Shown piece after piece: positions 1 through 64,000 of a stretch of 64,000 nucleotides of DNA. A program made the position numbers and the translations under genes. The stretch lies in assembly GCA_003605055.1 (NCBI GenBank), contig QZKP01000020.1, positions 1-64,000 on the forward strand. Reading direction: 5' to 3'. The stretch is from Desulfarculus sp. (GTDB taxonomy: Bacteria > Desulfobacterota > Desulfarculia > Desulfarculales > Desulfarculaceae). The notes below the pieces were generated by a model, which had not been told where the DNA came from, did no database searches, and saw only the letters and a list, made by a program, of their open reading frames with translations. Numbering within the stretch: position 1 is the stretch's first letter; the number at the start of each line of letters is the position of its first letter.

Positions 1-64
1 GTCCGGAAGCGCCAGCAGTCAGCGCAGGCTGCCGCCGTAATGAGGAATTCGCGCCTGGAGGCGC

Positions 65-430
65 GTGTACTACGGATTCGCAATGGGGAGGTCCCACCGA
101 GTCCGTAGGATCGGGCCGACCTCTGGGGTTCGGTGGGAGGGCACGTCCGTGGGGGCGAAATCGGATGTGGTGGCAGAGACGCTGCTGCCTGACCAGGCGC
201 GTGAATTGCTCGTGGCGCTCCGCCGTGTGAGTCGTGGCGATTTCAACGCTCGTCTCCCCCTCGGCTACGTGGGGCTACCCGGCGAGATCGCTTCCACCTT
301 CAACGATATCGTCGAGCAAAACGCGCGACTGGCGAGCGAACTTCGCCGATTGCGCGTGGTCGTGGGGCGAGACGGGCAGATTGGCGAACGAGCGCCGGCC
401 GGTGCAGCCCGCGGCGCCTGGGCCGGCTGC
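65..430 (+). pseudogene. HAMP-domain fragment of a histidine-kinase-like protein, cut short
   Basis: The frame from base 65 encodes a segment resembling the HAMP repeats of large cytoplasmic hybrid histidine kinases: LLVALRRVSRGDFNARLP, then GLPGEIASTFNDIVEQN, then a charged helix ending VVVGRDGQIGERA. After roughly base 385-440 the frame runs into the antisense of the tad lipoprotein gene and loses meaning, so only an N-terminal piece is present. An in-frame stop at 38-40 limits upstream extension. Codon use is less CTG/GCC-biased than the rest of the window. No kinase or receiver domain is present here. Whether this is a true rearrangement or a chimeric contig end cannot be decided from sequence alone. 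Confidence 0.55.
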
Positions 431-1395
431 CAGGACGGCGCCGGCCCGGCGGAACCCTCGCCCAACCGCTCCAGGTGGCGGCTGGCCTTGGAGTAGTAGC
501 GCGGCATGACGCTCAGGGCCAGATGGAACTGCTCCCGGGCCCCGCCCACGTCGCCCTGCATGGCCAACAGCAGGCCCAGGTTGTAGTGGGCCTTGGCCCG
601 GCCCAGCCCCTGGCCGAAGACCTGCAAGGCTTCGTCCAGGCGGCCTTCGGAGGTCAGCAGCAGGCCCAGGTTGTTGTTGGCCAGGCGGTGGCCCGGGTCC
701 AGGGCCAGGGCCCGGCGGAAGCAGGCCTCAGCCTCGGACCGGCGCCCGGCCAGGAGAAAGGACAAGCCCAGGTTGTTGTGCAGCGCCGGCCGGTCCGGGG
801 CCGACTGCAGCGCCGCGCCGAAGACGGCCATGGCCTTTTCCGGCTCCCGGTTCTGGTTATAGAGGATGCCCAGGGTGTTCTGCGCCCGCCAGAGGGAGGG
901 GTCGCGCTCCACGGCCTGGCGCAGGGCCTCCTCGGCCAGCAGACGTTCGCCCAGGGCCAGGTGGCTCAGGCCCAGGCCCTGCCAGTACACCGCCTGCTCG
1001 GGCTGCTGGCGGCACAACTCCGTGAACATCTCCTTGGCCTGGCGGAAGCTGCCTAGGCGCAGGTACAGGCCCGCGATCTTGCCCTGCAAGCGGGGCTTGG
1101 CCTGTCCTTGGGCCTGGAGCCGGGCCTGGCGGTACTGGTGCAGCGCGCCCCAGGGCTGGCCCTGGGCCGCCAGCAGGTCGCCCTGGGCCTCCATTTGGCT
1201 GGGCCCGGCGGGCGCGTTGTCCGGGTCCGGATCTTGCTCGGCCCGGGCCGCCTGCTGGACCAGGAGTTGCTCGGCCTCGCCCCGCTGCAGCCAGCGCGCG
1301 GCCGTCTGGTTGGTGCTGGCGCAGCCCAGCGGGACCAGGAGCGCCGCGGCGGCCACCAGGGCCAGGATGACACGTCGGAGATGGGTCTTGCGCAC
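265..1395 (-). CDS. tadD: TPR lipoprotein of the tad locus, C-terminus replaced at the left junction
   Basis: This is a TadD-like tetratricopeptide lipoprotein of the Flp pilus system, thought to act in the periplasm in pilus assembly. Residues 1-25 form a lipoprotein signal (VPLGC, lipidated Cys25). About five TPR units follow (motifs such as AVYWQGLGLSHLALGE, ALHNNLGLSFLLAGR, AKAHYNLGLLLAMQGD). The GTG start at 1395 has a good AAGGAGG site. It lies 10 bases after tadC and is the last gene of the operon. Homology is credible to about residue 330 (near base 400). The remaining tail, read from the HAMP-like fragment, is low-complexity Arg/Ser-rich sequence, so the native C-terminus is probably missing. 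Confidence 0.75.
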   Translation of the reverse strand: MRKTHLRRVILALVAAAALLVPLGCASTNQTAARWLQRGEAEQLLVQQAARAEQDPDPDNAPAGPSQMEAQGDLLAAQGQPWGALHQYRQARLQAQGQAKPRLQGKIAGLYLRLGSFRQAKEMFTELCRQQPEQAVYWQGLGLSHLALGERLLAEEALRQAVERDPSLWRAQNTLGILYNQNREPEKAMAVFGAALQSAPDRPALHNNLGLSFLLAGRRSEAEACFRRALALDPGHRLANNNLGLLLTSEGRLDEALQVFGQGLGRAKAHYNLGLLLAMQGDVGGAREQFHLALSVMPRYYSKASRHLERLGEGSAGPAPSWQPAQAPRAAPAGARSPICPSRPTTTRNRRSSLASRAFCSTISLKVEAISPGSPT

Positions 1396-1405
1396 GGCTG
1401 CCTCC

Positions 1406-2356
1406 TTATCTAAACAGGCCCTGGCTGACCCGGATGATGGCCGGGCCGGCCATGACCACCATGATGGCCGGAAAGATCATGAACAGCACCGGGAACAAGA
1501 GCTTCAGGGGTATCTTGGCCGCGGCCTCTTCCATCTGCTGGCGCCGCTTGGTGCGCACCGTGTCCGAGTGTACGCGCAGGGAGCGGCCCACGCTGACCCC
1601 GAAGCGGTCGGCCTGGATAAGCATGGTCACCAGGCCGCTCATTTCGTCCACCCCGCAGCGCTGGGCCAGGTTGCGCAGGGCCATGGCCCGCGGGATGCCC
1701 GCGCGCAGCTCCAGAGAGAGCAAGTTCAGCTCGCCGCCCAGGAGGGGGCAGGAAAGGGCCACCTCCTGGGACACCCGCTTGATAGCCGCGTCCAGGCCCA
1801 GCCCGGCCTCCACGGTGATCACCAGCAGGTCCAGCACGTCGGGCAGCTCGCGGGTGATGGCCTTTTGCCGCCGCCGGGTGCGCGACTCCAGGATGAGCTG
1901 GGGGGCCATGTAGCCCAGGCAGGCCGCGCCCACCAGGGCCAGGACCAGGGGCAGGGTGCCGGCCCGCTGCGGCAGGGGGCTCAGGAGCACCCACACCATG
2001 GCCAGGAGCAGGCAGGCCACCCGCAGCCCCAGGAAGATGCGGGTCGCCGAGGGGCTGCGGAAGCCGGCCCGGGCCAGGCGGTTGCGCAACTCGCTCTCCT
2101 GCCAGGCGTGGCGGGGACGGGCCGGCTCGGCCAGGCGGCTGAGCAGGGCCACCCCCAGGTCCTTGAGCGACCGGCCCGCGGGTTGATCCTCCATGCTCGG
2201 CAATCCGCCGGCCAAGCCCTCCAGGCGGCGCGCGGCCGGGTCCTGGCCGCGGCGCCAGAGCAGGAAAACGGCCAGGGCCAGGAACAGCACGCACAGCCCC
2301 GCCGCCGCCCCCACCAGCAGCAGGCCTTGGCTGTATCCGGTCAGCAGCGCGTCCAT
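1406..2356 (-). CDS. tadC: Flp pilus assembly inner-membrane platform protein TadC
   Basis: A 316-residue type II secretion F-domain membrane protein. It has an N-terminal membrane helix at about residues 10-33 (LLLVGAAAGLCVLFLALAVF), a pair of helices near 105-145, the cytoplasmic T2SF core (LPDVLDLLVITVEAGLGLDAAIKRV), and a C-terminal helix pair ending PAIMVVMAGPAIIRV. TadB and TadC together form the inner-membrane platform on which the TadA ATPase acts to polymerise Flp pilin. It starts 3 bases after the tadB stop and is clearly co-transcribed. Length and order match other tad loci. Confidence 0.9.
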   Translation of the reverse strand: MDALLTGYSQGLLLVGAAAGLCVLFLALAVFLLWRRGQDPAARRLEGLAGGLPSMEDQPAGRSLKDLGVALLSRLAEPARPRHAWQESELRNRLARAGFRSPSATRIFLGLRVACLLLAMVWVLLSPLPQRAGTLPLVLALVGAACLGYMAPQLILESRTRRRQKAITRELPDVLDLLVITVEAGLGLDAAIKRVSQEVALSCPLLGGELNLLSLELRAGIPRAMALRNLAQRCGVDEMSGLVTMLIQADRFGVSVGRSLRVHSDTVRTKRRQQMEEAAAKIPLKLLFPVLFMIFPAIMVVMAGPAIIRVSQGLFR

Positions 2357-2359
2357 GGC

Positions 2360-3328
2360 TCACACCTTCAGGTTCACCAGCTTGCGGATCACCAGGATGC
2401 CGCAGAGCTGGAATCCGCCCCCCACCATCAAGAGGGTCCGGCCCAGGGGGTGCTCGAAGAGCAGGGAGATGTAGCCGGGGCTGACGAACCACAGCACCAA
2501 CAACAGTCCCGGCGGCATCAGGGAAAGGATGAGGGCGCTGATGCGCCCCTCGGCCGACAGGGCCTTCACCTGGCGCATCAGGCTGTAGCGCTGCCGGATG
2601 ATGTAGCCCATGTTGTCCAGAATCTCGGCCAGGTTGCCGCCGGTCTCCCGCTGCAGGGCCACCGCCGTGGCGAAGAACTTCACGTCCTGCAGGCCCACCC
2701 GCTGGGCCAGGTCGGCCAGGGCGTCGTCCATGCCCTTGCCGAAGGAGTAGTCCTCGAAGGTGCGGGCCAGCTCGCCGGCCACCGGCTGCTCCAGCTCCTC
2801 GGAGGCCATGCGCAGCCCCGAGCCGAAGGAGTGGCCGGCGCGCAGGGCCCGGGCGATGAGGTCCACCGCCTCGGAGAACTGCTCGTCCAAGGCACTCAGG
2901 CGCCGTTTGCGCAAAAAGCGCAGCCAGAGCACCGGCAGCAAGAGCCCCACCACGCCCAGCAGCAGCCCCACCAACGGGGACCTCTCCACCACCCCGCCCA
3001 GGGCCCCCAGACTGGCCAGCACGCCGCCGCTGAGCACCAAGGTGCCCAGGTTGCAGGGGTTGCCGGCCTGCTGCAGGAGCAGTTGCAGGTCGGCCAGGCG
3101 CGGCAGGCGGGCCAGCAGTCGATCCAAAAAGGGGATCGAGGAGAGGGAGCGGTCCCGGAACAGGGTGTGCGCCCCCACCGGCTGGGTGAGGGCCTGGGGG
3201 GTCATGGACTCCAGGCGGCGCTGCACCGCCGCCTGCCGCGCGACGCGGCCGGCCAGCAGCAAATCCCGCGCGGCCAACCCGCCCAGGACCAGGCTGAGGA
3301 AAACCAGGAAGGTCACGCCCCAGATCAC
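2360..3328 (-). CDS. tadB: Flp pilus assembly inner-membrane platform protein TadB
   Basis: A 322-residue paralogue of TadC with the same T2SF fold. It has an N-terminal membrane anchor ([18 protein letters not shown]), a helix pair near residues 100-135, then the F-domain with [26 protein letters not shown] and the [18 protein letters not shown] segment typical of TadB, and C-terminal membrane helices. It would be the second half of the TadBC platform. The ATG at 3328 overlaps the cpaF stop in an ATGA arrangement, which implies translational coupling with the motor ATPase. Confidence 0.9.
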
Positions 3329-4686
3329 TGCCCGCCCCCCTCCTGCCAGCCGGCGGAGAAGATGTCGCCGTCCAGGTCAATGCCGAAGGAGGCGATGCGA
3401 TCGCTCCAGCGGGCCCGGATGCCGGTGGGCCCGAACTGGCCCAGCACCCGGCCGCGCTCGTCCAGCCCGGTCTGGTGAAAGCGGAATATCTCCTGCATGG
3501 TCAGGGTGTCGCCCTCCATGCCCGTGATTTCCTGCACGCTGGTCAGGCGGCGGGAGCCGTCGGCCAGGCGCGAAACCTGGACGATCACGTGGACCGCGCT
3601 GGCGATCTGCTGCCGGATGGCCTTGTCGGGTATATCCAGGCCGGCCATGGACATCATGGTCTCCAGGCGGCTGATGGCGTCGCGCGGGCTGTTGGCGTGG
3701 ACGGTGGTCAGGCTGCCGTCGTGGCCGGTGTTCATGGCCTGCATCATGTCCAGGGCCTCGCCGCCGCGCACCTCGCCCACCACGATGCGGTCCGGCCGCA
3801 TGCGCAGGCTGTTGCGCACCAGGTCGCGCATGGTCACCTCGCCCAGACCCTCGATGTTGGGCGGGCGCGTCTCCAGGCGCACCACGTGGTCCTGCTGGAG
3901 TTGCAACTCGGCCGAGTCCTCGATGGTCACGATGCGCTCATTGCTGGGGATGAAGGCGCTGAGCACGTTCAGTAGCGTGGTCTTGCCGGTGCCGGTGCCG
4001 CCGCTGATCAGGACGTTGAGCCGGGACTTGACCACCGCCTCCAGGAACTTGGCCGCCGCCGCGGTGAAGGCGCCCAGGCGTATGAGATCGTCCACCTTCA
4101 AGGGGTCCACGGCGAATTTGCGGATGGACAGGCAGGGGCCGTCCAGGGCCAGGGGCCCGATGATGGCGTTGACGCGGCTGCCGTCGGCCAGACGGGCGTC
4201 CACCATGGGCGAGGCCTCGTCTATGCGCCGGCCCACGGCGCTGGCGATCTTGTCTATGATCTTGAGTAGGTGCTGGTCGTCGCGGAAGCGCACCGCCACC
4301 TTTTGCAGCCGCCCGCCCCGCTCCACGTAGACCCGGTCCGGCCCGTTGACCAGTATCTCGCTCAGGCTGGGGTCGGCCAGCAGCGGCTCCAAGGGCCCCA
4401 GGCCCAGGACCTCGTTCTTGATCTCCCAGGCCAGGTGCTCGCGCTCCTGGTGCGTGAGGGGGTCGGGCTCGCCGGCCACCACCAGGCGGATGGCCTCCTC
4501 CAGGTCCTTCTCGGCCTTATCCTTGTCGCTGCCGCTGAGGGCCGCCAGGTCCAACTGCTCGATGACCTTGTAGTGCACCCGGGCCTTGAAGTCCTGCAGG
4601 GCCCGCTCGCGGGTGCTGTCGCCCTGCTCCGCCTCCAGGACTCCCCCGTTAATGGCGCTCACCCCCAGCCGGCTGCGCAGGCTCAC
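3325..4686 (-). CDS. cpaF: Flp pilus motor ATPase CpaF/TadA
   Basis: A 453-residue secretion ATPase that powers pilus extension and retraction. The Walker A motif [12 protein letters not shown] is near residue 230, followed by the Asp box ([12 protein letters not shown]), Walker B ([17 protein letters not shown]) and the His box ([12 protein letters not shown]). The N-terminal half carries the TadA-type domain with [13 protein letters not shown]-like sequence. The frame is open further upstream, but the start is the GTG at 4686, which overlaps the cpaE stop (GTGA) and gives the family-typical length. It is coupled to cpaE upstream and tadB downstream. Confidence 0.92.
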
Positions 4687-5819
4687 GGCGTCCCTCCCTG
4701 CCCGGCCAGGAGGAGGCGGGCCAGCTTGGCCGTCTCGCGGGACCACTTGCTGCGGGGCCAGTCGCGCGCCGCCGGGCGGCCGGCGTTGGCCGCCTGCATC
4801 AGAGTGGCGCTGTCGTTGGGCAGATAGGCCAGGGGGCGGTCGGCCAGCACCCGCTCCACCTCCCGGGCCGGCACGCACTGCTTGGCGCCGTAGCGGTTGA
4901 TCACCACCTTGAGCTTGCCGTTGCGGTGGCCCAGGCTGCGGCCCAGCTCCAGCACCCGCCGGGCGGCCTTGAGCCCCAGCACCGTGGGCTCGGTGACCAG
5001 CAGCACCAACTCGGCCCGGTCCAGGGTGGCCAGGCCGGCCTCCTCCAGGCGGGGGGGCAGGTCGGCCAGCACCAGGGCGTGGTTGTCCTGCAGGTGCTCC
5101 AGGGCCCGTTCCACGTGGGGGGTCTTGATCTCTTCGGCCACCACGGCGTCGCCCGGCGCGGCCAGAAAGCGCAGGCCCGGCGCGACCTCGTGCAGCAGGC
5201 TGTCCAGCAGCAGGGAATCCAGGCGCTTGTAGTCCTCGGCCACCTGGGCCAGGCTGCGGCGCACCGGCAGGTCCAGCAGTGAGGCCAGGTCGCCCTTGGC
5301 CAGGTCCAGGTCGATCAGGGCCACGCGGGAGCCCAGCTCCTGGCTGGCGATCCAGGCCAGGCTCAGCACCAGGGAGCTGGTGCCCACCCCGCCCTTGACC
5401 CCCATCACCGCCAGCAGGCGGCCGGCGGCGTGGCCGGCGGCGCTCTCCCGCCACAGCCGCTGCACTGTGTCATTGAACTGCTGGTCCTCCACCGAGGCCG
5501 GCAGGTATTCCCGCACCCCCAGGCGCATGGCCCGCAGGATCACGTCCGGCTCCTGGGCCTGGGCGTAGGCCACCACCGAGCCGCCGGGCACGCTGCGCCG
5601 CAGGCGCCCCAGCATATCCTCCAGCCCCAAGGAGTTGGGGTCGTACTCCACCAAGAGTATCTCCGGCTGCACCTGCACCGCCTTGCGCTCGAACTCCTCG
5701 GCCGAGTTCACCAGCCCCGCCAGGCGGGCCCGCGGCGCGGCGGCCACCATCTGGCGCAGGCGCTCGCCGCCGGCGCGCGTGAGATGGTAGGCCAGGACCT
5801 GGGATTGCTTGCTGCTCAC
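4683..5819 (-). CDS. cpaE: Pilus localisation ATPase CpaE/TadZ
   Basis: A 378-residue protein with an N-terminal receiver-like domain (about 1-125: [44 protein letters not shown]) and a C-terminal MinD/ParA-type ATPase domain starting with the deviant P-loop [10 protein letters not shown] (Lys142). In other tad systems TadZ/CpaE targets the pilus machine to a pole. The receiver-like half has no obvious phosphorylation site, as is usual in this family. It lies between the TadG-like gene and cpaF in the tad operon. Confidence 0.88.
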
Positions 5820-5828
5820 GACGGTCCT

Positions 5829-6887
5829 CTACTTGACCAGCTTGGGGGTGGCGGCGCGGGTGCCGTAGTTGCCCCCGCCGGTGGAGCTGCCCGGGGCCAC
5901 CATGCCGCATTCCAGGGTGGCGATGAGGTCCTTGTCCGGCGCTGGACGCACCTGGGTGATCTTCAGGTGGGCGAAGCCTGCTATGGTAGCCGTGCTGGCC
6001 CCGCCGCCGCCGCTGATCACCGGCACCATCACCACCCACTCGTCGGCCACCCCGTCGCCGTTGGTATCCGTGCCCCGGCTTTGGAACAGATCGGCCAGCG
6101 TGTTGAAGACGTTGTTGCTCAGCACGCCGTTGGTAACGTTGACTTGGTCCCCCAGGTTCAGGGCGGGCATGGGCAGGGTTCCGTTCAGATAGTCCATGAC
6201 GTGGGGGTCGTTGGCCGGGGAGGTAAAGAACGTGGTCCACTCGGCGTTCTCGTTGCCCTCGGCGTGGAACTCGATGGACTCGCCGCAGTTGGGGCCGCTG
6301 CCGCCCTGCAGGGCCGTGTCCTTGATGGCGATGGGCAGGTCCACCGTGCCCGCGGGCACGTCTCCGGCGTAGCCCAGGTGGGCGGTGGCGGTGGCGGTGA
6401 TGGGCACCTGGGTCAAACCCACCACACCGGCGAACAGGGTGCCCACCGGCCCGTTGGCCAGGCTGTCGCGGCGCAGCACCACCCGGCAGGCCGAGAGGTA
6501 GTCCGGATTGCTGCTGGGACCGATGTGCTCGGGGTCGAACTGGGCGGCGGAAGCTGCCCACAGGCCCATGGTCACGTCCTGCTCCAGAAGCTCCAGGCTC
6601 ACCCCGCCGGCCTGATTGGCCAGGGCCACCTGCTGGGCGGTGGCCAGGGCCGTGTCGGACTGGGCGCTCACGTGGTTGCTGGCGTCCCAGGTGATCAGGG
6701 TGGCCGCGCCGGCCAGGGCCGCGGCGTCGGCGGCGTTTTGCAGCTCGGCCTTGGTGGTGTAGAGCAGGCCCAAGTCCACGCCGGCGGCGATCATGGCCAA
6801 CAGGGCCGAAAGCATCACCGCAATGATGGTGGCCACGCCGGCCCGGTCCTGCCGCCAGAGGCGGGCGAGCTTACCAAGCCCAGTCAT
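5829..6887 (-). CDS. tadG: TadG-like pilus-associated membrane protein
   Basis: A 352-residue protein with an N-terminal Tad domain: DRAGVATIIAVMLSALLAMIA is the pilin-like membrane segment, followed by VDLGLLYTTKAELQNAADAAALAGA, the signature of TadG-like pseudopilin-domain proteins. The remainder is a predicted extracytoplasmic domain rich in Gly, Thr and Asn. A calcium-loop-like stretch (DTNGDGVADEW) lies near residue 275. I chose the ATG at 6887 (MTGLGKLARL), which overlaps the end of cpaC by 17 bases, rather than the upstream frame-open ATG. The exact role of TadG in pilus assembly is not firmly established. Confidence 0.8.
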   Translation of the reverse strand: MTGLGKLARLWRQDRAGVATIIAVMLSALLAMIAAGVDLGLLYTTKAELQNAADAAALAGAATLITWDASNHVSAQSDTALATAQQVALANQAGGVSLELLEQDVTMGLWAASAAQFDPEHIGPSSNPDYLSACRVVLRRDSLANGPVGTLFAGVVGLTQVPITATATAHLGYAGDVPAGTVDLPIAIKDTALQGGSGPNCGESIEFHAEGNENAEWTTFFTSPANDPHVMDYLNGTLPMPALNLGDQVNVTNGVLSNNVFNTLADLFQSRGTDTNGDGVADEWVVMVPVISGGGGASTATIAGFAHLKITQVRPAPDKDLIATLECGMVAPGSSTGGGNYGTRAATPKLVK

Positions 6888-8253
6888 GGCCAAAGCGCCC
6901 TTCCATTTCCTGGAAAGACATCGGCGGCCCCGGCCGCAGGCGGCGGGGGTAGGCCATCTTGCCCAGGAGGAACAGGGAGAAGTCATCCGGCTCGTGGAAG
7001 ATGCCCGCCGGGGCCGGGGCCGGCTCGCCGCTGCCCGGCCGCACGATGCGGGGGGTGACCACGATCAGAAGCTCGGTCTTCTTCTTCTTGAACTCGGTGC
7101 TGCGGAACAGGGCCCCCAGGATGGGCAGGTCGCCCAGCACCGGGAACTTGGCCACGGCCTGGGACAGGTCGTCGCGGAACAGGCCGGCCATGGCGAAGCT
7201 CTGGCCGTCGGCCAGCTCCAACTGGGTCTTGGCCCGGCGGGTGATCAGCCCCGGCACGGTGAAGCCCTGCACCACCACCGCGGTGGTGAAGTCCAGGTCG
7301 CTCACCTCCGGGGCCACGGTCAGGCGGATGCGGCCGCCGGGGCGGATCTCGGGGGTGAAGGCCAACTGCACGCCGAATTTCTTGAACTCGATGGTGATGT
7401 TCTCCCGCTGGGGCACCGGGATGGGGAACTCGCCGCCGGCCAGGAAATCGGCCTTCTGGCCGCTGGCCGCCACCAGGTTGGGCTCGGCCAGGATCTTGGC
7501 CAGGCCGTTCTCCTTGAGGATGTCCAGAAAGCCCATGAAGCGGGCGTTGCCATCCTTGAAGCCGCCCATGAGCGTGACCTTGTCCGAGAGCACGATCTCG
7601 CTGCCCGCGGTGTCCTTGGGCTTGATGAGGTTGCCCAGCAGGGTGAAGAGGAAGTCGCCGGTCAGGGGGTTTAAGATGGCCAGGTTGATGTTCATGCGCT
7701 TGGTGACCCTGCGGCTCACCTCGGCGAAGCGCACCTGTATCTCCACCTGCTGGTTGCCCCCCACCTCCAGCAGGCTGGTGAATCGTTTGGGAGCGAAGAC
7801 TTGGGCCAGGGCCTCGGCTTGCTTCTTGGCCTCCAGGGTGGAGACGCTGCCCGAAAGCACCACCGCGCCCTCCAGCTCGCGCACCTCCACCGGCTCCGAG
7901 GGCAGTATCTGGTACAGCCTCTCCTTGAGGCGGGTGAGGTCGCGCACCACCTGCACCTCGAATACGGTCAGCAGGCGGTCGCTGCGGTCCCAGAGGCTGA
8001 CGTTGGTGCTCCCCACCTGGCGGGCATTGAGGTAGAGCTGTTGGGGGGTGATCACGACCACGTCGGCCACCTCCGGGCGGCCCACGCTTACCCGCCCCAC
8101 CGGCTGGGGCAGCTTTATCAGGCGGGAGTGATTCAGCTTGACGGTCTCGCGGTGCACGGCGGGGCCGGCGGCCTGGGCGGCGCCCCTCACGGCCAGAGCC
8201 GTTGTCCCCAGAAGACACAAGCAAAGTATGATGAACAGGCCCTGTCTGCGCAC
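6871..8253 (-). CDS. cpaC: Flp pilus outer-membrane secretin CpaC/RcpA
   Basis: A 460-residue secretin with a signal peptide (LFIILCLCLLGTTALAVRGAAQA). An N-terminal pilus/BON region follows (LPQPVGRVSVGRPEVADVVV, then VVLSGSVSTLEAKKQAEAL). The C-terminal secretin domain contains LAEPNLVAASGQKADFLAGGEFP and VPGLITRRAKTQLELADGQ, and ends LGDLPILGALFRS...TELLIVVTPRIV. It forms the outer-membrane pore for the Flp pilus. Two GTG codons could start it; the one at 8253 is spaced about 6 bases from GGAGA and is preferred over 8259. Confidence 0.92.
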   Translation of the reverse strand: MRRQGLFIILCLCLLGTTALAVRGAAQAAGPAVHRETVKLNHSRLIKLPQPVGRVSVGRPEVADVVVITPQQLYLNARQVGSTNVSLWDRSDRLLTVFEVQVVRDLTRLKERLYQILPSEPVEVRELEGAVVLSGSVSTLEAKKQAEALAQVFAPKRFTSLLEVGGNQQVEIQVRFAEVSRRVTKRMNINLAILNPLTGDFLFTLLGNLIKPKDTAGSEIVLSDKVTLMGGFKDGNARFMGFLDILKENGLAKILAEPNLVAASGQKADFLAGGEFPIPVPQRENITIEFKKFGVQLAFTPEIRPGGRIRLTVAPEVSDLDFTTAVVVQGFTVPGLITRRAKTQLELADGQSFAMAGLFRDDLSQAVAKFPVLGDLPILGALFRSTEFKKKKTELLIVVTPRIVRPGSGEPAPAPAGIFHEPDDFSLFLLGKMAYPRRLRPGPPMSFQEMEGRFGHDWAW

Positions 8254-8266
8254 GCGCACTCTCCGG

Positions 8267-9103
8267 CTATAGGTTTTGCTGGCTTCTCTTCACCCCCTTG
8301 ATCAACTCGACCACCACCCCCTGGCCGGTGCCGGCCGGCTTGGCCGCCGCCGGTTTGGGCGCGGCCGGCTTGGCCGCCGCGCCGGGCGCCAACCCCGACA
8401 GCCGCACCCCCCGGCCGTCCCCGCCGGCCCGATCCATCTGGTTGCGCAGGGAGAGCACCACCCGGCCCTCGTTGGAAGCCAGGGCCAGGGTCTCGGCCTG
8501 CTCGGGCTTCAGTTGCAGAGTGACCACCTTCACCTTTTGCGCGGGGGCCTTGCCGCTCTTGGCGTCTCGCTCCACCTTTTCGCCCACGCTGAGCACCGGG
8601 ATGTTCTCCAGCACGGTGGCGCTCACCGGGTCGTTGCGGAAGCTGCCCTGGCCCAGGGTGGCCAGCACGTCCACCCGGTCGCCGGGCTGCACGAAGCCCC
8701 CCACCCCTATCACCTCGTTGACGCGAACGGTCATGGCCCGATACCCCTGGGGCACCACCGCCGAGAGCCCGCCGGCCGCCCCCGGCGGGGCCAGCTTGGA
8801 CGCCAGCACCACCTCGCCCTTGAACAGGGGCCCCTTGAGCACCCGGCCCGCCATCCTCTCCCGCTGGGCGAAGCGCCCTTCGGGCAGGTTGGCCACCGGC
8901 CATTGCTGCACGGCCAGGTCCGCGGCCTGCAACTTGTGCCCGGCCGGCAGCACCCGGGCCGCCACCACCACCGGCGCCTGTTGCAAAAGAGGACGTTTGT
9001 CCAGGGAGGCCTGGGCGCTCATCCAGCGATGGGCGCCCCAGGCCGCCAGGCCGGCCAGCAGCACCGACAGGACCAGAAAGATTAAAGGGGCTTTGCTCTT
9101 CAT
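8267..9103 (-). CDS. cpaB: Flp pilus assembly protein CpaB/RcpC
   Basis: A 278-residue protein with one N-terminal membrane anchor (APLIFLVLSVLLAGLAAWGAH) and a SAF domain (VVVAARVLPAGHKLQAADL, then GRVLKGPLFKGEVVLASKL), followed by the CpaB C-terminal beta domain (YRAMTVRVNEVIGVGGFVQPGDRVDVLAT). CpaB/RcpC is thought to help assemble or modulate the secretin. The C-terminal 35 residues are an Ala/Lys/Pro-rich tail, unlike the compact ends of many homologues. It lies between tadE and cpaC in the standard tad order. Confidence 0.9.
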   Translation of the reverse strand: MKSKAPLIFLVLSVLLAGLAAWGAHRWMSAQASLDKRPLLQQAPVVVAARVLPAGHKLQAADLAVQQWPVANLPEGRFAQRERMAGRVLKGPLFKGEVVLASKLAPPGAAGGLSAVVPQGYRAMTVRVNEVIGVGGFVQPGDRVDVLATLGQGSFRNDPVSATVLENIPVLSVGEKVERDAKSGKAPAQKVKVVTLQLKPEQAETLALASNEGRVVLSLRNQMDRAGGDGRGVRLSGLAPGAAAKPAAPKPAAAKPAGTGQGVVVELIKGVKRSQQNL

Positions 9104-9113
9104 GGTGACTGCC

Positions 9114-9527
9114 TCACTCGTGGCGCATGACCGTGGTGGCGCTCAGGTTGACCGTGCTCAGGACCCCCGGCACCAAGGCTCCCAGCACCGGCAGTTGGTA
9201 CGGGCTATCCACCTGCACCGTCACCAGGGCGCCGGCCCCGTTGGTGGCCCCGGTGGAGGTGACGGTGACCGTGCCCGGAAAGCCGGCCTGCTGCAATAGG
9301 GTCTGCACGTGCTGCACTACGTCCTGGTCGCTGAAGCCGTCGGGGTTGAGCAGGCTGCCCAGCCGGGCCCCCTCGCGGCTGGCGTTGACCAGCATCTGCT
9401 TGGAGTACCAGGCCGCGCCCAGCTCCACCACGCCGAAGACCAGAATCAACAGCAGGGGCAGGAATAGAGCGAACTCCACGGCCACCGAGCCGCGGCGCCC
9501 TCGCCAGAGCCGGAGCAGGCTCCTCAT
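9114..9527 (-). CDS. tadE: Minor pseudopilin TadE-like protein
   Basis: A 137-residue protein with the TadE signature: a short basic N-terminus, then GSVAVEFALFLPLLLILVFGVVELG (processing before the hydrophobic segment, Glu at +5 of the mature form), then NASREGARLG. TadE proteins are pseudopilins cleaved by the prepilin peptidase and needed for Flp pilus biogenesis. The start codon overlaps the tadV stop (ATGA), so translation is probably coupled. Confidence 0.88.
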   Translation of the reverse strand: MRSLLRLWRGRRGSVAVEFALFLPLLLILVFGVVELGAAWYSKQMLVNASREGARLGSLLNPDGFSDQDVVQHVQTLLQQAGFPGTVTVTSTGATNGAGALVTVQVDSPYQLPVLGALVPGVLSTVNLSATTVMRHE

Positions 9528-10096
9528 GGCAGCCCCCCCTTCACCGCCACCAGGGCCAGGGCCCCGGCGCAGATGGCCAGGCCGTAAGGCAGGCTCTGGC
9601 CCCGGCCCAGCACCCGCCAGGCGCTCAGGCCGGCCAGGCCGCCGGCCAGGAACAGGCGCAGCAGGGCCAGCAGACCGCCGGCCAGCACCGTGAGCAGGAA
9701 AAGCTCCACCGCCCCCCAGGGGCTCAGGAAGGTGCCCAGGGCGGCCAGGGCCTTGACGTCGCCGGCCCCCACCGCGCCCAGGAAAAAGAACACGGCCAGC
9801 AGACCCAGGGCGGTGAGGCCGCCCAGAAAGGCCTGGCCCAGCCCGGACAGGCCCCCGGCCAGGGCCGCCGCGCCCAGACCGCCCAGGGCCGCCAGGGCGT
9901 TCAGCTTGTTTGGTATGCGAAAGGTGACCAGGTCATAGCTGGCGATGAGCAGGGCCAGCAGGAGGAAAAAAATGGCCCTGCCCTGACCGGCCCCCTGAGG
10001 AAAGGCCAGCCAGGGCAGGAATAGACACGCCGGAAGCAATCCCCAGTTGGGTCCGCTCAACTGGGAGACGATTCTGCTATCCGTCGTTGCCCGCAC
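9524..10096 (-). CDS. tadV: Prepilin peptidase CpaA/TadV
   Basis: A polytopic membrane aspartic protease of the A24 family that processes Flp pilin and pseudopilins. The two catalytic Asp motifs are visible: IASYDLVTFRIPNKL near residue 55 and the GxGD motif GAGDVKALAALG near 105. Hydrophobic helices alternate with these. The first GTG (10096) gives 190 residues but has no clear ribosome-binding site. A downstream TTG that begins the protein directly before the first membrane helix is possible, so the start is uncertain. Confidence 0.85.
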   Translation of the reverse strand: MRATTDSRIVSQLSGPNWGLLPACLFLPWLAFPQGAGQGRAIFFLLLALLIASYDLVTFRIPNKLNALAALGGLGAAALAGGLSGLGQAFLGGLTALGLLAVFFFLGAVGAGDVKALAALGTFLSPWGAVELFLLTVLAGGLLALLRLFLAGGLAGLSAWRVLGRGQSLPYGLAICAGALALVAVKGGLP

Positions 10097-10129
10097 TGTT
10101 TTGCACTTAACACCGAGGGGTGGACCTTT

Positions 10130-10315
10130 CTAGGAGCCACCGGACGTGTTAAGAGCAGTCGTCGCTTCTCCGATCTTGCCGCTCACCGTGGTACCCAAGG
10201 TGTAGGCGGCGGTGGCGATGGCGGCGCCGATGAGCGCCAAGAGCAGCGCGTACTCCACGGCGCTGATGCCACTGTCCTCGGTCACTAGTCTCCTAACCGC
10301 GTGCCAAGCCTTCAT
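10130..10315 (-). CDS. flp: Flp-type major pilin
   Basis: A 61-residue Flp/Fap pilin precursor. The short basic leader ends in SG, followed by ISAVEYALLLALIGAAIATAAYTLG, with the Glu-Tyr pair of Flp pilins at positions +5 and +6 of the processed protein. The ATG at 10315 follows AGGAGG by about 7 bases. The frame is open upstream, but the extra residues are not pilin-like. It is the first structural gene of the tad operon and sits 91 bases downstream of a candidate sigma54 promoter. Confidence 0.92.
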   Translation of the reverse strand: MKAWHAVRRLVTEDSGISAVEYALLLALIGAAIATAAYTLGTTVSGKIGEATTALNTSGGS

Positions 10316-10606
10316 CACGAACCTCCTGTCTCGTGTTGGTGTCCTCATCGACGTTGTGTGGCCCGGCTGAAGCTGGTTGGATGTCTTCTGTATATACAAG
10401 AAGGATGCCAAGCCCGCAGACATAGGTTTTCCCGGGCCGCCGGCAAGGGGCCCCGCTATTTTTTGTTTTTATTATTAGCGTGTTAGAGATAAAAAAATGT
10501 ATCGCTGGCCCAACGCAGAACCCAGGCGGAACAGAGCGCGGTGCGTTTCAAAATGGTATTGATTACAAAACGGTAATTACTAACTGGTAATGGACGGCAC
10601 CCGAGA
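10316..10606 (-). promoter_or_regulatory. flp upstream region with GGTAAT direct repeats
   Basis: This 291-base gap between the activator gene and flp is distinctly AT-richer than its surroundings. It holds the candidate sigma54 promoter. About 160 bases further upstream it also holds two copies of GGTAAT spaced 14 bases start to start (10571-10590), with a related GGTATT just before. These could be enhancer sites for the adjacent NtrC-type activator. The repeat is short and the function is inferred only. Confidence 0.35.
10395..10410 (-). promoter_or_regulatory. Candidate sigma54 (-24/-12) promoter for flp
   Basis: On the minus strand the bases read TGGCATCCTTCTTGTA, close to the sigma54 consensus TGGCAC-N5-TTGCA. 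The GG is correctly spaced, but the -12 dinucleotide is GT instead of GC. It lies about 80 bases upstream of the flp start. The gene immediately upstream encodes a sigma54 activator with an intact GAFTGA loop, which makes the assignment more plausible. The mismatches keep it tentative. Confidence 0.45.
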
Positions 10607-11986
10607 TCAACTGCGGCGGCGCCTGGCCACCAGGTTGGGGTGGTCCAGGCCCAGCTTGTCCAGCTTATAGTTCAGGGCCCGGGGGGAGATGCCCAAGAGG
10701 GTGGCCGCCCGGCTCTGCACCCATTCGCTCTCCTCCAGGGCGGTCTGGATGGCCAGCTTTTCCAACTCCTTGAGGTCCAGGCTGGGCAGGGACCTCTGCT
10801 CCAGGTCGCACACGGCCTGCACCAGGCCCAGATCGGCCGGGGTGATCAGCGGACCGCTGGCGAACAGCACCGCCCGCTCCACCGCGTTGCGCAGCTCGCG
10901 GATGTTGCCGGGCCATTGGTAGGCGGCGATGGCCTGCACTGCTTCCGGGGAGAACTCCCGCGGCCGGCGCTTGGTCTCCACCGCGAAGTTGTAGCGAAAG
11001 CCCTCGGCCAGGGGCAGGATGTCCTCGGGCCGCCGCCGCAGGGGGGGTATGTGGATGGGCGCCACCGAGAGCCGGTAGAAAAGGTCCTGGCGGAAGCGGC
11101 TCTGGGCCACGGCCTGGGCCAGGTCCATGTTGGTGGCGGCGATGATGCGCACGTCCACCTGGATGGAGCGGGCGCTGCCCAGGGGCTGTATCTCCTTCTC
11201 CTCAATGGCCCGCAGCACCTTGGCCTGGGTGGCCTGGCTCATGTCGCCCACCTCGTCCAGGAACAGGGTGCTGCCGTGGGCCTGCTGGATGCGCCCGATG
11301 CGGGCCTTGTGCGCGCCGGTGAAGGCCCCCTTCTCGTGGCCGAAAAGCTCGCTCTCCAAGAGGGTCTCGGGCAGCGCCGCGCAGTTGACCGTGATCAGGG
11401 TGCTGCCCCCGCGGGCGCTGTTGGCGTGGATGGCCCCGGCCATGAGGCTCTTGCCGGTGCCGGTCTCGCCGGTGAGCAGCACGGTCACGTCCGCGGCGGC
11501 CACCACCGCCACCTTCTGCAGGACCTCCTTCATGGCCGGGCTGGCGGCCACGATGGACTCCAGGCGGTAGATGTAGGGCTGTTCGTGGCGCAGGTAGTCG
11601 TAGGCGTGGTTCAGTTCGGCCTTGCGCAGGGCCCGCCGCACCGTCAGGCGGATGTGCTCCAGGTTCACCGGCTTCTGCTGGAAGTCGAAGGCGCCCTGGC
11701 GCATGGCGGCCACCGCGTTGTCCACGGTGCCGTGACCGGAGATGATGATTACCGGCGCGCCGGGCAGGTGCTCTTCGGCGTAGGCCAGGATCTCGCTCCC
11801 GTCGCCGCCCGGGGTGTGCAGCTCGCAGATGATCACGTGGAAGCCGCGGTCGCGCAGCAAGGTCAGGGCCTGGTCCACGCGGCCGGACTCGGTGACCTGG
11901 TGGCCGTCCTGGGCCAGGGCCTGGGCCAGGAGCCGGCGGGGCTCAGCCTCGTGGTCCACTAAGAGTATTTGGTTCTGGGGGTTCAA
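10607..11986 (-). CDS. Sigma54-dependent NtrC-family regulator with non-canonical receiver
   Basis: A 459-residue activator with a receiver (1-120), a AAA+ domain (about 145-375) and a Fis-type HTH (about 415-455). The AAA+ domain is complete: Walker A GETGTGKS (173-180), GAFTGA sigma54-contact loop (220-225), Walker B LFLDEVG and the R-finger region. The receiver is odd. The phospho-accepting Asp is Glu55 (CELHTPGGDG) and the acidic pair reads D11-H12, whereas Ser83 and Lys105 remain. This suggests phosphorylation-independent or constitutive activity. The start is TTG at 11986 with GGAG upstream. Its place directly upstream of flp suggests it controls the tad operon. No partner kinase is present nearby. 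Confidence 0.88.
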   Translation of the reverse strand: MNPQNQILLVDHEAEPRRLLAQALAQDGHQVTESGRVDQALTLLRDRGFHVIICELHTPGGDGSEILAYAEEHLPGAPVIIISGHGTVDNAVAAMRQGAFDFQQKPVNLEHIRLTVRRALRKAELNHAYDYLRHEQPYIYRLESIVAASPAMKEVLQKVAVVAAADVTVLLTGETGTGKSLMAGAIHANSARGGSTLITVNCAALPETLLESELFGHEKGAFTGAHKARIGRIQQAHGSTLFLDEVGDMSQATQAKVLRAIEEKEIQPLGSARSIQVDVRIIAATNMDLAQAVAQSRFRQDLFYRLSVAPIHIPPLRRRPEDILPLAEGFRYNFAVETKRRPREFSPEAVQAIAAYQWPGNIRELRNAVERAVLFASGPLITPADLGLVQAVCDLEQRSLPSLDLKELEKLAIQTALEESEWVQSRAATLLGISPRALNYKLDKLGLDHPNLVARRRRS

Positions 11987-12078
11987 AGCTGCTCCACTAA
12001 GTTTCGGGCCCCCCCAATGCCCGCACCGGGCACGCCGGTGTATCCGAGCCCAGTCTGCGCGCTCACGGCCACACTGGT

Positions 12079-12107
12079 AAACTATTTGTAACCTCTTCCG
12101 GTGTCAA
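12079..12107 (-). promoter_or_regulatory. Possible sigma70 promoter for the sigma54-type regulator
   Basis: On the minus strand a perfect TTGACA (12102-12107) is followed after 17 bases by TAGTTT (12079-12084), a weak -10. It would transcribe the regulator gene at 11986. The divergent gene at 12193 has a perfect TATAAT (12151-12156) 37 bases before its start but no matching -35. Confidence 0.35.
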
Positions 12108-12192
12108 TATTCAACCAGTTAGGACGTGCCCGCCAAGGCAAGGTCTTTCATATAATGATAACATGCCGCCAGGATGATTCAGAGAGGAAGCC

Positions 12193-13542
12193 ATGGCCCA
12201 TCCCAAGGTGGCGGGGATAATACTGGCCGCGGGCCAGGGGCGGCGCTTCGGGGCGGACAAGCTCCTGGCCCCCCTGGCCGGCCAGCCCCTGATTAGCTGG
12301 GCGCTCCAGGCGGCCCTGGCCTCGGAGTTGGACTTGTTGGTGCTGGTCACCCGCAGGGAGGTGGCCCAGGCCTTGGGCCGCGGCGGGCCCCGGCTGCGAG
12401 TGGTGCTCAACCCCGCGCCCGAACAGGGCCAGGCGGCCTCGCTCAAGCTGGGTCTGAGCTGCCTGGAGCCGGAGTTTAGCCACATCCTGTTTCTGTTGGC
12501 GGATCAACCCCTTATCAGTGCGGGCCTTATCAACCGCTTCCTGCGCCTGGCCCAGGAGGGCGTGGAGCTGGCCGCCTTGCAACCCCAGAGCCGCCTGCGG
12601 CCGCCGGCCCTGTTCGGCCGGCGCTATTTTGCCGAACTGGCCGCGCTACAGGGCGACCAGGGCGGGCGCAGCATCCTGGAGCGGCACGCGGAAATGGTGC
12701 GAGCCCTAAAGCCGGAATGGGCCGGCCAGGGCGCGGACGTGGACCGGCCCGGCGATCTGGCCGCCCTGGAGCAGCGGCTCACCTCCCCGGCCGGCCTGTC
12801 CGCCTGCCTGGGCCTGGGCCCGGCCGAGTTGATCAGCCTGGTGGGGGCCGGGGGCAAGACGACCCTAATGGAGGCCCTGGCCGCGGTCCTGGCTCAGGCC
12901 GGGGCCCGCGTGCTCTGCGCCACCACCACCCGCATCTACCGGCCGGCCGGCCGGCTGCTGCTGGCCGCGGAGCAGGGACGGCTGCAGGAGGCGGTGCGCG
13001 CGGCCCTGACGCCCGGCGCCTCCCTGACCATCGGGGCCGGCCTGGAGGAGGCCGAAGAACGGCAGAAGGTGAAGGGTCTGGCCCCGGAGGCCCTGGACGA
13101 GCTGTGCGCCACGGGCCTGGCCGATTACCTGCTGGTGGAGGCCGACGGCGCCAAGGGCCGGCCGCTCAAGGCCCCCCGGGAGCACGAGCCGGTGCTGCCC
13201 TCCTGGAGCACGGTGGTGATCGGGGTGCTGGGCCTGGGCGGCCTGGGCCGGCCCGCGGACGAACAGAACGTCTTCGCCTTGACCCGGTTCTGCGCCCTGA
13301 CCGGGGCCCGGCCCGGGCAGAAGGTGGCCCCGGCCCACCTGGCCGCCCTGATCCGCCATCCCCGGGGGCTGTTCAAGGCCGCGCCGGCCGCGGCCAGGCG
13401 GCTGGTGCTGCTCAACCAGGCCGACCTGCCCGGGGCCAGCGAGGGGGCGCAGGAGGTGGCCCGACTGCTGGCCGAGGAGCCGGGTGAGCGGCGCCTGCTG
13501 CTGGCCTCGCTGCGCCAGGGCCGCTGCCGCCTGCTGGGCTAG
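12193..13542 (+). CDS. MocA-type molybdopterin nucleotidyltransferase fused to YqeC domain
   Basis: A 449-residue two-domain protein. Residues 1-195 are a MobA/MocA-like NTP transferase: LAAGQGRRFGADKL (11-24), LADQPLI near 102, DQGGRS near 155, VDRPGDL at the domain end. This family cytidylates or guanylates molybdopterin for molybdenum hydroxylases. Residues about 205-449 match YqeC, an accessory protein named for selenium-dependent molybdenum hydroxylases, with P-loop-like GAGGKTT (218-224), TTTRIYRP and LLVEADGAKGRPLKAP. The fusion links cofactor maturation with a hydroxylase such as the one encoded at 55.3-59.1 kb. Start ATG with GAGAGGAA upstream. Confidence 0.88.
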   Translation: MAHPKVAGIILAAGQGRRFGADKLLAPLAGQPLISWALQAALASELDLLVLVTRREVAQALGRGGPRLRVVLNPAPEQGQAASLKLGLSCLEPEFSHILFLLADQPLISAGLINRFLRLAQEGVELAALQPQSRLRPPALFGRRYFAELAALQGDQGGRSILERHAEMVRALKPEWAGQGADVDRPGDLAALEQRLTSPAGLSACLGLGPAELISLVGAGGKTTLMEALAAVLAQAGARVLCATTTRIYRPAGRLLLAAEQGRLQEAVRAALTPGASLTIGAGLEEAEERQKVKGLAPEALDELCATGLADYLLVEADGAKGRPLKAPREHEPVLPSWSTVVIGVLGLGGLGRPADEQNVFALTRFCALTGARPGQKVAPAHLAALIRHPRGLFKAAPAAARRLVLLNQADLPGASEGAQEVARLLAEEPGERRLLLASLRQGRCRLLG

Positions 13543-13931
13543 GCTGACTATCTCCGGGCCGGCCCTGGGCGCCGGCTTGGATGTCGTTGGCAAGGACGTT
13601 GTGCGCGACGGGTGATTCTGATGGAAGGAGGCTTGAAAAGAGAGTTAGCCATCTGGGGAGGGCTCTTTCGCCCTTGGCGCAGTTCTTAGGATGCGGCGGG
13701 GCACATCCTCCCCCGGCCGGCGAGGGCTCCCGAGAGGCCGCGGGCTGTGCTTCTCAAGCGCGGCGGCGCCGCCATGGTGAAGGCGGCCCTGTCATTTGTG
13801 GGCCGCGCGCCGGCTGATGTCCTGCGGGAGACGCCTCCTTTACGCTCATCCCTTGTTACCTGACCCTCTTGACCAACAGGGCTCGACTGCAAACCCTGCA
13901 ACCGTGTGAACAACCTATTCAGCCACAATAT
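13543..13931. other. Intergenic region between convergent mocA-yqeC and livF
   Basis: This 389-base gap has no credible ORF. It contains a small inverted repeat (AGGGC...GCCCT near 13660-13675) and a GC-rich middle. No clear intrinsic terminator with a T-tract is visible for either flanking gene. I looked for a tRNA (including selC, given the YqeC link) and found no cloverleaf. Confidence 0.4.
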
Positions 13932-14663
13932 TTAGACCGCCAGATAGGCCCGCTTCACATAGTCGTCGCGCAACAGCTCCTGGCCGCTGGCGCTCATCTT
14001 GATGCGGCCGTTCTCCAGCACATAGCCGCGGTGGCTCATCTTCAGGGCGAAGGTCACCTTCTGCTCCACCAGCAGCACGGTGAGGCCCTGCTGGTTGATG
14101 CGCTGTATGCCCTGGAAGATGGTGCTGGTCATCAGGGGGTGCAGGCCCAGGGAGGGCTCGTCCAAGAGCAGGAAGCGGGGCCGGCCCATCAGGGCCCGGC
14201 CCATGGCCAGCATCTGGCGCTCGCCGCCGGACATGGTCTTGGCCGGCTGGCGCACCCGCTCGGCCAGGCGGGGAAACATGGCCAGCACTTCCTCCAGGGC
14301 CCGCTGGCGCTCTGCGCGGTCCCGGAGCAGATAACCCCCCAGCAGCAGATTGTCCCGGCAGGTCATCTCCGGGAAGACCCGGGCCCCCTCGGGCACCAGG
14401 GCAATGCCGCCGGCCACGATGTCCTCGGGCCGCTTGCCGTCCAGGGGCCGGCCGTCATAGAGCAACGCCGGCCCGCCGCCGGCGCGGCCGCAGCGCACCA
14501 GGCCCATGATGGCCTTGAGCAGGGTGGTCTTGCCCGCGCCGTTGGGCCCGATCACGGCCACCACCTCGCCGGGGCGCACCGATAGGCTCAGGCCCCAGAG
14601 CACCTGCACGTCGCCGTAGAAGGCCTCCAGGCCCTCCACCCGCAGCAGCGCAGGCTCAGGCAT
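13932..14663 (-). CDS. livF: Branched-chain-type amino acid ABC transporter ATPase LivF
   Basis: A 243-residue ABC ATPase with Walker A GPNGAGKTT (near residue 39), the signature TMSGGERQMLAMGRALM, Walker B RFLLLDEPSLGL and a conserved switch His replaced by Gln-Lys in VLLVEQKV, as is normal for LivF. It energises uptake together with LivG. It is the last gene of a livJ-H-M-G-F operon, and its start overlaps the livG stop. Confidence 0.92.
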   Translation of the reverse strand: MPEPALLRVEGLEAFYGDVQVLWGLSLSVRPGEVVAVIGPNGAGKTTLLKAIMGLVRCGRAGGGPALLYDGRPLDGKRPEDIVAGGIALVPEGARVFPEMTCRDNLLLGGYLLRDRAERQRALEEVLAMFPRLAERVRQPAKTMSGGERQMLAMGRALMGRPRFLLLDEPSLGLHPLMTSTIFQGIQRINQQGLTVLLVEQKVTFALKMSHRGYVLENGRIKMSASGQELLRDDYVKRAYLAV

Positions 14664-15378
14664 ACTCCTCCCCCAGGAAGGCCTCGATTACCCGCCGGTC
14701 CGCAACCACCTGGGCCGGCGGGCCCTCGGCGATCTTCTGGCCGTAGTCCAGGACCATCACTCTCTGGCTGACGCCCATCACCGCCTGCATGACGTGCTCC
14801 ACCACCACCAGGCTCAGCCCCTGGGCGTTGAGCGAGCGCAAGAGCGCCAAAGACTCGGCGATCTCGACCGGGGTCAGGCCGGCCAGGTTCTCGTCCAACA
14901 GGATCGCCTGGGGGCCGGTGGCCAGGCAGCGGGCCAGCTCCAGGCGGCGGCGCATGGCCACGGTGATGGACCCGGCCGGCTGCGCGGCTGCCTCGGCCAG
15001 GCCCACCTGCTCCAGTATCTCCAGGGCCTGGGCCCGGGCCCGCTTGAGCAGGAGCCCCTTGCCGTAGAGCCCGCCCACCAGGACGTTCTCCAGAACGCTC
15101 ATGCCCAGGAAGGGCCGCACGATCTGGGAGGTCTTGACCAGGCCAGCCCGGCAGATGCGGTGAGTGGGCCAGCCGGTGATGTCCCGGCCGCCGAACACCA
15201 CCCGGCCGCTGTCGGGCCGCAGGATGCCGGTCATGCAGTTGAACAGGGTGGTCTTGCCCGAGCCGTTGGGGCCGATCACGCCCAGGATCTCGCCCCGCTC
15301 CAGGCAGAGATCCACCCCGCCCAGGGCTTGCAGGGCCCCGAAGCTCTTGTGTATGCCCCTGGCCTCCAGCAGGCTCAC
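14656..15378 (-). CDS. livG: Branched-chain-type amino acid ABC transporter ATPase LivG
   Basis: A 240-residue ABC ATPase with Walker A GPNGSGKTTLFNCMTG, a Q-loop region (LVKTSQIVRPFLGMSVLENVLVG) and Walker B QAILLDENLAGL. The signature region reads SITVAMRRRLELARCLA instead of the usual LSYGQQRRLEIARAL, and the residue after Walker B Asp-Glu is Asn, not Pro. The start is the GTG at 15378, overlapping the livM stop (GTGA) with GGGAGG upstream. The upstream open frame is antisense-type noise. The altered signature suggests a divergent but probably functional LivG. Confidence 0.88.
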   Translation of the reverse strand: MSLLEARGIHKSFGALQALGGVDLCLERGEILGVIGPNGSGKTTLFNCMTGILRPDSGRVVFGGRDITGWPTHRICRAGLVKTSQIVRPFLGMSVLENVLVGGLYGKGLLLKRARAQALEILEQVGLAEAAAQPAGSITVAMRRRLELARCLATGPQAILLDENLAGLTPVEIAESLALLRSLNAQGLSLVVVEHVMQAVMGVSQRVMVLDYGQKIAEGPPAQVVADRRVIEAFLGEEYA

Positions 15379-16310
15379 GGCCGCCTCCCGGGCCTGATGC
15401 GCAGGCGCTGGCGCAGGGAGCCGGTGATGCCCCGGGGCAGGAAGACGATCACCCCCACGATGATGGCCCCGATGATCACCAGGTAGTAGTTGAGGAAGCG
15501 GGCCCCCAGGAAGTCCTCCACCAACTGCAAGAAGCTGGCCCCGATCACCGGCCCCAGCACGGTGCCCATGCCGCCCAGCAGGGACATGATCACCATCTTG
15601 ATGGTGATGTGCACGTTGAACACGTCGTCGGGCTTGAAGTAGCCCAGGCGGCTGCCCTCCAGGGCCCCCAGCATGCCGATGAAAAAGGCGCTGGTCACGT
15701 AGGTCTGCAGCTTGATCAGGTGGGTGTCCACCCCCACCTGGGCCGCGGCCTGCTCGTCCTGGTGGATGGCCTTGAGCCCGTAGCCGTGCTTGTGGTGCTC
15801 CACCCACCAGGTGACGCCCACCAGCAGGCCGGCCAGCCCCAGGTACAGCCAGTAGTAGGACAGCTCCGCCAGGCGCTGGGGGATGGTGATGCCCACGCCG
15901 CCCTCGGTGAGGCCGGACCACTCCTCGCAGACCCGCATCAGGGCCTCGGCCAGGGCGAAGGTGGCGATGGCGAAGTAGGCCCCCCGCAGGCGCAGGGTGG
16001 GCCAGCCCACGGCCAGGGCCACCAGCCCGGCGCCCAGCCCGGCCAGGGGTATGGTCGCCAACAGCGGCAGCCCAAGGCGCAGCATCAACAGCCCGGCCAC
16101 GTAGGCCCCGATGCCGGTGTAGGCCGCGCTGCCGAAGTCAATGTAGCCGGTGTAGCCGCACATCAGGTTCCAGCAGGCGGCCAGGCCGATCCAGTAGAAA
16201 ATGATGGTGAGCAGTTGCAGGTAATAGGCCGGGCCGGCCGCGGGCAACCACGCCATGGCCGCCACCGCGGCCAGGCCCAGGTACAGGCTTCTGCGTCCGC
16301 CCCCGCTCAT
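15375..16310 (-). CDS. livM: ABC transporter permease LivM
   Basis: A 311-residue polytopic permease with about eight hydrophobic helices and the LivM hallmark GYTGYIDFGSAAYTGIGAYVAGLL. The EAA-type loop GLKAIHQDEQAAAQVGVDTHLIKLQTYVTSA couples it to the ATPases. It starts at the ATG at 16310, overlapping the livH stop (ATGA). It forms the transmembrane channel with LivH. The ligand specificity cannot be read from the permease. Confidence 0.92.
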   Translation of the reverse strand: MSGGGRRSLYLGLAAVAAMAWLPAAGPAYYLQLLTIIFYWIGLAACWNLMCGYTGYIDFGSAAYTGIGAYVAGLLMLRLGLPLLATIPLAGLGAGLVALAVGWPTLRLRGAYFAIATFALAEALMRVCEEWSGLTEGGVGITIPQRLAELSYYWLYLGLAGLLVGVTWWVEHHKHGYGLKAIHQDEQAAAQVGVDTHLIKLQTYVTSAFFIGMLGALEGSRLGYFKPDDVFNVHITIKMVIMSLLGGMGTVLGPVIGASFLQLVEDFLGARFLNYYLVIIGAIIVGVIVFLPRGITGSLRQRLRIRPGRRP

Positions 16311-17179
16311 TCCACGATCCCCTTGCCCATGATGCCGGCCGGCCGCCACAGGAGCATCAGGTAGAGCAGGAAGAAGGTGATGGCGATGGACCAGCCGGGG
16401 GTGAAGATCATGGTGCAGACCGAACCCACCACCCCCAGGATCAGCCCGCCGATGAGGGCCCCGGGCATGTAGCCCATGCCGCCCAGCACCACCACGCAGA
16501 AGGCGATGATGGTGTAGGGCAGGCCCATGCCCGGGTCCACGTCCCTAAAGGACACCACCAGGGAGCCGGCCAGGCCGGTGATGGCCGCGCCCAGGCCGAA
16601 GGTCAGGGCGTAGACCCGGTCCACTTTGATGCCGCTCAGGCGGGCCATCTCCCGGTCCTGGGAGGTGGCCTGGATGGCCCGGCCCATCTGGGAGTGGTGC
16701 AGCAGCAGGTACAGCGCCCCCACCACCCCCAGAGAGATCAAGAAGGTGATCAGCTTGATCCAGGGCACGGTCAGGCCCCAGAAGGCCAGGTGGGCCCCGG
16801 AGTAGGCGGTGGTCACGGTGCGCGGGTCGGCGGTCCAGGCCACCAGGGCCAGGTTGCTGATCATCAGGTGCATGCCGAAGGTGAGGATGTAGCTCATGAT
16901 GGGCGGGGCGCCCACCACCCGCTTTATGGCCAGGCGCTGCATCAGGTAGCCCAGGGCGAACAGGCCCAGCAGGGAAAAGGGCAGGGTCAGGAAGGGGTCC
17001 AGGCCCAGGCCCACGAACATCCAATAGGTGAGGAAAGCGCCCAGCATGAGCAGGTCGCCGTGGGCGATGTTGACCACGCCCATCACCCCGAAGATAAGCG
17101 AGAAGCCCGCCGAGTACAGGGCGTAGATGCCGCCCATTAGGACGCCGTTGATCAGGGACTGGATTATCAGCGTGCTCAT
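16307..17179 (-). CDS. livH: ABC transporter permease LivH
   Basis: A 290-residue permease with the LivH signature near the N-terminus (LINGVLMGGIYALYSAGFSLIFGVMGVVNIAHGDLLMLGAF, split here as two motifs) and the cytoplasmic coupling loop ATSQDREMARLSGIKVDRVYALTFGLGAAITGLAG. It pairs with LivM. It lies 79 bases after the binding-protein gene, separated from it by a GC-rich hairpin, the usual arrangement when the binding protein is made in excess. Confidence 0.92.
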   Translation of the reverse strand: MSTLIIQSLINGVLMGGIYALYSAGFSLIFGVMGVVNIAHGDLLMLGAFLTYWMFVGLGLDPFLTLPFSLLGLFALGYLMQRLAIKRVVGAPPIMSYILTFGMHLMISNLALVAWTADPRTVTTAYSGAHLAFWGLTVPWIKLITFLISLGVVGALYLLLHHSQMGRAIQATSQDREMARLSGIKVDRVYALTFGLGAAITGLAGSLVVSFRDVDPGMGLPYTIIAFCVVVLGGMGYMPGALIGGLILGVVGSVCTMIFTPGWSIAITFFLLYLMLLWRPAGIMGKGIVE

Positions 17180-17217
17180 TTAGCCGGTTTCCTGCCGGAG
17201 GCCCCGGCGCCGGGGAG

Positions 17218-17254
17218 CGCCGCCGGACAGGCCCGGGGGGCCCGTCCGGCGGCG
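17218..17254 (-). repeat. Intercistronic hairpin between livJ and livH
   Basis: CGCCGCCGGAC (17218-17228) is exactly complementary to GTCCGGCGGCG (17244-17254), with a GC-rich loop. No T-tract follows on the minus strand, so it is probably an mRNA-stabilising or partially attenuating hairpin downstream of the binding-protein gene and not a full terminator. Confidence 0.6.
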
Positions 17255-17258
17255 GGGT

Positions 17259-18485
17259 TTAACGCTTGTTCCAGGCGGGCGTGGGATAGATGGGGGGCTT
17301 CTCGGCCCACTTGGCCGGGTACACGTTGATCAGTTGGCCGTTTTGCACCTGCACCGCCACCGGCGGGTGTTCGCGGTTGGCGCCGGACTTGCCGAAGTGG
17401 ATGGGGCCGTAGAAGGTCATCAGGTCTATCTGGTGCAGCTTCTCCATGAGCCTTACCCGGTCGGCGGCCGTCACCCGGGGCTTGAGTCCCAACTGCTCCA
17501 TGGCCACCTGCTGCACCACCGCCGCGGCGGTGCTGGCCGCCTCCACGTAGTCCGGGGAGCGGCGGAAGCGTTGCCTATAGGCCTGGTTGAACTGCCGGGC
17601 GCTGCCGAACACCGGGCCCTTGTAGGGCAGGTTGGGGGTCCACTCGCTGGCCGCGAAGACGTAGTTGGCGTCGGCCTTGAGCCCCTGCACAAAGGCCGGC
17701 ACCGTGGGGCCGTAGGAAAAGGCCACGCCCTTGGGGTTGAAGTCTATCTCCTTCATGGCCTTGACTACCCGCATGGCCACGGCCAGATGGGAGCCCACCA
17801 GCAACACGTCGGGCTTCTTGGCCTTGGCCTTGAGCAGCATGGTGTTGTAGTCCTTGAGGCTGATGGGGAACAGCTCATAGTGCACCACCTTGAAGCCGTA
17901 CTTCTCGGCGTAGAGCTTGTAGCCCTTGCAGGACTCGGCGGTGAAGGGGATGTTGGCGCCCACGATGGCCACGGTCTTGGGCCTGGGCGTGACCGAGGTG
18001 AACACATCCACGCAGCCGCGCACCTCCTCGGTGGCCTTGCCCAGGGTGCCGAAATAATACCTGGCGCCGCGCTCATAGAGCTTGTTGGAGGACGCACCGC
18101 CGGAGAGATAGGGGAACTTGTGACGCTCGGCCGCGGCCGAGGCGGCCATCACCTGGGAGGAGCCGAAGCCGCCCAGGAGCAGGTCCACCTTGTCCTGGGT
18201 GACGAGCCTCTCCACCAGCTTGGCGCTGGTCTGCGGGTCGGACTGGTCGTCGTAGAAAATGATCCGCACTTTGTACTTGCCGGCGATGCCCCCCCGGGCG
18301 TTGATCGTCTCCATCCAGAAGGTGTAGGCGTCGCGCACCAACTGGCCGTCCTTGCCGAACAGGCCGCTGAGGGGCACGGCGCAGCCGAAGGTGAATTCCT
18401 GGGCGGCCATGCCGGGGGCGGCCAGGCCCAGGGTGAGCGCCAGGGCCAGGGTCAACAGGATTATGCCGGCTCGCCTGAACTTCAT
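17259..18485 (-). CDS. Periplasmic amino acid/amide-binding protein of the Liv-type transporter
   Basis: A 408-residue type I periplasmic binding protein (Peripla_BP_6 family). Residues 1-28 are a signal peptide ending GMAA. The mature start EFTFGCAVPLSGLFGKDGQ, with VRIIFYDDQSDPQTSAKLVERL next, is typical of LivJ/LivK-like proteins. It would capture the ligand for LivHMGF. The divergently transcribed aminotransferase, aldolase and gamma-glutamyltransferase genes suggest that the ligand may be an amino acid derivative other than leucine, but this is inference. ATG start after GGGAGGAGAG. Confidence 0.85.
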   Translation of the reverse strand: MKFRRAGIILLTLALALTLGLAAPGMAAQEFTFGCAVPLSGLFGKDGQLVRDAYTFWMETINARGGIAGKYKVRIIFYDDQSDPQTSAKLVERLVTQDKVDLLLGGFGSSQVMAASAAAERHKFPYLSGGASSNKLYERGARYYFGTLGKATEEVRGCVDVFTSVTPRPKTVAIVGANIPFTAESCKGYKLYAEKYGFKVVHYELFPISLKDYNTMLLKAKAKKPDVLLVGSHLAVAMRVVKAMKEIDFNPKGVAFSYGPTVPAFVQGLKADANYVFAASEWTPNLPYKGPVFGSARQFNQAYRQRFRRSPDYVEAASTAAAVVQQVAMEQLGLKPRVTAADRVRLMEKLHQIDLMTFYGPIHFGKSGANREHPPVAVQVQNGQLINVYPAKWAEKPPIYPTPAWNKR

Positions 18486-18830
18486 GACTCTCCTCCCTTA
18501 ACCTAAAGAACAATGGAACGCAATCAGTGGTGGCAGGCCGCCTGGGCCGCAGTGCCTCATGGCCTCCGGCCCGGGTGAAGCTATGTGATGACGCTGGTGT
18601 TAATTGCGCATTAATGCAGCCTATTCTACCCAAAATCCCCATTTTGGCCATCCTGATTCAGGCTCCGGGGCGGAGCCGCCTTGCCGCGCCCCGATCCACC
18701 CGCGCCGGCCCGGGGGCTGGTCCCTGGCCAGGACCCTTTTTTCCAGCCGCCGCCGGCCTTAGCCCTTGACAAAACCAGGTGTGCAAGGGAACTTGATGTG
18801 ACCATTGGGACAACCTGAGCGGAGCGCGAG
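18486..18830. promoter_or_regulatory. Divergent control region between the liv operon and the aminotransferase operon
   Basis: This 345-base region holds two notable symmetric elements: the 10-bp perfect palindrome GCATTAATGC (18608-18617) and an inverted repeat CCAAAAT-CCCC-ATTTTGG (18630-18647). A minus-strand TAGAAT lies between them, where a liv promoter -10 could be. For the rightward operon, TTGACA occurs at 18766-18771, but its -10 is poor. Together this looks like an operator region shared by the two divergent operons. No regulator gene lies next to it. Confidence 0.4.
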
Positions 18831-19934
18831 ATGAAGGAGCTTAAACCACCCCCACTACTGCTTTTGGGTCCTGGCCCCAGCAACGTCTCCTACCGGGTGC
18901 TGCGGGCCATGTCCACGCCCCTGTTGGGCCACATGGACCCGCGGTTCATGGAGATCATGGACGAGGTGTGCCAGCTCTTGCGCGACACCTTCCAGACTCA
19001 GAACAAGATGACCTTCCCGGTCTCGGGCACCGGCAGCGCCGGCATGGAGGCGGCCCTGGTCAACGTGCTGGAGCCGGGCGACAAGGCGGTAATCGGGGTC
19101 AACGGCGTATTCGGCGCGCGCATGGCCGACGTGGCCGGCCGCTGCGGAGCCCAGGTGATCACCGTGGAGGCCCCCTGGGGCCAGCCCCTGGACGGGCAGC
19201 AGATGCTGGAAGCAATGCGGGCCAACCCCGGGGCCAAGCTCTGCGGGGTGGTGATGGCCGAGACCTCCACCGGCGTGCTGCAGCCGCTGCAGGAGCTGGG
19301 CGCCTTCCTCAAGGGCACGGAGGCCCTGTTCCTGGTGGACACGGTCACCGCCCTGGGCGGGGTCAACGTGGAGGTGGACAACTGGGGCATAGACGTGTGC
19401 TACAGCGGCACCCAGAAATGCCTGTCCGTGCCGCCGGGCCTGGCGCCCATCACCTTCAGCCCCAAGGCCATGCAGGTGCTGGCCAAGCGCCAGAGCAAGG
19501 TGCAGAGCTGGTACCTGGACCTGACCCTGCTGCAGAAGTACTGGGGCAGCGACCGCCTGTACCACCACACCGCGCCCATCAGCATGATCTACGGTCTGTG
19601 CGAGGGGCTGCGCATCATCGCCGAGGAGGGTCTGGCCAACCGCTGCGCCCGCCACAGCGCGGCCGCCGCCTACCTGGCCCGGGGCCTGGCGGACATGGGC
19701 TTTGGCTTCTACGCGGCCGAAGGTTATCGCCTGCCCTCCCTGACCTGCGTGTTCCCGCCCGCGGGCTGGGACGTGGAGGCCGTGCGCAAGCAACTTCTCA
19801 AGGACTACGACATAGAGGTGGGCGCGGGCCTGGGGGCGGTGGCCGGCAAGGTCTGGCGCATCGGGCTCATGGGCGAGAACGCCTGCGTGCAAAAGGTCAA
19901 CGTGCTTTTGGGCGCCCTCAAGGACTTTGCGTAG
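18831..19934 (+). CDS. Class V aminotransferase, alanine-glyoxylate/serine-pyruvate type
   Basis: A 367-residue PLP enzyme. The N-terminal LLGPGPSNVSYRVLRAM and GTGSAGMEAALVNVLEPGD, the cofactor Asp in LFLVDTVTALGG, and the Schiff-base Lys196 in YSGTQKCLSVPPG are all characteristic of the AGXT/SPT family. It would transaminate a 2-oxo acid such as glyoxylate, with alanine or serine as donor. The adjacent HOGA/DHDPS-type aldolase, which could yield glyoxylate and pyruvate, fits an AGXT role. It heads an operon with that aldolase and a gamma-glutamyltransferase. ATG start after GAGCGGAGCG. Confidence 0.88.
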   Translation: MKELKPPPLLLLGPGPSNVSYRVLRAMSTPLLGHMDPRFMEIMDEVCQLLRDTFQTQNKMTFPVSGTGSAGMEAALVNVLEPGDKAVIGVNGVFGARMADVAGRCGAQVITVEAPWGQPLDGQQMLEAMRANPGAKLCGVVMAETSTGVLQPLQELGAFLKGTEALFLVDTVTALGGVNVEVDNWGIDVCYSGTQKCLSVPPGLAPITFSPKAMQVLAKRQSKVQSWYLDLTLLQKYWGSDRLYHHTAPISMIYGLCEGLRIIAEEGLANRCARHSAAAAYLARGLADMGFGFYAAEGYRLPSLTCVFPPAGWDVEAVRKQLLKDYDIEVGAGLGAVAGKVWRIGLMGENACVQKVNVLLGALKDFA

Positions 19935-19943
19935 GAGGCCGTG

Positions 19944-20828
19944 ATGAACAAGCCGCTCGGCGGCATACTGCCGCCCATCGCCACGCCGTTCAAGGACGAG
20001 GAGCTGGACATCGCGGCCCTGAAGGCCAATATCAAGGCCTGGAACGCCACGGGCCTGGCCGGCTATCTGGTGGTGGGCTCCAACGGCGAGGCGGTGTACC
20101 TGGACGACGCCGAGCAGGAGCAGGCCATCGCCGCCGTGAAGGAGGCGGCCGCGCCGGACAAGCTGGTCATGGCCGGCACCGGCCGGGAGTCCACCCGGGC
20201 CACGGTGCAGGCCACTCGCCGGGCGGCCGCCCAGGGCGCGGACTGCGCCCTGGTGGTCACCCCGCACTACTTCAAGGGCCAGATGACCCCCGCCCGCCTG
20301 GCCGGCCACTTCCAGCGGGTGGCCGACTCCTCGCCCATACCGATCCTGTTGTACAACGTGCCCCAGGCCACGGGCGTGAACCTGGGCCCGGAGGTGGTGG
20401 CCGAGCTGAGCCGCCACGCCAACATAGCGGGCGTCAAGGACAGCTCGGGCACCATCGCCCAGCTCAGCGAGATCATCCACCTGTCCCGCGAGGGCTTCCG
20501 GGTCTTCGTGGGCAACGCCGAGGTGCTCTACCCGGCTTTGTGCCTGGGCGCGGTGGGCGGCATCCTGGCCGTGGCCAACGTGCTGCCATCTAAGTGCGTG
20601 GAGCTGGTGAGCGCCTTTCAGGCCGGCGACTATGAAAGGTCCCGCCGCCTGCAGTGGGAGATCGCCCAGCCGGCGGCCCTGGTCACGCGCATCCACGGGG
20701 TGGGCGGCCTCAAGGCGGCCATGGACCTGGCCGGCTTTCAGGGCGGCGCGGTGCGCATGCCCCTGACCATGCCCACGCCCCAGGTGGTGCAGGAGCTGGA
20801 GGCGGCCTTTAGGCCGCTGCTGCCCTAG
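19944..20828 (+). CDS. DHDPS/N-acetylneuraminate-lyase family aldolase, possibly 4-hydroxy-2-oxoglutarate aldolase
   Basis: A 294-residue class I aldolase TIM barrel. Schiff-base Lys165 lies in IAGVKDSSG and catalytic Tyr137 in LLYNVPQATG; the GSNGEAVYL loop near residue 45 corresponds to GTTGE of DapA with Thr replaced. The family covers dihydrodipicolinate synthases, 4-hydroxy-2-oxoglutarate aldolases and others; the enzyme itself does not reveal the substrate. Co-transcription with an AGXT-type aminotransferase favours a HOGA-like reaction giving pyruvate and glyoxylate. ATG at 19944 has AGGAGG 6 bases upstream; the GTG just before it is less well spaced. Confidence 0.8.
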   Translation: MNKPLGGILPPIATPFKDEELDIAALKANIKAWNATGLAGYLVVGSNGEAVYLDDAEQEQAIAAVKEAAAPDKLVMAGTGRESTRATVQATRRAAAQGADCALVVTPHYFKGQMTPARLAGHFQRVADSSPIPILLYNVPQATGVNLGPEVVAELSRHANIAGVKDSSGTIAQLSEIIHLSREGFRVFVGNAEVLYPALCLGAVGGILAVANVLPSKCVELVSAFQAGDYERSRRLQWEIAQPAALVTRIHGVGGLKAAMDLAGFQGGAVRMPLTMPTPQVVQELEAAFRPLLP

Positions 20829-20849
20829 CCGCGGGGCATAAGGAGCGCC

Positions 20850-22475
20850 ATGCACTTCAACTATCAGCAGAAGCGGGAGTGGGGCGCGGCCGCCCAGCGC
20901 TCGGTGCTCATGGCCCCCCGGGGCATGTGCGTCGCCAGCCAGCCCCTGGCCACCCACAGCGGGCTCAAGATGCTCCAGCGCGGGGGCAACGCCGTGGACG
21001 CGGCGGTGGCCATGGTGGCCACCTTGAGCGTGGTGGAACCCTACTCCGTGGGCATCGGCGGCGACTGCTTCGCCCTGTTCCACCTGGCCGCCCAAAACAA
21101 GGTGCTGGGCCTGAACTCCTCGGGCCGGGCCCCCAAGGCCGCCCGCCAGGAGTGGTTCGCGGCCCAGGGGCTCAGCGCCATGCCCACCCAGGGCATGCTG
21201 CCGGTGACCACCCCCGGCGCCCTCATGGGCTGGGCCCAGGCCGTGGAGCGCCACGGCCGGCTGGGCCTGGCGGATGTGTTCGAGGATGCCATCTACTACG
21301 CAAGGCACGGCTTCCCAGTGACCGAGGTGATCGCCGGCGAGTGGCGGGAGGCGGAAAAGCTCCTGGCCGCCACGCCCAGCGCCGCCGCCACCTATCTCCT
21401 AAACGGCCGGCCGCCCCGGCCCGGGCAGGTGTTCCAGAACCCGGACCTGGCCGCCGCCTACGCCCAGATCGTGGATCAGGGAATCGGCGTGTTCTACGGC
21501 GGGGCCCTGGGCCAGCGCATCGCCAAGTTCTCGCAGGAAAACGGCGGCCTGCTGGCCCTGGAGGACCTGGCCGCGCACCAGGCGGACTGGGTGGAGCCCA
21601 TCGGCCTGGACTACCGCGGCTGGCAGGTGCTGGAGCTGCCGCCCAACGGCCAGGGCCTGACCGCCCTGGAGATCCTCAACATCCTGGCCGGCTACGACCT
21701 GGCCGGCCTGGAGCACAACAGCCCCGAGCATTTGCATCTGCTCACGGAGGCCATCAAGCTGGCCTTTGCCGACCGCGACTATTACCTCACCGACCCCACG
21801 TTCTACGACGTGCCGGTGGCGCGGCTGCTCTCGGCCGAATACGGCGACAATTGCCGCAGGCGCGTAGACCCGGCGCGGGCCATGCCGCCGCCCTCCCCCG
21901 GCCTGGGCCCCAGGGGCACGGACACGGTATACGTGGCCGCCGGCGACCAGGAGGGCAACTCCGCCTCCTTCATCAGCAGCGTCTACATGGCCTTCGGCTC
22001 GGGAATGGTGGTGCCCGGCACCGGCATCGCGCTGCAGAACCGGGGCCACTCCTTCTCCCTGGACCCGGCCCACCCCAACTGCATCGCCCCGAACAAGCGC
22101 ACCCGCCACACCATCATCCCGGGCATGCTCATGCAGGACGGCCGCTTCGTCATGTCCTTCGGGGTCATGGGCGGGGACATGCAGCCCCAGGGCCACGCCC
22201 AGTTCATCAGCAACCTGGTGGACTTCGGCCTGAACTTGCAGGAGGCGGTGGACGCCCCCCGCCTGCGCCGCATGCAGGGCAAGGTCATCTACCTGGAGGA
22301 GGGCGTCCCCGAGCACACCGGCCGGCGCCTGGCGCAGATGGGACACGAGCTGGACCCCACCCTCACCCCGGTGAACAAGGTGGGCGGCGGCCAGGCGGTG
22401 TACCGCGACCAGGCCCAGGGGGTGTGGCTGGGGGCCTCGGACCGGCGCAAGGACGGCTGCGCCCTGGGTTTCTAA
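20850..22475 (+). CDS. Gamma-glutamyltransferase family protein
   Basis: A 541-residue Ntn-hydrolase of the gamma-glutamyltranspeptidase family. The N-terminal half has GGNAVDAAVAMVATLSVVEPYSVGIGGDCF, and the probable self-cleavage nucleophile is Thr359 in GTDTVYVAAGDQEGNSASF. The small-subunit-type region carries LQNRGHSFSLDP and SFGVMGGDMQPQGHAQ. There is no signal peptide, so unlike E. coli GGT it is predicted to be cytoplasmic. It could hydrolyse gamma-glutamyl amides or a related amide. It follows the aldolase gene by 21 bases in an apparent operon. Confidence 0.88.
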   Translation: MHFNYQQKREWGAAAQRSVLMAPRGMCVASQPLATHSGLKMLQRGGNAVDAAVAMVATLSVVEPYSVGIGGDCFALFHLAAQNKVLGLNSSGRAPKAARQEWFAAQGLSAMPTQGMLPVTTPGALMGWAQAVERHGRLGLADVFEDAIYYARHGFPVTEVIAGEWREAEKLLAATPSAAATYLLNGRPPRPGQVFQNPDLAAAYAQIVDQGIGVFYGGALGQRIAKFSQENGGLLALEDLAAHQADWVEPIGLDYRGWQVLELPPNGQGLTALEILNILAGYDLAGLEHNSPEHLHLLTEAIKLAFADRDYYLTDPTFYDVPVARLLSAEYGDNCRRRVDPARAMPPPSPGLGPRGTDTVYVAAGDQEGNSASFISSVYMAFGSGMVVPGTGIALQNRGHSFSLDPAHPNCIAPNKRTRHTIIPGMLMQDGRFVMSFGVMGGDMQPQGHAQFISNLVDFGLNLQEAVDAPRLRRMQGKVIYLEEGVPEHTGRRLAQMGHELDPTLTPVNKVGGGQAVYRDQAQGVWLGASDRRKDGCALGF

Positions 22476-22495
22476 GGCCTGAACAGAGGAGAGAC

Positions 22496-22672
22496 ATGTC
22501 TGAGCTGAAGGCGAAAATCGCTGACCTGAGCCGGCAGGTGCAGTTCATCCGGCAGCAGATGGCCGATCTGGGCCAACTGCCCACGCCGGAGATCGTCCAG
22601 GTGATCAGCGAACTGGTGGAGGTCATCAGTGACCTGGCCAACCGCCTGAACTGCCTGGACGAAAAAACCTAG
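22496..22672 (+). CDS. Small predicted coiled-coil protein, function unknown
   Basis: A 58-residue protein starting at an ATG preceded by GAGGAGAGAC, 20 bases after the gamma-glutamyltransferase stop. It is mostly helical with heptad-like spacing (AKIADLSRQVQFIRQQMADL, then IVQVISELVEVISDLANRL), which suggests a short coiled coil. There is no signal or membrane segment. I do not recognise the family. The good ribosome-binding site and operon position support its being real. Confidence 0.65.
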   Translation: MSELKAKIADLSRQVQFIRQQMADLGQLPTPEIVQVISELVEVISDLANRLNCLDEKT

Positions 22673-22746
22673 ATGCCGTGCGCAAGTACGGGATTGGCAC
22701 CGGCCGTTGCGGCGGGTATGATTGAGTAAGAGCTAGGGAGGCGGCG

Positions 22747-22902
22747 ATGAACATGAAACGTACTATTTTATGGCTGCTCTTGCTCAGCACCCTGGCGATG
22801 CCACTCCTGGGCTGCGCCAAACACTACTACCAGGTGCCGGACGCGGCTTCCGAGCGCCAAACCGCGGACGAGATCGAGTGGGGCGACGATCCCTGGCGCT
22901 AG
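22747..22902 (+). CDS. Very small lipoprotein
   Basis: A 51-residue ORF with a ribosome-binding site (GGGAGG) and a clear type II signal: basic start MNMKR, hydrophobic core, lipobox LLGC, then a 29-residue acidic tail ending DDPWR. The lipidated Cys23 would anchor it to a membrane. It is too small to carry a known domain, and its role is unknown. It lies between the coiled-coil ORF and a flavodoxin-like gene. Confidence 0.7.
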   Translation: MNMKRTILWLLLLSTLAMPLLGCAKHYYQVPDAASERQTADEIEWGDDPWR

Positions 22903-23086
22903 CCTCGCGGCCTCATCCCCATCCCCGCGCCCGACTGCCCCGGGCAATATAGCTTTACGGCAGGGCCGCCCCCCCCCAGGGCGCGGCCTTTGCCTTGGCG
23001 CCCGCGCCGGCCGGCCCGCTGGCTCCCCGGCGGCGGGTGGGCCATAATTTTTCTTATGACCCGCAATGAAAAGGAGGCGACACGCG

Positions 23087-23653
23087 ATGGCTAAGGTGCT
23101 CATTGTCTACGCCAGCGACTACGGCGGCGCCAAGAAGATGGCCGAGGTCCTGGCCGGGGGGGTGGATTCGGTGCCGGGCTGCCAGGCCATACTCAAGACC
23201 GCCGAGGAGGCCGCGGCCGAGGACGTGACCAGCGCCGACGCCCTGGTCCTGGGCAGCGCGGTGCACATGGCCAGCATGCACTGGAAGATGAAGAAGTTCA
23301 TCGACACGGTGTGCGGGGGCCTGTGGATGGGGGACAAGATCAACGGCAAGGTGGGGGCGGTGTTCGCCTGCGGCAGCGGCTACGGCAACGCCGGCGGCGG
23401 CTGCGAGCTGACCATGCTGGCCATGCTGGGCAACCTGGCCGAGCTGGGCCTGATCCTGGTCACCCTGCCCAAGAACTCCCCCGGCTACGTCAAGGGCGGG
23501 TTGCACTGGGGCCCCTACGGCCGGGCGCACAACGAGGACCTCTCGCCCATCGAGGGCGGCCTGCCCGATGAGCGCGCCGCCGCCGCCCGCCAGCACGGCG
23601 TCAACGTCGCCCGGGTGGCCGCGGCCCTGGCCGGCAAGAAGCTCCTGGGCTAG
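23087..23653 (+). CDS. Flavodoxin/WrbA-like FMN protein
   Basis: A 188-residue flavodoxin-fold protein. The first strand and phosphate-binding loop are VLIVYASDYGGAKKMAEVLAGGV. FACGSGYGNAGGGCELTML and the loop PYGRAHN correspond to the NAD(P)H:quinone-oxidoreductase WrbA-type FMN site. It probably transfers electrons via FMN, but the substrate is unknown. I chose the ATG at 23087, 9 bases after AAGGAGG, over one 21 bases upstream. It is followed by a strong bidirectional terminator. Confidence 0.8.
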   Translation: MAKVLIVYASDYGGAKKMAEVLAGGVDSVPGCQAILKTAEEAAAEDVTSADALVLGSAVHMASMHWKMKKFIDTVCGGLWMGDKINGKVGAVFACGSGYGNAGGGCELTMLAMLGNLAELGLILVTLPKNSPGYVKGGLHWGPYGRAHNEDLSPIEGGLPDERAAAARQHGVNVARVAAALAGKKLLG

Positions 23654-23671
23654 CCCCGCCGGGGGCCAATA

Positions 23672-23709
23672 AAACTCCCCGCCGGCTGGCCAGGGGCGGC
23701 GGGGAGTTT
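23672..23709. terminator. Bidirectional intrinsic terminator between convergent genes
   Basis: AAACTCCCCGCCG (23672-23684) pairs with CGGCGGGGAGTTT (23697-23709). The hairpin is followed by TTTGT on the plus strand and preceded by AATAAAA, giving a T-tract on the minus strand. It would stop both the flavodoxin-like gene and the acyl-CoA synthetase gene, whose stop codons flank it. Confidence 0.9.
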
Positions 23710-23730
23710 GTCCTGCGCCGGGGCTGGGCC

Positions 23731-25470
23731 TCAGGCCTTTTGCTTGGCCCGCTCCTCATCGCGCAGCACCCGCCGGAGCACCTTGCCCACCACGGAGGTG
23801 GGCAGCTCCGTGCGGAACTCCACGTATCTGGGCCGCTTGTAGCCGGCCAGGTTCTCCTTGCAGAAGGCGATGATCTCCTCCTCGGTGGCCTCCACCCCCG
23901 GTTTAAGCTGGATGAAGGCCTTGACCGCCTCGCCGGTGTGGGCGTCGGCCACCCCCACCACCGCGGCCTGGGCCACCTTGGGATGGGTGTAGAGCACCTC
24001 CTCGATCTCGCGGGGGTAGGCGTTGAAGCCGCCCACCAGGATCAGGTCCTTCTTGCGATCGGTGATGACCACGAAGCCGTCCTCGTCCAGGTGGCCGATG
24101 TCGCCGGTGAGGAAGAAGCGCCGGCCGTCGATCTCCCGAAACACCTCGGCGTCGGCGTCCGGCCGGCCCCAGTAGCCGGCCATGACCTGGGGTCCGCAGA
24201 CCGCCAGTTCGCCGTCGCTGCCCAGGGGCAGCTCCTGGGTGCCCTGGTCCAGGTCCACCACCTTCACCTCGCAGCCGGGCAGGGGCGGCCCCACCGAACC
24301 GATCTTGCGGGTGACGGTGTTGGTGGGGTTGGTGCAGACCACCGGCGAGGTCTCGGTGAGCCCCCAGCCCTCGAAGATCACCGCGCCGGTCTTGGCCTCG
24401 AACTGCTTGACCACCTCCGCCGGCAGGGGCGCCGCCCCGGAGCCGCAGGCCAGGAGGCTGGTCAGGTCGTAGTTGTCGGTCAGGGGATGGTTGATGAAGG
24501 CCGAGTATATGGTGGGCACCGCGATCATCAGGTCCACCTTGTACTTGGGGATGGCGGCGATGGTGTCGGTGAAGGGCGGCTTGCCCGCGCGGGGGTCGGG
24601 GATGCACACCATCCGGCCGGCCCGCTCGGCGGCCGCCAGCATGCACAGGGTCAGGCCGAAGCTGTGGTACCAGGGCAGCACCCCCAGGTAGGTGTGCACG
24701 CCCTTGGCCAGGCGCTGGGGCGAGCCGCCCTCCTTGGGCGTTAGGCGAATCCATTCCCCGGCCGCGGTCAGGTCGTACATGATGTTGCTGTGGGTCAGGG
24801 CCGCGCCCTTGGGCACGCCGGTGGTGCCGCCGGTGTAGAGGATGGCCGCCAGGTCCCGGGCCGGGTCGATCTGCACCGCCGGCGGCTGGGGGCGGGCCTT
24901 CTTGACCACGTCGTCGTACATGAGGTGGCCCGGCTCGTGCTTATCCGCCTTGGGTATCTTGCCCAGCAGCCCGCCCAGGAAGGCCTTGACCGCCGGCAGA
25001 TAGGACTTGATGTTGCAGATGACCACCGTCTCCACCTGGGTGTCCTGCGCCGCCTTGGCCGCGTTGGGGTAGAACAGCGGGTGGTCCATGACGAACACCG
25101 CCTTGGCCCCGGAGTCCTTGAGCTGGAACTTCAGCTCGCCGGTGGTGTAGAGCGGGTTGCAGGTCACGCACACGCCGCCGGCCTTGAGCACCCCGAAGAA
25201 TATCTCCGGGTAGTGGGGCAGGTTGGGCAGGAAGATGGCCACCCGGTCGCCCTTGCCGACGCCGCGGCTGGCCAGGAAGTTGGCCAGGCGGTCGGCGGTG
25301 TCCTTGACCTGCGCGAAGCTGCGCGCGCTGTCCTGGAACATGGTGTAGGTGTGGTTGGGACACTCCTGGGCCGTCTCGTCCAGCAGGACGGACAGGGGCC
25401 GGTCATACCCGCTGACCTCGTAAGGGACTCCCTCGGGCCATCTGGGCCCATGCCACGGTTTGCTGGTCAT
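23731..25470 (-). CDS. Long-chain-type acyl-CoA synthetase (AMP-forming)
   Basis: A 579-residue ANL-superfamily ligase that converts a carboxylic acid, ATP and CoA to acyl-CoA, AMP and pyrophosphate. Motifs: ILYTGGTTGVPKGAALTH (P-loop-like A3), GWGLTETSP (A5), FFLTGDIGHLDEDGFVVITDRKKDLILVGGFNAYPREIEEVL (hinge, A7-A8) and the catalytic Lys in SVVGKVLRR. It resembles FadD. It is divergent from the thiolase-FadJ-dehydrogenase cluster and would feed it with acyl-CoA. ATG at 25470 has GGAGGAGGG upstream; the GTG one codon earlier is less likely. Confidence 0.88.
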   Translation of the reverse strand: MTSKPWHGPRWPEGVPYEVSGYDRPLSVLLDETAQECPNHTYTMFQDSARSFAQVKDTADRLANFLASRGVGKGDRVAIFLPNLPHYPEIFFGVLKAGGVCVTCNPLYTTGELKFQLKDSGAKAVFVMDHPLFYPNAAKAAQDTQVETVVICNIKSYLPAVKAFLGGLLGKIPKADKHEPGHLMYDDVVKKARPQPPAVQIDPARDLAAILYTGGTTGVPKGAALTHSNIMYDLTAAGEWIRLTPKEGGSPQRLAKGVHTYLGVLPWYHSFGLTLCMLAAAERAGRMVCIPDPRAGKPPFTDTIAAIPKYKVDLMIAVPTIYSAFINHPLTDNYDLTSLLACGSGAAPLPAEVVKQFEAKTGAVIFEGWGLTETSPVVCTNPTNTVTRKIGSVGPPLPGCEVKVVDLDQGTQELPLGSDGELAVCGPQVMAGYWGRPDADAEVFREIDGRRFFLTGDIGHLDEDGFVVITDRKKDLILVGGFNAYPREIEEVLYTHPKVAQAAVVGVADAHTGEAVKAFIQLKPGVEATEEEIIAFCKENLAGYKRPRYVEFRTELPTSVVGKVLRRVLRDEERAKQKA

Positions 25471-25746
25471 CACAACCCCCTCCTCCGCTGGTGGTCTGTA
25501 TTGGAGCCAAGTTTGATCTTACAAAATCGCACTGATGCAAAACAACAACCGTGTGCGCCTCGGGCGGCGGCCCCACTTGGGACTTGCCAGGCCACCTGCC
25601 CCTGTAAGACAATCTAGGCCGACTTGAGGCTGCGCCCGCATTTTAGTTTTTGCCCCTGTCATAAACCGGACGGCCGGCGGCGCGTTCTGGCCGCGGGCCG
25701 GGGACCAGCCGGCGCGGTCCACGCCTCGCCGTCCCGGGAGTCCAAC
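25471..25746. other. Divergent intergenic region between acyl-CoA synthetase and thiolase genes
   Basis: This 276-base spacer would contain the promoters of both divergent fatty-acid genes. AT-rich stretches lie near 25500-25550, but I could not assign a convincing -35/-10 pair or operator. The thiolase frame is open through part of it, but the sequence before base 25747 is not thiolase-like. Confidence 0.4.
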
Positions 25747-27045
25747 ATGGCTGCAAACGACCTTCAATCCCGGCGGGTGGTGGTGGTGGACGGCTGCCGC
25801 ACCCCCTTCCTGCGCTCCGGCACCGCCTTCAGCGACCTGATGGCCTATGACCTGGGCTGCCTGGCGGTTTCGGGGCTCGTGCAGCGCGCCCGCCTGGACC
25901 CCGCGGCGGTGGACCTGCTGGTGATGGGCACGGTGCTGGCCGACCCCCGGACCACCAACCTGGGCCGCGAGGTGGCCCTGGGCGCGGGCCTGCCCCTGTC
26001 CCTGCCGGCCTACACCGTGACCATCGCTTGCATCTCCTCCTTGCAATCCTTCATCTGCTGCCTGCAGGCCATCCAGGCCGGCCAGGCCGAGGTGGCCATC
26101 GCCGCCGGGGCCGAGCTGTTGAGCGACGTGCCCATCCGCCTGCGGCGGCCCCTGCGCAAGCGCCTGATCGCCGCCCAGAAGGTAAAGGGCCTCCCGGGCT
26201 ACCTGGGGCTGGCCAAGGGACTGCACCTCAGCGACCTGCTGCCCGAGCTGCCGGCCATCGCCGAGTTCTCCACCGGCGAGGTGATGGGCGAGAACTGCGA
26301 GCGCCTGACCAAGCGCCTGGGCATCAGCCGCCAAGAGCAGGACGAGTACGCGCTGCTGTCCCACCAGCGGGCGGCCGCGGCCACGGCCGAGGGCCACCTG
26401 GCCCGGCAGATCGTGCCGGCCTATGTGCCGCCCTTCCGGGAGCCGGTGACCCAGGACAACGGCTTTAGGGGCGACACCACCCTGGAGAAGCTGGGCCAGC
26501 TCAAGCCGGTCTTCGACCGCCGCTTCGGCACGGTCACCGCGGGCAACAGCTCCTTTCTCACCGACGGGGCCGGCGCGGTGCTTCTGATGAGCGAAGAGGC
26601 CGCCGCCCGCCTGGGCTGCCGGCCCCTGGCCTACGTGCGCGCCGCCTCCGCCGCGGCCCTGGACCCTCAGGAAGAGCTGCTCCTGGGCCCGGCCTTGACC
26701 ATGCCCCGGGCCCTGGCCGCCGCCGGCCTGGAGCTGGAGGAAGTGCAGGTCATCGAGCTGCACGAGGCCTTCGCCGGCCAGGTGCTGGCCGTGCTCAGGA
26801 TGCTGGACGACGAGGAGTTCTGCCGGCAGCGACTGGGCCGGGAGCGGCCGCTGGGCGCGGTGGACCTGGCCCGGCTCAACGCCTGGGGCGGCTCCTTGAG
26901 CGTGGGGCACCCCTTCGGGGCCACCGGCGCCCGCCTGATCATGACCTGCTGCGACCGGCTGCAACAAGTCAAGGGCCGCTACGGCCTGGTGGCGGCCTGC
27001 GCGGCCGGAGCCCAGGGCATCGGCCTGGTTCTGGAGGCGGCGTGA
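25747..27045 (+). CDS. Acetyl-CoA acyltransferase (thiolase), FadI/FadA type
   Basis: A 432-residue thiolase. Cys95 (VTIACISSLQS) is the acyl-accepting nucleophile, the His of ELHEAFAGQ and GHPFGATG are present, and Cys418 lies in AACAAGAQG, a variant of the usual CxGGGxG. It catalyses the last step of beta-oxidation: 3-oxoacyl-CoA plus CoA gives acetyl-CoA plus a shortened acyl-CoA. Translation is coupled to the next gene (TGATG). Together they resemble the FadI-FadJ pair. Confidence 0.88.
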   Translation: MAANDLQSRRVVVVDGCRTPFLRSGTAFSDLMAYDLGCLAVSGLVQRARLDPAAVDLLVMGTVLADPRTTNLGREVALGAGLPLSLPAYTVTIACISSLQSFICCLQAIQAGQAEVAIAAGAELLSDVPIRLRRPLRKRLIAAQKVKGLPGYLGLAKGLHLSDLLPELPAIAEFSTGEVMGENCERLTKRLGISRQEQDEYALLSHQRAAAATAEGHLARQIVPAYVPPFREPVTQDNGFRGDTTLEKLGQLKPVFDRRFGTVTAGNSSFLTDGAGAVLLMSEEAAARLGCRPLAYVRAASAAALDPQEELLLGPALTMPRALAAAGLELEEVQVIELHEAFAGQVLAVLRMLDDEEFCRQRLGRERPLGAVDLARLNAWGGSLSVGHPFGATGARLIMTCCDRLQQVKGRYGLVAACAAGAQGIGLVLEAA

Positions 27046-29192
27046 TGGCAAACAACGACCTAATGGCCACCGACCACCCGGGCGCCATCCGCATACAGCG
27101 GCGGCCCGACGGCGTGGCCTTGGTGATCCTGGACCATCCCAGCAAACCGGTGAACACCATCTCCATCTCCCTGTTGCGGGAGGTGGAGGCCAAGGTGGAG
27201 CCCCTGCTGGGCGACCCGGAGGTCAAGGCCCTGGTCCTGGTCTCGGCCAAGAAGGACAGCTTCGTGGCCGGGGCGGACCTGGATGTGCTGGACCGTACCG
27301 ACAGCGCCGCGGAGATATCCTCCCTGTCAACAGACGGCAACCGGCTGCTCAGCCGCCTGGCCGACTCGCCCAAGCCGGTGGTGGCCGCGGTGCACGGCGC
27401 GGCCCTGGGCGGCGGCCTGGAGGTGGCCCTGGCCTGCCACTACATCCTGGCCTCGGACCACCCGGCCACGGTGCTGGGCCAGGCCGAGGTGATGCTGGGG
27501 CTGCTGCCGGCCGGCGGCGGCACCCAGCGCCTGGTGCGGCGGGTGGGCCTGATCCAAGGCCTGCCGCTATTGCTCACCGGCAAGCGGGTGCAGGCCCGGC
27601 GGGCCTATCGCCTGGGCCTGGTGGACGCCCTGACCACCCCCGGCGGCATCTCCGAGACCGGGGCCCGGGCCGCCCTGGCCCTGGCCGCGGGCACGCTGAG
27701 CCGGCGGCGGCGCCGGCGCTCCTGGCCCGAGAAGCTGGCCGCCCTGGCGCCGGTGCGGGAGATGATAATCAACAAGGCCCGCCAGCAGGTGCTGGCGCAG
27801 ACCAGGGGCAACTACCCCGCCCCGCTCAAAATATTGGAGTGCGTGCAGACCGGGCTCAAGAAGGGGCTGGCCGCGGGCCTGAAGTTGGAGTCCTCCTATT
27901 TCGGCGAGTTGGCCGTGGGGCCGGTGAGCCGCAACCTGGTGCGGCTGTTCCATGCCATGAACGCGGCCAAAAAGCAGACCTTGGCCCAGCCCCCCCAGGA
28001 GGTGCGGCGCCTGGCCGTGCTGGGCGGCGGCTTCATGGGCGCGGGCATCGCCTCGGTCTCGGTGGGACTGGGCCCGGTGACGGTACGCGACCTGGACCCG
28101 GCGGTGCTGGCCCGCTGCGCGCGGGAGGTGGAAGGCGGCCTGAGCAAGCAACGGCGGGCCGGCTCCATCACCAAGCTGGAGCGGGACCGCCGCTGGTCGC
28201 GGCTGCACCTGACCACCAGCGCCCAGGACCTGGCCGGCGCGGAGCTGGTCATCGAGGCGGTGTTCGAGGACCTGGCCCTCAAGCAGCGGGTGCTGGCCGA
28301 GTGCGAGGAGCTGATCTCCCCGCAGGCGGTGTTCGCCTCCAACACCTCGGCCCTGCCCATCGGCCAGATCGCGGCCCGGGCCGCCCGCCCGGAGCGGGTG
28401 GTGGGCATGCACTACTTCTCGCCGGTGCCCAAGATGCCGCTGTTGGAGATCGTGGTGCCCGACGCCGCGGCCGAGTGGGCGGTGGCCACGGCCCTGAGGT
28501 TCGGCCAGCGCCAGGGCAAGACCGTGATCCTGGTCAAGGACCGCCCCGGCTTCTACACCAGCCGCATCCTGGGCCCCTACATGAACGAGGCCCTGATCCT
28601 GCTGGCCGAGGGCGCGCGCATCGAGACCCTGGACCGGGTGATGAGGGACTTCGGCTTCCCGGTGGGGCCCATGACCCTCTTGGACGAGGTGGGCCTGGAC
28701 GTGGTGGCCCACGTCTCCCGCGACCTGGGCCGGGCCTTCGCCGCCCGGGGGGTGGAGCCCAACCCGGGGCTGATCAAGATGGTCGAGGCCGGCTACCAGG
28801 GCCGCAAGAACAACAGGGGCTTTTACAAGTACCCGGCCAAAGACGGCAAGAAGCAGCCCAACACGCGGGTGTACCACTACTTCAGCCAGGAGGGCCGCCA
28901 CGAGTTCACCCCGGCGGACATCGCCGAGCGCCTGGCCCTGTTGATGGTCAACGAGGCGGCGCTCTGCCTGCAGGAGGGGGTGATAGGCTCGCCGCGCACC
29001 GGCGACCTGGGGGCCATCCTGGGCCTGGGCTTCCCGCCCTTCCGCGGCGGGCCCTTCCGCTACCTGGACGCGGCCCAGCCGGACAAGGTGGTGGCCCGCA
29101 TGGAGCAGCTCATGATCAAGTGCGGCCCCCGCTTCCAGCCGGCGCCGCTGCTCAAGGACCACGCCAAGAGCGGCCGCGGCTTCTACGCCTAG
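27045..29192 (+). CDS. Enoyl-CoA hydratase/3-hydroxyacyl-CoA dehydrogenase, FadJ/FadB type
   Basis: A 715-residue bifunctional enzyme. Residues 1-200 form a crotonase domain (VAGADLDVLDR; oxyanion loop VHGAALGGGLEVALACHY; catalytic Glu region GQAEVMLGLLPAGGGTQRL). From about residue 320 a 3-hydroxyacyl-CoA dehydrogenase follows, with the NAD Rossmann motif LGGGFMGAGIAS, ASNTSALPI, catalytic His in GMHYFSPVPKMPLLEIV, and two C-terminal helical domains. It performs hydration and oxidation in beta-oxidation. The ATG overlaps the thiolase stop. Confidence 0.92.
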   Translation: MANNDLMATDHPGAIRIQRRPDGVALVILDHPSKPVNTISISLLREVEAKVEPLLGDPEVKALVLVSAKKDSFVAGADLDVLDRTDSAAEISSLSTDGNRLLSRLADSPKPVVAAVHGAALGGGLEVALACHYILASDHPATVLGQAEVMLGLLPAGGGTQRLVRRVGLIQGLPLLLTGKRVQARRAYRLGLVDALTTPGGISETGARAALALAAGTLSRRRRRRSWPEKLAALAPVREMIINKARQQVLAQTRGNYPAPLKILECVQTGLKKGLAAGLKLESSYFGELAVGPVSRNLVRLFHAMNAAKKQTLAQPPQEVRRLAVLGGGFMGAGIASVSVGLGPVTVRDLDPAVLARCAREVEGGLSKQRRAGSITKLERDRRWSRLHLTTSAQDLAGAELVIEAVFEDLALKQRVLAECEELISPQAVFASNTSALPIGQIAARAARPERVVGMHYFSPVPKMPLLEIVVPDAAAEWAVATALRFGQRQGKTVILVKDRPGFYTSRILGPYMNEALILLAEGARIETLDRVMRDFGFPVGPMTLLDEVGLDVVAHVSRDLGRAFAARGVEPNPGLIKMVEAGYQGRKNNRGFYKYPAKDGKKQPNTRVYHYFSQEGRHEFTPADIAERLALLMVNEAALCLQEGVIGSPRTGDLGAILGLGFPPFRGGPFRYLDAAQPDKVVARMEQLMIKCGPRFQPAPLLKDHAKSGRGFYA

Positions 29193-29217
29193 CTAGCCGC
29201 ATCTCTGGGAGGAGAAA

Positions 29218-30738
29218 TTGCGCTCGGTTTACTTGACCTCGGACCACCAGGAGTTTCGGCGCCAGACGCGCCGCTTTCTGGAGCAGGAAGTGGCCCCCCA
29301 GGCCGAGGCCTGGGAGGCGGCCGGCGCCATCCCGCGGGACATATTCCGCCGCATGGGCGAGTTGGGCCTCTTAGGCATCCTCTTCCCCGAGGAATACGGA
29401 GGCAGCGCGGGCGACATATTCTTCGCCATGGTGTTTTTGGAGGAGCTGCCCCGCTCGCGCATGGGCGGCTTCTGCGCCGCGGTGGCGGTGCAGCAGTTCA
29501 TGGCCACGGCCCATATCTACAAGCACGGCAGCGAGGAGCTGAAGCAAAACTACTTGGTGCCCTCCATCACAGGGGAGAAGGTGGGCGCTTTGGCCATCAC
29601 CGAGCCGGACACGGGCAGCGACGTGGCCGCCATCCGCAGCAAGGCCGTGCGCCAGGGCGACCACTGGCTGATCAACGGGGCCAAGACCTTCATCACCAAC
29701 GGCGCCGACGGTCACTTCTACACCCTGGCCTGCAAGACCCAGCCCCAGGCGGGAGCGGCGGGCATCAGCCTGATCGTGGTGGACCGCGACGCGCCCGGCG
29801 TCAGCGTGGCCCGCCGCCTGAAGAAGATGGGCTGGTACTCCTCGGACACCGCCGAGCTGGCCTTCACGGACGTGCGGGTGCCGGCCGGGCGCCTGGTGGG
29901 CCAGGAGAACATGGGCTTCTACTACATCATGGACGCCTTCGCCCTGGAGCGCCTCAGCGGCGCGGCCATGGCCGTGGGCTCGGCCCAGCTCTGCCTGGAG
30001 GAGACCCTGGCCTACATGCGCCAGCGCACCGCCTTCGGCCGGCCCCTGACCAGGTTCCAGGTGCTCAGCCACCGCCTGGCGGACATGGCCACCGAGCTGG
30101 AGGCCGCCCGCCAGCTCACCTACCACGCGGCCTGGCTCATGGCCCAGGGCCATGCCTGCACCAGCGAGTGCTCCATGGCCAAGCTCTACACCAGCGAGCT
30201 GGCCAAGCGGGTGACCGATGCCTGCCTGCAGGCCTTCGGCGGCTTCGGCTTCATGGAAGAGTACCCCATGGCCCGCTTCAACCGCGACGCCCGCGTCGGC
30301 ACCATCGTGGGCGGCACCAGCGAGATCATGCGCGAGATCATCTCCCGGCTGATGATCGGCGAGAGCCAGCCCGCCGCGGCCCAGCAGAGCCAGGGCCAGG
30401 CGGCCGCGGCTGGCGGCGCCGCCGCGCTGATGCGCTCCCTGCCCGGCCTCTTCCGGCCCCAGGCGGTGCCGGGCTGGTCGGCGGTGTTCCACTTCGAGCT
30501 GGCCGGCGCCGCGCCGGACAAGTGGACGCTCAGCGTGCGCGAGGGAAGTTGCAGCGTGGCCGAGGGGCACGCCGGCCAGGCCGACTGCCGGGTAGAGATG
30601 AGCGCGGCCACCCTGGAGGGCCTGGCCGCGGGCAGCCTGGACCCCCAGGCCGCCTTCATGGCCGGTACGGTCAAGGTGAGCGACCTCTCCCAGATGCTCA
30701 ACTACCTGAAGGCCTTCCGCCTGGGCAACAGCAAGTAG
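29218..30738 (+). CDS. Acyl-CoA dehydrogenase fused to a C-terminal SCP2 sterol-carrier domain
   Basis: A 506-residue protein. Residues 1-385 are a complete acyl-CoA dehydrogenase: LAITEPDTGSDVA and FAD-binding TFITNG, the C-terminal four-helix region with QAFGGFGFMEEYPMARFNRDAR, and GGTSEIMREII. After a Gln/Ala-rich linker (about 388-400), residues 405-503 form an SCP2-type domain (WSAVFHFELAG, CRVEMSAATLEGLAAGSLDPQAAFMAGTVKVSD). The fusion might bind or deliver a hydrophobic acyl-CoA. The start is TTG at 29218, 4 bases after GGGAGGAG; no ATG gives a full N-terminus. Confidence 0.88.
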   Translation: MRSVYLTSDHQEFRRQTRRFLEQEVAPQAEAWEAAGAIPRDIFRRMGELGLLGILFPEEYGGSAGDIFFAMVFLEELPRSRMGGFCAAVAVQQFMATAHIYKHGSEELKQNYLVPSITGEKVGALAITEPDTGSDVAAIRSKAVRQGDHWLINGAKTFITNGADGHFYTLACKTQPQAGAAGISLIVVDRDAPGVSVARRLKKMGWYSSDTAELAFTDVRVPAGRLVGQENMGFYYIMDAFALERLSGAAMAVGSAQLCLEETLAYMRQRTAFGRPLTRFQVLSHRLADMATELEAARQLTYHAAWLMAQGHACTSECSMAKLYTSELAKRVTDACLQAFGGFGFMEEYPMARFNRDARVGTIVGGTSEIMREIISRLMIGESQPAAAQQSQGQAAAAGGAAALMRSLPGLFRPQAVPGWSAVFHFELAGAAPDKWTLSVREGSCSVAEGHAGQADCRVEMSAATLEGLAAGSLDPQAAFMAGTVKVSDLSQMLNYLKAFRLGNSK

Positions 30739-31001
30739 CGCCTCCCGCGGCGGGATACAAATAAGGCGGGGTTGTCTCAGCGGGCCAGGGTCGCCCAAAA
30801 CAATCACTTCGTCCTCGCCCGCAGCCGGCGGCCAGCCTCAAACTCAATGAGCGGGGATAAGCCCCGCTCCTACAGCAAAGCCCGTTATCAGCCAGGCGGC
30901 GTCAAGCGAACCTGGTCTTCATTCCCCTCTCCGCCTCTCATCGCCCCCGACTGCAAGGCCAAGGGCGGCTCCAAGTAGAATTACTTTGGAGGGGTGGCGG
31001 C
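30739..31001. other. Intergenic region with an isolated REP-like hairpin
   Basis: This 263-base gap separates convergent genes. At 30849-30869 it contains GAGCGGGG-ATAAG-CCCCGCTC, an 8-bp perfect stem followed by CTACAG. On the minus strand it begins CTGTAGGAGCGGGG, the form of REP palindromes known from other proteobacteria. No second copy or RAYT transposase was noticed in the window. It may serve as a terminator, but there is no T-tract. Confidence 0.5.
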
Positions 31002-32318
31002 TCAAGACCGGGGGAAGTGCATGTTCTTCAGGTCGGCCAGTTCGATGCCGTAGAGCTTCTTGATCTTCTGGGGCTCCAGCACGAAGATCAGCCAGCCCAG
31101 CAGGTGATCCTGGTCCCTCAGCTCAAAGGCCAGCTCCACGCTCTGGGCGCTGCCGCCGGGCGTCTGGCGATAGACCACCAGCACCTTGTGCAGGGAGTCG
31201 GGGGCGCCGGCGAACTTGACGTGCTCGTAGGTGGTGCCCACCATCTTCTTGGCGTCCTGCCCCTGGTCCGCCCAGTGGGCGTCGAAGACCTTTTTGTCCT
31301 TGTCCAGGAGCACCAGGCCGCGGTAGGGCACCGCGCCCGGCTCCTGCATCTCAAAGAAGCTCTTCAACTTCCGGCTGCTCTGCCTGCGATCGCCCTCGCT
31401 CAGGGGGCGGGCCAGCAGGGAGGCCAGCAGCATGTAGTCCTTGGCCAAAAGATTGCGGAACTCCAGGCGGTGCTGGCTGACTGCCCGCTGAGTGGTCATC
31501 AGGTAGGGGTAGGTGATCAGGGCGGCCGCGCTGAGCAGGGCCGACAGGCCCAGGGAGATGAACAGCCAGCGGCGCAGCCGCCTGAGCCGCTGGCGGGTGC
31601 GCACCGCCGCGGTTACGTCCCGGGCCACGGCCACCACCCCCTGGAAGCCGCCCTGGGCGTCCTTGAGCGGCGACAGGCTCAGGGCCAAGTGGCGCTGGCC
31701 GCGGGTCGGGTGCTGGATGCTCAGGGGCGCCTCCAGCACCCGCTGGCCGGCCTGGGCCTTGGCCAGCAGCTCGCGGTAGGCCTGGGGGTCCTCGAACACC
31801 TGCTCGGCCGTGGTGTGGCCCACCTGGCTCCAGTCCCGGCCGTAGAGCCTGGCCGCCGCCCGGTTCCAGGCCTGCACGCGGCCCTCGGCGTCGCTGATGG
31901 CCACCGCGTCGGGCATCTGGTCGCACAACTCCTTGAAACCGAACAGCGCCCGACTGGCCTGGTCCAGGCGCTGGGCCAGCAGGCGGCTTATCTCCTGCAC
32001 CGCCCCGGGGAAGTCCCTGAAGAAGTCGCTGATCTTGTCCGCGGGAATGCGGATGGCCTTTACATCGCCGCGCGCCCTTAGGGTGGCGGTGCGCTCCGAG
32101 CCCAGCAGAAAGGCTATTTCCCCGAAGATGTCCCCCGGCCGGGTCACCGCGGAGATCACCTGTTGGCCCTTGAGCACGTCCAGCTCGCCGGAAACCAGGA
32201 CGTACAGGGCCGCGCCCTGCTCTCCCTCCAGGAAAACGTTCTGTCCTCCGGAAAAGGAGACCAGGTACTTGGCCAGGTTTGGGTTGCCCAGAACCTTGTC
32301 CAGCATCAGGGGCGTCAC
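31002..32318 (-). CDS. Membrane sensor with cNMP-binding, PAS and extracytoplasmic domains but no output domain
   Basis: A 438-residue protein with a cyclic-nucleotide-binding domain at about 15-120 (VLVSGELDVLKG, RPGDIFGEIAFLLGSERTATLRA with the phosphate-binding-cassette-like Arg), then PAS at about 128-240 (MPDAVAISDAEGRVQAWNRAAARLYG). A basic stop-transfer region (RQRLRRLRR) precedes one membrane helix (251-272), and a C-terminal domain of about 165 residues follows. It lies beyond the membrane if the N-terminus is cytosolic. No kinase, GGDEF, methyl-accepting or DNA-binding domain is present. Possibly it acts through a partner protein; none is adjacent. Start ATG at 32318. Confidence 0.75.
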   Translation of the reverse strand: MTPLMLDKVLGNPNLAKYLVSFSGGQNVFLEGEQGAALYVLVSGELDVLKGQQVISAVTRPGDIFGEIAFLLGSERTATLRARGDVKAIRIPADKISDFFRDFPGAVQEISRLLAQRLDQASRALFGFKELCDQMPDAVAISDAEGRVQAWNRAAARLYGRDWSQVGHTTAEQVFEDPQAYRELLAKAQAGQRVLEAPLSIQHPTRGQRHLALSLSPLKDAQGGFQGVVAVARDVTAAVRTRQRLRRLRRWLFISLGLSALLSAAALITYPYLMTTQRAVSQHRLEFRNLLAKDYMLLASLLARPLSEGDRRQSSRKLKSFFEMQEPGAVPYRGLVLLDKDKKVFDAHWADQGQDAKKMVGTTYEHVKFAGAPDSLHKVLVVYRQTPGGSAQSVELAFELRDQDHLLGWLIFVLEPQKIKKLYGIELADLKNMHFPRS

Positions 32319-32418
32319 CCTTCTAATGGGTTCGCAGGCCCTCCCCTATTTATTTTGCACTAGCCGGGCCGCGGCGTGCAGGATGTTTTGGGGACCGCGG
32401 CCGCCGCCCGGCCCCGGC

Positions 32419-32760
32419 CTAGCCGGTCTGCCAGGAGCCCCCGGCCTGGGTGATGACCTGCTTGGACAGGACCAGCCCCGCCTCCAGGACCCGCCAGAAG
32501 GGGGTGCAGCCGTACTTCTCCGGGATCACCTTGGTCCAGCGGTCCGAGGCCAGATAGGCCTGTAGCTCGGCCGCGGAGCGGAACAGGTAAAAGGCCCCCC
32601 ACTGCCCCTGCTCTTGATCCACCCACCAGCACTTGTACTCCACCGCCGCCATCTCGGCGAAGGCCGGATAGCTGGTGCTGAACTGAGCCCGCAGCTCCTG
32701 GGTGCTGGGCATCTGTTGAGGCTGGAACACCACCCACAGGGCCCGCTTTTCCTCTGCCAC
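32419..32760 (-). CDS. Small YdhR-like (dimeric alpha-beta barrel) protein
   Basis: A 113-residue protein resembling the YdhR/ABM-like dimeric ferredoxin-fold family: LWVVFQPQQM, KCWWVDQEQGQWGAFYLFRSAAELQAYLAS, then a C-terminal strand region. Members have been called putative monooxygenases, with no firm activity. It starts at a GTG with GGAGG 7 bases upstream. It sits between the sensor gene and trpA on the same strand, but nothing links it functionally to tryptophan synthesis. Confidence 0.6.
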   Translation of the reverse strand: MAEEKRALWVVFQPQQMPSTQELRAQFSTSYPAFAEMAAVEYKCWWVDQEQGQWGAFYLFRSAAELQAYLASDRWTKVIPEKYGCTPFWRVLEAGLVLSKQVITQAGGSWQTG

Positions 32761-32837
32761 TTCACGCCTCCGCTCAGGGTTGTCCTGCTCTCTGTATAGC
32801 AGGTCCGGGCCCGGCTGTTAAGCCCGCCGAGGCCGGC

Positions 32838-33637
32838 TCAGGCGCGCCCCAGGCTGCGGGCTAGGTCCTGGGCCAGCCGCTGGCAGGCGGCCAGGCCGGT
32901 CTTGGCCTGCGGCGCCTCCAGCATCTGGCGCATCAAAGCGCTGCCCACGATGACTCCGTCCGCGGCCGCGGCCAGGCCTCGGGCTTGGGCCGGCGTGGCC
33001 ACCCCGAAGCCGGCCGCCACCGGCAGCCCCGCTACTTCCCGGGCCTTTTGCAGGCCGTCCAGCAGGCCCTGGTCCAGGGCCAGCTCCGCGCCGGTGACGC
33101 CCACCAGGGCCACGTAGTACAGGAAGCCGCGGCTGACCGCCGCGATGCGGGCCAGGCGCTCCGGGGGCGTGGTGGGCGCGGCCAGGAACACCGTGTCCAG
33201 GTCTTGGCCGCGGGCGGCCTCCAGCCAGGGGCCGGCCTCCTCGGGCGGCAGGTCCGGCACGATCACCCCGGCCGCGCCGGCCCCGGCGGCCCGGGCGGCG
33301 AACTCGGCCGTACCCATGGCCAAGAGAGGATTGACGTAGGTCATCAGCACCAGCGGCGCGGCCACCCGCGCCGCGGCCCGCGCCACCAGCTCCAGCACCG
33401 ACCCCGGCGTGGCCCCGGCGGCCAGGGCCAGTTGGCTGCTCCGCTGGATCACTGGGCCGTCGGCCAGGGGGTCGGAGAAGGGCACCCCCACCTCGATGAG
33501 GTCCGCGCCGGCCTGGTCCAGGGTCTGCATCAGCTCCAGGCACAGCTCCGGGTCGGGATAGCCGCCGGTGACAAAGGGCAGGAAGGCGCAGCGCCCCTGG
33601 CCGCGGGCCGCGGCAAAGGCCTCTTTGATGGACGCGC

Positions 33638-33641
<4 letters not shown>
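32838..33641 (-). CDS. trpA: Tryptophan synthase alpha chain
   Basis: A 267-residue TIM barrel that cleaves indole-3-glycerol phosphate to indole and glyceraldehyde 3-phosphate. Catalytic Glu50 and Asp61 lie in [31 protein letters not shown], the loop [12 protein letters not shown] and phosphate-binding [10 protein letters not shown] and GVIVGSAL complete the signature. It passes indole to TrpB through the intersubunit tunnel. The ATG overlaps the trpB stop (ATGA). It is the last gene of the trpDCFBA block. Confidence 0.96.
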
Positions 33642-34867
<1,226 letters not shown>

Positions 34868-35428
34868 GGTCCTTCCTTCCCGGTTGGCTCTCCACGCCGC
34901 TGGACACGTCCACGGCGTAGGGTTTGACGATCTCCACGGCCGGGGCCACGTTGGCCGGGTTCAGCCCGCCGGCCAGGATCACCGGCCGGCGGCGGGCCAG
35001 GTCTATTGCCCGGCTCCAGTCAAAGCTGCGGCCGGTGCCCCCCGGCCGGCCGGGTGCATAGGCGTCCAAGAGCAGGGTGGCGCGGGGATAGGCCCGATGA
35101 TTCAACTCCGCGTCCTCGCCCATCCGGATGGCCTTGATGACCCCCGGCCCCAGGGCCGCTACGTCATCTGCGCTCTCGCGGCCGTGCAGCTGCACCAGGT
35201 GCAGGCCGCAAAAGGCGCGCACCCGCTGCACCTCTTGCCGGGGGGCGTCCACGAACACGCCCACCGCCTGTACCCAGCGCGGCAGGGCCCGCACGATCTC
35301 CCGGGCCCGTAGCGGCGTCACCTGGCGGGGGCTGGCCGCAAAGACCAGGCCCAGCATGTCCGCGCCCAGGCGAGCGGCGGCCAGGGCGTCCTCCACCGTG
35401 GTCAGGCCGCAGATCTTCACCAGCACCA

Positions 35429-36220
35429 TCAGTCCGCCTCCGCCAGGGCGCGCAGGGCGGCCGCCGGGTCCGGCGCGCGCATCAGATGGCTGCCCACCAG
35501 GAAGGCGTCCAGGCCGCCGGCCCGCAGGCGGGCCGCCTGCTCCGGCCCGCTGATGCCGCTCTCGGCCACCACCGTGGTGCTGGCCGGAATCAGCGGGCGC
35601 AGGCGCAGGCTGGCATTGAGGTCCACCTGCAAGCTGCGCAGGTCGCGGTTGTTGACGCCCACCAGCGCCGGCCCCAGGGCCAGCACCGGCTCCAGCTCGA
35701 CCTCCTCGTGCACCTCGGGCAGCACGGCCAGGCCCAGTTCGCGGGCCTGCTGGTACAGGTCCCGGAGTTGGCCCGGCTCCAGAGCCGCGGCGATGAGCAG
35801 CACCGCGTCGGCTCCGGCGGCGCGGGCCTCGTAGAGCTGCGCCGAGGCGATGATGAAGTCCTTGCGCAGCACCGGCAGCCCCACCGCGGCGCGGGCCTGC
35901 CGCAGGTCCGTCAGCGACCCCTGGAAAAAGGGACCGTCGGTGAGCACCGACAGCGCCGCCGCCCCGCCGGCCTGGTAGCGGACGGCCCGGCTCGCCGGGT
36001 CCACCTCCGCGGCCAGGCGGCCGGCCGAGGGCGAGGCGCGTTTGATCTCGGCGATGACGGCCCGGCCGGGGCGGGCCCGCAGGGCGGCCAGGAAGTCCCG
36101 CGGCGGCGGCGCCTCTTCGGCCAGCCGCCGCAGCTCGGCCGCGCGGCCGGCCAGGGCGGCCGCCTCCAGGCGCTTGTGCTCCAGGATGCGCCGCAGCACG
36201 TCGGGCATAGGCCGGGCCAC
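35429..36220 (-). CDS. trpC: Indole-3-glycerol-phosphate synthase
   Basis: A 263-residue TIM barrel that closes the indole ring. Visible motifs: VIAEIKRASPSAG (catalytic Lys), LSVLTDGPFFQGS, PVLRKDFII, VGVNNRDLRSLQVDL and VAESGISG. It is not fused to TrpF as in E. coli. The GTG at 36220, 2 bases after trpD, gives the listed length; an ATG four codons in is equally compatible with the family. Confidence 0.95.
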   Translation of the reverse strand: MARPMPDVLRRILEHKRLEAAALAGRAAELRRLAEEAPPPRDFLAALRARPGRAVIAEIKRASPSAGRLAAEVDPASRAVRYQAGGAAALSVLTDGPFFQGSLTDLRQARAAVGLPVLRKDFIIASAQLYEARAAGADAVLLIAAALEPGQLRDLYQQARELGLAVLPEVHEEVELEPVLALGPALVGVNNRDLRSLQVDLNASLRLRPLIPASTTVVAESGISGPEQAARLRAGGLDAFLVGSHLMRAPDPAAALRALAEAD

Positions 36221-36222
36221 GC

Positions 36223-37266
36223 TCAGGCCCCCACCGCCTGGGCCGGGCGGCCCTGGCCCCGGGCCGCCAGGGTCTCCAGCTTGGCCAGGGCCGCGCCGCT
36301 GTCTATGGCCCGGGCGGCCAGCTTTATGCCCTCAAGCAGGTCCGCCGCCCGGCCGGCGGCCACCAGGGCCGCGCTGGCGTTGGCCAGCACCAGGTCGCGC
36401 CGGGGGCCGGGCTCGCCGCGCAGCACGGCCAGGGTCAGGGCCGCGTTGCGCTGGCTGTCTCCGCCCTGCACCGCCTGGGCGCCGGCCCGGCGCAGGCCCA
36501 GGTCCTCGGGCGAGATGACCAGCTTCTCCACCCGCCCCTGCTGCAAACGAGCCATCAAGGTGGGGCCGCTGAGGCTGATCTCGTCCAGGCCGCCGTGGCC
36601 GTGCACCACAAAGGCGCTGGCGCAGCCCAGGCGGCCCAGCACCCGGGCCAGGGGCTCCACCAGGGCCGGATCGTACACTCCCACCACCTGCACGTCGGCC
36701 CCGGCCGGGTTGGTCAGGGGCCCCAGCAGGTTGAATATGGTGCGCAGGCCGATCTCCCGGCGAGGGCCGATGGCGTGGCGCATGGCCTGGTGCAAGGCCG
36801 GCGCGAAGAGAAAGCCGATGCCCGCCTCCTCTATGCAGCGGCCCACCTCCTCGGGGCTCAGGTCCAGGGGCACGCCCAGGGCCTCCAGGAGGTCGGCGCT
36901 GCCGCAGCGGCTGGAGACCGAGCGATTGCCGTGCTTGGCCACGTGCAACCCGGCCCCGGCCACCACCAGGGCCGCGGTGGTGGAGACGTTGAAGGTGCCG
37001 GCGCCGTCGCCGCCGGTGCCGCAGGTGTCCACCAGGGGCTCCCCCGGCGGCAGGCGGCAGGGCACCGGCCGGCTCTTGGCCCGCATCACCTGGGCCGCGC
37101 CGGTGATCTCCTCCACGCTCTCGCCCTTCAGGCGCAGGGCCACCAGCAGGGCCGCGATCTGGGCGGGGGTGGCCTCGCCTTCCATGATCTGGGTCATGGC
37201 CCGGATCATCTCCTCCTGGGTGAGGTCCTCGCCCTGCACCGCCTTGGCGATCACCTCCTGTATCAT
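36223..37266 (-). CDS. trpD: Anthranilate phosphoribosyltransferase
   Basis: A 347-residue enzyme that joins anthranilate and PRPP. The PRPP loop GTGGDG (83-88) with NVST follows, and [36 protein letters not shown] and the C-terminal domain are all present. It is not fused to TrpG; a separate trpG lies 10 kb upstream with trpE. It is the first gene of the trpDCFBA block, and its ATG follows GGAGGAG. Two tandem WRWWR leader/terminator modules precede it, which indicates tryptophan-controlled transcription of this block independent of trpEG. Confidence 0.96.
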
Positions 37267-37301
37267 CTCGCTCCTCCGCGTTTGTGAGTCTCAACAAAAT
37301 C

Positions 37302-37337
37302 AAAAAGGCCGGGACAGCCTTTGGTCTGTCCTCGGCC
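37302..37337 (-). terminator. trpD attenuator terminator 2
   Basis: On the minus strand GGCCGAGGACAG (37337-37326) pairs with CTGTCCCGGCC (37317-37307), with one bulged A and loop ACCAAAGG. TTTTTGATTTT follows. It ends 36 bases before the trpD start. The competing antiterminator partner GGTCTGTCC lies in leader peptide 2. Confidence 0.9.
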
Positions 37338-37383
37338 TCGGGAGCGCCCGGCTGCCCATGAGCGGCCTAGGGCGGGACAGACC
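37326..37383 (-). promoter_or_regulatory. trpD attenuator 2 antiterminator pairing
   Basis: GGTCTGTCC in codons 24-26 of leader 2 (minus 37383-37375) is perfectly complementary over 9 bases to GGACAGACC, which includes the 5' arm of terminator 2 (minus 37331-37323). It begins 17 bases after the last Trp codon of the WRWW run. A ribosome stalled there would leave it free, while one at the stop codon would cover it. This is the classical attenuation geometry. Confidence 0.8.
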
Positions 37384-37453
37384 TCTGCCCGCAAAAGCGC
37401 CACCACCGCCAGGCGATGATGGGAAGGGCTGGTTTAAAGGTCGAGGTCTGCAT
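37367..37453 (-). CDS. trpL: trpD leader peptide 2 (WRWWRF)
   Basis: A 28-codon ORF, ATG at 37453 and TAG at 37369-37367. Residues 15-20 read WRWWRF, giving three Trp codons within four. It lies between terminator 1 and terminator 2, in front of trpD, and contains the antiterminator strand just downstream of the Trp codons. The ribosome-binding site is weak (a GCGG run), which may be normal for a leader. The peptide itself probably has no function beyond stalling. Its WRWWR core is identical to that of leader 1, suggesting duplication or strong selection. Confidence 0.85.
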   Translation of the reverse strand: MQTSTFKPALPIIAWRWWRFCGQRSVPP

Positions 37454-37475
37454 GTCCGCCGCCGCTGTCAGGGCC

Positions 37476-37517
37476 AAAGAAAAAGGCCGTGAACCTGTCT
37501 GGGTCGGGTCCACGGCC
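37476..37517 (-). terminator. trpD attenuator terminator 1
   Basis: On the minus strand GGCCGTGGACC (37517-37507) pairs with GGTTCACGGCC (37495-37485), 11 bp with one G-U. TTTTTCTTT follows. It sits after leader 1 and before leader 2. GGGTCGTCC in leader 1 (minus 37573-37565) can pair with GGACCCGACCC of the terminator arm and loop (9 bp with a 2-base bulge), a candidate antiterminator. Confidence 0.88.
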
Positions 37518-37545
37518 TGGGGTTTGTTGGGGTGGCTTGTGCTGC

Positions 37546-37617
37546 TCAGACCACCGCGGCGCGGGGACGACCCGGGAAGCGAATCCGCCACCAGCGCCAA
37601 GAGGTGCCAAGCTGCAT
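37546..37617 (-). CDS. trpL: trpD leader peptide 1 (WRWWR)
   Basis: A 23-codon ORF, ATG at 37617 and TGA at 37548-37546, starting 15 bases after the tyrA stop with GAGGAAGG as ribosome-binding site. Residues 7-11 read WRWWR. It is followed by terminator 1. The good ribosome-binding site, the Trp cluster in a 23-residue peptide, the proximity to an intrinsic terminator and a complementary strand just downstream of the Trp codons all support a trp leader. Confidence 0.88.
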   Translation of the reverse strand: MQLGTSWRWWRIRFPGRPRAAVV

Positions 37618-37632
37618 AAAATGCCTTCCTCT

Positions 37633-38484
37633 TCAAGAAGCGTCTCCTGTTTTGTATACCAAATGGGGGGCCGCGTCAAGCCCGGGGCCGAGTTTGTCCC
37701 CGCGCAAAAACGACCCCACCTCCTCCATCAGCCGGACCAGCCCGCCGCGGTCGCCGCTGGCCAGGCAGCCGGTCACCTCGGCCAGGCTCTGGCCCAGGAC
37801 CCGCATGGCCTCGGGCCCGGCCGGGTTGTGCAGGGCCAGGTCCGCGTAGAGCTCCGGCGGCTGGCGGAGCTGGTGGGCCAACATGCCCATGATGCCTTGA
37901 AACCAGGGGCCGGAGCGCTCCAGGTCCTGGGCCGGGTCAAAGCCCAGGCGCATCAGGGCCCGGCCCAGGCCCACCAGCAGCAGGTGGCGCAGGGTCTGCA
38001 CCTGGGCCATGAGCCGGTCGTGGCGTTCGGCCTCCATCTGCACCACCTGCATGCGGCCTTCCTTGAGCAGGTTCATCAGCCAGCCCAGCCAGCGGCTCCC
38101 CCGGCCGGGGCAAACGAAGACCAACTGCCCGGCCAGGGAGCGGGTGGCCGGCCCGAACAGGGGGTGCGTGCCGATCACCTCGCCCTTGGCGTGGGCCAGC
38201 ATGCTGGCCAGGGGCCCGGCCTTGAGCGAGGCGATGTCCATCACCAGGTGCTCCGGGCGGGTCAGGGGGCCGATGGCGGCCATGACCTTCTCCACCGCCG
38301 CCACCGGCACGGCCAGGATCAGCACCTGGCAGGCCTGCACGAAGCCCGCCCCCAAGGGGCCCTCGCTCAGGTCGGCGATGCTCACCGCGTGGCCGCTGTG
38401 GCGCAGGCGGCGCTCCAGCCAGCGCCCCATGCGGCCGCGGCCGCCGATGATGCCTATGGACGGTCTAAATGGCGCGACCTCCAT
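37633..38484 (-). CDS. tyrA: Prephenate dehydrogenase
   Basis: A 283-residue NAD(P)-dependent enzyme of tyrosine synthesis. The Rossmann motif is IGIIGGRGRMGRWL, followed by VLILAVPVAAVEKVM, DIASLKAG (with Ser-Leu-Lys at the substrate site) and GTHPLFGPATRSLAGQ, the prephenate-binding signature. It has no ACT or chorismate mutase domain; the mutase is in PheA. ATG at 38484 follows GGAGAGGAG. The last gene of the aroF2-pheA-tyrA block. Confidence 0.93.
   Translation of the reverse strand: MEVAPFRPSIGIIGGRGRMGRWLERRLRHSGHAVSIADLSEGPLGAGFVQACQVLILAVPVAAVEKVMAAIGPLTRPEHLVMDIASLKAGPLASMLAHAKGEVIGTHPLFGPATRSLAGQLVFVCPGRGSRWLGWLMNLLKEGRMQVVQMEAERHDRLMAQVQTLRHLLLVGLGRALMRLGFDPAQDLERSGPWFQGIMGMLAHQLRQPPELYADLALHNPAGPEAMRVLGQSLAEVTGCLASGDRGGLVRLMEEVGSFLRGDKLGPGLDAAPHLVYKTGDAS
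37653..37679 (-). promoter_or_regulatory. Possible internal promoter for the trpD block
   Basis: On the minus strand TTGACG (37679-37674) and TATACA (37658-37653) are separated by 15 bases, within the 3' end of tyrA. Transcription would start about 30 bases before leader 1, the same distance seen for the promoters before the other two leaders. The short spacing makes it tentative. Confidence 0.4.
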
Positions 38485-38522
38485 TTTCTCCTCTCCTGTG
38501 CGGTCCAGAGGGTTGAGCCCGC

Positions 38523-39665
38523 TTACATTCCCGGCAGCGACTGGCCCCGGGGATAGGAGCCCAGCACCTTGAGGAACTCCACCTCCGGCCGCATGGCCGC
38601 CAGGGCCGGGGCCAGGCGGGCATCCTGGCGGTGGCCCTGGCAGTCCACGAAAAAGGCGTACTCCCAGGGCCGGTCCTTGATGGGCCGGGACTGGATGTGG
38701 GTCAGGTTCACGCCCCGCCGCGCCAGGTGGCCCAGGGACCGGCAGAGAGCGCCCGGCCGGTGGTCCAGCCCGAAAAACAGCGAGGTCTTGTCCTGGCCGG
38801 TGGGCGGACAGGGCCGCCGGCCCAGGATCAGAAAGCGGGTGGTGTTCAGCGGGCTGTCCTGGATGTCCGCGGCCAGCATGTTGAGCTGGTAGTGCTGGGC
38901 GGTGAGCGCGCTGCCCACCGCCGCCCCGCCCGGCTCCTGGGCGGCCAGAAGGGCCGCGGCCGCAGTGCTGGCCGCCTCCCGCAGCTCGGCCTGGGGCAGC
39001 CGGCGGCGCAGCCAGCCGCGGCACTGGTGCAGGGCCTGGGGGTGGGAGTGCACCCGCGTCACGTAGGCCAACTCGGCCTCGCGGGACATCAAGACGTGCC
39101 CCACCCGGGCGTAGATCTCCCCGCACACGTTCAGGCGCGAGGTCATGAGCGTATCCAGGGTCTCGTTCACCCCGCCCTGGCTGGAGTTCTCCACCGGCAC
39201 CACCCCCAGGGGGCTGCGGTTGGCCTCCACCTCGGCGAAGACCTCGGCGATGCTTTCCTGGGGGTCGTACTCGCAACTGCGGCCGAAGTGGCTCAGGGCC
39301 GCCTGGTGGCTGAAGGTGTGCTCCGGCCCCAGGAAGGCCACCCGCAGGGGCTCCTGCACCTGGCGGCAGGCGGAGATGATCTCCCGGAAGATGTGGCGCA
39401 GCGACTCCGCGGCCAGGGGGCCGCCGTTGTCCTGGCCGAGGGCCTCCAGCACCTGAGCCTCGCGCTCGGGCACAAACAGGGGTTGGTCGCCGGCGGCCTT
39501 GTACTGGGCGATGGCCTGGGCCTGCTGGGCCCGCTGGTTCAAGAGCTCCTGCAGGGAGCGGTCGATCTCATCAATCTTCTGCCGGGCCTGGGCCAGGGCC
39601 TGCTGGGACCAGTCCGCCTCGCTGGGCTGGATCAGGCCGGTCTCGGGGGAGGAGTTGGCTGGCAT
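38523..39665 (-). CDS. pheA: Bifunctional chorismate mutase/prephenate dehydratase (P-protein)
   Basis: A 380-residue protein with an AroQ-type chorismate mutase (about 20-105: ARQKIDEIDRSLQELLNQRAQQAQAIAQYK), a prephenate dehydratase (about 108-285: VAFLGPEHTFSHQAA, VVPVENSSQGGVNETLD, NTTRFLILG) and an ACT regulatory domain (about 295-370: LFFGLDHRPGALCRSLGHLARRGVNLTHIQSRPI). ACT suggests Phe feedback inhibition; the usual ESRP is QSRP here. ATG at 39665 has GAGGTGGG upstream. It supplies prephenate for TyrA as well as phenylpyruvate. Confidence 0.95.
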   Translation of the reverse strand: MPANSSPETGLIQPSEADWSQQALAQARQKIDEIDRSLQELLNQRAQQAQAIAQYKAAGDQPLFVPEREAQVLEALGQDNGGPLAAESLRHIFREIISACRQVQEPLRVAFLGPEHTFSHQAALSHFGRSCEYDPQESIAEVFAEVEANRSPLGVVPVENSSQGGVNETLDTLMTSRLNVCGEIYARVGHVLMSREAELAYVTRVHSHPQALHQCRGWLRRRLPQAELREAASTAAAALLAAQEPGGAAVGSALTAQHYQLNMLAADIQDSPLNTTRFLILGRRPCPPTGQDKTSLFFGLDHRPGALCRSLGHLARRGVNLTHIQSRPIKDRPWEYAFFVDCQGHRQDARLAPALAAMRPEVEFLKVLGSYPRGQSLPGM

Positions 39666-39706
39666 ATCCCACCTCACGCTTTCTAAAGAAAAAACCAGGG
39701 GCTGGC

Positions 39707-40582
39707 CTACGCCCGCAGGGGCAGCAGGCTGCGCAAGAGGTTCAGCTCGGCCATGAGCCGGCTGAACTCCTCGGGCCGCAGGGACTGCTCGCCGTCGCAG
39801 AGGGCGTCCTCGGGCCGGTGGTGCACCTCCACCATCACCCCGTCGGCCCCCACCGCCAGGGCGGCCCGGGCCAGGGGCCCCACCCAGCGGCGCTGGCCCA
39901 CGGCGTGGCTGGGGTCCACGATTACCGGCAGATGGGTCATCTCCTTGAGCACGCACACCGCGCTCAAATCCAAGGTGTTGCGCGTGGCGGTCTCGAAGGT
40001 GCGGATGCCCCGCTCGCAGAGGATCACCTGGGAGTTGCCCTCGGCCATGATGTACTCGGCCGAGAGCAAGAGCTCCTTGACCGTGGTCATCAGGCCGCGC
40101 TTGAGCAGCACCGGCTTGCGGCAGCGCCCCACCTTCTTGAGCAGGGAGAAGTTCTGCACGTTGCGGGCCCCCACCTGGATGATGTCCGCGCAGGCCTCCA
40201 CCAGCTCCAGCTCGGCGCTGTCCATCACCTCGGTGACCACCGGCAGGCCGGTCAGCTCCCGGGCCCTGGCCAGCAGCTCCAGCCCTTCGGGGCCCAGACC
40301 CTGGAAGCTGTAGGGCGAGGAGCGCGGCTTATAGGCGCCGCCCCGGAGCACCCCGGCCCCGGCCCGCTTGACCGCCTGGGCGGTGGCCATGAGCTGCTGA
40401 TAGCTCTCCACCGAGCAGGGACCGGCGATGACCACGAAGCCGCCTCCTCCGATCTGCACCCCGGGCAGGGAGATCACCGTGTCCTGGCGGTGCCATTGCC
40501 GGCTGGCCAGGTCCTGCGGCAGCGGCCCGGCCTGCGCGGCCGTCCCCGCCAACTTCTCTATCTCCGCTCTCGCCTGTATCAC
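39707..40582 (-). CDS. aroF: 3-deoxy-7-phosphoheptulonate synthase, type Ib, short form
   Basis: A 291-residue DAHP synthase of the AroFI-beta/KDO8P-synthase-like class: [71 protein letters not shown] and [12 protein letters not shown]. It lacks most of the N-terminal ferredoxin-like regulatory domain found in the paralogue at 46060-47097. GTG start at 40582 after GGAGGG. It begins the Phe/Tyr block, directly after a Phe/Tyr leader and attenuator, so it is probably the DAHP synthase tuned to Phe/Tyr demand. Confidence 0.93.
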
Positions 40583-40640
40583 CGCAACCCTCCATCCATC
40601 TCGCGGCCTGGGCGCCGCCGCCGGCCCGTTTGCCCAGAAC

Positions 40641-40681
40641 AAAAAAGGCCATGGGCGGCTTTTCGTCCGCCCATGGCCTTT
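40641..40681 (-). terminator. aroF2-pheA-tyrA attenuator terminator
   Basis: On the minus strand AAAGGCCATGGGCGG pairs with CCGCCCATGGCCTTT over 15 bp (forward 40644-40658 with 40667-40681), with an 8-base loop and TTTTTT following. This is the strongest intrinsic terminator in the window. It sits 59 bases before the aroF2 start. Confidence 0.93.
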
Positions 40682-40740
40682 GGTTTTGGCTTTTTTGCTA
40701 AGCTAGCTTAGTCTTCGGCCTCCCCGCGCCACGGACGGAC
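40655..40740 (-). promoter_or_regulatory. aroF2-pheA-tyrA antiterminator pairing
   Basis: GTCCGTCCGTGGC in codons 32-36 of the leader (minus 40740-40728) nearly repeats the terminator 3' arm sense. It can pair over 13 bases, two of them G-U, with GCCATGGGCGGAC that includes the terminator 5' arm. It starts 6 bases after the last codon of the Phe/Tyr run. Stalling within that run would favour the antiterminator; reading to the stop codon would favour the terminator. Confidence 0.8.
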
Positions 40741-40833
40741 GGCGGCAAAATAATAAAAGCTAAAATAGAAATAGCTCCGCCCGGGAAGCTGCTTCCCAGG
40801 TTGGCCAAAACTATTTGCCGCTGTCTTGGTCAT
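40708..40833 (-). CDS. Phe/Tyr leader peptide (YFYFSFYYF)
   Basis: A 41-codon ORF, ATG at 40833 and TAA at 40710-40708. Residues 21-29 read YFYFSFYYF: four Tyr and four Phe codons in nine. The terminator begins 27 bases after the stop codon. The ribosome-binding site (AGAGG) is close and weak. It precedes the DAHP synthase, P-protein and prephenate dehydrogenase genes, whose end products are exactly Phe and Tyr. In enterics pheL contains a Phe run; a mixed Phe/Tyr run fits a block that makes both. Confidence 0.9.
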   Translation of the reverse strand: MTKTAANSFGQPGKQLPGRSYFYFSFYYFAAVRPWRGEAED

Positions 40834-40868
40834 GGCCTCTGTTCTCTAGGGTCGCCGATTATTCTTTT

Positions 40869-40896
40869 ACTATATGCCTTTTATTGCCGCTGTCAA
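40869..40896 (-). promoter_or_regulatory. Sigma70-type promoter for the Phe/Tyr block
   Basis: On the minus strand TTGACA (40896-40891), a 16-base spacer and TATAGT (40874-40869) form a near-consensus promoter in an AT-rich stretch just after aroQ. Transcription would begin about 30 bases before the leader ATG. Hence the aroF2-pheA-tyrA block probably has its own promoter plus attenuator. Confidence 0.75.
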
Positions 40897-40938
40897 CGGC
40901 ATTTTTCGCTACCCGGCCCGCTTTCACCTGCTTTTTTG

Positions 40939-41379
40939 CTAGGCCGAGCGGCTGCCTTCCTGGGCGAACCACCACAGGGCCAGGGCATAGGAGCGCCAGC
41001 CGAAGCCCGCCACCGAGCCCTGGCACACCTCGGCCAGCAGCGACACCCGCCGGAACTCCTCGCGGGCCTGGGGGTTGCTCAGGTGCACCTCCACCACCGG
41101 CGCCCCGCAGCAGGCCACCGCGTCGCGCATTGCCACGCTGGTGTGGGTGTAGGCCCCGGCGTTGAGCACCACGCCCTCGGCCTCTTGCCCGGCCCGCTGC
41201 AGGGCCTCCACCAGCTCGCCCTCGTGGTTGGACTGGAAGAAGCTCAGCTCCAGGCCCAGCCCGTGGGCCAGCTCTTGCAGGCGCTCGTTGATCTCCGCGA
41301 GCGTCAGGCTGCCGTAGTGCCTGGCTTCGCGCCGGCCCAGCATGTTCAGGTTGGGCCCGTTGATCACCGCGATCTTCAC
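40939..41379 (-). CDS. aroQ: Type II 3-dehydroquinate dehydratase
   Basis: A 146-residue type II dehydroquinase that forms 3-dehydroshikimate. VINGPNLNMLGRREARHYGSLTL carries the catalytic Tyr22 and Arg loop; FFQSNHEGELVEAL, NAGAYTHTSVAMRDA and EVHLSNPQAREEFRR complete the active site. The ATG overlaps the aroC stop. It ends the trpE-aro block. Confidence 0.95.
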   Translation of the reverse strand: MKIAVINGPNLNMLGRREARHYGSLTLAEINERLQELAHGLGLELSFFQSNHEGELVEALQRAGQEAEGVVLNAGAYTHTSVAMRDAVACCGAPVVEVHLSNPQAREEFRRVSLLAEVCQGSVAGFGWRSYALALWWFAQEGSRSA

Positions 41380-42437
41380 AGCGCCGCTCCTCTCTGGGTC
41401 CCCTGGGCCAGCCAGGCGTCGGCCAGCACCAGGGCGGCCATGGCCTCGGCCACCGGCGCCACCCGCGGGCAGAGGCAGGGGTCGTGGCGGCCCTGGATGC
41501 GTATGCGCCGGGGCCGGCCCTTGAGGTCTATAGTCTGCTGCTCCCGGGCGATGGAGGGCGTGGGCTTGATTGCCAGGCGCAGCCGGATGTCCTGGCCGGT
41601 GGAGATGCCGCCCAGGATGCCGCCGCAGTGGTTGCTCAAGAACCCCTCCGCCCCCATCTGGTCGTTGTTCTCCGAGCCCCGGCGGCCGGCGGCGGCGAAG
41701 CCGTCGCCGATCTCCACGCCCTTGACCCCGCCGATGGAGAGCATGGCCCCGCCCAGGGCCGCGTCCAGCTTGTCCATGACCGGGTCGCCCAGGCCGGCGG
41801 GCACGCCTTGGGCAAGCAGCTCCACCACCCCGCCCATTGAGTCGCCCTGGGCCCGGGCCGCCTGCACCTGCTCGACCATGGCCGCGGCGGCCTGGGGGTC
41901 GGCGCAGCGCAGGGGGTCGCTAAAGGCGAAGGCCAGGTCCACCCGCGAGGCCCGCACCGGGCCGATGGCCAGGGTGTAGGCCTGTACGGTCACGCCCAGG
42001 GGCGCCAGCAGGGCCCGGGCCACGGCCCCGGCCGCCACCCGGCCCACCGTCTCCCGGCCCGAGGCCCGGCCTCCGCCGGGCTGCGGCGCCAGGCCGTATT
42101 TCTGGTAGTAGGTGTAGTCCGCGTGGCCGGGCCGGAACACCTCGGCCAGGGTCTGGTAATCGCCGGAGCGGGCGTCCTGGTTGCGCACCAGCAGGGCGAT
42201 GGGCGAGCCCATGGTCTTGCCCTGGGCCAGGCCCGAGAGTATCTCCACCCGGTCCGGCTCCTGGCGGGCCGAGGTCAGCGGCGAGGCGCCGGGCCGGCGG
42301 CGGTCCAGGTCGGCCTGGATCGTGGCCGCGTCCAGGGCCAGGCCGGCGGGCACGCCCTCCAGCACCACGCCCACGGCCGGGCCGTGGGACTCGCCGAAGG
42401 TGGCCGCGCGCAAATATCTGCCGAAGATGCTGCCCAT
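41376..42437 (-). CDS. aroC: Chorismate synthase
   Basis: A 353-residue FMN-dependent enzyme that converts EPSP to chorismate, the branch-point compound. Signatures: RYLRAATFGESHGPAVG at the N-terminus, GKTMGSPIALLVRNQD, PGHADYTYYQKYG, GGGRASGRETVGRVAAGAVA, and GGILGGISTGQDI. It starts 1 base after the aroKB stop. Expected to be a tetramer in the cytosol. Confidence 0.96.
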   Translation of the reverse strand: MGSIFGRYLRAATFGESHGPAVGVVLEGVPAGLALDAATIQADLDRRRPGASPLTSARQEPDRVEILSGLAQGKTMGSPIALLVRNQDARSGDYQTLAEVFRPGHADYTYYQKYGLAPQPGGGRASGRETVGRVAAGAVARALLAPLGVTVQAYTLAIGPVRASRVDLAFAFSDPLRCADPQAAAAMVEQVQAARAQGDSMGGVVELLAQGVPAGLGDPVMDKLDAALGGAMLSIGGVKGVEIGDGFAAAGRRGSENNDQMGAEGFLSNHCGGILGGISTGQDIRLRLAIKPTPSIAREQQTIDLKGRPRRIRIQGRHDPCLCPRVAPVAEAMAALVLADAWLAQGTQRGAAL

Positions 42438-42438
42438 G

Positions 42439-43998
42439 CTAGCCTCTCTTCACCGCGTCAATGGCCTTTTGCAACTCGGCCGGCCGCACGTCCTCGGCCA
42501 CCAGCGGCCGGCCCGGGCCGGCCAGGAGCACGAACACCACCTTGCCGCCGCAGTTCTTCTTGTCGCTCTGCATGAGCGGCCAGGCCTCGGCCGCCGGCGG
42601 CAGCACCAGCTTCTTGGGCAGCAGCGGCTGCAAGGCGCTGTGTATGCGGCCGGCGGCCTCGCCCTGGAGCAGGCCCCGCCGGTCCGAGAGCGCCGCGGCC
42701 ACCATGATGCCCGCGGCCACCGCCTGCCCGTGGCTGAGGCCGAAGCGGCTCAGGCCCTCCAGGGCGTGGCCGTAGGTGTGGCCCAGGTTGAGGATGCGCC
42801 GGCGGCCGCCCTCCCTAAAGTCCTCGGCCACCACCGCGGCCTTGGCCCGGGCGGCCAGCCCGGCCACCTGGGCCAGGCCCAGCAGGTCGCCGCGCAGCAG
42901 GGAGTCCATCTCCGCCTCCACCCGCCGGGCCAGGGCCGGCGCGGCCACCAGGCCGGTCTTGTAGGCCTCGGTCAGGCCCTCGGCGATCTGGGGCCGGGCC
43001 AGGGTGGCCAGGGACTTCAGGTCCAAGAGCACCGCCTGGGGCCGAGTAAACAGGCCCACCTGATTCTTGGCCGGCCCCAGGTCCACCGCGGCCTTGCCGC
43101 CCACGGCCGCGTCCACGCAGCCCAGCAGGGTGGTGGAGGCCAGGACGAAGGGCAGGCCCCGCTTGTAGGTGGCGGCCACGAAGGCCCCCAGGTCCGTGAC
43201 CACCCCGCCGCCCAGGGCCACCAGCAAATCGCCGCGTTCGATGCCCGCCTGCAACATGGCCTTGTAGATGCGCTCGGCGCTGCGCAGGGTCTTGCTGCGC
43301 TCGCCGGCCGGGAGGGCGATGACCAGGGGCTCGTCCAGGGGAGCGCGGTAGCGGGCCAGATGCAGGCGGGCCAGCTTGCGGTCGGTGAGCAGCACCGCCC
43401 GGCGGCCGGCCGCCAGTTCGGCCAGGACCCGCGGCCCCTGCCAAGTGCTTATCACCGGACAGTCCACGCCGTCCAGGGAGACGTTGAAGCGCTCGTCGGG
43501 CAGCAGAGCAACGGCGATGGCCTCGGCCAACTGCTGCGGCCCGTTGCCGTCCACGGACACCTTGAGGTCATGGTCGGCGTAGGCCTGCTGCCGGCTGGCG
43601 AACAGCGCGGCCAGGCCGGCCGGGTCCTGCCAGAGGGGCCGCTTCTTCACCTCGCTGGGCCCCAGGTGGCGGCGGCAGACGGCCAGGCTGGCCTCCAGGA
43701 AGATGATGCGGCCCGAGGCGCGCATGAGCCGGCGGTTGGCCGCCCGCTGGGGCAGACCGCCGCCGGTAGCCACCACCAGGCCCCGCCGCTGAGCCACGGA
43801 CCGCAGCTCCGCGGTCTCCAGGCGGCGGAAGGCCTCCTCGCCTTGCTCGGCGAAGACCTGGGCCACGGACCGGCCCAGGCGGCGGGAGATGCTGCGGTCC
43901 AGGCTGAGGAAGCGGCGGCCCAGCGCCTGAGCCAGGGCCCGCCCCACCGTGGACTTGCCCGCGCCCATGAAGCCGGTGATGTAGAGATTGTCCTTCAC
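42439..43998 (-). CDS. aroKB: Shikimate kinase fused to 3-dehydroquinate synthase
   Basis: A 519-residue fusion. Residues 1-165 are shikimate kinase: Walker A GFMGAGKST (9-17), EEAFRRLE and ATGGGLPQR. Residues from about 180 are 3-dehydroquinate synthase: AGERSKTL, VALGGGVVTDLGAFVAATYKRGLPFVLASTTLLGCVDAAVGGK split across the NAD and metal regions, and the Zn site NLGHTYGHALE. The two enzymes act at steps 5 and 2 of the pathway, so the fusion does not join consecutive steps. GTG start at 43998 overlaps the aroE stop. Confidence 0.94.
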   Translation of the reverse strand: MKDNLYITGFMGAGKSTVGRALAQALGRRFLSLDRSISRRLGRSVAQVFAEQGEEAFRRLETAELRSVAQRRGLVVATGGGLPQRAANRRLMRASGRIIFLEASLAVCRRHLGPSEVKKRPLWQDPAGLAALFASRQQAYADHDLKVSVDGNGPQQLAEAIAVALLPDERFNVSLDGVDCPVISTWQGPRVLAELAAGRRAVLLTDRKLARLHLARYRAPLDEPLVIALPAGERSKTLRSAERIYKAMLQAGIERGDLLVALGGGVVTDLGAFVAATYKRGLPFVLASTTLLGCVDAAVGGKAAVDLGPAKNQVGLFTRPQAVLLDLKSLATLARPQIAEGLTEAYKTGLVAAPALARRVEAEMDSLLRGDLLGLAQVAGLAARAKAAVVAEDFREGGRRRILNLGHTYGHALEGLSRFGLSHGQAVAAGIMVAAALSDRRGLLQGEAAGRIHSALQPLLPKKLVLPPAAEAWPLMQSDKKNCGGKVVFVLLAGPGRPLVAEDVRPAELQKAIDAVKRG

Positions 43999-44816
43999 GC
44001 CACCCCCTCCAAGGCCCGCTGGAAGCTGGCCAGGGGCACCTCCCGGCCGGTCCAGATGAAAAAGCTCAGCCGGGCCTGGCAGGCCAGCATGGCCAGGCCG
44101 TCGCAAAAGGCCGCGCCGGAGGCGGCGGCCAGCCGGGCCCAGATATTCTCCGCCCGGCCGTAGTTGATGTCCATCACCAGCCCACAGCGGCTGTCCAGGC
44201 AGAGGCCCAGGGCAAAGGCGGCCATGGCCGGCGACTCGGCCGGGCTGGAGACGCTGGTGGCGTTGACGATCAGCTCCGCCTGGCCGGCCACCGCGGCCGC
44301 CTGAGCGAGGTCCAGGGGTTCGCCGCCCAGGCGCTCGGTCAGGGCCCGCGCCCGCCGGGGGCTGCGGCCGGCCACCTGCACCGAGGCCGCGCCCTGCTCG
44401 TGCAGGGCCTGCACCACGGCCCGGGCCGCGCCGCCGGCCCCCAGCACCAGGCAGCGCCGGCCGCCGGCCGCGAAGCCGGCCTGGCCCAGGGCCTGGGCAA
44501 ATCCGTCCACGTCGGTGTTGTGGCCTTCCAGCACGCCGCGCCGGAGGGCCAGGGTGTTCACCGCGCCCAGGGCCGCGGCCTGGGGCGTAAGCTCCTCGGC
44601 CAGGGCCGCGGCCGCCTCCTTGTGCGGCACGGTGACGTTGACCCCGGTCAGGCCCAGGGCCCGCAGCCCGGCCAGGGCCGCGGCCAACTGGTCCGGCTGT
44701 ACGGCAAAGGGCAGGTACACCCCGTCCAGGCCCAGCTCGGCCAGCACCGCGTTGTGCATGGCCGGCGACAGGGAGTGGGCCGCCCGAGCATCGCTTATGA
44801 CGCCCAAGAGCATCAT
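43995..44816 (-). CDS. aroE: Shikimate dehydrogenase
   Basis: A 273-residue NADP-dependent enzyme that reduces 3-dehydroshikimate. HSLSPAMHNA, GVNVTVPHKEAAA (catalytic Lys), GHNTDVDGFAQAL (catalytic Asp), and the NADP motif VLGAGGAARAV with AGRSPRRARAL are present. Two consecutive ATG codons exist; the first at 44816 overlaps the aroA stop and lies 10 bases after GGAGG. Confidence 0.94.
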   Translation of the reverse strand: MMLLGVISDARAAHSLSPAMHNAVLAELGLDGVYLPFAVQPDQLAAALAGLRALGLTGVNVTVPHKEAAAALAEELTPQAAALGAVNTLALRRGVLEGHNTDVDGFAQALGQAGFAAGGRRCLVLGAGGAARAVVQALHEQGAASVQVAGRSPRRARALTERLGGEPLDLAQAAAVAGQAELIVNATSVSSPAESPAMAAFALGLCLDSRCGLVMDINYGRAENIWARLAAASGAAFCDGLAMLACQARLSFFIWTGREVPLASFQRALEGVA

Positions 44817-46063
44817 GACAGTAGCGCCTCCAAGGTTTCCGCGAAGCCGGGGTAGGAGATGGCCACGCACTCCTGGCCGGCGATGGCCGGCCGCGCCCCG
44901 GCCAGCAGCCCGGCCAGGCGCAGGGTCATGGCCATGCGGTGGTCGCCCAAGCTGTCCAGGTCCTCCGGGGCGCGCAGCGGGGTGGGGCCTTCCACCACCA
45001 AATCCTCGCCGCGCACCCGCAGCCGGGCGCCCAGGGCCCCCAACTGGCTGACCAGGGCGGCCAGGCGGTCGGTCTCCTTGAGGCGCAGCTCGCCCACCTG
45101 CTCGAACACGGCGACCCCCCGCGCCTGAGTGGCGGCCAAGGCCAGGACGGGCACCTCGTCCACCAGCAGGCCGATCTCCCCGGCCGTTACCCGGCAGCCG
45201 GTCAGCTCCGGCGAATAGGCCGCCCGCACCCGCCCCCAGGGCTCGGGCTCCGCGCCCTGCTCCTCCACCTGCACCCGGGCCCCCATGCGCGCAAGCACGC
45301 TCAGGAAGCCGGTGCGGGTGGGGTTGAGCAGCACGCCCTCGGCCGTCACCTCGCTGCCGGGGATGATCGCGGCCGCGCAGAGGAAGAAGGCCGCCGAGGA
45401 GGCGTCGCCCGGCACGCGCAGGGCCGCGGGCAGGGTCAGTTCCGAAGGCTCCAGCCGCCAGATGCCGGCCTCGCCGGTGATGTCGGCCCCGCACAGGGCC
45501 AGCAGGCGCTCGGTGTGGTCGCGGCTGGGGGCCGGCTCCAGCACGGTGGTGGCGCCCGCAGCGCGCAGGCCGGCCAACAGGACGGCGCTCTTGAGCTGGG
45601 CGCTGGCCACGGGCAGATGGTACGCGATGCCTTTAAGCCCGCCGCCAATCACCCGCACCGGCGGCCGGCCGTCGCGGCACTCAACCGCGGCCCCCATCCG
45701 CCTCAGCGGCGCGGCCACCCGCTCCATGGGCCGGCGGGAAAGGGACTCGTCGCCGCTCAGGGTGAAGCGTCCGCGCACCCCGGCCAACAACCCCATGAGC
45801 AGGCGCATGGTGGTGCCCGAGTTGCCGCAGTCCAGATAGGCCTGCTCCTTCAGGCGCCCGCCCATGCCCTCCAGCCAAAGCTCGCCGTTTTGCCGTCGCA
45901 CGGACCCCCCCAGGGCCTCCACCGCGGCCAGGGTGGAGGCGCAGTCCTGCCCCGGGGCGTAGTTGCTCACCCGGCAGGCGCCCGCGGCCAGCAGCGACAG
46001 GAGCCCGATGCGGTGGGAGATGGACTTGTCCCCCGGCGGGCTGAAGGAGCCTTGGAGTTTCAT
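44813..46063 (-). CDS. aroA: 5-enolpyruvylshikimate-3-phosphate synthase
   Basis: A 416-residue enzyme that joins shikimate 3-phosphate and [62 protein letters not shown] and [14 protein letters not shown] (catalytic Asp and Glu) all fit. The PEP loop has [10 protein letters not shown], Gly retained as in the common glyphosate-sensitive layout. The start overlaps the upstream DAHP synthase stop (ATGA). Confidence 0.96.
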
Positions 46064-47097
46064 GCCGCCGCCCCCAGACCGCGGCCCAGGGCCGCGGCCA
46101 CCTTTTTCAGATCAGCCATCATGTCCGCGAAGGCCTCCGGGGTCAGGCTCTGGCGGCCGTCGGAAAAGGCGCGCTCAGGGTCGGCGTGCACCTCCACCAT
46201 CACCGCGTCGGCCCCGGCGGCCACCGCCGCCCGGGCCAGGGCCGGCACCAGCTCGCGCTTGCCCGCGGCGTGGCTGGGGTCCACCAGCACCGGCAGGTGG
46301 GTGTGCTGCTTGAGCAGGGGCACCGCCGAGATGTCCAGGGTGTTGCGGGTCTCGGTCTCGAAGGTGCGCACCCCGCGCTCGCAGAGGATCACCTGCCAGT
46401 TGCCCCGGGCCAGGATGTACTCGGCCGAGAGCAAAAGCTCCTTGATGGTGGCCATCAGACCGCGCTTGAGGAGCACCGGCTTGTCCACCTCGCCCACCGC
46501 CTCCAAGAGGGCGAAGTTCTGCATGTTGCGGGTGCCGATCTGCAAGACGTCGGCGTAGCGGGCCACCAGCTCCACGTCGCTGGCCCGCAGCACCTCGGTG
46601 ACGATGGGCAGGCCGGTGATCTCACGGGCCTCGGCCATGATCTTCAGGCCCTCCTCGCCCAGGCCCCGGAAGGAGTAGGGCGAGGTGCGCGGCTTGAAGG
46701 CCCCGCCCCGCAGCACCCCCGCCCCCAGGGGGGCCAGGCGCTGGGCCAGCTCCAGGTAGCCCTGGCGCGACTCCACGGCGCAGGGCCCGGCCATCACCAC
46801 CACCTCGCGGCCGCCGATGCTGCCCCGGCCCAGCTTGATGCTGGTGGTCTGGGCGCGGAAGTTGCGGGAGACCAGCTTCCAGGAGGTGCCGAAGCGGTTG
46901 ATCTCCTCCACCCCGGCCAGGCGGCTGATCTGGGCGGTCAGCTCCTCGGCCAGGGCCTGGCTGATCTCCTCCACCACCCCCAGCACCACCTGGGGGCCGG
47001 GCGAGATGATGCGCGGCTCCAGGCCGCGCTGGCGCAGGGCGGAGATGACCAGGGCCACCTCGCCCTTCTGACAACCCTCGCGCATGCCGATGACCAT
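46060..47097 (-). CDS. aroF: 3-deoxy-7-phosphoheptulonate synthase, type Ib with N-terminal regulatory domain
   Basis: A 345-residue DAHP synthase. Residues 1-80 form a ferredoxin-like domain ([20 protein letters not shown], then [20 protein letters not shown]), as in Thermotoga-type enzymes where it mediates Tyr/Phe inhibition. The catalytic domain has [63 protein letters not shown] and [12 protein letters not shown]. It is closely related to the short paralogue at 39707-40582, so the supraoperon carries two, one per control block. Confidence 0.94.
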
Positions 47098-47111
47098 GGC
47101 CGCGCCTCCGG

Positions 47112-47717
47112 CTAGGACCCGGCCTGGGCCGCGGCCGTCCGCGCCCGGCCCAGGTAGAGGTCCAGGAAATTGGTGAAGATCATCATGCCCTGGTGGGTGG
47201 CGATGGACTCGGGGTGGAACTGCACGCCCTCCAGCATCAGCTCGCTGCTGCGCAGGCCCATCACCTCGCCCTCGCTGGTGTAGGCCGACACGCTCAGCGG
47301 CGGCCGCACGCTGGCCTCGGGCACGATCAGGGAGTGGTAGCGGGCGGCGGCGAAGGGGTTGCGCAGGCCGCTGTAAATGCCCTTGCCGTCGTGGAAGACC
47401 TGGCTGATCTTGCCGTGCACCGGCCGGTTGGCGCGCACCACCTGGGCTCCGAACACCTCGGCCAAGGCCTGGTGCCCCAGGCAGACCCCCATGATGGGCA
47501 TCCTGCCTGCGAAGCGCTCGATGGCCGCGCAGGTGATGCCAGAGTCCTCGGGCCGGCCGGGGCCGGGGGAGATGAAGATGGCCTCGGGCGCCAGGTCCTG
47601 TATCTCCTGCAGGCCGATGGCGTCGTTGCGCCGCACCTCCAGGCTGCGGCCCAACACGCCCAGGGCCTGGGCGATGTTGTAGGTGAAGGAGTCGTAATTG
47701 TCTATCAAGAGGATCAT
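47112..47717 (-). CDS. trpG: Anthranilate synthase component II, glutamine amidotransferase
   Basis: A 201-residue class I amidotransferase that supplies ammonia to Trp[26 protein letters not shown], nucleophile Cys79 in [10 protein letters not shown], and the His-Glu of [13 protein letters not shown] are intact. The same protein could also serve PabB, as in many bacteria with one copy. The start overlaps the trpE stop (ATGA). Confidence 0.95.
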
Positions 47718-49099
47718 AGCGAGGCCTCCGCCGCCGCGCGCAGGGCGGCGATGCCCTGGGCGGCCTTGTGCTGGATCTCGGCGTACTCCATCTCGGGCAG
47801 GGAGTCGGCCACGATGCCCGCCCCGGCTTGCAGGGTCACCTGGTCGCCCTGGAACTGGATCATGCGGATGGCGATGCAGGTGTCCATGCGCGGGCCGGGC
47901 CCGAAGCAGCCCACCGCCCCGGCGTAGGGGCCGCGGGGCAGCGCCTCCAGCTCGTCTATGATCTGGGCGGCCCGCACCTTGGGCGCGCCGGAGACGGTGC
48001 CGGCCGGGAAGCCGGCCCGGAAGGCGTCCCAGGCGTCCAGGCCCGGGCGCAGGCGGCCGGTGACCTCCGAGACGATGTGCATCACGTGGCTGTAGCGCTC
48101 CACGGCCATGTAGGGCTCCACCGCCACCGAGCCGTACTCGGCCACCCGGCCCACGTCGTTGCGGGCCAGGTCCACCAGCATGATGTGCTCGGCCCGCTCC
48201 TTTTCCGAGGCCATCAGCTCCCGCTCCAGCTCCTGATCCCGCCGGGGGTCGGCCGAGCGGCCGCGGGTGCCGGCCAGGGGCCGGATCTGCACCCGGCCGG
48301 CCTCGGTCTTGACCAGGGTTTCGGGCGAGGCCCCCACCAGGCGCAGGTCGTCCAGGTGCAGGAAGAACATGTAGGGCGAGGGGCTTTTCACCCGCAGCCA
48401 GCGGTACACGGTCAGCGGGTCCAGATCGCTTTGGCCGCGGAACTGGTCGGAGAGCACCACCTGGAAGATGTCCCCGGCCAGGATGTATTCCTTGGCCCGT
48501 CGCACCGCCTCCTGGAAGCGCTCCCGGGGCGGGTCGCTGATGCTGAGCTGGGCCAGGCGGCCGCTGATCCGCAGCGGGTGGCGCAGACGGTCCTCGATAT
48601 CGGCCAGCCGGGCCTGGGCCGCGGCCTGGTCGCGGTCAATGCCCACCAGGGTCATGGTGCGCTGCAGGTGGTCAAAAACCAGGAAGCTGGCCGGGAAGCA
48701 GAGGTCGGCGATGGGCAGCTCCTGGGCCGGGGCCGGGCCCAGGGGCTCGATGAGCCGCAGGGCGTCGTAGCCCACATAGCCCAACAGCGAGCCCACGAAG
48801 GGCAGGTCCGGCAGGCCCTGGCAGTCCAGCTCGCCCAGGACCCGGCGGGCCAGGGCGAAGAACTCGGCCGGCGCGTGGCGGCTGGCCTGGCCGCCCTGAT
48901 CCAGCTCCAGGCGGTCGTGCCACAGGCGCAGGCGGCACAGCGGCTCCCAGGTCACGATGGAGTAGCGGCCCACGTTCTCGTGGGTCTCGCCGCTCTCGAA
49001 GAGAAACGAACAGCTCTGGCCGCGGCAGAGCTTCAGATAGGCCGACACCGGCGTCTCCACGTCGGCCAGCAAGTTTTTGGTCGCCGCCTGCAAGGACAT
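47714..49099 (-). CDS. trpE: Anthranilate synthase component I
   Basis: A 461-residue chorismate-utilising enzyme. The N-terminal domain has [19 protein letters not shown], the counterpart of the LLES tryptophan-inhibition motif. The catalytic domain shows [67 protein letters not shown] and [14 protein letters not shown]. With TrpG it makes anthranilate from chorismate. It is the first gene of an eight-gene block and lies downstream of a FFSYYWW leader and terminator. Confidence 0.96.
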
Positions 49100-49116
49100 A
49101 CCAGGCCTTTCGCCCC

Positions 49117-49148
49117 AAATAAAAAACCCACCGTCCGGCGACGGTGGG
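49117..49148 (-). terminator. trpE attenuator terminator
   Basis: On the minus strand CCCACCGTC (49148-49140), loop GCCG and GACGGTGGG (49135-49127) form a 9-bp GC-rich hairpin followed by TTTTTTATTT. It lies between the leader stop codon and the trpE start, ending 18 bases before the ATG. Confidence 0.93.
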
Positions 49149-49208
49149 CTGTGTGCTTTGGGGTGCTGGGGTTTCTAGCTACGCCACTTAGGCACCGGCT
49201 CCACCGTC
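49140..49208 (-). promoter_or_regulatory. trpE antiterminator pairing
   Basis: GACGGTGG in leader codons 36-39 (minus 49208-49201) repeats the terminator 3' arm and can pair over 8 bases with CCACCGTC of the 5' arm. It starts 12 bases after the second of two adjacent Trp codons. Ribosome stalling at the Tyr-Tyr-Trp-Trp run leaves it free; translation to the stop codon at 49175 masks it. Confidence 0.8.
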
Positions 49209-49315
49209 ACGGGTGAGCTCCACCAATAGTAGCTAAAGAACAGGGGCAGCGCGGCGGCCAGGCTCAACAGGGTGGCCTGCAACAGGGAGATCAGGTTGTG
49301 CCCGCCGTGAAACAT
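49175..49315 (-). CDS. trpL: Aromatic leader peptide before trpE (FFSYYWW)
   Basis: A 46-codon ORF, ATG at 49315 and TAG at 49177-49175. Residues 26-32 read FFSYYWW, a run covering all three aromatic amino acids; a further Trp is at 44. It begins about 23 bases after a predicted transcription start and ends 27 bases before the attenuator hairpin. The downstream block makes chorismate plus anthranilate, the common supply for Phe, Tyr and Trp, so a triple-sensing leader is logical. The peptide is hydrophobic at residues 8-32 and could insert into a membrane, so a second role as a small membrane protein is possible. Confidence 0.85.
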   Translation of the reverse strand: MFHGGHNLISLLQATLLSLAAALPLFFSYYWWSSPVTVEPVPKWRS

Positions 49316-49344
49316 AACGCCCCATCCAAACAATCGTAAGCAAC

Positions 49345-49372
49345 TTTCTACGTCCCGGCGCGAATTTGTCAA
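49345..49372 (-). promoter_or_regulatory. Sigma70-type promoter of the trpE-aro block
   Basis: On the minus strand TTGACA (49372-49367), a 16-base spacer and TAGAAA (49350-49345) lie in a locally AT-rich stretch. The predicted transcript start, near 49338, leaves a short untranslated region before the leader ATG. Confidence 0.7.
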
Positions 49373-49762
49373 GGGGAAAAATTCATGCGCCTCGATTGCC
49401 GGCCCATTTGTCTTATAAAATCCAAATCCTATGCCGGTGGGCCCAGGGGTTGGCAGCTCCAGCCCTGACCAAGGGAGCCATCTCTGAGATAATAGAGTGG
49501 GCCAGGGGACCGCAGCCGCCGCTCTAAACCAGAGCCGGGGCAGGCCCGCCTGGGCGGCGGCGAGCGCGCCGGCCGCCACCCGGACAAGGAGGCGGCCAGG
49601 GCCAACCTGCGCTCCCTGGGCTACATGTAGCCTCTGCCCGGCTGGGCCCGGCTTGACAGGCGGCCGCCTCTCGCTTTAGAATGGAATAAATTAAATGAAA
49701 TCGTCTAGTTTCAGGATGGTAAGGACGCAACCCGGCCAGGGGGTTGGGGGCAGGAGTGTGCC
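49373..49762. other. Divergent region between the aromatic supraoperon and the CRP-family gene
   Basis: No complete gene is visible. On the plus strand a frame ending at the TAG at 49628-49630 finishes RANLRSLGYM, which resembles the C-terminal end of a larger protein. It has only 44 sense codons after an in-frame stop at 49493, and may be a gene remnant. The rest is AT-richer sequence on both sides with promoters at each end. Confidence 0.4.
49653..49682 (+). promoter_or_regulatory. Sigma70-type promoter of the CRP/FNR-family gene
   Basis: TTGACA (49653-49658) and TAGAAT (49677-49682) with an 18-base spacer. Transcription would start about 75 bases before the ATG at 49763. The spacer contains a GGCGGCCGCC palindrome. 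Confidence 0.65.
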
Positions 49763-50467
49763 ATGATGCGGGGCCAGCCGGTGGATATGGACCTTGCCCA
49801 GCGGGCAGACCTGTTCCAGCACGCCCTGGGTTTCCAGGGCCTTTCTCAGGAGCAAATCGCCCAGATCGCCGGCTTGGCCTTTGGCCGGCGCTTTGCCAAG
49901 GGCGAGATCATCTTCGAGCCCAATCTGCCCTGCCGGTTCTTTTATCTGGTGGCACGGGGCCTGGCCAAGGTCTACATATGCTCCCCCAGCGGCATGCGCC
50001 TCACCTACCTCCTGGCCAACCGGGGCGAGCCGCTGAACCTCATAGGGCCCTTCACCGGCACGCCCCGCTTCCTCTCGGCCGAGGCCATGGAAGAGGCGGT
50101 GGTGGCCCACGTGCGGCGCCAGGATTTTTTGCGCTTCGCCTCTCAACATCCCGCGGTGGTGGTGAACATCATCTCCATCCTGGGCCGGGCCATAGACAGC
50201 GCCAACAGCCGCATCGTGGACCTGGTGGAAAAGCGGGTGGAGCAGCGCCTGGTGCGGGTGCTGTTCACCCTGCTGGCCAAGTTCGGCACCGAGATAAACC
50301 TGACCAGCAGCGAGCTGGCCGAACTGGCCGGCACCACTACCGAATCCACCCTGCGTACCATGGCCCGCCTGCGCCGGCTGGGCATCATCGCCTCCGGCCG
50401 GGGCCAGGTGAAGATCATCCAGCCGGCCTCCCTGAAAAAGCTGCACAGCGATCCCCTCTGGGTCTGA
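49763..50467 (+). CDS. CRP/FNR-family transcription regulator
   Basis: A 234-residue regulator with a cyclic-nucleotide-binding-like beta roll (about 25-140: FAKGEIIFEPNLPCRFFYLVARGLAKVYICSPSGMRLTYLL), a dimerisation helix (about 140-165) and a winged HTH (about 185-225: LTSSELAELAGTTTESTLRTMARLRRLGII). There is no N-terminal Cys cluster, so it is not an FNR-type iron-sulfur sensor; the effector is unknown. It is followed by an 18-bp perfect palindrome and the TRAP/molybdenum-hydroxylase operon, its probable target. Confidence 0.88.
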   Translation: MMRGQPVDMDLAQRADLFQHALGFQGLSQEQIAQIAGLAFGRRFAKGEIIFEPNLPCRFFYLVARGLAKVYICSPSGMRLTYLLANRGEPLNLIGPFTGTPRFLSAEAMEEAVVAHVRRQDFLRFASQHPAVVVNIISILGRAIDSANSRIVDLVEKRVEQRLVRVLFTLLAKFGTEINLTSSELAELAGTTTESTLRTMARLRRLGIIASGRGQVKIIQPASLKKLHSDPLWV

Positions 50468-50813
50468 GCCCCGCCCCTGGGCGCCGAATAGGGCTGATAG
50501 CTTTTTTTGCCGGACTATGACCGCGGTCATAGAACCAACCCGGGGGCGTTCTCTACAATTGATTGTCAAGGGCAGATAAAACAACTCCTAAAGGGCCGGC
50601 GGCCGCCTGACGTTCGTTTTGCTTGGCCAGCGGCCCGGGACCTCGCCCGCGACTCCCGTTAGGACCCCGGCGATTGTGGCCGGCCGCTCAGTTGTGCTCG
50701 CTTTTGCCAAGGAACAAGGCTCAAGAAGCAGACGTTGGGCAAGCGCCTGGTATGAGCAGGCGGGCAATATTATGCGCGGTCCGCGCAGGAACCGTCGCAA
50801 AAGGGAGGGAGTT
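50468..50813 (+). promoter_or_regulatory. Control region of the TRAP/Mo-hydroxylase operon
   Basis: This 346-base gap precedes the dctP-like gene. It starts with the palindrome described separately. An ACAAT-TG-ATTGT inverted repeat (50555-50566) with TTGTCAAGG follows. The GC-rich remainder has no ORF of note. I could not place a clear -10/-35 pair. Confidence 0.4.
50515..50532. promoter_or_regulatory. 18-bp perfect palindrome, likely CRP/FNR-family operator
   Basis: CTATGACCGCGGTCATAG is its own reverse complement. The layout TGACC-N2-GGTCA is that of CRP/FNR-superfamily operators, close to HcpR-type sites (TTGACC-N2-GGTCAA). It lies 48 bases after the stop of the CRP-family gene, in front of the transporter operon. 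Confidence 0.6.
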
Positions 50814-51845
50814 ATGTCCAAAAAGTTCCTAGGTATATTATTGGCAGTGGCCCTGATCACGGTCTTTGGCCTCGCCGCCGCGCCGCCGGCGGCCGCGGCC
50901 GGGCCCATCAAACTGACCTATTCCTGCTTCTTCCCACCCACCCACATCCAGTCCAAGCTGGCCGAGGCCTGGAGCAAGGAGGTGGAGAAGCGCACCAAGG
51001 GGCGGGTGAAGGTGGAGTACTACCCCGGCCAGACCCTGACCAAGGCCGCCCAGACCTATGACGGCGTGGTGCAGGGCCTCAGCGACATAGGCTTCAGCCT
51101 GTTCGGCTACACCCGCGGCCGCTTCCCGCTCATGGAGGTGGTGGATCTGCCCCTGGGCTATCCCGACGGCGTGGTCGCCACCAAGGTGGTCAACGCGGTG
51201 TATGAGAAGTTCCGTCCCAAGGAGCTCAAGGACGTGGAGGTGATGTACCTGCACGCCCACGGGCCAGGCCTGCTGCACACCAAGGACAAGCCGGTTAAGA
51301 CCATGGCCGACCTCAAGGGCCTGAAGATCCGCTCCCACGGCTTCTCGGCCAAGACGGTCAAGGCCCTGGGCGGCACCCCGGTGGCTATGCCCATGCCCGA
51401 GACCTACCAATCCCTGCAGAAGGGCGTGGTGGACGGCGCCGTATACCCCCTGGAGGCCAACAAGGGCTGGAAGCTGGGCGAGGTGGTCAAGTACGCCACC
51501 CTGAACTACGCCATGGCCTACACCACCGGCTTCTATGTGGTCATGAACAAGGCCAAATGGAACTCGCTGCCCAAGGACATCCAGAAGATCATCAAGCAGA
51601 TCAACAAGGAGTGGATCACCAAGCACGGCCAGGCCTGGGTGGACAGCGACATCGAGGGCTCCAAATTCCTGATCTCCAAGGGCGGCAAGCTCATAGAGCT
51701 GAGCCCGGCCGAGGCCAAGAAGTGGGTGGCCACCGTGCAGCCGGTGCTGGATGAGTACGCCAAGGAGGCCGCGGCCAAGGGTCTGCCGGGCAAAGAAGTG
51801 GTGAAGTTCACCGTGCAGGTGCTGGAAAAGCTGAAGAAGAAGTAA
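50814..51845 (+). CDS. dctP: TRAP transporter substrate-binding protein DctP
   Basis: A 343-residue periplasmic solute receptor. It has a signal peptide (about 1-28, ending AAAA), KLTYSCFFPPTHIQSKLAEAWSKEVEKRTKGRVKVEYYPGQTL, and the anion-binding Arg region LKGLKIRSHGFSAKTVKALGGTPVAMPMPETYQSLQKGVVDGA. It binds a carboxylate for the DctQM permease. ATG at 50814 after AAGGGAGGGA; the longer upstream frame is not signal-like. The co-transcribed PaaK-type ligase suggests an aromatic or cyclic acid ligand. Confidence 0.9.
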   Translation: MSKKFLGILLAVALITVFGLAAAPPAAAAGPIKLTYSCFFPPTHIQSKLAEAWSKEVEKRTKGRVKVEYYPGQTLTKAAQTYDGVVQGLSDIGFSLFGYTRGRFPLMEVVDLPLGYPDGVVATKVVNAVYEKFRPKELKDVEVMYLHAHGPGLLHTKDKPVKTMADLKGLKIRSHGFSAKTVKALGGTPVAMPMPETYQSLQKGVVDGAVYPLEANKGWKLGEVVKYATLNYAMAYTTGFYVVMNKAKWNSLPKDIQKIIKQINKEWITKHGQAWVDSDIEGSKFLISKGGKLIELSPAEAKKWVATVQPVLDEYAKEAAAKGLPGKEVVKFTVQVLEKLKKK

Positions 51846-51911
51846 TCCTCGCGGCGCACGGGGCGGCCCTGTGGCCGCCCCGCCGCCCCCGGCCCCCTGG
51901 GAGGACAAACC

Positions 51912-52397
51912 TTGGACTGGTGGCTTAAGCTGGTGGATCAGTTGGTGGGGGTGCTCAAGCGTCTGGGCGGCGCGGCCCTGGTGGGCATGATGGTAGTCAC
52001 CTGCGTGGACGTCATCTTCCGCTACTTCGGCCGCCCCATCTTCGGCGCGGTGGAGATCGTGAGCTTCATGGCCACCATCCTGCTGGCCTGCGCCATGCCG
52101 CTCACCGACCGGGAGAAGGGGCACGTGGGCGTGGACCTGTTCGTGCGTCGCCTGCCGCCGCGCGCCCAGCACCTGGTGGACTCGGTCACCGGGGCCCTGA
52201 GCACCTTTCTTTTTGCCCTCGTGGCCTGGCAGATGTTCCTCTACGCCCGCGCCATGAAGGCCAGCGGCGAGGTCTCCATGAGCCTGGAGTTCCCCAGCTA
52301 CCTCCTGGTCTACGTGGTGGCGGTGGCCTTTGCGGTGCTATCCCTGGTGATCCTCAGCGAGTTGATCCAGAACCTAGGCAAGTTGAGGCGGTCATGA
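51912..52397 (+). CDS. dctQ: TRAP transporter small permease DctQ
   Basis: A 161-residue membrane protein with four hydrophobic helices and the DctQ motif VDVIFRYFGRPIFGAVEI, then LTDREKGHVGVDLFVRRLP. It forms the membrane complex with DctM. The start is a TTG at 51912 preceded by GGGAGGACAAACC; no ATG gives the first helix. Confidence 0.88.
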   Translation: MDWWLKLVDQLVGVLKRLGGAALVGMMVVTCVDVIFRYFGRPIFGAVEIVSFMATILLACAMPLTDREKGHVGVDLFVRRLPPRAQHLVDSVTGALSTFLFALVAWQMFLYARAMKASGEVSMSLEFPSYLLVYVVAVAFAVLSLVILSELIQNLGKLRRS

Positions 52398-53695
52398 GCC
52401 AGACCATGGTCGGCGTCATCGGCATCGCGGTGCTGGTGATCGTATTATTCGCGCGGATGCCGGTGGCCTACGTGATGACCCTGGTGGGCTTCCTGGGCTT
52501 CAGCTACGTGGTCTCCGGCGAGGCCGGGCTCAAGCTGCTCTCGCGCGACTTCTTCGACATCTATTCTTCCTATGGGCTGACCATCATCCCGCTGTTCATC
52601 TTCATGGGCCAAATCGCCTTCAACGCCGGCATCAGCCGCCGGCTCTACGATAGCGCCTACAAGTTCGTGGGCTCCTACCGCGGCGGCCTGGCCACGGCCA
52701 CGGTCTGCGCCTGCACCGCCTTCGGCGCGGTGTGCGGCTCCTCGCCGGCCACGGCGGCCACCATGGCCACGGTGGGGCTGCCGGAGATGAAGCGCTACGG
52801 CTACGGCGACGAGCTGGCGGCGGGGTCGGTGGCCGCCGGCGGCAGCCTGGGCATGCTCATGCCCCCCAGCGTGGTGATGATCGTCTACGGCATCCTCACC
52901 GAGCAGTCCATCGGCAAGCTCTTCGTGGCCGGCATAGTGCCGGCGGTGTTCATGACCGGCTGGTTCGCCCTGGCGGTATGGGTTTATTGCCTCATCTACC
53001 CCCGGCAGGGTCCGGCCGGGGATAGGTTCCCCTGGCGCCAGCGCCTGGCCTCGCTCAGCGAAACCGGCGAGACCATGGCCGTGTTCGTGCTGGTGATGGG
53101 CGGGCTGTTCCTGGGCGCCTTCACGCCCAACGAGGCCGGCGCGGTGGGCTCGGCCGCGGTCTTGTTGGTGGCCCTGGCCCGGCGCCAGCTCACCTGGGCC
53201 GGGTTCGTCAAATCCATCTACGAGACGCTCAGGACCTCCTGCATGGTGCTGCTGCTGGTGGCCGGCGCGGTGATCTTCGGCCACTTCCTGGCCGTGACCC
53301 GCATACCCTTCGCCGTGGCTCAGTGGGTGGGGGCCATGAACCTGCCGGGCTGGGCCATTATCTCCATGATCGTCTTCGTGTACCTGATCGGCGGCTGCTT
53401 CATAGACGCCCTGGCCCTGATCATGCTCACCATCCCCATCTTCTACCCCATCATCACCCAGCTGGGCTACGACCCCATATGGTTCGGGGTGATCATCGTG
53501 TTGGTCACCCAGATGGGGGTCATCACCCCGCCGGTGGGCATCAACGTGTACGTGGTCAACGGCATCGCCCAGACCATCGCGCTGGAGAAGATATTCATAG
53601 GCATCGTGCCCTTCCTGGTGGCCCTGATCCTGGGCACTATGTGCATAGTCATCTTCCCGGGCATAGCCACCTGGCTGCCCGATCTGATGTATTAG
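52394..53695 (+). CDS. dctM: TRAP transporter large permease DctM
   Basis: A 433-residue ion-coupled permease with about 12 membrane helices. Family motifs are VAYVMTLVGFLGF, IPLFIFMGQIAFNAGIS, GAVCGSSPATAATMATVGLPEMKRYGYGDELAAGSVAAGGSLG (in pieces) and IDALALIMLTIPIFYPI, MGVITPPVGINVYVV. It uses a sodium or proton gradient. The ATG overlaps the dctQ stop (ATGA). Confidence 0.93.
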   Translation: MSQTMVGVIGIAVLVIVLFARMPVAYVMTLVGFLGFSYVVSGEAGLKLLSRDFFDIYSSYGLTIIPLFIFMGQIAFNAGISRRLYDSAYKFVGSYRGGLATATVCACTAFGAVCGSSPATAATMATVGLPEMKRYGYGDELAAGSVAAGGSLGMLMPPSVVMIVYGILTEQSIGKLFVAGIVPAVFMTGWFALAVWVYCLIYPRQGPAGDRFPWRQRLASLSETGETMAVFVLVMGGLFLGAFTPNEAGAVGSAAVLLVALARRQLTWAGFVKSIYETLRTSCMVLLLVAGAVIFGHFLAVTRIPFAVAQWVGAMNLPGWAIISMIVFVYLIGGCFIDALALIMLTIPIFYPIITQLGYDPIWFGVIIVLVTQMGVITPPVGINVYVVNGIAQTIALEKIFIGIVPFLVALILGTMCIVIFPGIATWLPDLMY

Positions 53696-53714
53696 GGCGG
53701 AGGCGCCACCTGCC

Positions 53715-55049
53715 ATGGCAGCACAGAGCCCCTACTGGAATCCCTTTCTGGAGACCATGGACCCGGAGCGGCTGCGGGAGCTGCAGCTAAAGAAGTTCCG
53801 GGCCATCGTGACCTGGGCCTATGAGCGCTCGCCCTTTTACCGCCGCCTGTACCAGGAGGCCGGCCTGGAGCCGGGGGACATCAAGACCCTGGCCGACGTG
53901 CGGCGGGTGCCCAAGACCGACAAGGCCCTGCTCAAGCAGGCCCAGCAGGAGGGCCCCTTCCCCTACGGCGGCCTGCTCTGCCTGCCGCTGAGCCAGGTGG
54001 CCGAGTTCCGCCAGACCTCGGGCACCACCGGCCAGCCGGTGTACCAGGCCGACTCCTGGCCGGACTGGGAGTGGTGGTCCGAGGCCTGGTGCTACATCCT
54101 CTGGGCCCAGGGCTACCGGCCCCGCGACCGGGTGTTCATCCCCTTCGGCTACAACATCTTCGTGGCCTTCTGGGCCGGGCACTACGCGGCCGAAAAGCTC
54201 GGCTGCGAGGTGGTGCCCGGCGGGGTGCTGGACACCGCCGCCCGGGTGCTCAAGATCGCCGAGCTAAAGGCCACGGCCATGATGGGCACCCCCACCTACA
54301 TGCTCAACATGGCCGACGTGGCCCAGAATCGCCTGGGCCTGGACCCGGCCAAGCTGAGCATCAGCAAGATCACCTGCGCCGGCGAGCCCGGGGCCTCCAT
54401 CCCCAGCACCAAGCGGCGCATAGAACAGGCCTGGGGCGCCAAGCTCTACGACCACGCCGGGGCCACGGAGATCGGGGCCTGGTCCTACGAGTGCGCGGCC
54501 CAGCCCGGCGGCCTGCACGTGAACGAGGGCCTGTTCCTGGTGGAGATTGAGGACCTGGTCACCGGCGAGCCCATCAGCGAGCCGGGGCGGCGGGGCAGGA
54601 TGGTCATCACCGCCTTCGACCGCCTGGCCCAGCCCTGCCTGCGCTTCGACTCCAAGGACATCATCGAGTGGGCCGGGCATCCCTGCCCCTGCGGCCGCAG
54701 CTTCCGCCTGATTCGGGGCGGGGTGCTGGGCCGGGCCGACGACATCACCAAGGTCAAGGGCGTGCTGCTGTCGCCCACGGCCATAGAGGAGGTGGTGCGC
54801 GGCTTCCCGGAGCTGAGCGACGAGTACGAGGTGGTGGTGGAACGTCCGGGCGACACGGATAAAATTACCCTTAGGGTGGAGATGGCCCCCGGCGCCGAGG
54901 GGGCCCAGGCCTCGGTGCTGGCCCGGCTCAAAGACGCCCTGCGGCTCAAGACCAACCTGGGCTACGCCATCGAGGTGCACCCTCACGGCAGCCTAACCCG
55001 TTACGAGGTCAAGGCCAGGCGCTTCAAGGACCTGCGCAAGCCGCACTAA
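53715..55049 (+). CDS. Phenylacetate-CoA ligase family protein (PaaK-like)
   Basis: A 444-residue acyl-adenylate-forming CoA ligase. Family features: N-terminal FRAIVTWAYERSPFYRRLYQEAG, FRQTSGTTGQPVY (P-loop-like), YDHAGATEIGAWSYEC, and C-terminal LRFDSKDIIEW with CPCGRSFRLIRGGVLGRADDITKVKGVLLSP. PaaK relatives activate aromatic acids such as phenylacetate, benzoate or heteroaromatic acids. Its position after a TRAP transporter and before a molybdenum hydroxylase suggests it activates the imported acid. Confidence 0.88.
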   Translation: MAAQSPYWNPFLETMDPERLRELQLKKFRAIVTWAYERSPFYRRLYQEAGLEPGDIKTLADVRRVPKTDKALLKQAQQEGPFPYGGLLCLPLSQVAEFRQTSGTTGQPVYQADSWPDWEWWSEAWCYILWAQGYRPRDRVFIPFGYNIFVAFWAGHYAAEKLGCEVVPGGVLDTAARVLKIAELKATAMMGTPTYMLNMADVAQNRLGLDPAKLSISKITCAGEPGASIPSTKRRIEQAWGAKLYDHAGATEIGAWSYECAAQPGGLHVNEGLFLVEIEDLVTGEPISEPGRRGRMVITAFDRLAQPCLRFDSKDIIEWAGHPCPCGRSFRLIRGGVLGRADDITKVKGVLLSPTAIEEVVRGFPELSDEYEVVVERPGDTDKITLRVEMAPGAEGAQASVLARLKDALRLKTNLGYAIEVHPHGSLTRYEVKARRFKDLRKPH

Positions 55050-55091
55050 AGGGAGCCTAAACAACCTAACCGCGCCAGGATCATTGAGCGG

Positions 55092-55295
55092 ATGGATGCC
55101 ATGAACCAGTCAGAGCTGCAAGGCCTGCGCGAGCGGGTGCAGCGACTGCGGACCGAGGCCGAGGCCCTGGCCGGCCAGGCGGCCGGCTTCCCGGCCCTGG
55201 ACCGCAATGCCCGCCGGCTGCTGGCCTGCGTGAGCATGATGGAGATGGACCTGGGGCTGGTCTTCCGGCCGCCGCTCCGGGAACCGGAGGCCTGA
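55092..55295 (+). CDS. Small helical protein in the Mo-hydroxylase operon, function unknown
   Basis: A 67-residue protein between the ligase and the flavin subunit gene. It is largely helical (LQGLRERVQRLRTEAEALAGQAAGF, then ARRLLACVSMMEMDLGLVF) with Arg/Leu-rich amphipathic segments; no signal or metal-binding motif. Two nearby ATG codons (55092, 55101) could start it. It fits the operon spacing, 2 bases before the next ATG, so it is likely translated and may aid the hydroxylase. Confidence 0.6.
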   Translation: MDAMNQSELQGLRERVQRLRTEAEALAGQAAGFPALDRNARRLLACVSMMEMDLGLVFRPPLREPEA

Positions 55296-55297
55296 AC

Positions 55298-56191
55298 ATG
55301 CTGCTGCCCAAGTTCGACTATCACCAGCCCCGGGACCTGCCGGCGGCCTGTGGGCTCCTGGCCGAGCTGGGCCCCGAGGCCCGGGTCATCGCCGGCGGCA
55401 CGGACCTGTTGGTGAACCTGAAGCACGGCCGCATTCGGCCCAAGGCCCTGGTGGGGCTGGAGCGGCTGGAGGAGCTGACCGGCCTGGACTCGGGCCGCGG
55501 GCGGCTGTTCATCGGGGCCCGCACCAGCGCCGCCCACCTGGCGGCCAGCCGGTCCCTGGGCGGCGGGCTGCGGCTCCTGGCCCAGGCCGCGGGGCAGTTG
55601 GGCTCGCCCCAGGTGCGCAACCGGGCCACCATCGGCGGCAACCTCTGCACCGCCCGGCCAGCCGCGGAGCTGCCGCCGCCCCTGCTCTGCCTGGACGCGC
55701 GCGCGCTGCTGGCCGGGCCCCAGGGCCAGCGGGAGGTGGCGCTCAGCGCTTTCTTTAAGGGCCCGGGCCTGACCGTGCTGGGCCCGGACGAGATTATGCG
55801 CGGGGTGGTCATCCCCCGCCCCGGTCTGGGCGGCGGCGGGGCCTACCTCAAGCTGGGGCTGCGGCGGGCCATGGAGATATCCCTGGTCAACGTGGCCGCC
55901 TTCCTGCAGCTGGCCCCGGACGGCCGCACCATCGCCCAGGCCCGGGTGGCCCTGGGCGCGGTGGCCCCCACCCCCATCCTCTCGCCCCGGGCGGCCCAGG
56001 CGCTGATCGGGCAGAGGGCCGGCGATAAGCTCTTCGCCGCGGCCGCGGAGGCGGCGGCCCGGGACGCCCGGCCCATAGACGACCACCGCGGCTCGGCCGC
56101 TTACCGCCGGGACATGGTGCGGGTGCTGGCCAGGCGGGCCCTGGAGCAGGCCTGGGACCAGGCCCGCGGGCGCCGGGGAGGGAAGTCATGA
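55298..56191 (+). CDS. Molybdenum hydroxylase FAD-binding subunit (CoxM/XdhB-like)
   Basis: A 297-residue FAD subunit of the xanthine dehydrogenase family. FAD-binding VIAGGTDLLVNLK and RNRATIGGNLCTARPAAELPPPLLCLDA are diagnostic, and a C-terminal CO-dehydrogenase flavoprotein domain follows (KLGLRRAMEISLVNVAAFLQL). It lacks the extra cysteine-rich loop that carries a [4Fe-4S] cluster in 4-hydroxybenzoyl-CoA reductase, which argues against that enzyme. It transfers electrons between the Fe-S subunit and an acceptor. Confidence 0.88.
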   Translation: MLLPKFDYHQPRDLPAACGLLAELGPEARVIAGGTDLLVNLKHGRIRPKALVGLERLEELTGLDSGRGRLFIGARTSAAHLAASRSLGGGLRLLAQAAGQLGSPQVRNRATIGGNLCTARPAAELPPPLLCLDARALLAGPQGQREVALSAFFKGPGLTVLGPDEIMRGVVIPRPGLGGGGAYLKLGLRRAMEISLVNVAAFLQLAPDGRTIAQARVALGAVAPTPILSPRAAQALIGQRAGDKLFAAAAEAAARDARPIDDHRGSAAYRRDMVRVLARRALEQAWDQARGRRGGKS

Positions 56192-56670
56192 GCAGCCACC
56201 GAATCCGCCTGACGGTCAACGGCGTGGCCCGGGAGATATTGGCGCCGGCCAACCGCACCCTGGCCCAGCTCCTGCGCGAGGACCTGGGGCTCACCGGCAC
56301 CAAGCAGGGCTGCGGCGAGGGCGACTGCGGCTCCTGCACGGTGCTCCTGGACGGTGAGCCGGTGAACTCCTGCCTGGTGCTGGCCGTGCAGGCCCACGGC
56401 CATGAGGTGCTCACCATCGAGGGCCTGGCCCAGGGACGCGAGCTGCACCCCATCCAGCAGGCCTTCGTGGAGCTGGGGGGCATCCAGTGCGGCTTCTGCA
56501 CCCCGGGCATGATCCTCTCGGCCAAGGCGCTCTTGGACAAAACCAAGCGGCCCAGCCAGGAGCAGATCCGCCGGGCCCTGTCCGGCAACCTCTGCCGCTG
56601 CACCGGCTACCAGAAGATCGTGGAGGCGGTGAGCGAGGCCGGCCGGCGCCTGAGCCGGGGGAGGAGGTAG
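56188..56670 (+). CDS. Molybdenum hydroxylase [2Fe-2S] subunit (CoxS/XdhC-like)
   Basis: A 160-residue subunit with two [2Fe-2S] clusters. The plant-ferredoxin-type site is CGEGDCGSCTVLLDGEPVNSC in two parts (C-x4-C-x2-C, then C). The second is CGFC near 95 paired with CRC in GNLCRCTGYQ. It passes electrons from the molybdenum centre to FAD. Start overlaps the flavin subunit stop. Confidence 0.93.
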   Translation: MSSHRIRLTVNGVAREILAPANRTLAQLLREDLGLTGTKQGCGEGDCGSCTVLLDGEPVNSCLVLAVQAHGHEVLTIEGLAQGRELHPIQQAFVELGGIQCGFCTPGMILSAKALLDKTKRPSQEQIRRALSGNLCRCTGYQKIVEAVSEAGRRLSRGRR

Positions 56671-56672
56671 CC

Positions 56673-59051
56673 GTGGCCGCCAAGTACGACGTGTTGGGCA
56701 GCCGGGCCCCCCGCCTGGACGCCCCGGACAAGGCCACCGGCCGAGCCCGCTTCGCCGACGACCTGAATCTGCCCGGCCAGCTCTACGGCGCCCTGTTGCA
56801 GAGCCCGCACGCCCACGCCCGCATCAAGCGCATTGACGTGAGCCGGGCCCGGCGGCTGCGGGGCGTGAAGGCGGTGCTCACCGGCCAAGACCTGCCTCCC
56901 ATACTCTACGGCGTCTCGCCGGCCCGCTACGACGAGGAGGTGCTGGCCCGGGACAAGGTGCGCCACGTGGGCGACGACGTGGCCGCGGTGGCCGCGGTGG
57001 ACCTGGAGACCGCCCTGGAGGCGGTGGGGCTGATCCAGGTGGAGTACGAGCCGCTGCCGGCCCTGCTCACAGCCGAGCAGGCCCTGGCCGAGGGCGCCCC
57101 GGCCATCCACGACCTGTTCCCGGGCAACCTCTGCGCCGAGGTGCACCAGGAGTTCGGCGACGTGGCCGCGGCCTTCAAGCAGTGCCACCTCATCCGCAGC
57201 GGCCGCATGGTCAACAAGATGCAGGACGGCGCCTTCTTGGAGCCCAACGCCTGCATCGCCGAGTTCGACCGGCGGGGCAACCTGACCCTGTACAGCAGCA
57301 CCCAGGCCCCGCACTACGTGCAGCGCACCGCGGCCATGGTCCTGGGCCTGAACATGAGCCAGGTGCGGGTGGTCAAGCCCTACGTGGGCGGCGGCTTTGG
57401 GCCCAAGGCCGCGGCCACGCCCCTGGAGCTGGCGGCCTGCTTCCTGGCCCGCCGCAGCGGGCGGCCGGTGAAGATGGGCTTCACCCGCGAGCAGGTGTTC
57501 CTCTTCTCCCGGGCCCGGCACCAGTTCTTCCACGAAATGAAGATCGGGGTGGCCAAGGACGGGACGTTCCTGGCCCTGGAGCACCGCTGCACCCTGGACG
57601 GCGGGGCCTACAGCTCCTTCGGCATCGCCACGGTGTACTACGCCGGCTCGCTCTTGGGCGGGCCCTACCGCCTGCCCAACATGCGCTACGACGGCTGGCG
57701 GGTGTTCACCAACAAGCCGGCCTGCGGCGCCCAGCGGGGCCACGGCGGGGTGATCGCCCGGGCCCTGTTCGAGCAGCAGTTGGACCTGATCGCCCAGGAG
57801 CTGGGCCAGGACCCCATCGCCCTGCGCCTGCAGAACACCATGCAGGCCGGCGACGTGACCTGCAACGACCTGAACATGTCCTCCCTGGGCATGCGCGAGT
57901 GCCTGCAGGCGGTGGGCGACGGCTCCGGCTGGCGCGGCAAGCGCGGCCGCCTGCCCCGGGGCAAGGGCATCGGCATGGCCAGCGGCTTCTTCGTCTCTGG
58001 GGCCGGCTACCCCATCTACCGCAGCGAGACCTACCACGCCACGGTGACGGTGAAGGTGCAGGAGGACGGGGGCGGGGTGAAGGTGCTCACCGGCGCGGCC
58101 GAGATCGGCCAGGGCAGCGACACCGCCATGGCCATGATCGCCGCCGAGGCCCTGGGCATCCCCCTGAGAGACGTGCGGGTGGAGTCCGGGGACACGGACC
58201 TGGGCGTGGACCTGGGGGCCTACTCCTCGCGCACCACCCTGATGACCGGCCACGCCACTAAGGAGGCGGCCGAGGACGCCCGCGAGCAGATACTGCAGGC
58301 CCTGGCCGAGGAGCTGGGCGTGGTGCGCGGGCGGCTGAGCATCCGGCGGGGCCGGGTCAAGATCGCCGGCGGGCCGGTGGACATCGGCCCCCTGCGCGGC
58401 CGCTACCTGAAGGAGCACCGGGGCTGGACCGACCAGCCCACGGGCCGGGAGCTGTCCTTCCGCGAGGCGGCGCGGGTGGCCTATCTGCGGCAGGGCACCA
58501 TCGTGGGCACCGGCAAGTACAAGCCGCCGCCGCTGGGGGGCGAGTACAAGGGCGCCGCGGTGGGCACCAGCCCGGCCTACGGTTGCTCGGCCCAGGTGGC
58601 CGAGGTGAGCGTGGACCTGGAGACCGGCCAGGTTTTCGTGGAGCGCATCACCGACGCCCACGACTGCGGCCAGGCCGTGAACCGCACCTCGGTGGAAGGC
58701 CAGATGGAGGGCAGCGTCTCCATGGGCCTGGGCGAGGCCCTGTTCGAGGAGGTGAAGTTCGACAGCAAGGGCCGGGTGCTCAACCCCTCCTTGGGCGAGT
58801 ACCACATCCCCACCATCATGGACATGCCCCAGATGAAGTGCATCGTGGTGGAGAGCAATGAGCCCAACGGGCCCTACGGGGCCAAGGAGGTGGGCGAGGG
58901 CGCCATCATGCCCACCATCCCGGCCATACTCAACGCGGTTTATGACGCCACCGGCGCAGTCATTGATGAGCTGCCCCTGACCCCGGAGCGGGTGCTGGCG
59001 GCCATCAAGAAGGCGGGTCAGAATAAAAAGGGGGGGCGGCGCAAAGGCTAG
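56673..59051 (+). CDS. Molybdenum hydroxylase molybdopterin-binding large subunit
   Basis: A 792-residue catalytic subunit. Visible are the N-terminal aldehyde-oxidase/xanthine-dehydrogenase a/b hammerhead domain (ARFADDLNLPGQLYGALLQSPHAHARI), cofactor loops VGGGFGPKAAA and CGAQRGHGG, the Gln of GAAEIGQGSDTAMAMI and the catalytic Glu in AKEVGEGAIMPTI. The active-site Glu and Gln are present, so it should be active. Substrate is unknown; the neighbouring TRAP and CoA ligase suggest an aromatic or heterocyclic acid or its CoA ester. GTG start at 56673 after GGGGAGGAGG. Confidence 0.9.
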   Translation: MAAKYDVLGSRAPRLDAPDKATGRARFADDLNLPGQLYGALLQSPHAHARIKRIDVSRARRLRGVKAVLTGQDLPPILYGVSPARYDEEVLARDKVRHVGDDVAAVAAVDLETALEAVGLIQVEYEPLPALLTAEQALAEGAPAIHDLFPGNLCAEVHQEFGDVAAAFKQCHLIRSGRMVNKMQDGAFLEPNACIAEFDRRGNLTLYSSTQAPHYVQRTAAMVLGLNMSQVRVVKPYVGGGFGPKAAATPLELAACFLARRSGRPVKMGFTREQVFLFSRARHQFFHEMKIGVAKDGTFLALEHRCTLDGGAYSSFGIATVYYAGSLLGGPYRLPNMRYDGWRVFTNKPACGAQRGHGGVIARALFEQQLDLIAQELGQDPIALRLQNTMQAGDVTCNDLNMSSLGMRECLQAVGDGSGWRGKRGRLPRGKGIGMASGFFVSGAGYPIYRSETYHATVTVKVQEDGGGVKVLTGAAEIGQGSDTAMAMIAAEALGIPLRDVRVESGDTDLGVDLGAYSSRTTLMTGHATKEAAEDAREQILQALAEELGVVRGRLSIRRGRVKIAGGPVDIGPLRGRYLKEHRGWTDQPTGRELSFREAARVAYLRQGTIVGTGKYKPPPLGGEYKGAAVGTSPAYGCSAQVAEVSVDLETGQVFVERITDAHDCGQAVNRTSVEGQMEGSVSMGLGEALFEEVKFDSKGRVLNPSLGEYHIPTIMDMPQMKCIVVESNEPNGPYGAKEVGEGAIMPTIPAILNAVYDATGAVIDELPLTPERVLAAIKKAGQNKKGGRRKG

Positions 59052-59077
59052 AGCGGGGGTGAGAGGGCGAAGCGGCC

Positions 59078-59296
59078 ATGAGGGCCAAGGGCGTCATCAC
59101 CATCCAGGTGGACGGCTTCCCGGAGCAGGCGCCGGCCGGCACCACCCTGGCGCAGTTGATAGAGCGCCTGTCCGTCCAGCACCAGGACCTGATCGTGGAG
59201 CACAACGGCCGCTTCGTCTATCCCCGGGACTACGCCAAGCTGCGCCTGAATGAGGGCGACCGGGTGGAGTTCATCCTGCCGGCCTTCGGCGGCTGA
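59078..59296 (+). CDS. MoaD/ThiS-like sulfur carrier protein
   Basis: A 72-residue ubiquitin-like protein ending in the Gly-Gly tail (FILPAFGG) that in this family is activated as a thiocarboxylate. The beta-grasp pattern is visible (VITIQVDGFPEQAPAGTTLAQLIERL, YAKLRLNEGDRVEFILPAF). No MoeB/ThiF activating enzyme is adjacent. It follows the molybdenum hydroxylase genes, so a role in molybdopterin sulfuration is attractive but not shown. Confidence 0.75.
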   Translation: MRAKGVITIQVDGFPEQAPAGTTLAQLIERLSVQHQDLIVEHNGRFVYPRDYAKLRLNEGDRVEFILPAFGG

Positions 59297-59312
59297 GGCG
59301 GCGTCAGAGAGC

Positions 59313-59837
59313 TCAGTCCAGGCGGCGCAGACCAGCCTGGCAGCGGGCGGCCAGACCCTGATACAGGGCCCGGCCGTGGGCTATGCGCGCGGCCAGCTCA
59401 GGGTTGATCTGCTTGACCACCCGGGCCGGGTTGCCGGCGGCCAGCCTTCCAGCCGGCACCAGCAGGCCCTCGGGGGCCACCGCGCCCGCGGCCAACATGG
59501 CCCCTTCCTCCAGCCGGCAGCCGGCCAACACCACCGCCCCCATGCCCACAAAGGCTTTGTCCGCGATCAGGCAGTCGTGCAGGATGGCCCCGTGGCCGAT
59601 GATCACCTCCCGGCCCACTTCCACGGCCCCACCCGCGTTCTGGTGCAGCGCGCAATTCTCCTGCACGTTGGAGCCCTGACCGATGCTAATGGGCCCGAAG
59701 TCGGCCCGCAGCACGGCCCCGGCGCCGATGAAGCAATGGGCGGCGATATCCACCTGGCCGATGAGCACCGCCTGGGGGTGCACGTAGGCCGCGGCATCCA
59801 CCCGCGGCCGTTGGCCCTCGAACTCGTAGCTGGCCAT
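59313..59837 (-). CDS. Gamma-carbonic-anhydrase-like hexapeptide-repeat protein (PaaY/YrdA type)
   Basis: A 174-residue left-handed beta-helix protein with repeats such as VLIGQVDIAAHCFIGAGAVLRADFGPISIG. Zn-ligand His residues in ENCALHQN and IIGHGAILHD match gamma-carbonic anhydrases. PaaY relatives also act as acyl-CoA thioesterases near CoA-ester pathways, and an acyl-CoA synthetase gene lies next to it on the same strand. Which activity applies is not decided by sequence. Confidence 0.8.
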   Translation of the reverse strand: MASYEFEGQRPRVDAAAYVHPQAVLIGQVDIAAHCFIGAGAVLRADFGPISIGQGSNVQENCALHQNAGGAVEVGREVIIGHGAILHDCLIADKAFVGMGAVVLAGCRLEEGAMLAAGAVAPEGLLVPAGRLAAGNPARVVKQINPELAARIAHGRALYQGLAARCQAGLRRLD

Positions 59838-59912
59838 CTCAGGCTCCTAACGAGGCGCCCCGCCGCGGGTCAGCGGGCGGGGAGCCAGGGTTTCGGCCGG
59901 GCCGCGCCTGCT

Positions 59913-61784
59913 TCACTGCACGCGCAGCTCGTACTTGACCGTGTACAGGCCCAGCAGGTCCTTGACCATGCGCTCCAGCTGGCCGGCGGTGATGCCGGGG
60001 GCGGGCTTGAGGCCGACTTTGGCCAGCATGCCGTGCACCTTGTCCTCGCCCACGCTCACCTCCACCTCCTGGGCCATCCCGCCCAGGGCCTCTAGCTCCT
60101 GGGCGAACACCCGCTGCACCGCGTCCCAGCGCAGGGCCGGCTTGAAGATCTTGCCCACCGGCGTCAGGGGCACGGCCTTGAGTATGATGGCTTCCTTGGG
60201 CATGGCCGCCCGCTCGCCCACGTTCTGCTTCAGGTAGTCCAGGATGTCCTGGCAGGTGAGCGAGGCCCCCTCCTGCAACTGCACATAGACCACCGGCACC
60301 TCGCCGGCGTGGGGGTCGGGCCGCCCCACGGCCGCGGCCACCTGCACCCCGTCCAACTGGTACAGGGGCCCTTCGATCATGGCCGGGTCGATGTTGTGCC
60401 CGCCCCGGATGATCAGCTCCTTCTTGCGGCCGGTGAGCCAGAAATAGCCGTCGGCGTCCTGGCGGCCCAGGTCGCCGGTGTTGAACCAGCCGTCGCCCGG
60501 CCAGCAGCCCCGGTTGTGCGCCGGGTCCAGGTAGCCGCTGAACACGTTGGGGCCCCGGATGGCCACCGAGCCGATCTCGTCCACGGCCGCGTCGCGTTGG
60601 TAACGGCCCTCCTCGTCCACCTGGATGGTCCTCATCTCGTGGTAGGGGATGCGCAGGCCGATGGAGCCGATCTTGCGCTCGCCGAACAGGGGGTTCATGG
60701 AAGAGACGCAGGTGCCTTCGGTCAGGCCGTAGCCCTCCATGATCTTCATGCCGGTGTAGGCCTCGAAGCGCTGGAACAGCTCCACGGACAGCGGCGCCGC
60801 CCCGCAGACCAAAAAGCGCAGGCTGGATATGTCGGCTTGTCCCTTCTGCACCTCCAGCAGCATGCCCAGCACCGTGGGCACCGCCGAGAACATCACCGCC
60901 CGGTAGCGCTCTACGATTTTATAAAAGTTGGCGATGACGCCCGGGTCGCGGTAGCCGGCCGGGGAGAGCAGCACCACGTGGGCTCCCTGGGAAAAGGGCA
61001 TGGAGCCGGTGACCGTGGTGCCGTTGACGTGGAACAGGGGCAGGCCGCAGAGCAAGGTTTCGCCGGGCACCAAGTCCAGGGGGGTGGCGGTCATGAAGGC
61101 CATGGCCGCCTCCATGTAGTGGGTGTGCGGGGCCAGCTTGGGCGTGCCGGTGGTGCCGCCGGTGTGGTACATGGAGGCCGTGTCCGCGGGGTCGATCTGG
61201 CGGCCCGAGACCAGCCGGTCGGCCGGATAGCCGCTCATCGCCTGGTCAAGGCCCACCACGCCCTGGGCCGGGTCGCCGGGTCCGCCCACCTGCACCACGG
61301 CCTTGAGCCCTGGCAGCCGTTGGCGGACGGCCTGGGCCTTCTGCCAGATGTCCGTGCCCGGCATGGGCCCCAGGGCCACCAGGACCTTGGTCCCGGCTGC
61401 CTGGCAGATGTCGGCCACGGTGGCCGGCTCCAGCAGGGGGTTGATGGGATTCACGATGCCCGCCGCCTCGCCGCCCCAGAGCACGAAGTGGGTCTGGGGC
61501 AGGTTGGGCAGGAGGTAGGAGACCACGTCGCCGGGGCCCACCCCCAGATCGTGGAACAGGTTGGCGGTTTGGGTGACGCGGGCCAGGAGCTGTTGGTAGC
61601 TGATGCTCTGCGGCTGGGCCCACTGCTGTCCCGAAGGGATGAAGCTCAGGGCCGGGGCCGCCGGGTTGATGGCCGCGCCGTGCTGCAGAAGCTGATAGGT
61701 GTCGCGAAAGGGCAGGCGCTCGTCCAGCGGGGTGGCCTCGAATTTTTCCAGGCCGGCCAGGTCTACGTGGCGATAGTCACTCAT
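59913..61784 (-). CDS. Acyl-CoA synthetase (AMP-forming)
   Basis: A 623-residue ANL ligase. SMYHTGGTTGTPKLAPHTH, GYGLTEGTC, GWFNTGDLGRQDADGYFWLTGRKKELIIRGGHNIDPAMIEG in sequential motifs, and PVGKIFKP give the adenylation and thiolation functions. It has an extra C-terminal segment of about 60 residues after the catalytic Lys motif. The acid substrate is unknown. Start ATG at 61784 after GAGGAG. Confidence 0.85.
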   Translation of the reverse strand: MSDYRHVDLAGLEKFEATPLDERLPFRDTYQLLQHGAAINPAAPALSFIPSGQQWAQPQSISYQQLLARVTQTANLFHDLGVGPGDVVSYLLPNLPQTHFVLWGGEAAGIVNPINPLLEPATVADICQAAGTKVLVALGPMPGTDIWQKAQAVRQRLPGLKAVVQVGGPGDPAQGVVGLDQAMSGYPADRLVSGRQIDPADTASMYHTGGTTGTPKLAPHTHYMEAAMAFMTATPLDLVPGETLLCGLPLFHVNGTTVTGSMPFSQGAHVVLLSPAGYRDPGVIANFYKIVERYRAVMFSAVPTVLGMLLEVQKGQADISSLRFLVCGAAPLSVELFQRFEAYTGMKIMEGYGLTEGTCVSSMNPLFGERKIGSIGLRIPYHEMRTIQVDEEGRYQRDAAVDEIGSVAIRGPNVFSGYLDPAHNRGCWPGDGWFNTGDLGRQDADGYFWLTGRKKELIIRGGHNIDPAMIEGPLYQLDGVQVAAAVGRPDPHAGEVPVVYVQLQEGASLTCQDILDYLKQNVGERAAMPKEAIILKAVPLTPVGKIFKPALRWDAVQRVFAQELEALGGMAQEVEVSVGEDKVHGMLAKVGLKPAPGITAGQLERMVKDLLGLYTVKYELRVQ

Positions 61785-61824
61785 GGCGGCTCCTCGGCGA
61801 AAAAAGCTGACTAGGGGATAAGGC

Positions 61825-61903
61825 TCTCCCGGCCGGGGGAAGGCCCCCGAACCGGGAGACCGCACGGCATCTTGGGGCCGGCGGGGAGACGCCGCCGCCG
61901 GCC
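61825..61903 (-). repeat. Two GC-rich hairpins between the propeller protein and the acyl-CoA synthetase
   Basis: GGCCGGCGG/CCGCCGGCC (61876-61884 with 61895-61903) and TCTCCCGG/CCGGGAGA (61825-61832 with 61852-61859) form two perfect stems in a 129-base gap between same-strand genes. Neither is followed by a strong T-tract on the minus strand. They may be weak terminators or mRNA-stabilising elements. Confidence 0.45.
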
Positions 61904-61913
61904 GCGACCAGGC

Positions 61914-62801
61914 TCAGGGGGCCAGGGTGATCAGGCGCAGGGAGCCGGTGACCAGATCCGGCACCACCACCAGGAAGCCCTTGTCCCGGGGCACCAGGGC
62001 GAAGTCGGCCGGGCCCTTGAAGCCGCCGGCCAGCTTGCGGGGCGCGCCGCCAGGCTCCAATATGAACAGGCCGCCCTTGGACCAATCGGTGTAGAGGATG
62101 GCGCCATCGGGGAGCTGGGCCACGCCGTCCAGCTTGCCCAGGCCGGCCTTGATGGTGCGGGCCTGGCCCACCTCTCCGGCCTGGGACAGCCCGCCGGGGC
62201 CGCCCATGTCGGATGTGGTGGCGATGATCACCCCGCCCTCCTTGGCCGGATACAGGCCGTTGGGCTGGAAGCGGGGCGGACTGAGCATCACCCGCACCTT
62301 GGGCTCGGCGGCCAGGAAGTCGGCCGGCTGGATCAGATACACATAGCCGGCGCCGTTGTCGCTGACAAAGAGCTTGCCGCCGGCCTCGGTCACGTCGTTG
62401 GTGAACTTGGCCCCGGGGAGGGCCAGGCGGCGGCCCTTCTTGCTGGCCAGGTCAAAGCACCAGACCGCATCTATGTCCGTGGTCCACAGGCGGCCGCCGG
62501 ACACCCACACGCCCTTGGGCTTGTGCAGCTTCTGGCCGGGGCCGGGCAGGAACTTCTCCTGCAGCACCTTGCCGTTCAGGTCCAGCTTGCTGATGTAGCC
62601 CTGGCCGTCGGTGAGCGAGGACTTGAACTGCGGCCCGAAGTTGCTCACGTAAAGCACGCCCGCGCCGGGGTCGTAGGCCACGGACTCCGGGTGGCCCTTG
62701 CCCGGCAGGGTTTTTTCGGACACCACCTGCCAAGCCGCCCAGGCCGGGACGGCCCCGGCCAGCCAGGCCAGCGCGGCCAACACGGCCAGCAAACGCGTCA
62801 T
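61914..62801 (-). CDS. Periplasmic SMP-30/gluconolactonase-like beta-propeller protein
   Basis: A 295-residue protein with a cleavable signal peptide (1-22, ending AWA). The repeated blades include GHPESVAYDPGAGVLYVSNFGP and KFTNDVTEAGGKLFVSDNGAGYVYLI, as in SMP-30/gluconolactonase-like families. It could bind Ca2+ or Zn2+ and hydrolyse a lactone or act as a binding protein. It is cotranscribed with or adjacent to a LUD protein. Confidence 0.65.
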   Translation of the reverse strand: MTRLLAVLAALAWLAGAVPAWAAWQVVSEKTLPGKGHPESVAYDPGAGVLYVSNFGPQFKSSLTDGQGYISKLDLNGKVLQEKFLPGPGQKLHKPKGVWVSGGRLWTTDIDAVWCFDLASKKGRRLALPGAKFTNDVTEAGGKLFVSDNGAGYVYLIQPADFLAAEPKVRVMLSPPRFQPNGLYPAKEGGVIIATTSDMGGPGGLSQAGEVGQARTIKAGLGKLDGVAQLPDGAILYTDWSKGGLFILEPGGAPRKLAGGFKGPADFALVPRDKGFLVVVPDLVTGSLRLITLAP

Positions 62802-62867
62802 GACTACCTCCTAACGGGGTCAATCGTTTCAGATTCAGGCGGCCCGGCCACGCCGGCCGCCAGTTGC

Positions 62868-63512
62868 TCAGTATCCCAGGTCCTCGCCCACCAGCAGCAC
62901 GTGGATGCGGCCCTCGATCATGTTGCCCTCGGTGATGGTCCATATGTTGCAGATGCGCTTGGGGCCGCGGCAGTCGTGGCAGAGCCCGTCCTCGGTGCAG
63001 GGGTTGGGCAGACCCAGGCGGATGTTGTTCACCGGCGCGGCGTAGTGCTTCACCCGGCTCAGGGCCGACTCCAGGTCCGCCACCACCTTGTTCATGCCCA
63101 CGATCAGGATCACCTTCTTGGGCCCGAAGCTCAGGGCCGCCACCCGGTTGCCCATGCCGTCAAGGTTCACCAGGCGGCCGTCCAGGGTGATGGCGTTGGT
63201 GCTGGCCACCATGAAGTCCGCGCTCAGGCCCCGGCGCCGCTCGGCCAGGCTCTCCTCGGGGGAGAAGCGGGGCAGGTAGGGGTTGATCACCTCCACCCCG
63301 CCCTTTTGGGCCAGGCGCTCCCAGAGCCCGGCGTAGGTGGCCGACATGGAGCCGCAGCGGAAGACCTGCGAGCCCTCGGGGATCATGGCCAGCGCCTGCT
63401 CCACGGCCTGGGCCGCGGAGGGGGCGAAGCTGGCCGCGAAGCGGCGCTTAGTCAACTGCTTGATCAGGTGCTGGGCGGTCTTCTGGTTCCAGGCGATCTG
63501 ATGCTCGTCCAT
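62868..63512 (-). CDS. LUD-domain protein (LutC/YkgG-like)
   Basis: A 214-residue LUD domain protein. GSMSATYAGLWERL, ADFMVASTNAITLDGRLVNLDGMGNRVAAL and KKVILIVGMNKVV are typical of lactate-utilisation proteins of the YkgG/LutC group. It also has a C-terminal cysteine cluster (Cx5Cx2Cx6C in CTEDGLCHDCRGPKRIC) suggesting metal binding. Usually encoded with LutA/LutB; those are not in the window. Confidence 0.8.
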   Translation of the reverse strand: MDEHQIAWNQKTAQHLIKQLTKRRFAASFAPSAAQAVEQALAMIPEGSQVFRCGSMSATYAGLWERLAQKGGVEVINPYLPRFSPEESLAERRRGLSADFMVASTNAITLDGRLVNLDGMGNRVAALSFGPKKVILIVGMNKVVADLESALSRVKHYAAPVNNIRLGLPNPCTEDGLCHDCRGPKRICNIWTITEGNMIEGRIHVLLVGEDLGY

Positions 63513-63722
63513 GATATACCTCGCACTTTACCGGCGGCCGCTGCCGGGCGCCTCAGGGGATGTGGATGTTGCCTTCAGCTTAATGCAGGCCGGCCCAGCC
63601 CGCCAGATTGATTTTGATCTTAGCAAAACGGGTGTCTTAAGTGCTTTAATATGGACCGGCGGCGCCGGGCGCGCAACCGGCGACCGGCCTACAGGCGGCC
63701 GCGAAAAACACGAGGAGGCCCC
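63513..63722. other. Divergent intergenic region, LUD protein and UxaA-type gene
   Basis: This 210-base spacer contains an AT-richer stretch (63605-63655, TTGATTTTGATCTTAGC then CTTTAATATGG) that could hold the rightward promoter. The pairing of -35 and -10 is not convincing. No ORF is seen. Confidence 0.4.
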
Positions 63723-64000
63723 ATGGCGCAAAACAGACCCCAGGTCATATCCCTGCACCCCCACGACGACGTATTGGTGGCCCTGAAGGAGCTGCCGGCC
63801 GGCAGCCGGCTCGATGCGCACGGTCTGGTCTGCCGCGACCCCATCCCGGCCGGGCACAAGGTGGCAATGCGCGATATCGCGGCCGGCGCGCCGGTGCGCA
63901 AATACGGCCAGATCATCGGCTTCGCCAGCCAAAGCATCCCGGCCGGCGGCCACGTGCACACGCACAACCTGGGCTTCCAGGCCTTTGCGCGCGACCTGGC
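63723..64000 (+). CDS. UxaA-type altronate/sugar-acid dehydratase SAF domain, truncated at the window edge
   Basis: The first 92 residues of a protein beginning with the SAF-type N-terminal domain of altronate dehydratase: LHPHDDVLVALKELPAGSRLD, then PAGHKVAMRDIAAGAPVRKYGQIIGFASQSIPAGGHVHTHNLG. Members dehydrate sugar acids, and this short domain also exists alone. ATG after GAGGAGGCCCC. The rest lies beyond base 64000, so it cannot be said whether the catalytic domain follows. Confidence 0.8.
   Translation, partial: MAQNRPQVISLHPHDDVLVALKELPAGSRLDAHGLVCRDPIPAGHKVAMRDIAAGAPVRKYGQIIGFASQSIPAGGHVHTHNLGFQAFARDL

Follow-up and report, generated by a model that had tools for sequence, protein, structure and literature searches.

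The pheL and trpL leaders of Escherichia coli fold into alternative hairpins, one of them an intrinsic terminator. The aroR leader, located before aroF of Corynebacterium glutamicum, was reportedly described by Neshat et al. in 2014, and attenuators of proteobacteria are said to have been surveyed earlier by Vitreschak et al. (2004). In the literature that we searched, no account was found of a Phe/Tyr leader in the bacterial group studied here, nor were Trp leader-peptide attenuators in tandem described, or an operon divided up by matched leaders (the four-switch arrangement described below); the 2004 survey may list some of these leaders. Known attenuated operons have been tabulated (PMC1183508), as has a predicted RNA preceding Shewanella aroF, in a source that also mentions a Tyr-tRNA attenuator suggested earlier for E. 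coli (PMC2659441). The excerpted text of a survey of actinobacterial RNA elements makes no mention of aroF or pheA (PMC1262725), and that of a study of metal-reducing deltaproteobacteria mentions neither leader peptides nor aromatic amino acids (PMC545781).

We analysed a 64,000-nt stretch of DNA (the window), in which an element preceding the genes aroF2-pheA-tyrA very probably, judging by its sequence, controls transcription by ribosome-mediated attenuation in the manner of the E. coli trp and phe leaders. With the leaders of E. coli pheA (pheL) and trp (trpL) it shares a short ORF containing codons for the product amino acid before a biosynthetic gene (PMC11802643). Alternative hairpins and an intrinsic terminator are further common features. 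In contrast to them, it mixes Phe and Tyr codons, it is followed by a DAHP synthase gene and then by pheA and tyrA, its segment 1 overlaps with the start codon of the leader, and its pairing sequences differ. The closest tested relative is C. glutamicum aroR, likewise a Phe and Tyr leader peptide ahead of DAHP synthase, which according to the excerpted account responds to the limitation of Phe, not of Tyr (PMC11802643); a leader before aroF of this species has also been predicted (PMC4046766). Going by its description, aroR is set apart by its Phe-Tyr-Phe motif, compared with eight Phe or Tyr residues in nine codons here, and by its occurrence in another phylum. The uORFC-13-1 motif of Acholeplasma also consists of an upstream ORF with Phe codons, followed by a terminator, before aroF, and leader-peptide attenuation has been proposed for it; however, as described there, that ORF has at least one Phe codon, and the motif is confined to Acholeplasma and environmental sequences (PMC8632094). 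Since DAHP synthase leader peptides have already been published for C. glutamicum and Acholeplasma, the single element belongs to a known kind. What appears to be new, going by the literature searched, is the four-switch arrangement.

The gene order on the minus strand is trpE-trpG-aroF1-aroA-aroE-aroKB-aroC-aroQ, the leader, aroF2-pheA-tyrA, a gap, and trpD-trpC-trpF-trpB-trpA (coordinates of the leader elements and adjoining genes are collected in Table 1). In addition to the three genes directly behind the leader, NCBIfam named trpE, trpG, a second DAHP synthase (aroF1) and aroQ upstream, and trpD downstream; the names trpE, pheA and tyrA are best matches, and several matches lie under the curated cut-offs. 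The aroA, aroE, aroKB, aroC, trpC, trpF, trpB and trpA genes were labelled from ORF translations, gene order and coherent matches in relatives. The mechanically called aroF2 ORF begins at 40642, and its probable start is GTG 40582, with GGATGGAGGG upstream. The pheA domain match begins at about residue 117 of the mechanical ORF, and the real start of this gene lies downstream of 39956. In another genome of the same family (G009; loci L039 and L040) the trpE-aro block lies far from the aroF2-pheA-tyrA block on one contig.

Table 1. Leader elements and adjoining genes in the window
Feature	Coordinates	Strand	Basis or remark
-35 hexamer TTGACA, putative promoter of the aroF2-pheA-tyrA leader	40891..40896	-	consensus match only
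-10 hexamer TATAGT, same putative promoter	40869..40874	-	consensus match
Phe/Tyr leader peptide ORF, 41 aa, MTKTAANSFGQPGKQLPGRSYFYFSFYYFAAVRPWRGEAED	40708..40833	-	ATG 40833, TAA 40708; counterparts in relatives
Control codons YFYFSFYYF (codons 21-29)	40747..40773	-	
Segment 1, overlaps leader start codon; pairs with segment 2 (putative protector 1:2)	40814..40836	-	fold; family swap test
Segment 2, 13-mer GTCCGTCCGTGGC, 6 nt past last Phe codon	40728..40740	-	
Segment 3, terminator 5' arm	40667..40681	-	
Segment 4, terminator 3' arm	40644..40658	-	T run 40646-40641
aroF2, DAHP synthase	39707..40582	-	NCBIfam
pheA ORF, chorismate mutase-prephenate dehydratase	38523..39956	-	NCBIfam best match
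tyrA, prephenate dehydrogenase	37633..38553	-	NCBIfam best match
Phe+Tyr+Trp leader ORF before trpE, ending LFFSYYWWSSPVTVEPVPKWRS	49175..49315	-	
Terminator of trpE leader	49125..49150	-	segment 2 = 49211-49197
Promoter-like sequence of trpE leader: TTGACA (49372), 16 nt, TAGAAA (49350)	49345..49372	-	fails -10 rule of promoter scan
First Trp leader ORF before trpD, MQLGTSWRWWRIRFPGRPRAAVV	37546..37617	-	
Terminator of first Trp leader	37484..37518	-	segment 2 = 37574-37557
Second Trp leader ORF before trpD, MQTSTFKPALPIIAWRWWRFCGQRSVPP	37367..37453	-	
Terminator of second Trp leader	37305..37339	-	segment 2 = 37384-37368

The original prediction placed a promoter, a 41-codon ORF with the run YFYFSFYYF and a 15-bp terminator in a row before a block that makes both Phe and Tyr. 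All these parts are present, on the minus strand, and pheA and tyrA are indeed named downstream of the mixed run. The two promoter hexamers together match 11 of the 12 consensus positions, with a spacer of 16 nt, while 0.1 promoter-like sites are expected by chance (shuffles of 40000-41500). The start of the leader ORF is not in doubt, because an in-frame stop lies just upstream of its ATG and there is no other usual in-frame start downstream; its Shine-Dalgarno sequence, AGAGG, is a weak one and lies close to the ATG, at 2 nt. The terminator (40681-40644) consists of a 15-bp stem with an 8-nt loop, followed by a T run. In the antiterminator (2:3), GTCCGTCCGTGGC at 40740-40728 pairs with GCCATGGGCGGAC at 40677-40665, i.e. 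with segment 3 completed by adjoining loop bases, over 13 bp including two G-U pairs. The leader 13-mer had been described as a near-repeat of the terminator 3' arm with two G-U-tolerant differences; this holds for the 13-bp pairing with its two G-U pairs, but the repeat itself extends to only 11 of the 13 bases, those outside it pairing with bases of the loop and of the upper end of the 5' arm.

The pairing of the leader ORF with the terminator 5' arm reaches -30.6 kcal/mol, a value matched by none of 2000 dinucleotide shuffles of the leader, and folding of the whole window leader gives z = -5.7. No Rfam model (amino-acid leaders and T-box included) matched the window at its curated threshold, and at E values up to 10 the region 36800-49600 gave chance-level matches only, none of them to an amino-acid leader or T-box. 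A Brucella sRNA model scored 16 bits over 40646-40858, far under its threshold of 270, and was rejected.

An AroF2 search of 40 genomes yielded 30 loci, each of which was read on the strand of the gene. An upstream short ORF with at least five Phe or Tyr residues in eight precedes aroF2 in 28 of them. The exceptions are L024, which has 6 nt of upstream sequence only, and L017, which belongs to a different family of the order and whose genome yielded a weaker ORF, PYFYGVYPSAEEV, on a looser scan (L064). Such an ORF is likewise present in two genomes outside the 30 loci (L043 and L051), of which one belongs to the same family and the other to the class. The leader anatomy recurs before orthologous aroF2 genes of relatives in the same family; it also does so in a second family of the class, where the pairing sequences differ. 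A hairpin with a T-rich tail follows the leader stop in 28/28 leaders examined, although the hairpin and the duplex were targets of the search and the controls therefore weigh more than this count. A promoter with at least 9 of 12 matches precedes only 4 of the 17 leaders of the same family.

These 17 leaders served for the covariation alignment. Across the 17 sequences, 136/136 cells of the antiterminator core (GTCTGCCC with GGGCAGAC) are paired. The fourth pair of this core is U-A in 14 leaders; in the other three, which belong to three genera (L001, i.e. the window, L010 and L016), it is C-G, and this change falls at a segment 3 base lying outside the terminator stem. When three extra pairs are included (11 pairs), the 2:3 helix is 91.1% paired, compared with 31-40% when slid by 1-3 columns, and its covariation score was reached by none of 500 shuffles. 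In the terminator helix (3:4) pairing amounts to 94.1%, and two of the pairs show compensatory changes. The aligned leaders are related, so the shuffle numbers are not to be read as probabilities.

Whole-leader minimum free energy folds often masked the 1:2 and 2:3 alternatives, and direct segment tests were used instead, in which the pairing of each segment with its own partner was compared with its pairing with that of a relative (5000 permutations). In the family, the 2:3 pairing scored -29.2 with own and -27.5 with swapped partners, 1/5000 permutations being as good; for 1:2 the values were -30.2 and -26.5 (0/5000). The latter helix was tested by swapping segments and not by column counts, because segment 1 was misaligned in alignment A2, and its ranks against mononucleotide shuffles are weak in several single sequences (up to 54/200). 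The 11 leaders from the second family have quite different pairing sequences, e.g. GGTTTCGCC with GGCGAAACC and GGTATCG with CGATACC. Here too 2:3 prefers its own partner (30/5000 permutations as good), and the start-codon region of these 11 leaders gave no 1:2 signal in the swap test (2538/5000). The covariation across homologues proposed as a check of the original prediction is present in both helices, 2:3 and 3:4, and supports an attenuator with alternative pairing; in the family, the own-versus-swapped tests agree for 2:3 and 1:2.

The occurrence of such leaders beyond these genomes was assessed in 80 named loci (L067-L146), the best of 591 that encode this type of DAHP synthase; 40 of the 80 have an aromatic-dense short ORF within 700 nt upstream. 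A stricter count accepted only ATG starts and dropped three loci whose upstream sequence fell short of about 450 nt; it found leader-like ORFs in 38/77, compared with 5/77 on the reverse strand, 7/385 in shuffles and 11/385 at random places. According to the record titles, the loci with such an ORF span Syntrophaceae, Geobacteraceae, Clostridia, Lachnospiraceae, a spirochaete and others, and several deltaproteobacterial loci, e.g. L104, retain segment 2 GTCTGCCC together with the matching terminator arm. This suggests that aromatic-dense leaders of this kind are widespread in many phyla, and Phe/Tyr leader attenuation of DAHP synthase, with covariation, would extend well past the corynebacterial and Acholeplasma cases in print. 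In an Acidobacteria MAG (L109:1747-1839, plus strand) a YWWWY ORF is followed by a strong terminator and a complementary segment; this ORF looks like a Trp leader.

These counts also bear on the alternative that the hairpin merely terminates transcription of the upstream aro genes, the short ORF being a chance occurrence or an independent small protein. The hairpin does sit between two gene blocks and is terminator-like when read on the plus strand as well. Nevertheless, it lies downstream of the putative promoter and the leader, just ahead of aroF2, and a terminator needs no conserved complementarity at a fixed spacing to a Phe/Tyr run; nor would it account for the excess of leader-like ORFs before DAHP synthase over shuffles and random places. 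Given this complementarity, spacing and position, we rejected the plain upstream terminator, which we regard as highly improbable.

The geometry of the leader is consistent with attenuation. Segment 2 begins exactly 6 nt past the last codon of the run in 17/17 family leaders, and the distance from its core to the leader stop is 24 or 30 nt. In snapshot folding, with the ribosome edge set 9 nt past the A-site codon, all 13 antiterminator pairs form when the A site is at codons 21-28, 10 form at codon 29, and one or none from codon 32 onwards. In this model the control codons sit so that a stalled ribosome would leave segment 2 free. The codons themselves are unfavoured ones in a window with 70% G+C: TTT or TAT makes up 8 of the 9 Phe/Tyr codons of the window leader, compared with 30 of 150 in 13 cluster genes (Fisher test applied), and 117 of 143 in the 17 family leaders pooled.

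We infer that the leader senses both Phe and Tyr. It is nevertheless possible, though in our view less likely, that attenuation responds to Phe, or to slow translation of rare codons generally, the Tyr codons being passengers. Phe closes the run in all 17 family leaders, and the Phe-Tyr-Phe leader AroR of C. glutamicum is described, in the excerpted account, as answering to Phe and not to Tyr limitation (PMC11802643). On the other hand, Tyr is equally fixed at run position 8 (17/17), so that the last two residues are always Tyr then Phe, whereas Phe and Tyr interchange elsewhere in the run as if either could serve. Moreover, tyrA belongs to the block, and in the window leader segment 2 remains free with a stall at any of the Tyr codons 21, 23, 27 and 28.

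From the ORFs, control codons, terminators, complementarity, conservation and covariation present here, we infer promoter use, stalling, antitermination and the identity of the sensed amino acids as follows. The promoter would yield a leader RNA, over whose 41-codon ORF a ribosome trails RNA polymerase. When charged tRNA-Phe or tRNA-Tyr is scarce, the ribosome would slow at the TTT/TAT-rich codons 21-29 and leave segment 2 free as segment 3 appears; the 13-bp antiterminator could then form, the terminator would be blocked, and aroF2-pheA-tyrA would be transcribed. When Phe and Tyr are both ample, the ribosome would cover segment 2, the 3:4 hairpin would form and transcription would stop. If the leader is untranslated, segment 1 at the start codon may hold segment 2, again making 3:4 possible. 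As segment 1 covers the leader's own start codon, we suggest that a second ribosome loading at the start might occupy it while the first one stalls.

Two features of the folds qualify this mechanism. At equilibrium the full window RNA favours the terminator even with a stalled ribosome, and antitermination must therefore be kinetic, the antiterminator winning by forming first. Without a ribosome, the window RNA up to segment 3 favours 2:3 over 1:2, which makes the protector step uncertain; the putative role of segment 1 is backed by the swap test in the family and not by energy.

The leader ORF of the window also contains a Shine-Dalgarno-like GGAGG (40719-40723, minus strand). The motif is kept in 17/17 family leaders, 17 nt past the segment 2 start in 16 of them, lies outside the 2:3 helix, and is followed by no start codon in these leaders. 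Its retention, like the conservation in the family of the residues that follow the run (AVCPxxGE), would fit a peptide or terminated leader RNA that acts additionally in trans, the role reported for peTrpL of Sinorhizobium (PMC7298713). Much of this conservation is, however, accounted for by the RNA, GTCTGCCC being segment 2, and we consider such an additional trans function improbable.

The original prediction requires two amendments: the sensing of both Phe and Tyr is putative, and the Phe/Tyr leader has three companions, so that the cluster holds four such elements. The other three were found by scanning the window for terminators behind residue-rich short ORFs, and then the corresponding gaps of relatives. 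One precedes trpE and two lie in series before trpD, both of the latter containing WRWW. By its sequence, a promoter before the trpE leader is plausible. The promoter scan found none before trpD, so the two Trp leaders may act on read-through from tyrA. By the mechanism outlined above, these same-strand elements would likewise control trpE-trpG-aroF1-aroA-aroE-aroKB-aroC-aroQ and, two in series, trpD-trpC-trpF-trpB-trpA.

Serial arrangements of two regulatory elements before one operon are known from the tandem attenuators of Salmonella mgtCBR (PMC3641672) and from the tandem THI elements of Desulfovibrio, each with a terminator (PMC545781). In contrast to these, both elements here are Trp leader peptides, and they lie within a cluster of four elements.

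The sister elements recur in the family. Among the 13 loci with enough sequence (L042, L045 and L047 were left out, as the contig ends at or near trpE), the trpE leader contains Phe, Tyr and Trp in 11; the exceptions are L040 of G009, with Trp only, and L049, with no Tyr and a doubtful start. The gap before trpD holds two serial Trp leaders in nine of 13 family loci and one in four. A candidate terminator is present in every case, the weakest (-12.3 kcal/mol) belonging to the second Trp leader of L050. In the 2:3 swap tests, 1/5000 permutations were as good for the trpE group, 1/5000 for the second and 30/5000 for the first Trp leaders; in this last group several single sequences are mediocre against shuffles, including the window (35/200).

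Across the family, the leader residues agree with the products of the genes behind each leader. We consider it somewhat probable that the aromatic pathway of this family forms one strand-wise cluster split by four leader-peptide switches, whose codons constitute a product code: Phe, Tyr and Trp for the common pathway and trpEG, Phe and Tyr for aroF2-pheA-tyrA, and Trp, twice, for trpDCFBA. If so, the supply of the shared precursor would respond to each of the three amino acids, every branch would respond to its own, and control would not require a repressor protein. An entire branched pathway would then be governed by matched leader peptides, its control logic being legible from the sequence. 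Such a cluster would also offer naturally occurring sensors that read one, two or three residues with nearly the same architecture, plus the Trp tandem, which could tell whether mixed codons give OR logic and what tandem terminators add.

When both strands of the 64-kb window were searched for an aromatic-dense short ORF combined with a terminator and complementarity, five matches were obtained: the four leaders of the cluster and a weak one on the plus strand, at 63337. Among the best 80 of 591 loci, the four-element arrangement was found only in L067, which comes from a family genome. With both energies at -18 or better, the scan gave eight matches away from aroF in 1.33 Mb of the named loci, three of them being the L067 copies of the sister elements, compared with four in a stretch of about 12 kb inside the window.

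Follow-up and report, generated by a model that had tools for sequence, protein, structure and literature searches.

The window analysed here is a stretch of 64,000 nucleotides from Desulfarculus sp. (contig QZKP01000020.1), and it carries, behind a short leader referred to as leader 1, a cluster of 16 genes on one strand. The first half of the cluster consists of trpE, trpG, DAHP synthase 1, aroA, aroE, aroK-aroB, aroC and aroQ, and the second half of DAHP synthase 2, pheA, tyrA, trpD, trpC, trpF, trpB and trpA, in that order. Together, these genes cover the steps to Phe, Tyr and Trp, save the final transaminations. The genes and the protein models on which their assignments rest are as follows.

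47714-49099, minus strand: trpE, anthranilate synthase component I (NCBIfam TIGR00564 the best match, below its curated cut-off)
47112-47717, minus strand: trpG, glutamine amidotransferase of anthranilate synthase (TIGR00566, above cut-off)
46060-47097, minus strand: DAHP synthase 1 (TIGR01361 / PRK08673, above cut-off)
44813-46063, minus strand: aroA, EPSP synthase (TIGR01356, above cut-off)
43995-44804, minus strand: aroE, shikimate dehydrogenase, start approximate (TIGR00507, at cut-off)
42439-43998, minus strand: aroK-aroB fusion, shikimate kinase / dehydroquinate synthase (AroB and AroK-AroB models the best matches, below strict cut-offs)
41376-42437, minus strand: aroC, chorismate synthase (TIGR00033, above cut-off)
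40939-41379, minus strand: aroQ, type II 3-dehydroquinate dehydratase (TIGR01088, above cut-off)
39707-40642, minus strand: DAHP synthase 2, longest frame, with the true start probably further in (TIGR01361 / PRK08673, above cut-off)
38523-39698, minus strand: pheA, chorismate mutase / prephenate dehydratase (PRK11898, above cut-off)
37633-38520, minus strand: tyrA-like prephenate dehydrogenase (PRK11199 the best match, below cut-off)
32838-37266, minus strand: trpD-trpC-trpF-trpB-trpA (NCBIfam, at least one model at or above cut-off for each gene)

Leader 1 is flanked by a promoter-like TTGACA (49372) on one side and by trpE, the start of which is at 49099, on the other. Its elements, read from the sequence, the terminator scan and the ribosome-position scan described below, are the following.

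49345-49372, minus strand: probable leader 1 promoter, TTGACA at 49372-49367, 16 nt, then TAGAAA at 49350-49345 (sequence)
49175-49315, minus strand: leader 1 ORF of 46 codons, MFHGGHNLISLLQATLLSLAAALPLFFSYYWWSSPVTVEPVPKWRS, with ATG at 49315 and a stop codon ending at 49175
49220-49240, minus strand: control codons TTC TTT AGC TAC TAT TGG TGG (F F S Y Y W W), codons 26-32
49201-49210, minus strand: region 2, antiterminator 5' strand GTGACGGTGG, 10 bp pairing with CCACCGTCGC
49140-49150, minus strand: region 3, terminator 5' arm AGCCCACCGTC, common to the antiterminator (terminator scan, ribosome-position scan)
49115-49135, minus strand: region 4, terminator 3' arm GACGGTGGGTT and T-run (terminator scan)

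The original prediction of a 46-codon trpE leader with FFSYYWW at residues 26-32 is confirmed, and its coordinates are correct. Leaders orthologous to leader 1 and located upstream of trpE in relatives are 41-49 codons long. Within the putative promoter, TAGAAA makes a weak -10 element; a comparison of upstream regions indicates that TTGACA is kept at this position in relatives. Leader 1 is multivalent in that its control codons for F, Y and W have the pheA, tyrA and trp genes linked behind them.

The leader 1 ORF is followed by a strong intrinsic terminator, AGCCCACCGTC-GCCG-GACGGTGGGTT plus a T-run (49150-49115), which has a perfect 11-bp stem and a 4-nt loop and was independently recovered by a terminator scanner. 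The motif GACGGTGG occurs at 49208-49201, within the ORF, and again in the terminator 3' arm at 49135-49128. That the first copy can pair with the 5' arm, as had been proposed from the letters, is borne out by computation of a 10-bp antiterminator between GUGACGGUGG (49210-49201) and CCACCGUCGC of the terminator 5' side. This antiterminator is the minimum-free-energy fold of a leader RNA that ends before the complete terminator 3' arm, and on folding it is mutually exclusive with the terminator. The letters that pair among regions 2, 3 and 4 in leader 1 are GACGGTGG / CCACCGTC. A counterpart of region 2 is present in most relatives, and its pairing is kept with changed letters in some of them, namely as GGCGGTG with CACCGCC in L002 and L013 and as GGTGGGCT with AGCCCACC in L003, L004 and L017. 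The stability of the whole-leader fold is not unusual compared with shuffled sequences (z -0.45). At gathering thresholds, a scan of the window with Rfam covariance models gave no match; at permissive thresholds leader 1 gave chance-level microRNA and lncRNA matches alone (E up to 10), and the T-box model had no match in the leader 1 region in the Rfam scans.

The same observations bear on the reading of leader 1 as a gene for a small membrane protein that happens to be followed by an unrelated terminator before trpE. The window peptide does contain a hydrophobic segment (LISLLQATLLSLAAALPLFFSYYWW), as that reading would have it. However, hydrophobicity is not kept in relatives (e.g. MQKDQNNQDGRSARPMAEVACAPVSGVWFYWWRSP), a Pfam search of the leader 1 peptide returned zero matches, and relatives preserve the RNA pairings with the terminator. 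Because the hydrophobic segment is not conserved in orthologues, the membrane protein reading is rejected as having a negligible chance of being correct.

How the control codons might be coupled to the RNA structures was modelled by a ribosome-position scan, in which the RNA covered by a ribosome with its A site at a given codon, taken to extend 12 nt downstream, was removed and the readout was the frequency of pairing between regions 2 and 3 prior to synthesis of region 4. The antiterminator probability remains on one plateau whichever of the F, Y and W codons the ribosome occupies, and it falls directly after the last W. With the assumed footprint of 12 nt (a change to 10 or 14 nt displaces the boundary by about one codon at most), the position of the drop coincides with the last Trp codon in 15 of 18 leaders and is no more than one codon away from it in 17 of 18. 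When the stretch between the control codons and the terminator was shuffled, this register, taken together with a probability of at least 0.75 at the first W, was reached in 2.8 % of 144 shuffles. As modelled, then, the antiterminator is free when the ribosome is stalled at the control codons and excludes the terminator. In L005-L008 and L012 the probability dips just upstream of the F codon, as would be expected if a 1:2 hairpin competes; in those leaders, the effect would accordingly be confined approximately to the F-to-W run. The window leader has no upstream dip. Without a ribosome, the antiterminator value of the window leader is 1.00, and values across the modelled leaders range from 0.41 to 1.00. 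Since many of the leader RNAs fold without a strong 1:2 hairpin, an untranslated leader is predicted to read through rather than terminate, unlike in E. coli trp, where a region 1:2 hairpin leads to termination when the leader is not translated (superattenuation).

A simple race model following Elf and Ehrenberg (PMC1183508), with assumed rates, was used to examine the logic of the control run; its point is symmetry and OR behaviour. For FFSYYWW, read-through is 0.00 under replete conditions, 0.44 when only F, only Y or only W is slowed tenfold, and 0.97 when all three are slow. Three codon pairs in series mean that shortage of any one amino acid would be enough, i.e. OR logic. The earlier proposal of an AND/OR sensor for the common pathway thus stands in its OR part; the AND part is not supported by codons in series or by the simple race model. 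For relatives that have a single Y and two or three W, a Trp-weighted response is predicted.

Three further leaders lie downstream within the cluster.

40869-40896, minus strand: promoter-like site before leader 2, TTGACA, 16 nt, TATAGT (sequence)
40708-40833, minus strand: leader 2 ORF, Phe/Tyr-rich, MTKTAANSFGQPGKQLPGRSYFYFSFYYFAAVRPWRGEAED, kept before DAHP synthase 2 in relatives
40636-40681, minus strand: leader 2 terminator, CCATGGGCGG / CCGCCCATGG and T-run (sequence, terminator scan)
37546-37617, minus strand: leader 3 ORF, Trp-rich, MQLGTSWRWWRIRFPGRPRAAVV (sequence, leader scan)
37476-37518, minus strand: leader 3 terminator (sequence, terminator scan)
37367-37453, minus strand: leader 4 ORF, Trp-rich, MQTSTFKPALPIIAWRWWRFCGQRSVPP (sequence)
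37296-37331, minus strand: leader 4 terminator, approximate (sequence, terminator scan)

Leader 2, between aroQ and DAHP synthase 2, has the control run SYFYFSFYYF, in which Phe and Tyr are the only control residues. In the ribosome scan, for terminators that were correctly identified, its boundary coincides with or adjoins the last F or Y, rows with a wrong hairpin or none for some leader 2, leader 4 and head leaders (L120, L123, L129, L181 and others) having been left out. Leaders 3 and 4 are arranged in tandem between tyrA and trpD, are Trp-only and have one terminator each. The leader set recurs in relatives, with L123 and L129 having the first Trp leader only before trpD; in L120, leader 4 reads EFYWW although trp genes alone follow. 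The two DAHP synthases, at 46060-47097 and 39707-40642, belong to the same family and lie behind different leaders (FYW and FY, respectively), as if they were separately controlled entry points. Additionally, the palindrome TTGTATACAA or a near-match recurs near the leader 1 and leader 3 promoters (L003, L004, L006, L007, L009, L013, L120, L123 and L129), located in relatives upstream of the -35 element or near the ATG, and TTGTATACCA is found before leader 3 in the window (37652-37661). The palindrome may be the operator of a repressor.

For an assessment of conservation, trpE-upstream regions were gathered from members of the family, the class and the phylum. Both F and Y adjoin WW in 16/16 trpE leaders of full clusters (the window's included; 14 within the family and one each in families f5 and f58, the full cluster being inferred from a second contig of the same genome, on which the remaining genes lie in the same order, for G009, G010, G012, G017, G019 and G061, whose contigs end before pheA) vs 0/50 leaders of trp-only operons, which include loci from distant phyla among the TrpE matches listed and for which linkage was judged from gene tables or, for some, from there being no pheA match nearby on the same contig. 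Among the 50 trp-only leaders, F is near the Trp run in seven, Y in four and both in none. The contrast gives a Fisher p of 1e-15, although the sequences are related and not phylogenetically independent; because of this relatedness, more weight is placed on the separate architectures described below, of which there are perhaps three to five. Within the 16 leaders, F is concentrated in the W run and the eight codons before it (30/164 inside vs 12/544 outside; Fisher 8e-12), as is Y (18/164 inside vs 2/544 outside; Fisher 2e-10). The peptides are otherwise divergent, and their N-terminal parts cannot be aligned by eye. The leader ends of relatives include FFGYYWWW, CFYWW, GFYWW, GFYWWW, WFYWW (several), FFYFWW, RFYFWW, AYFWWWW and FLFYWW, and in one relative WLYWW, where F lies six codons ahead of the Trp pair. 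Tandem FF and YY occur together only in the window leader and its nearest relative (L002), the others having one to three F and one Y. The use of synonymous codons and the varying order of the residues imply that it is the amino acids, not the nucleotides, that have been kept. It had been reasoned at the outset that orthologues retaining only Trp would reduce leader 1 to an ordinary trp leader; with F and Y in 16/16, such a loss is not seen among the full clusters.

Two relatives, L013 and L009, do have Trp-only trpE leaders. In the first, which comes from a single-contig genome of 3,655,731 bases (G001), trpEG-DAHPS1-aroA-E-KB-C lies behind the leader GGWRRW with no pheA, tyrA or trpD following, and DAHPS2-pheA-tyrA is found elsewhere in the genome (L150) behind a Phe/Tyr leader, GVYYFSYFYF. 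The loss of F and Y in L013 therefore accompanies a split of the cluster, and common-pathway genes together with trpEG are still behind a Trp-only leader there. In L009, from a 54 %-complete genome, the leader is GGWW and the contig ends in aroE, short of where the Phe/Tyr branch would lie. The split pair L013/L150 amounts to a natural test of the rule relating codon content to operon content. As a separate observation, the pheA matches of G005, G129, G211, G224, G226 and others have in-frame TAG, TAA or TGA codons (one or two each), which could reflect misassembly, pseudogenes, recoding or an alignment that runs beyond the gene end.

Trivalent F/Y/W leaders of unrelated peptide sequence also head clusters of other gene orders at several loci in the phylum. 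In other families the cluster opens with DAHP synthase-aroB-pheA and closes with tyrA-trpEGDCFBA; head leaders of such clusters are YFWGFYFYYWF (L173), FGWWFYFYYCF (L177), WFGYFYFY (L180) and YFWFGYFY (L181), and ahead of trpE, L173, L180 and L181 have a WWW-only leader and L179 has one with YWWW. The head leader of the full cluster in L179, NWHRYYYYW, has W and Y without F. The pheA-aroA-tyrA-trp cluster of L230, the order reported for Desulfovibrio, is headed by FCQYWYYWF; its relatives L250-L254 have SWYFFAYF or SWYYFAYF with no co-linear trp found in the stretch examined, and the head leader of L183, likewise a cluster of the Desulfovibrio order, is FYFWYWF. A simple scan found no clear intrinsic terminator in L250-L254 or L183. 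The L185 leader, YYVGAYLYFWGW, has W, and trp genes are adjacent to it but divergent, with none co-linear in the stretch examined. At pheA loci unlinked to trp, the leaders are of the Phe/Tyr type (L150, L232, L243 and L244), with L249 having a terminal W, and their runs include DFFFFGFYFF, GFYFYFFRS, CYFYFYYFF and TFYFYFYYLWP. The leader of a DAHP synthase-trp operon reads FWWCWWW. A strict rule, by which the codons would equal the products of the co-linear genes, is too strong, given L013, L179, L185, L250-L254 and leader 4 of L120; judged from these sequences, codon content appears to track pathway content broadly, not strictly.

The conservation data allow two other readings of leader 1 to be weighed. 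In an ordinary trp attenuator, the tandem Trp codons alone would do the sensing, with Phe and Tyr being incidental or helping in some other way (e.g. by slow, hydrophobic passage); that the control window of every type A leader closes with the Trp codons, that L009 and L013 keep Trp only, and that F or Y by itself is near the Trp run in 7/50 and 4/50 trp-only leaders, respectively, would fit with this. However, F and Y occur together in every full-cluster leader and in no trp-only leader, Phe/Tyr-only leaders lie in the same register before pheA, and trivalent leaders with unrelated peptides recur in clusters of different order, all of which makes sensing by Trp alone unlikely. Alternatively, the leader might be a nascent-peptide sensor of the TnaC kind, in which an FYWW peptide arrests the ribosome on free aromatic amino acid instead of reading out tRNA charging. 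A short peptide with an aromatic cluster at a fixed distance from regulatory RNA is compatible with such a sensor; yet there is free variation in the order of the aromatic residues and in the distances between them (FFSYYWW, FYWW, YFWWWW, FFYFWW and VFGGWLYWW), no other residue is kept throughout, unlike in an arrest peptide, and the downstream genes are biosynthetic, for which attenuation by tRNA charging is the established mode. An arrest peptide is accordingly considered highly improbable.

Leader 1 is best read as a putative ribosome-mediated transcription attenuator, responsive by OR logic to each of the three aromatic amino acids and standing first in a tiered set, an interpretation given a probability of roughly 0.84. 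Sequence and computation show the ORF with its codons, the terminator, the mutually exclusive pairings and how these are conserved, as well as a link of leader codons to the content of the operon; translation of the leader 1 ORF, its coupling to RNA polymerase and its response to uncharged tRNA are what we infer. According to the proposed mechanism, RNA polymerase would start approximately 30 nt upstream of the leader 1 ORF, followed by a ribosome translating the leader. When charged tRNA-Phe, tRNA-Tyr or tRNA-Trp is short, the ribosome would stall within F F S Y Y W W. A stall at any control codon would leave region 2 (GUGACGGUGG), which lies 15 nt past the first Trp codon, free to capture region 3 (CCACCGUC) before region 4 is synthesized, such that no terminator forms and trpEG and the shikimate genes are transcribed. 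With all three plentiful, the ribosome would cover region 2, region 3 would pair with region 4, and transcription would end before trpE.

Across the cluster, leader 1 precedes trpEG and the common pathway, the Phe/Tyr leader precedes DAHP synthase 2-pheA-tyrA, and the two Trp leaders precede trpDCFBA. It seems reasonably likely that these leaders constitute one tiered programme (Phe, Tyr and Trp, then Phe and Tyr, then Trp twice) with codon sets matching the genes behind them, and that codon types have been gained or lost as clusters joined or split, several times independently in the phylum. The shared steps appear to be under a single RNA switch that reads all three end products, and switches for single branches lie further down the cluster. 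Provided that the leaders work as predicted, their codon composition tracks operon gene content, and the gains, losses and splits would offer a natural series for reading the evolution of a logic gate from sequence. No description of an aromatic trivalent leader or of a tiered FYW / FY / W arrangement was found in the openly licensed literature, although a prior mention is possible.

Within the same phylum, a comparable case is that of Desulfovibrio vulgaris, for which the part of PMC1173090 that includes Table 7 gives a putative attenuator before the aroA'-aroB'-pheA-aroF-tyrA-trp supraoperon, so that there, too, an aromatic supraoperon has a predicted attenuator in front of it; that part gives no leader peptide or control codons, whereas L230, with the same pheA-aroA-tyrA-trp order, has FCQYWYYWF. 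The E. coli trp attenuator (trpL) resembles leader 1 in having a short ORF with tandem Trp codons before trpE, mutually exclusive antiterminator and terminator hairpins and an intrinsic terminator before the first gene. However, leader 1 adds Phe and Tyr codons, heads the whole aromatic pathway, has 46 codons rather than 14, and runs through region 2 with its stop approximately 25 nt past it; furthermore, many leaders of relatives are without the strong region 1:2 hairpin of the E. coli system, and leader 1 matches no Rfam family. The E. coli pheA attenuator (pheL) also has Phe codons in its leader peptide, and leader 2 is its nearest equivalent here, but leader 1 carries Tyr and Trp codons as well and leader 2 mixes Phe and Tyr. 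Each of the textbook trp and phe leaders monitors a single amino acid, and in enterobacteria the shared aromatic pathway is controlled by repressors together with feedback on isozymes. Single leaders with codons for several end products of their operon are known from enterobacterial ilvGMEDA (Leu, Val and Ile), the textbook multivalent case, and thr (Thr and Ile). Compared with the leaders of these two operons, both of which are among the attenuated operons listed in PMC1183508, the set sensed here would consist of Phe, Tyr and Trp, and the cluster itself contains further attenuators downstream, each for a single branch.
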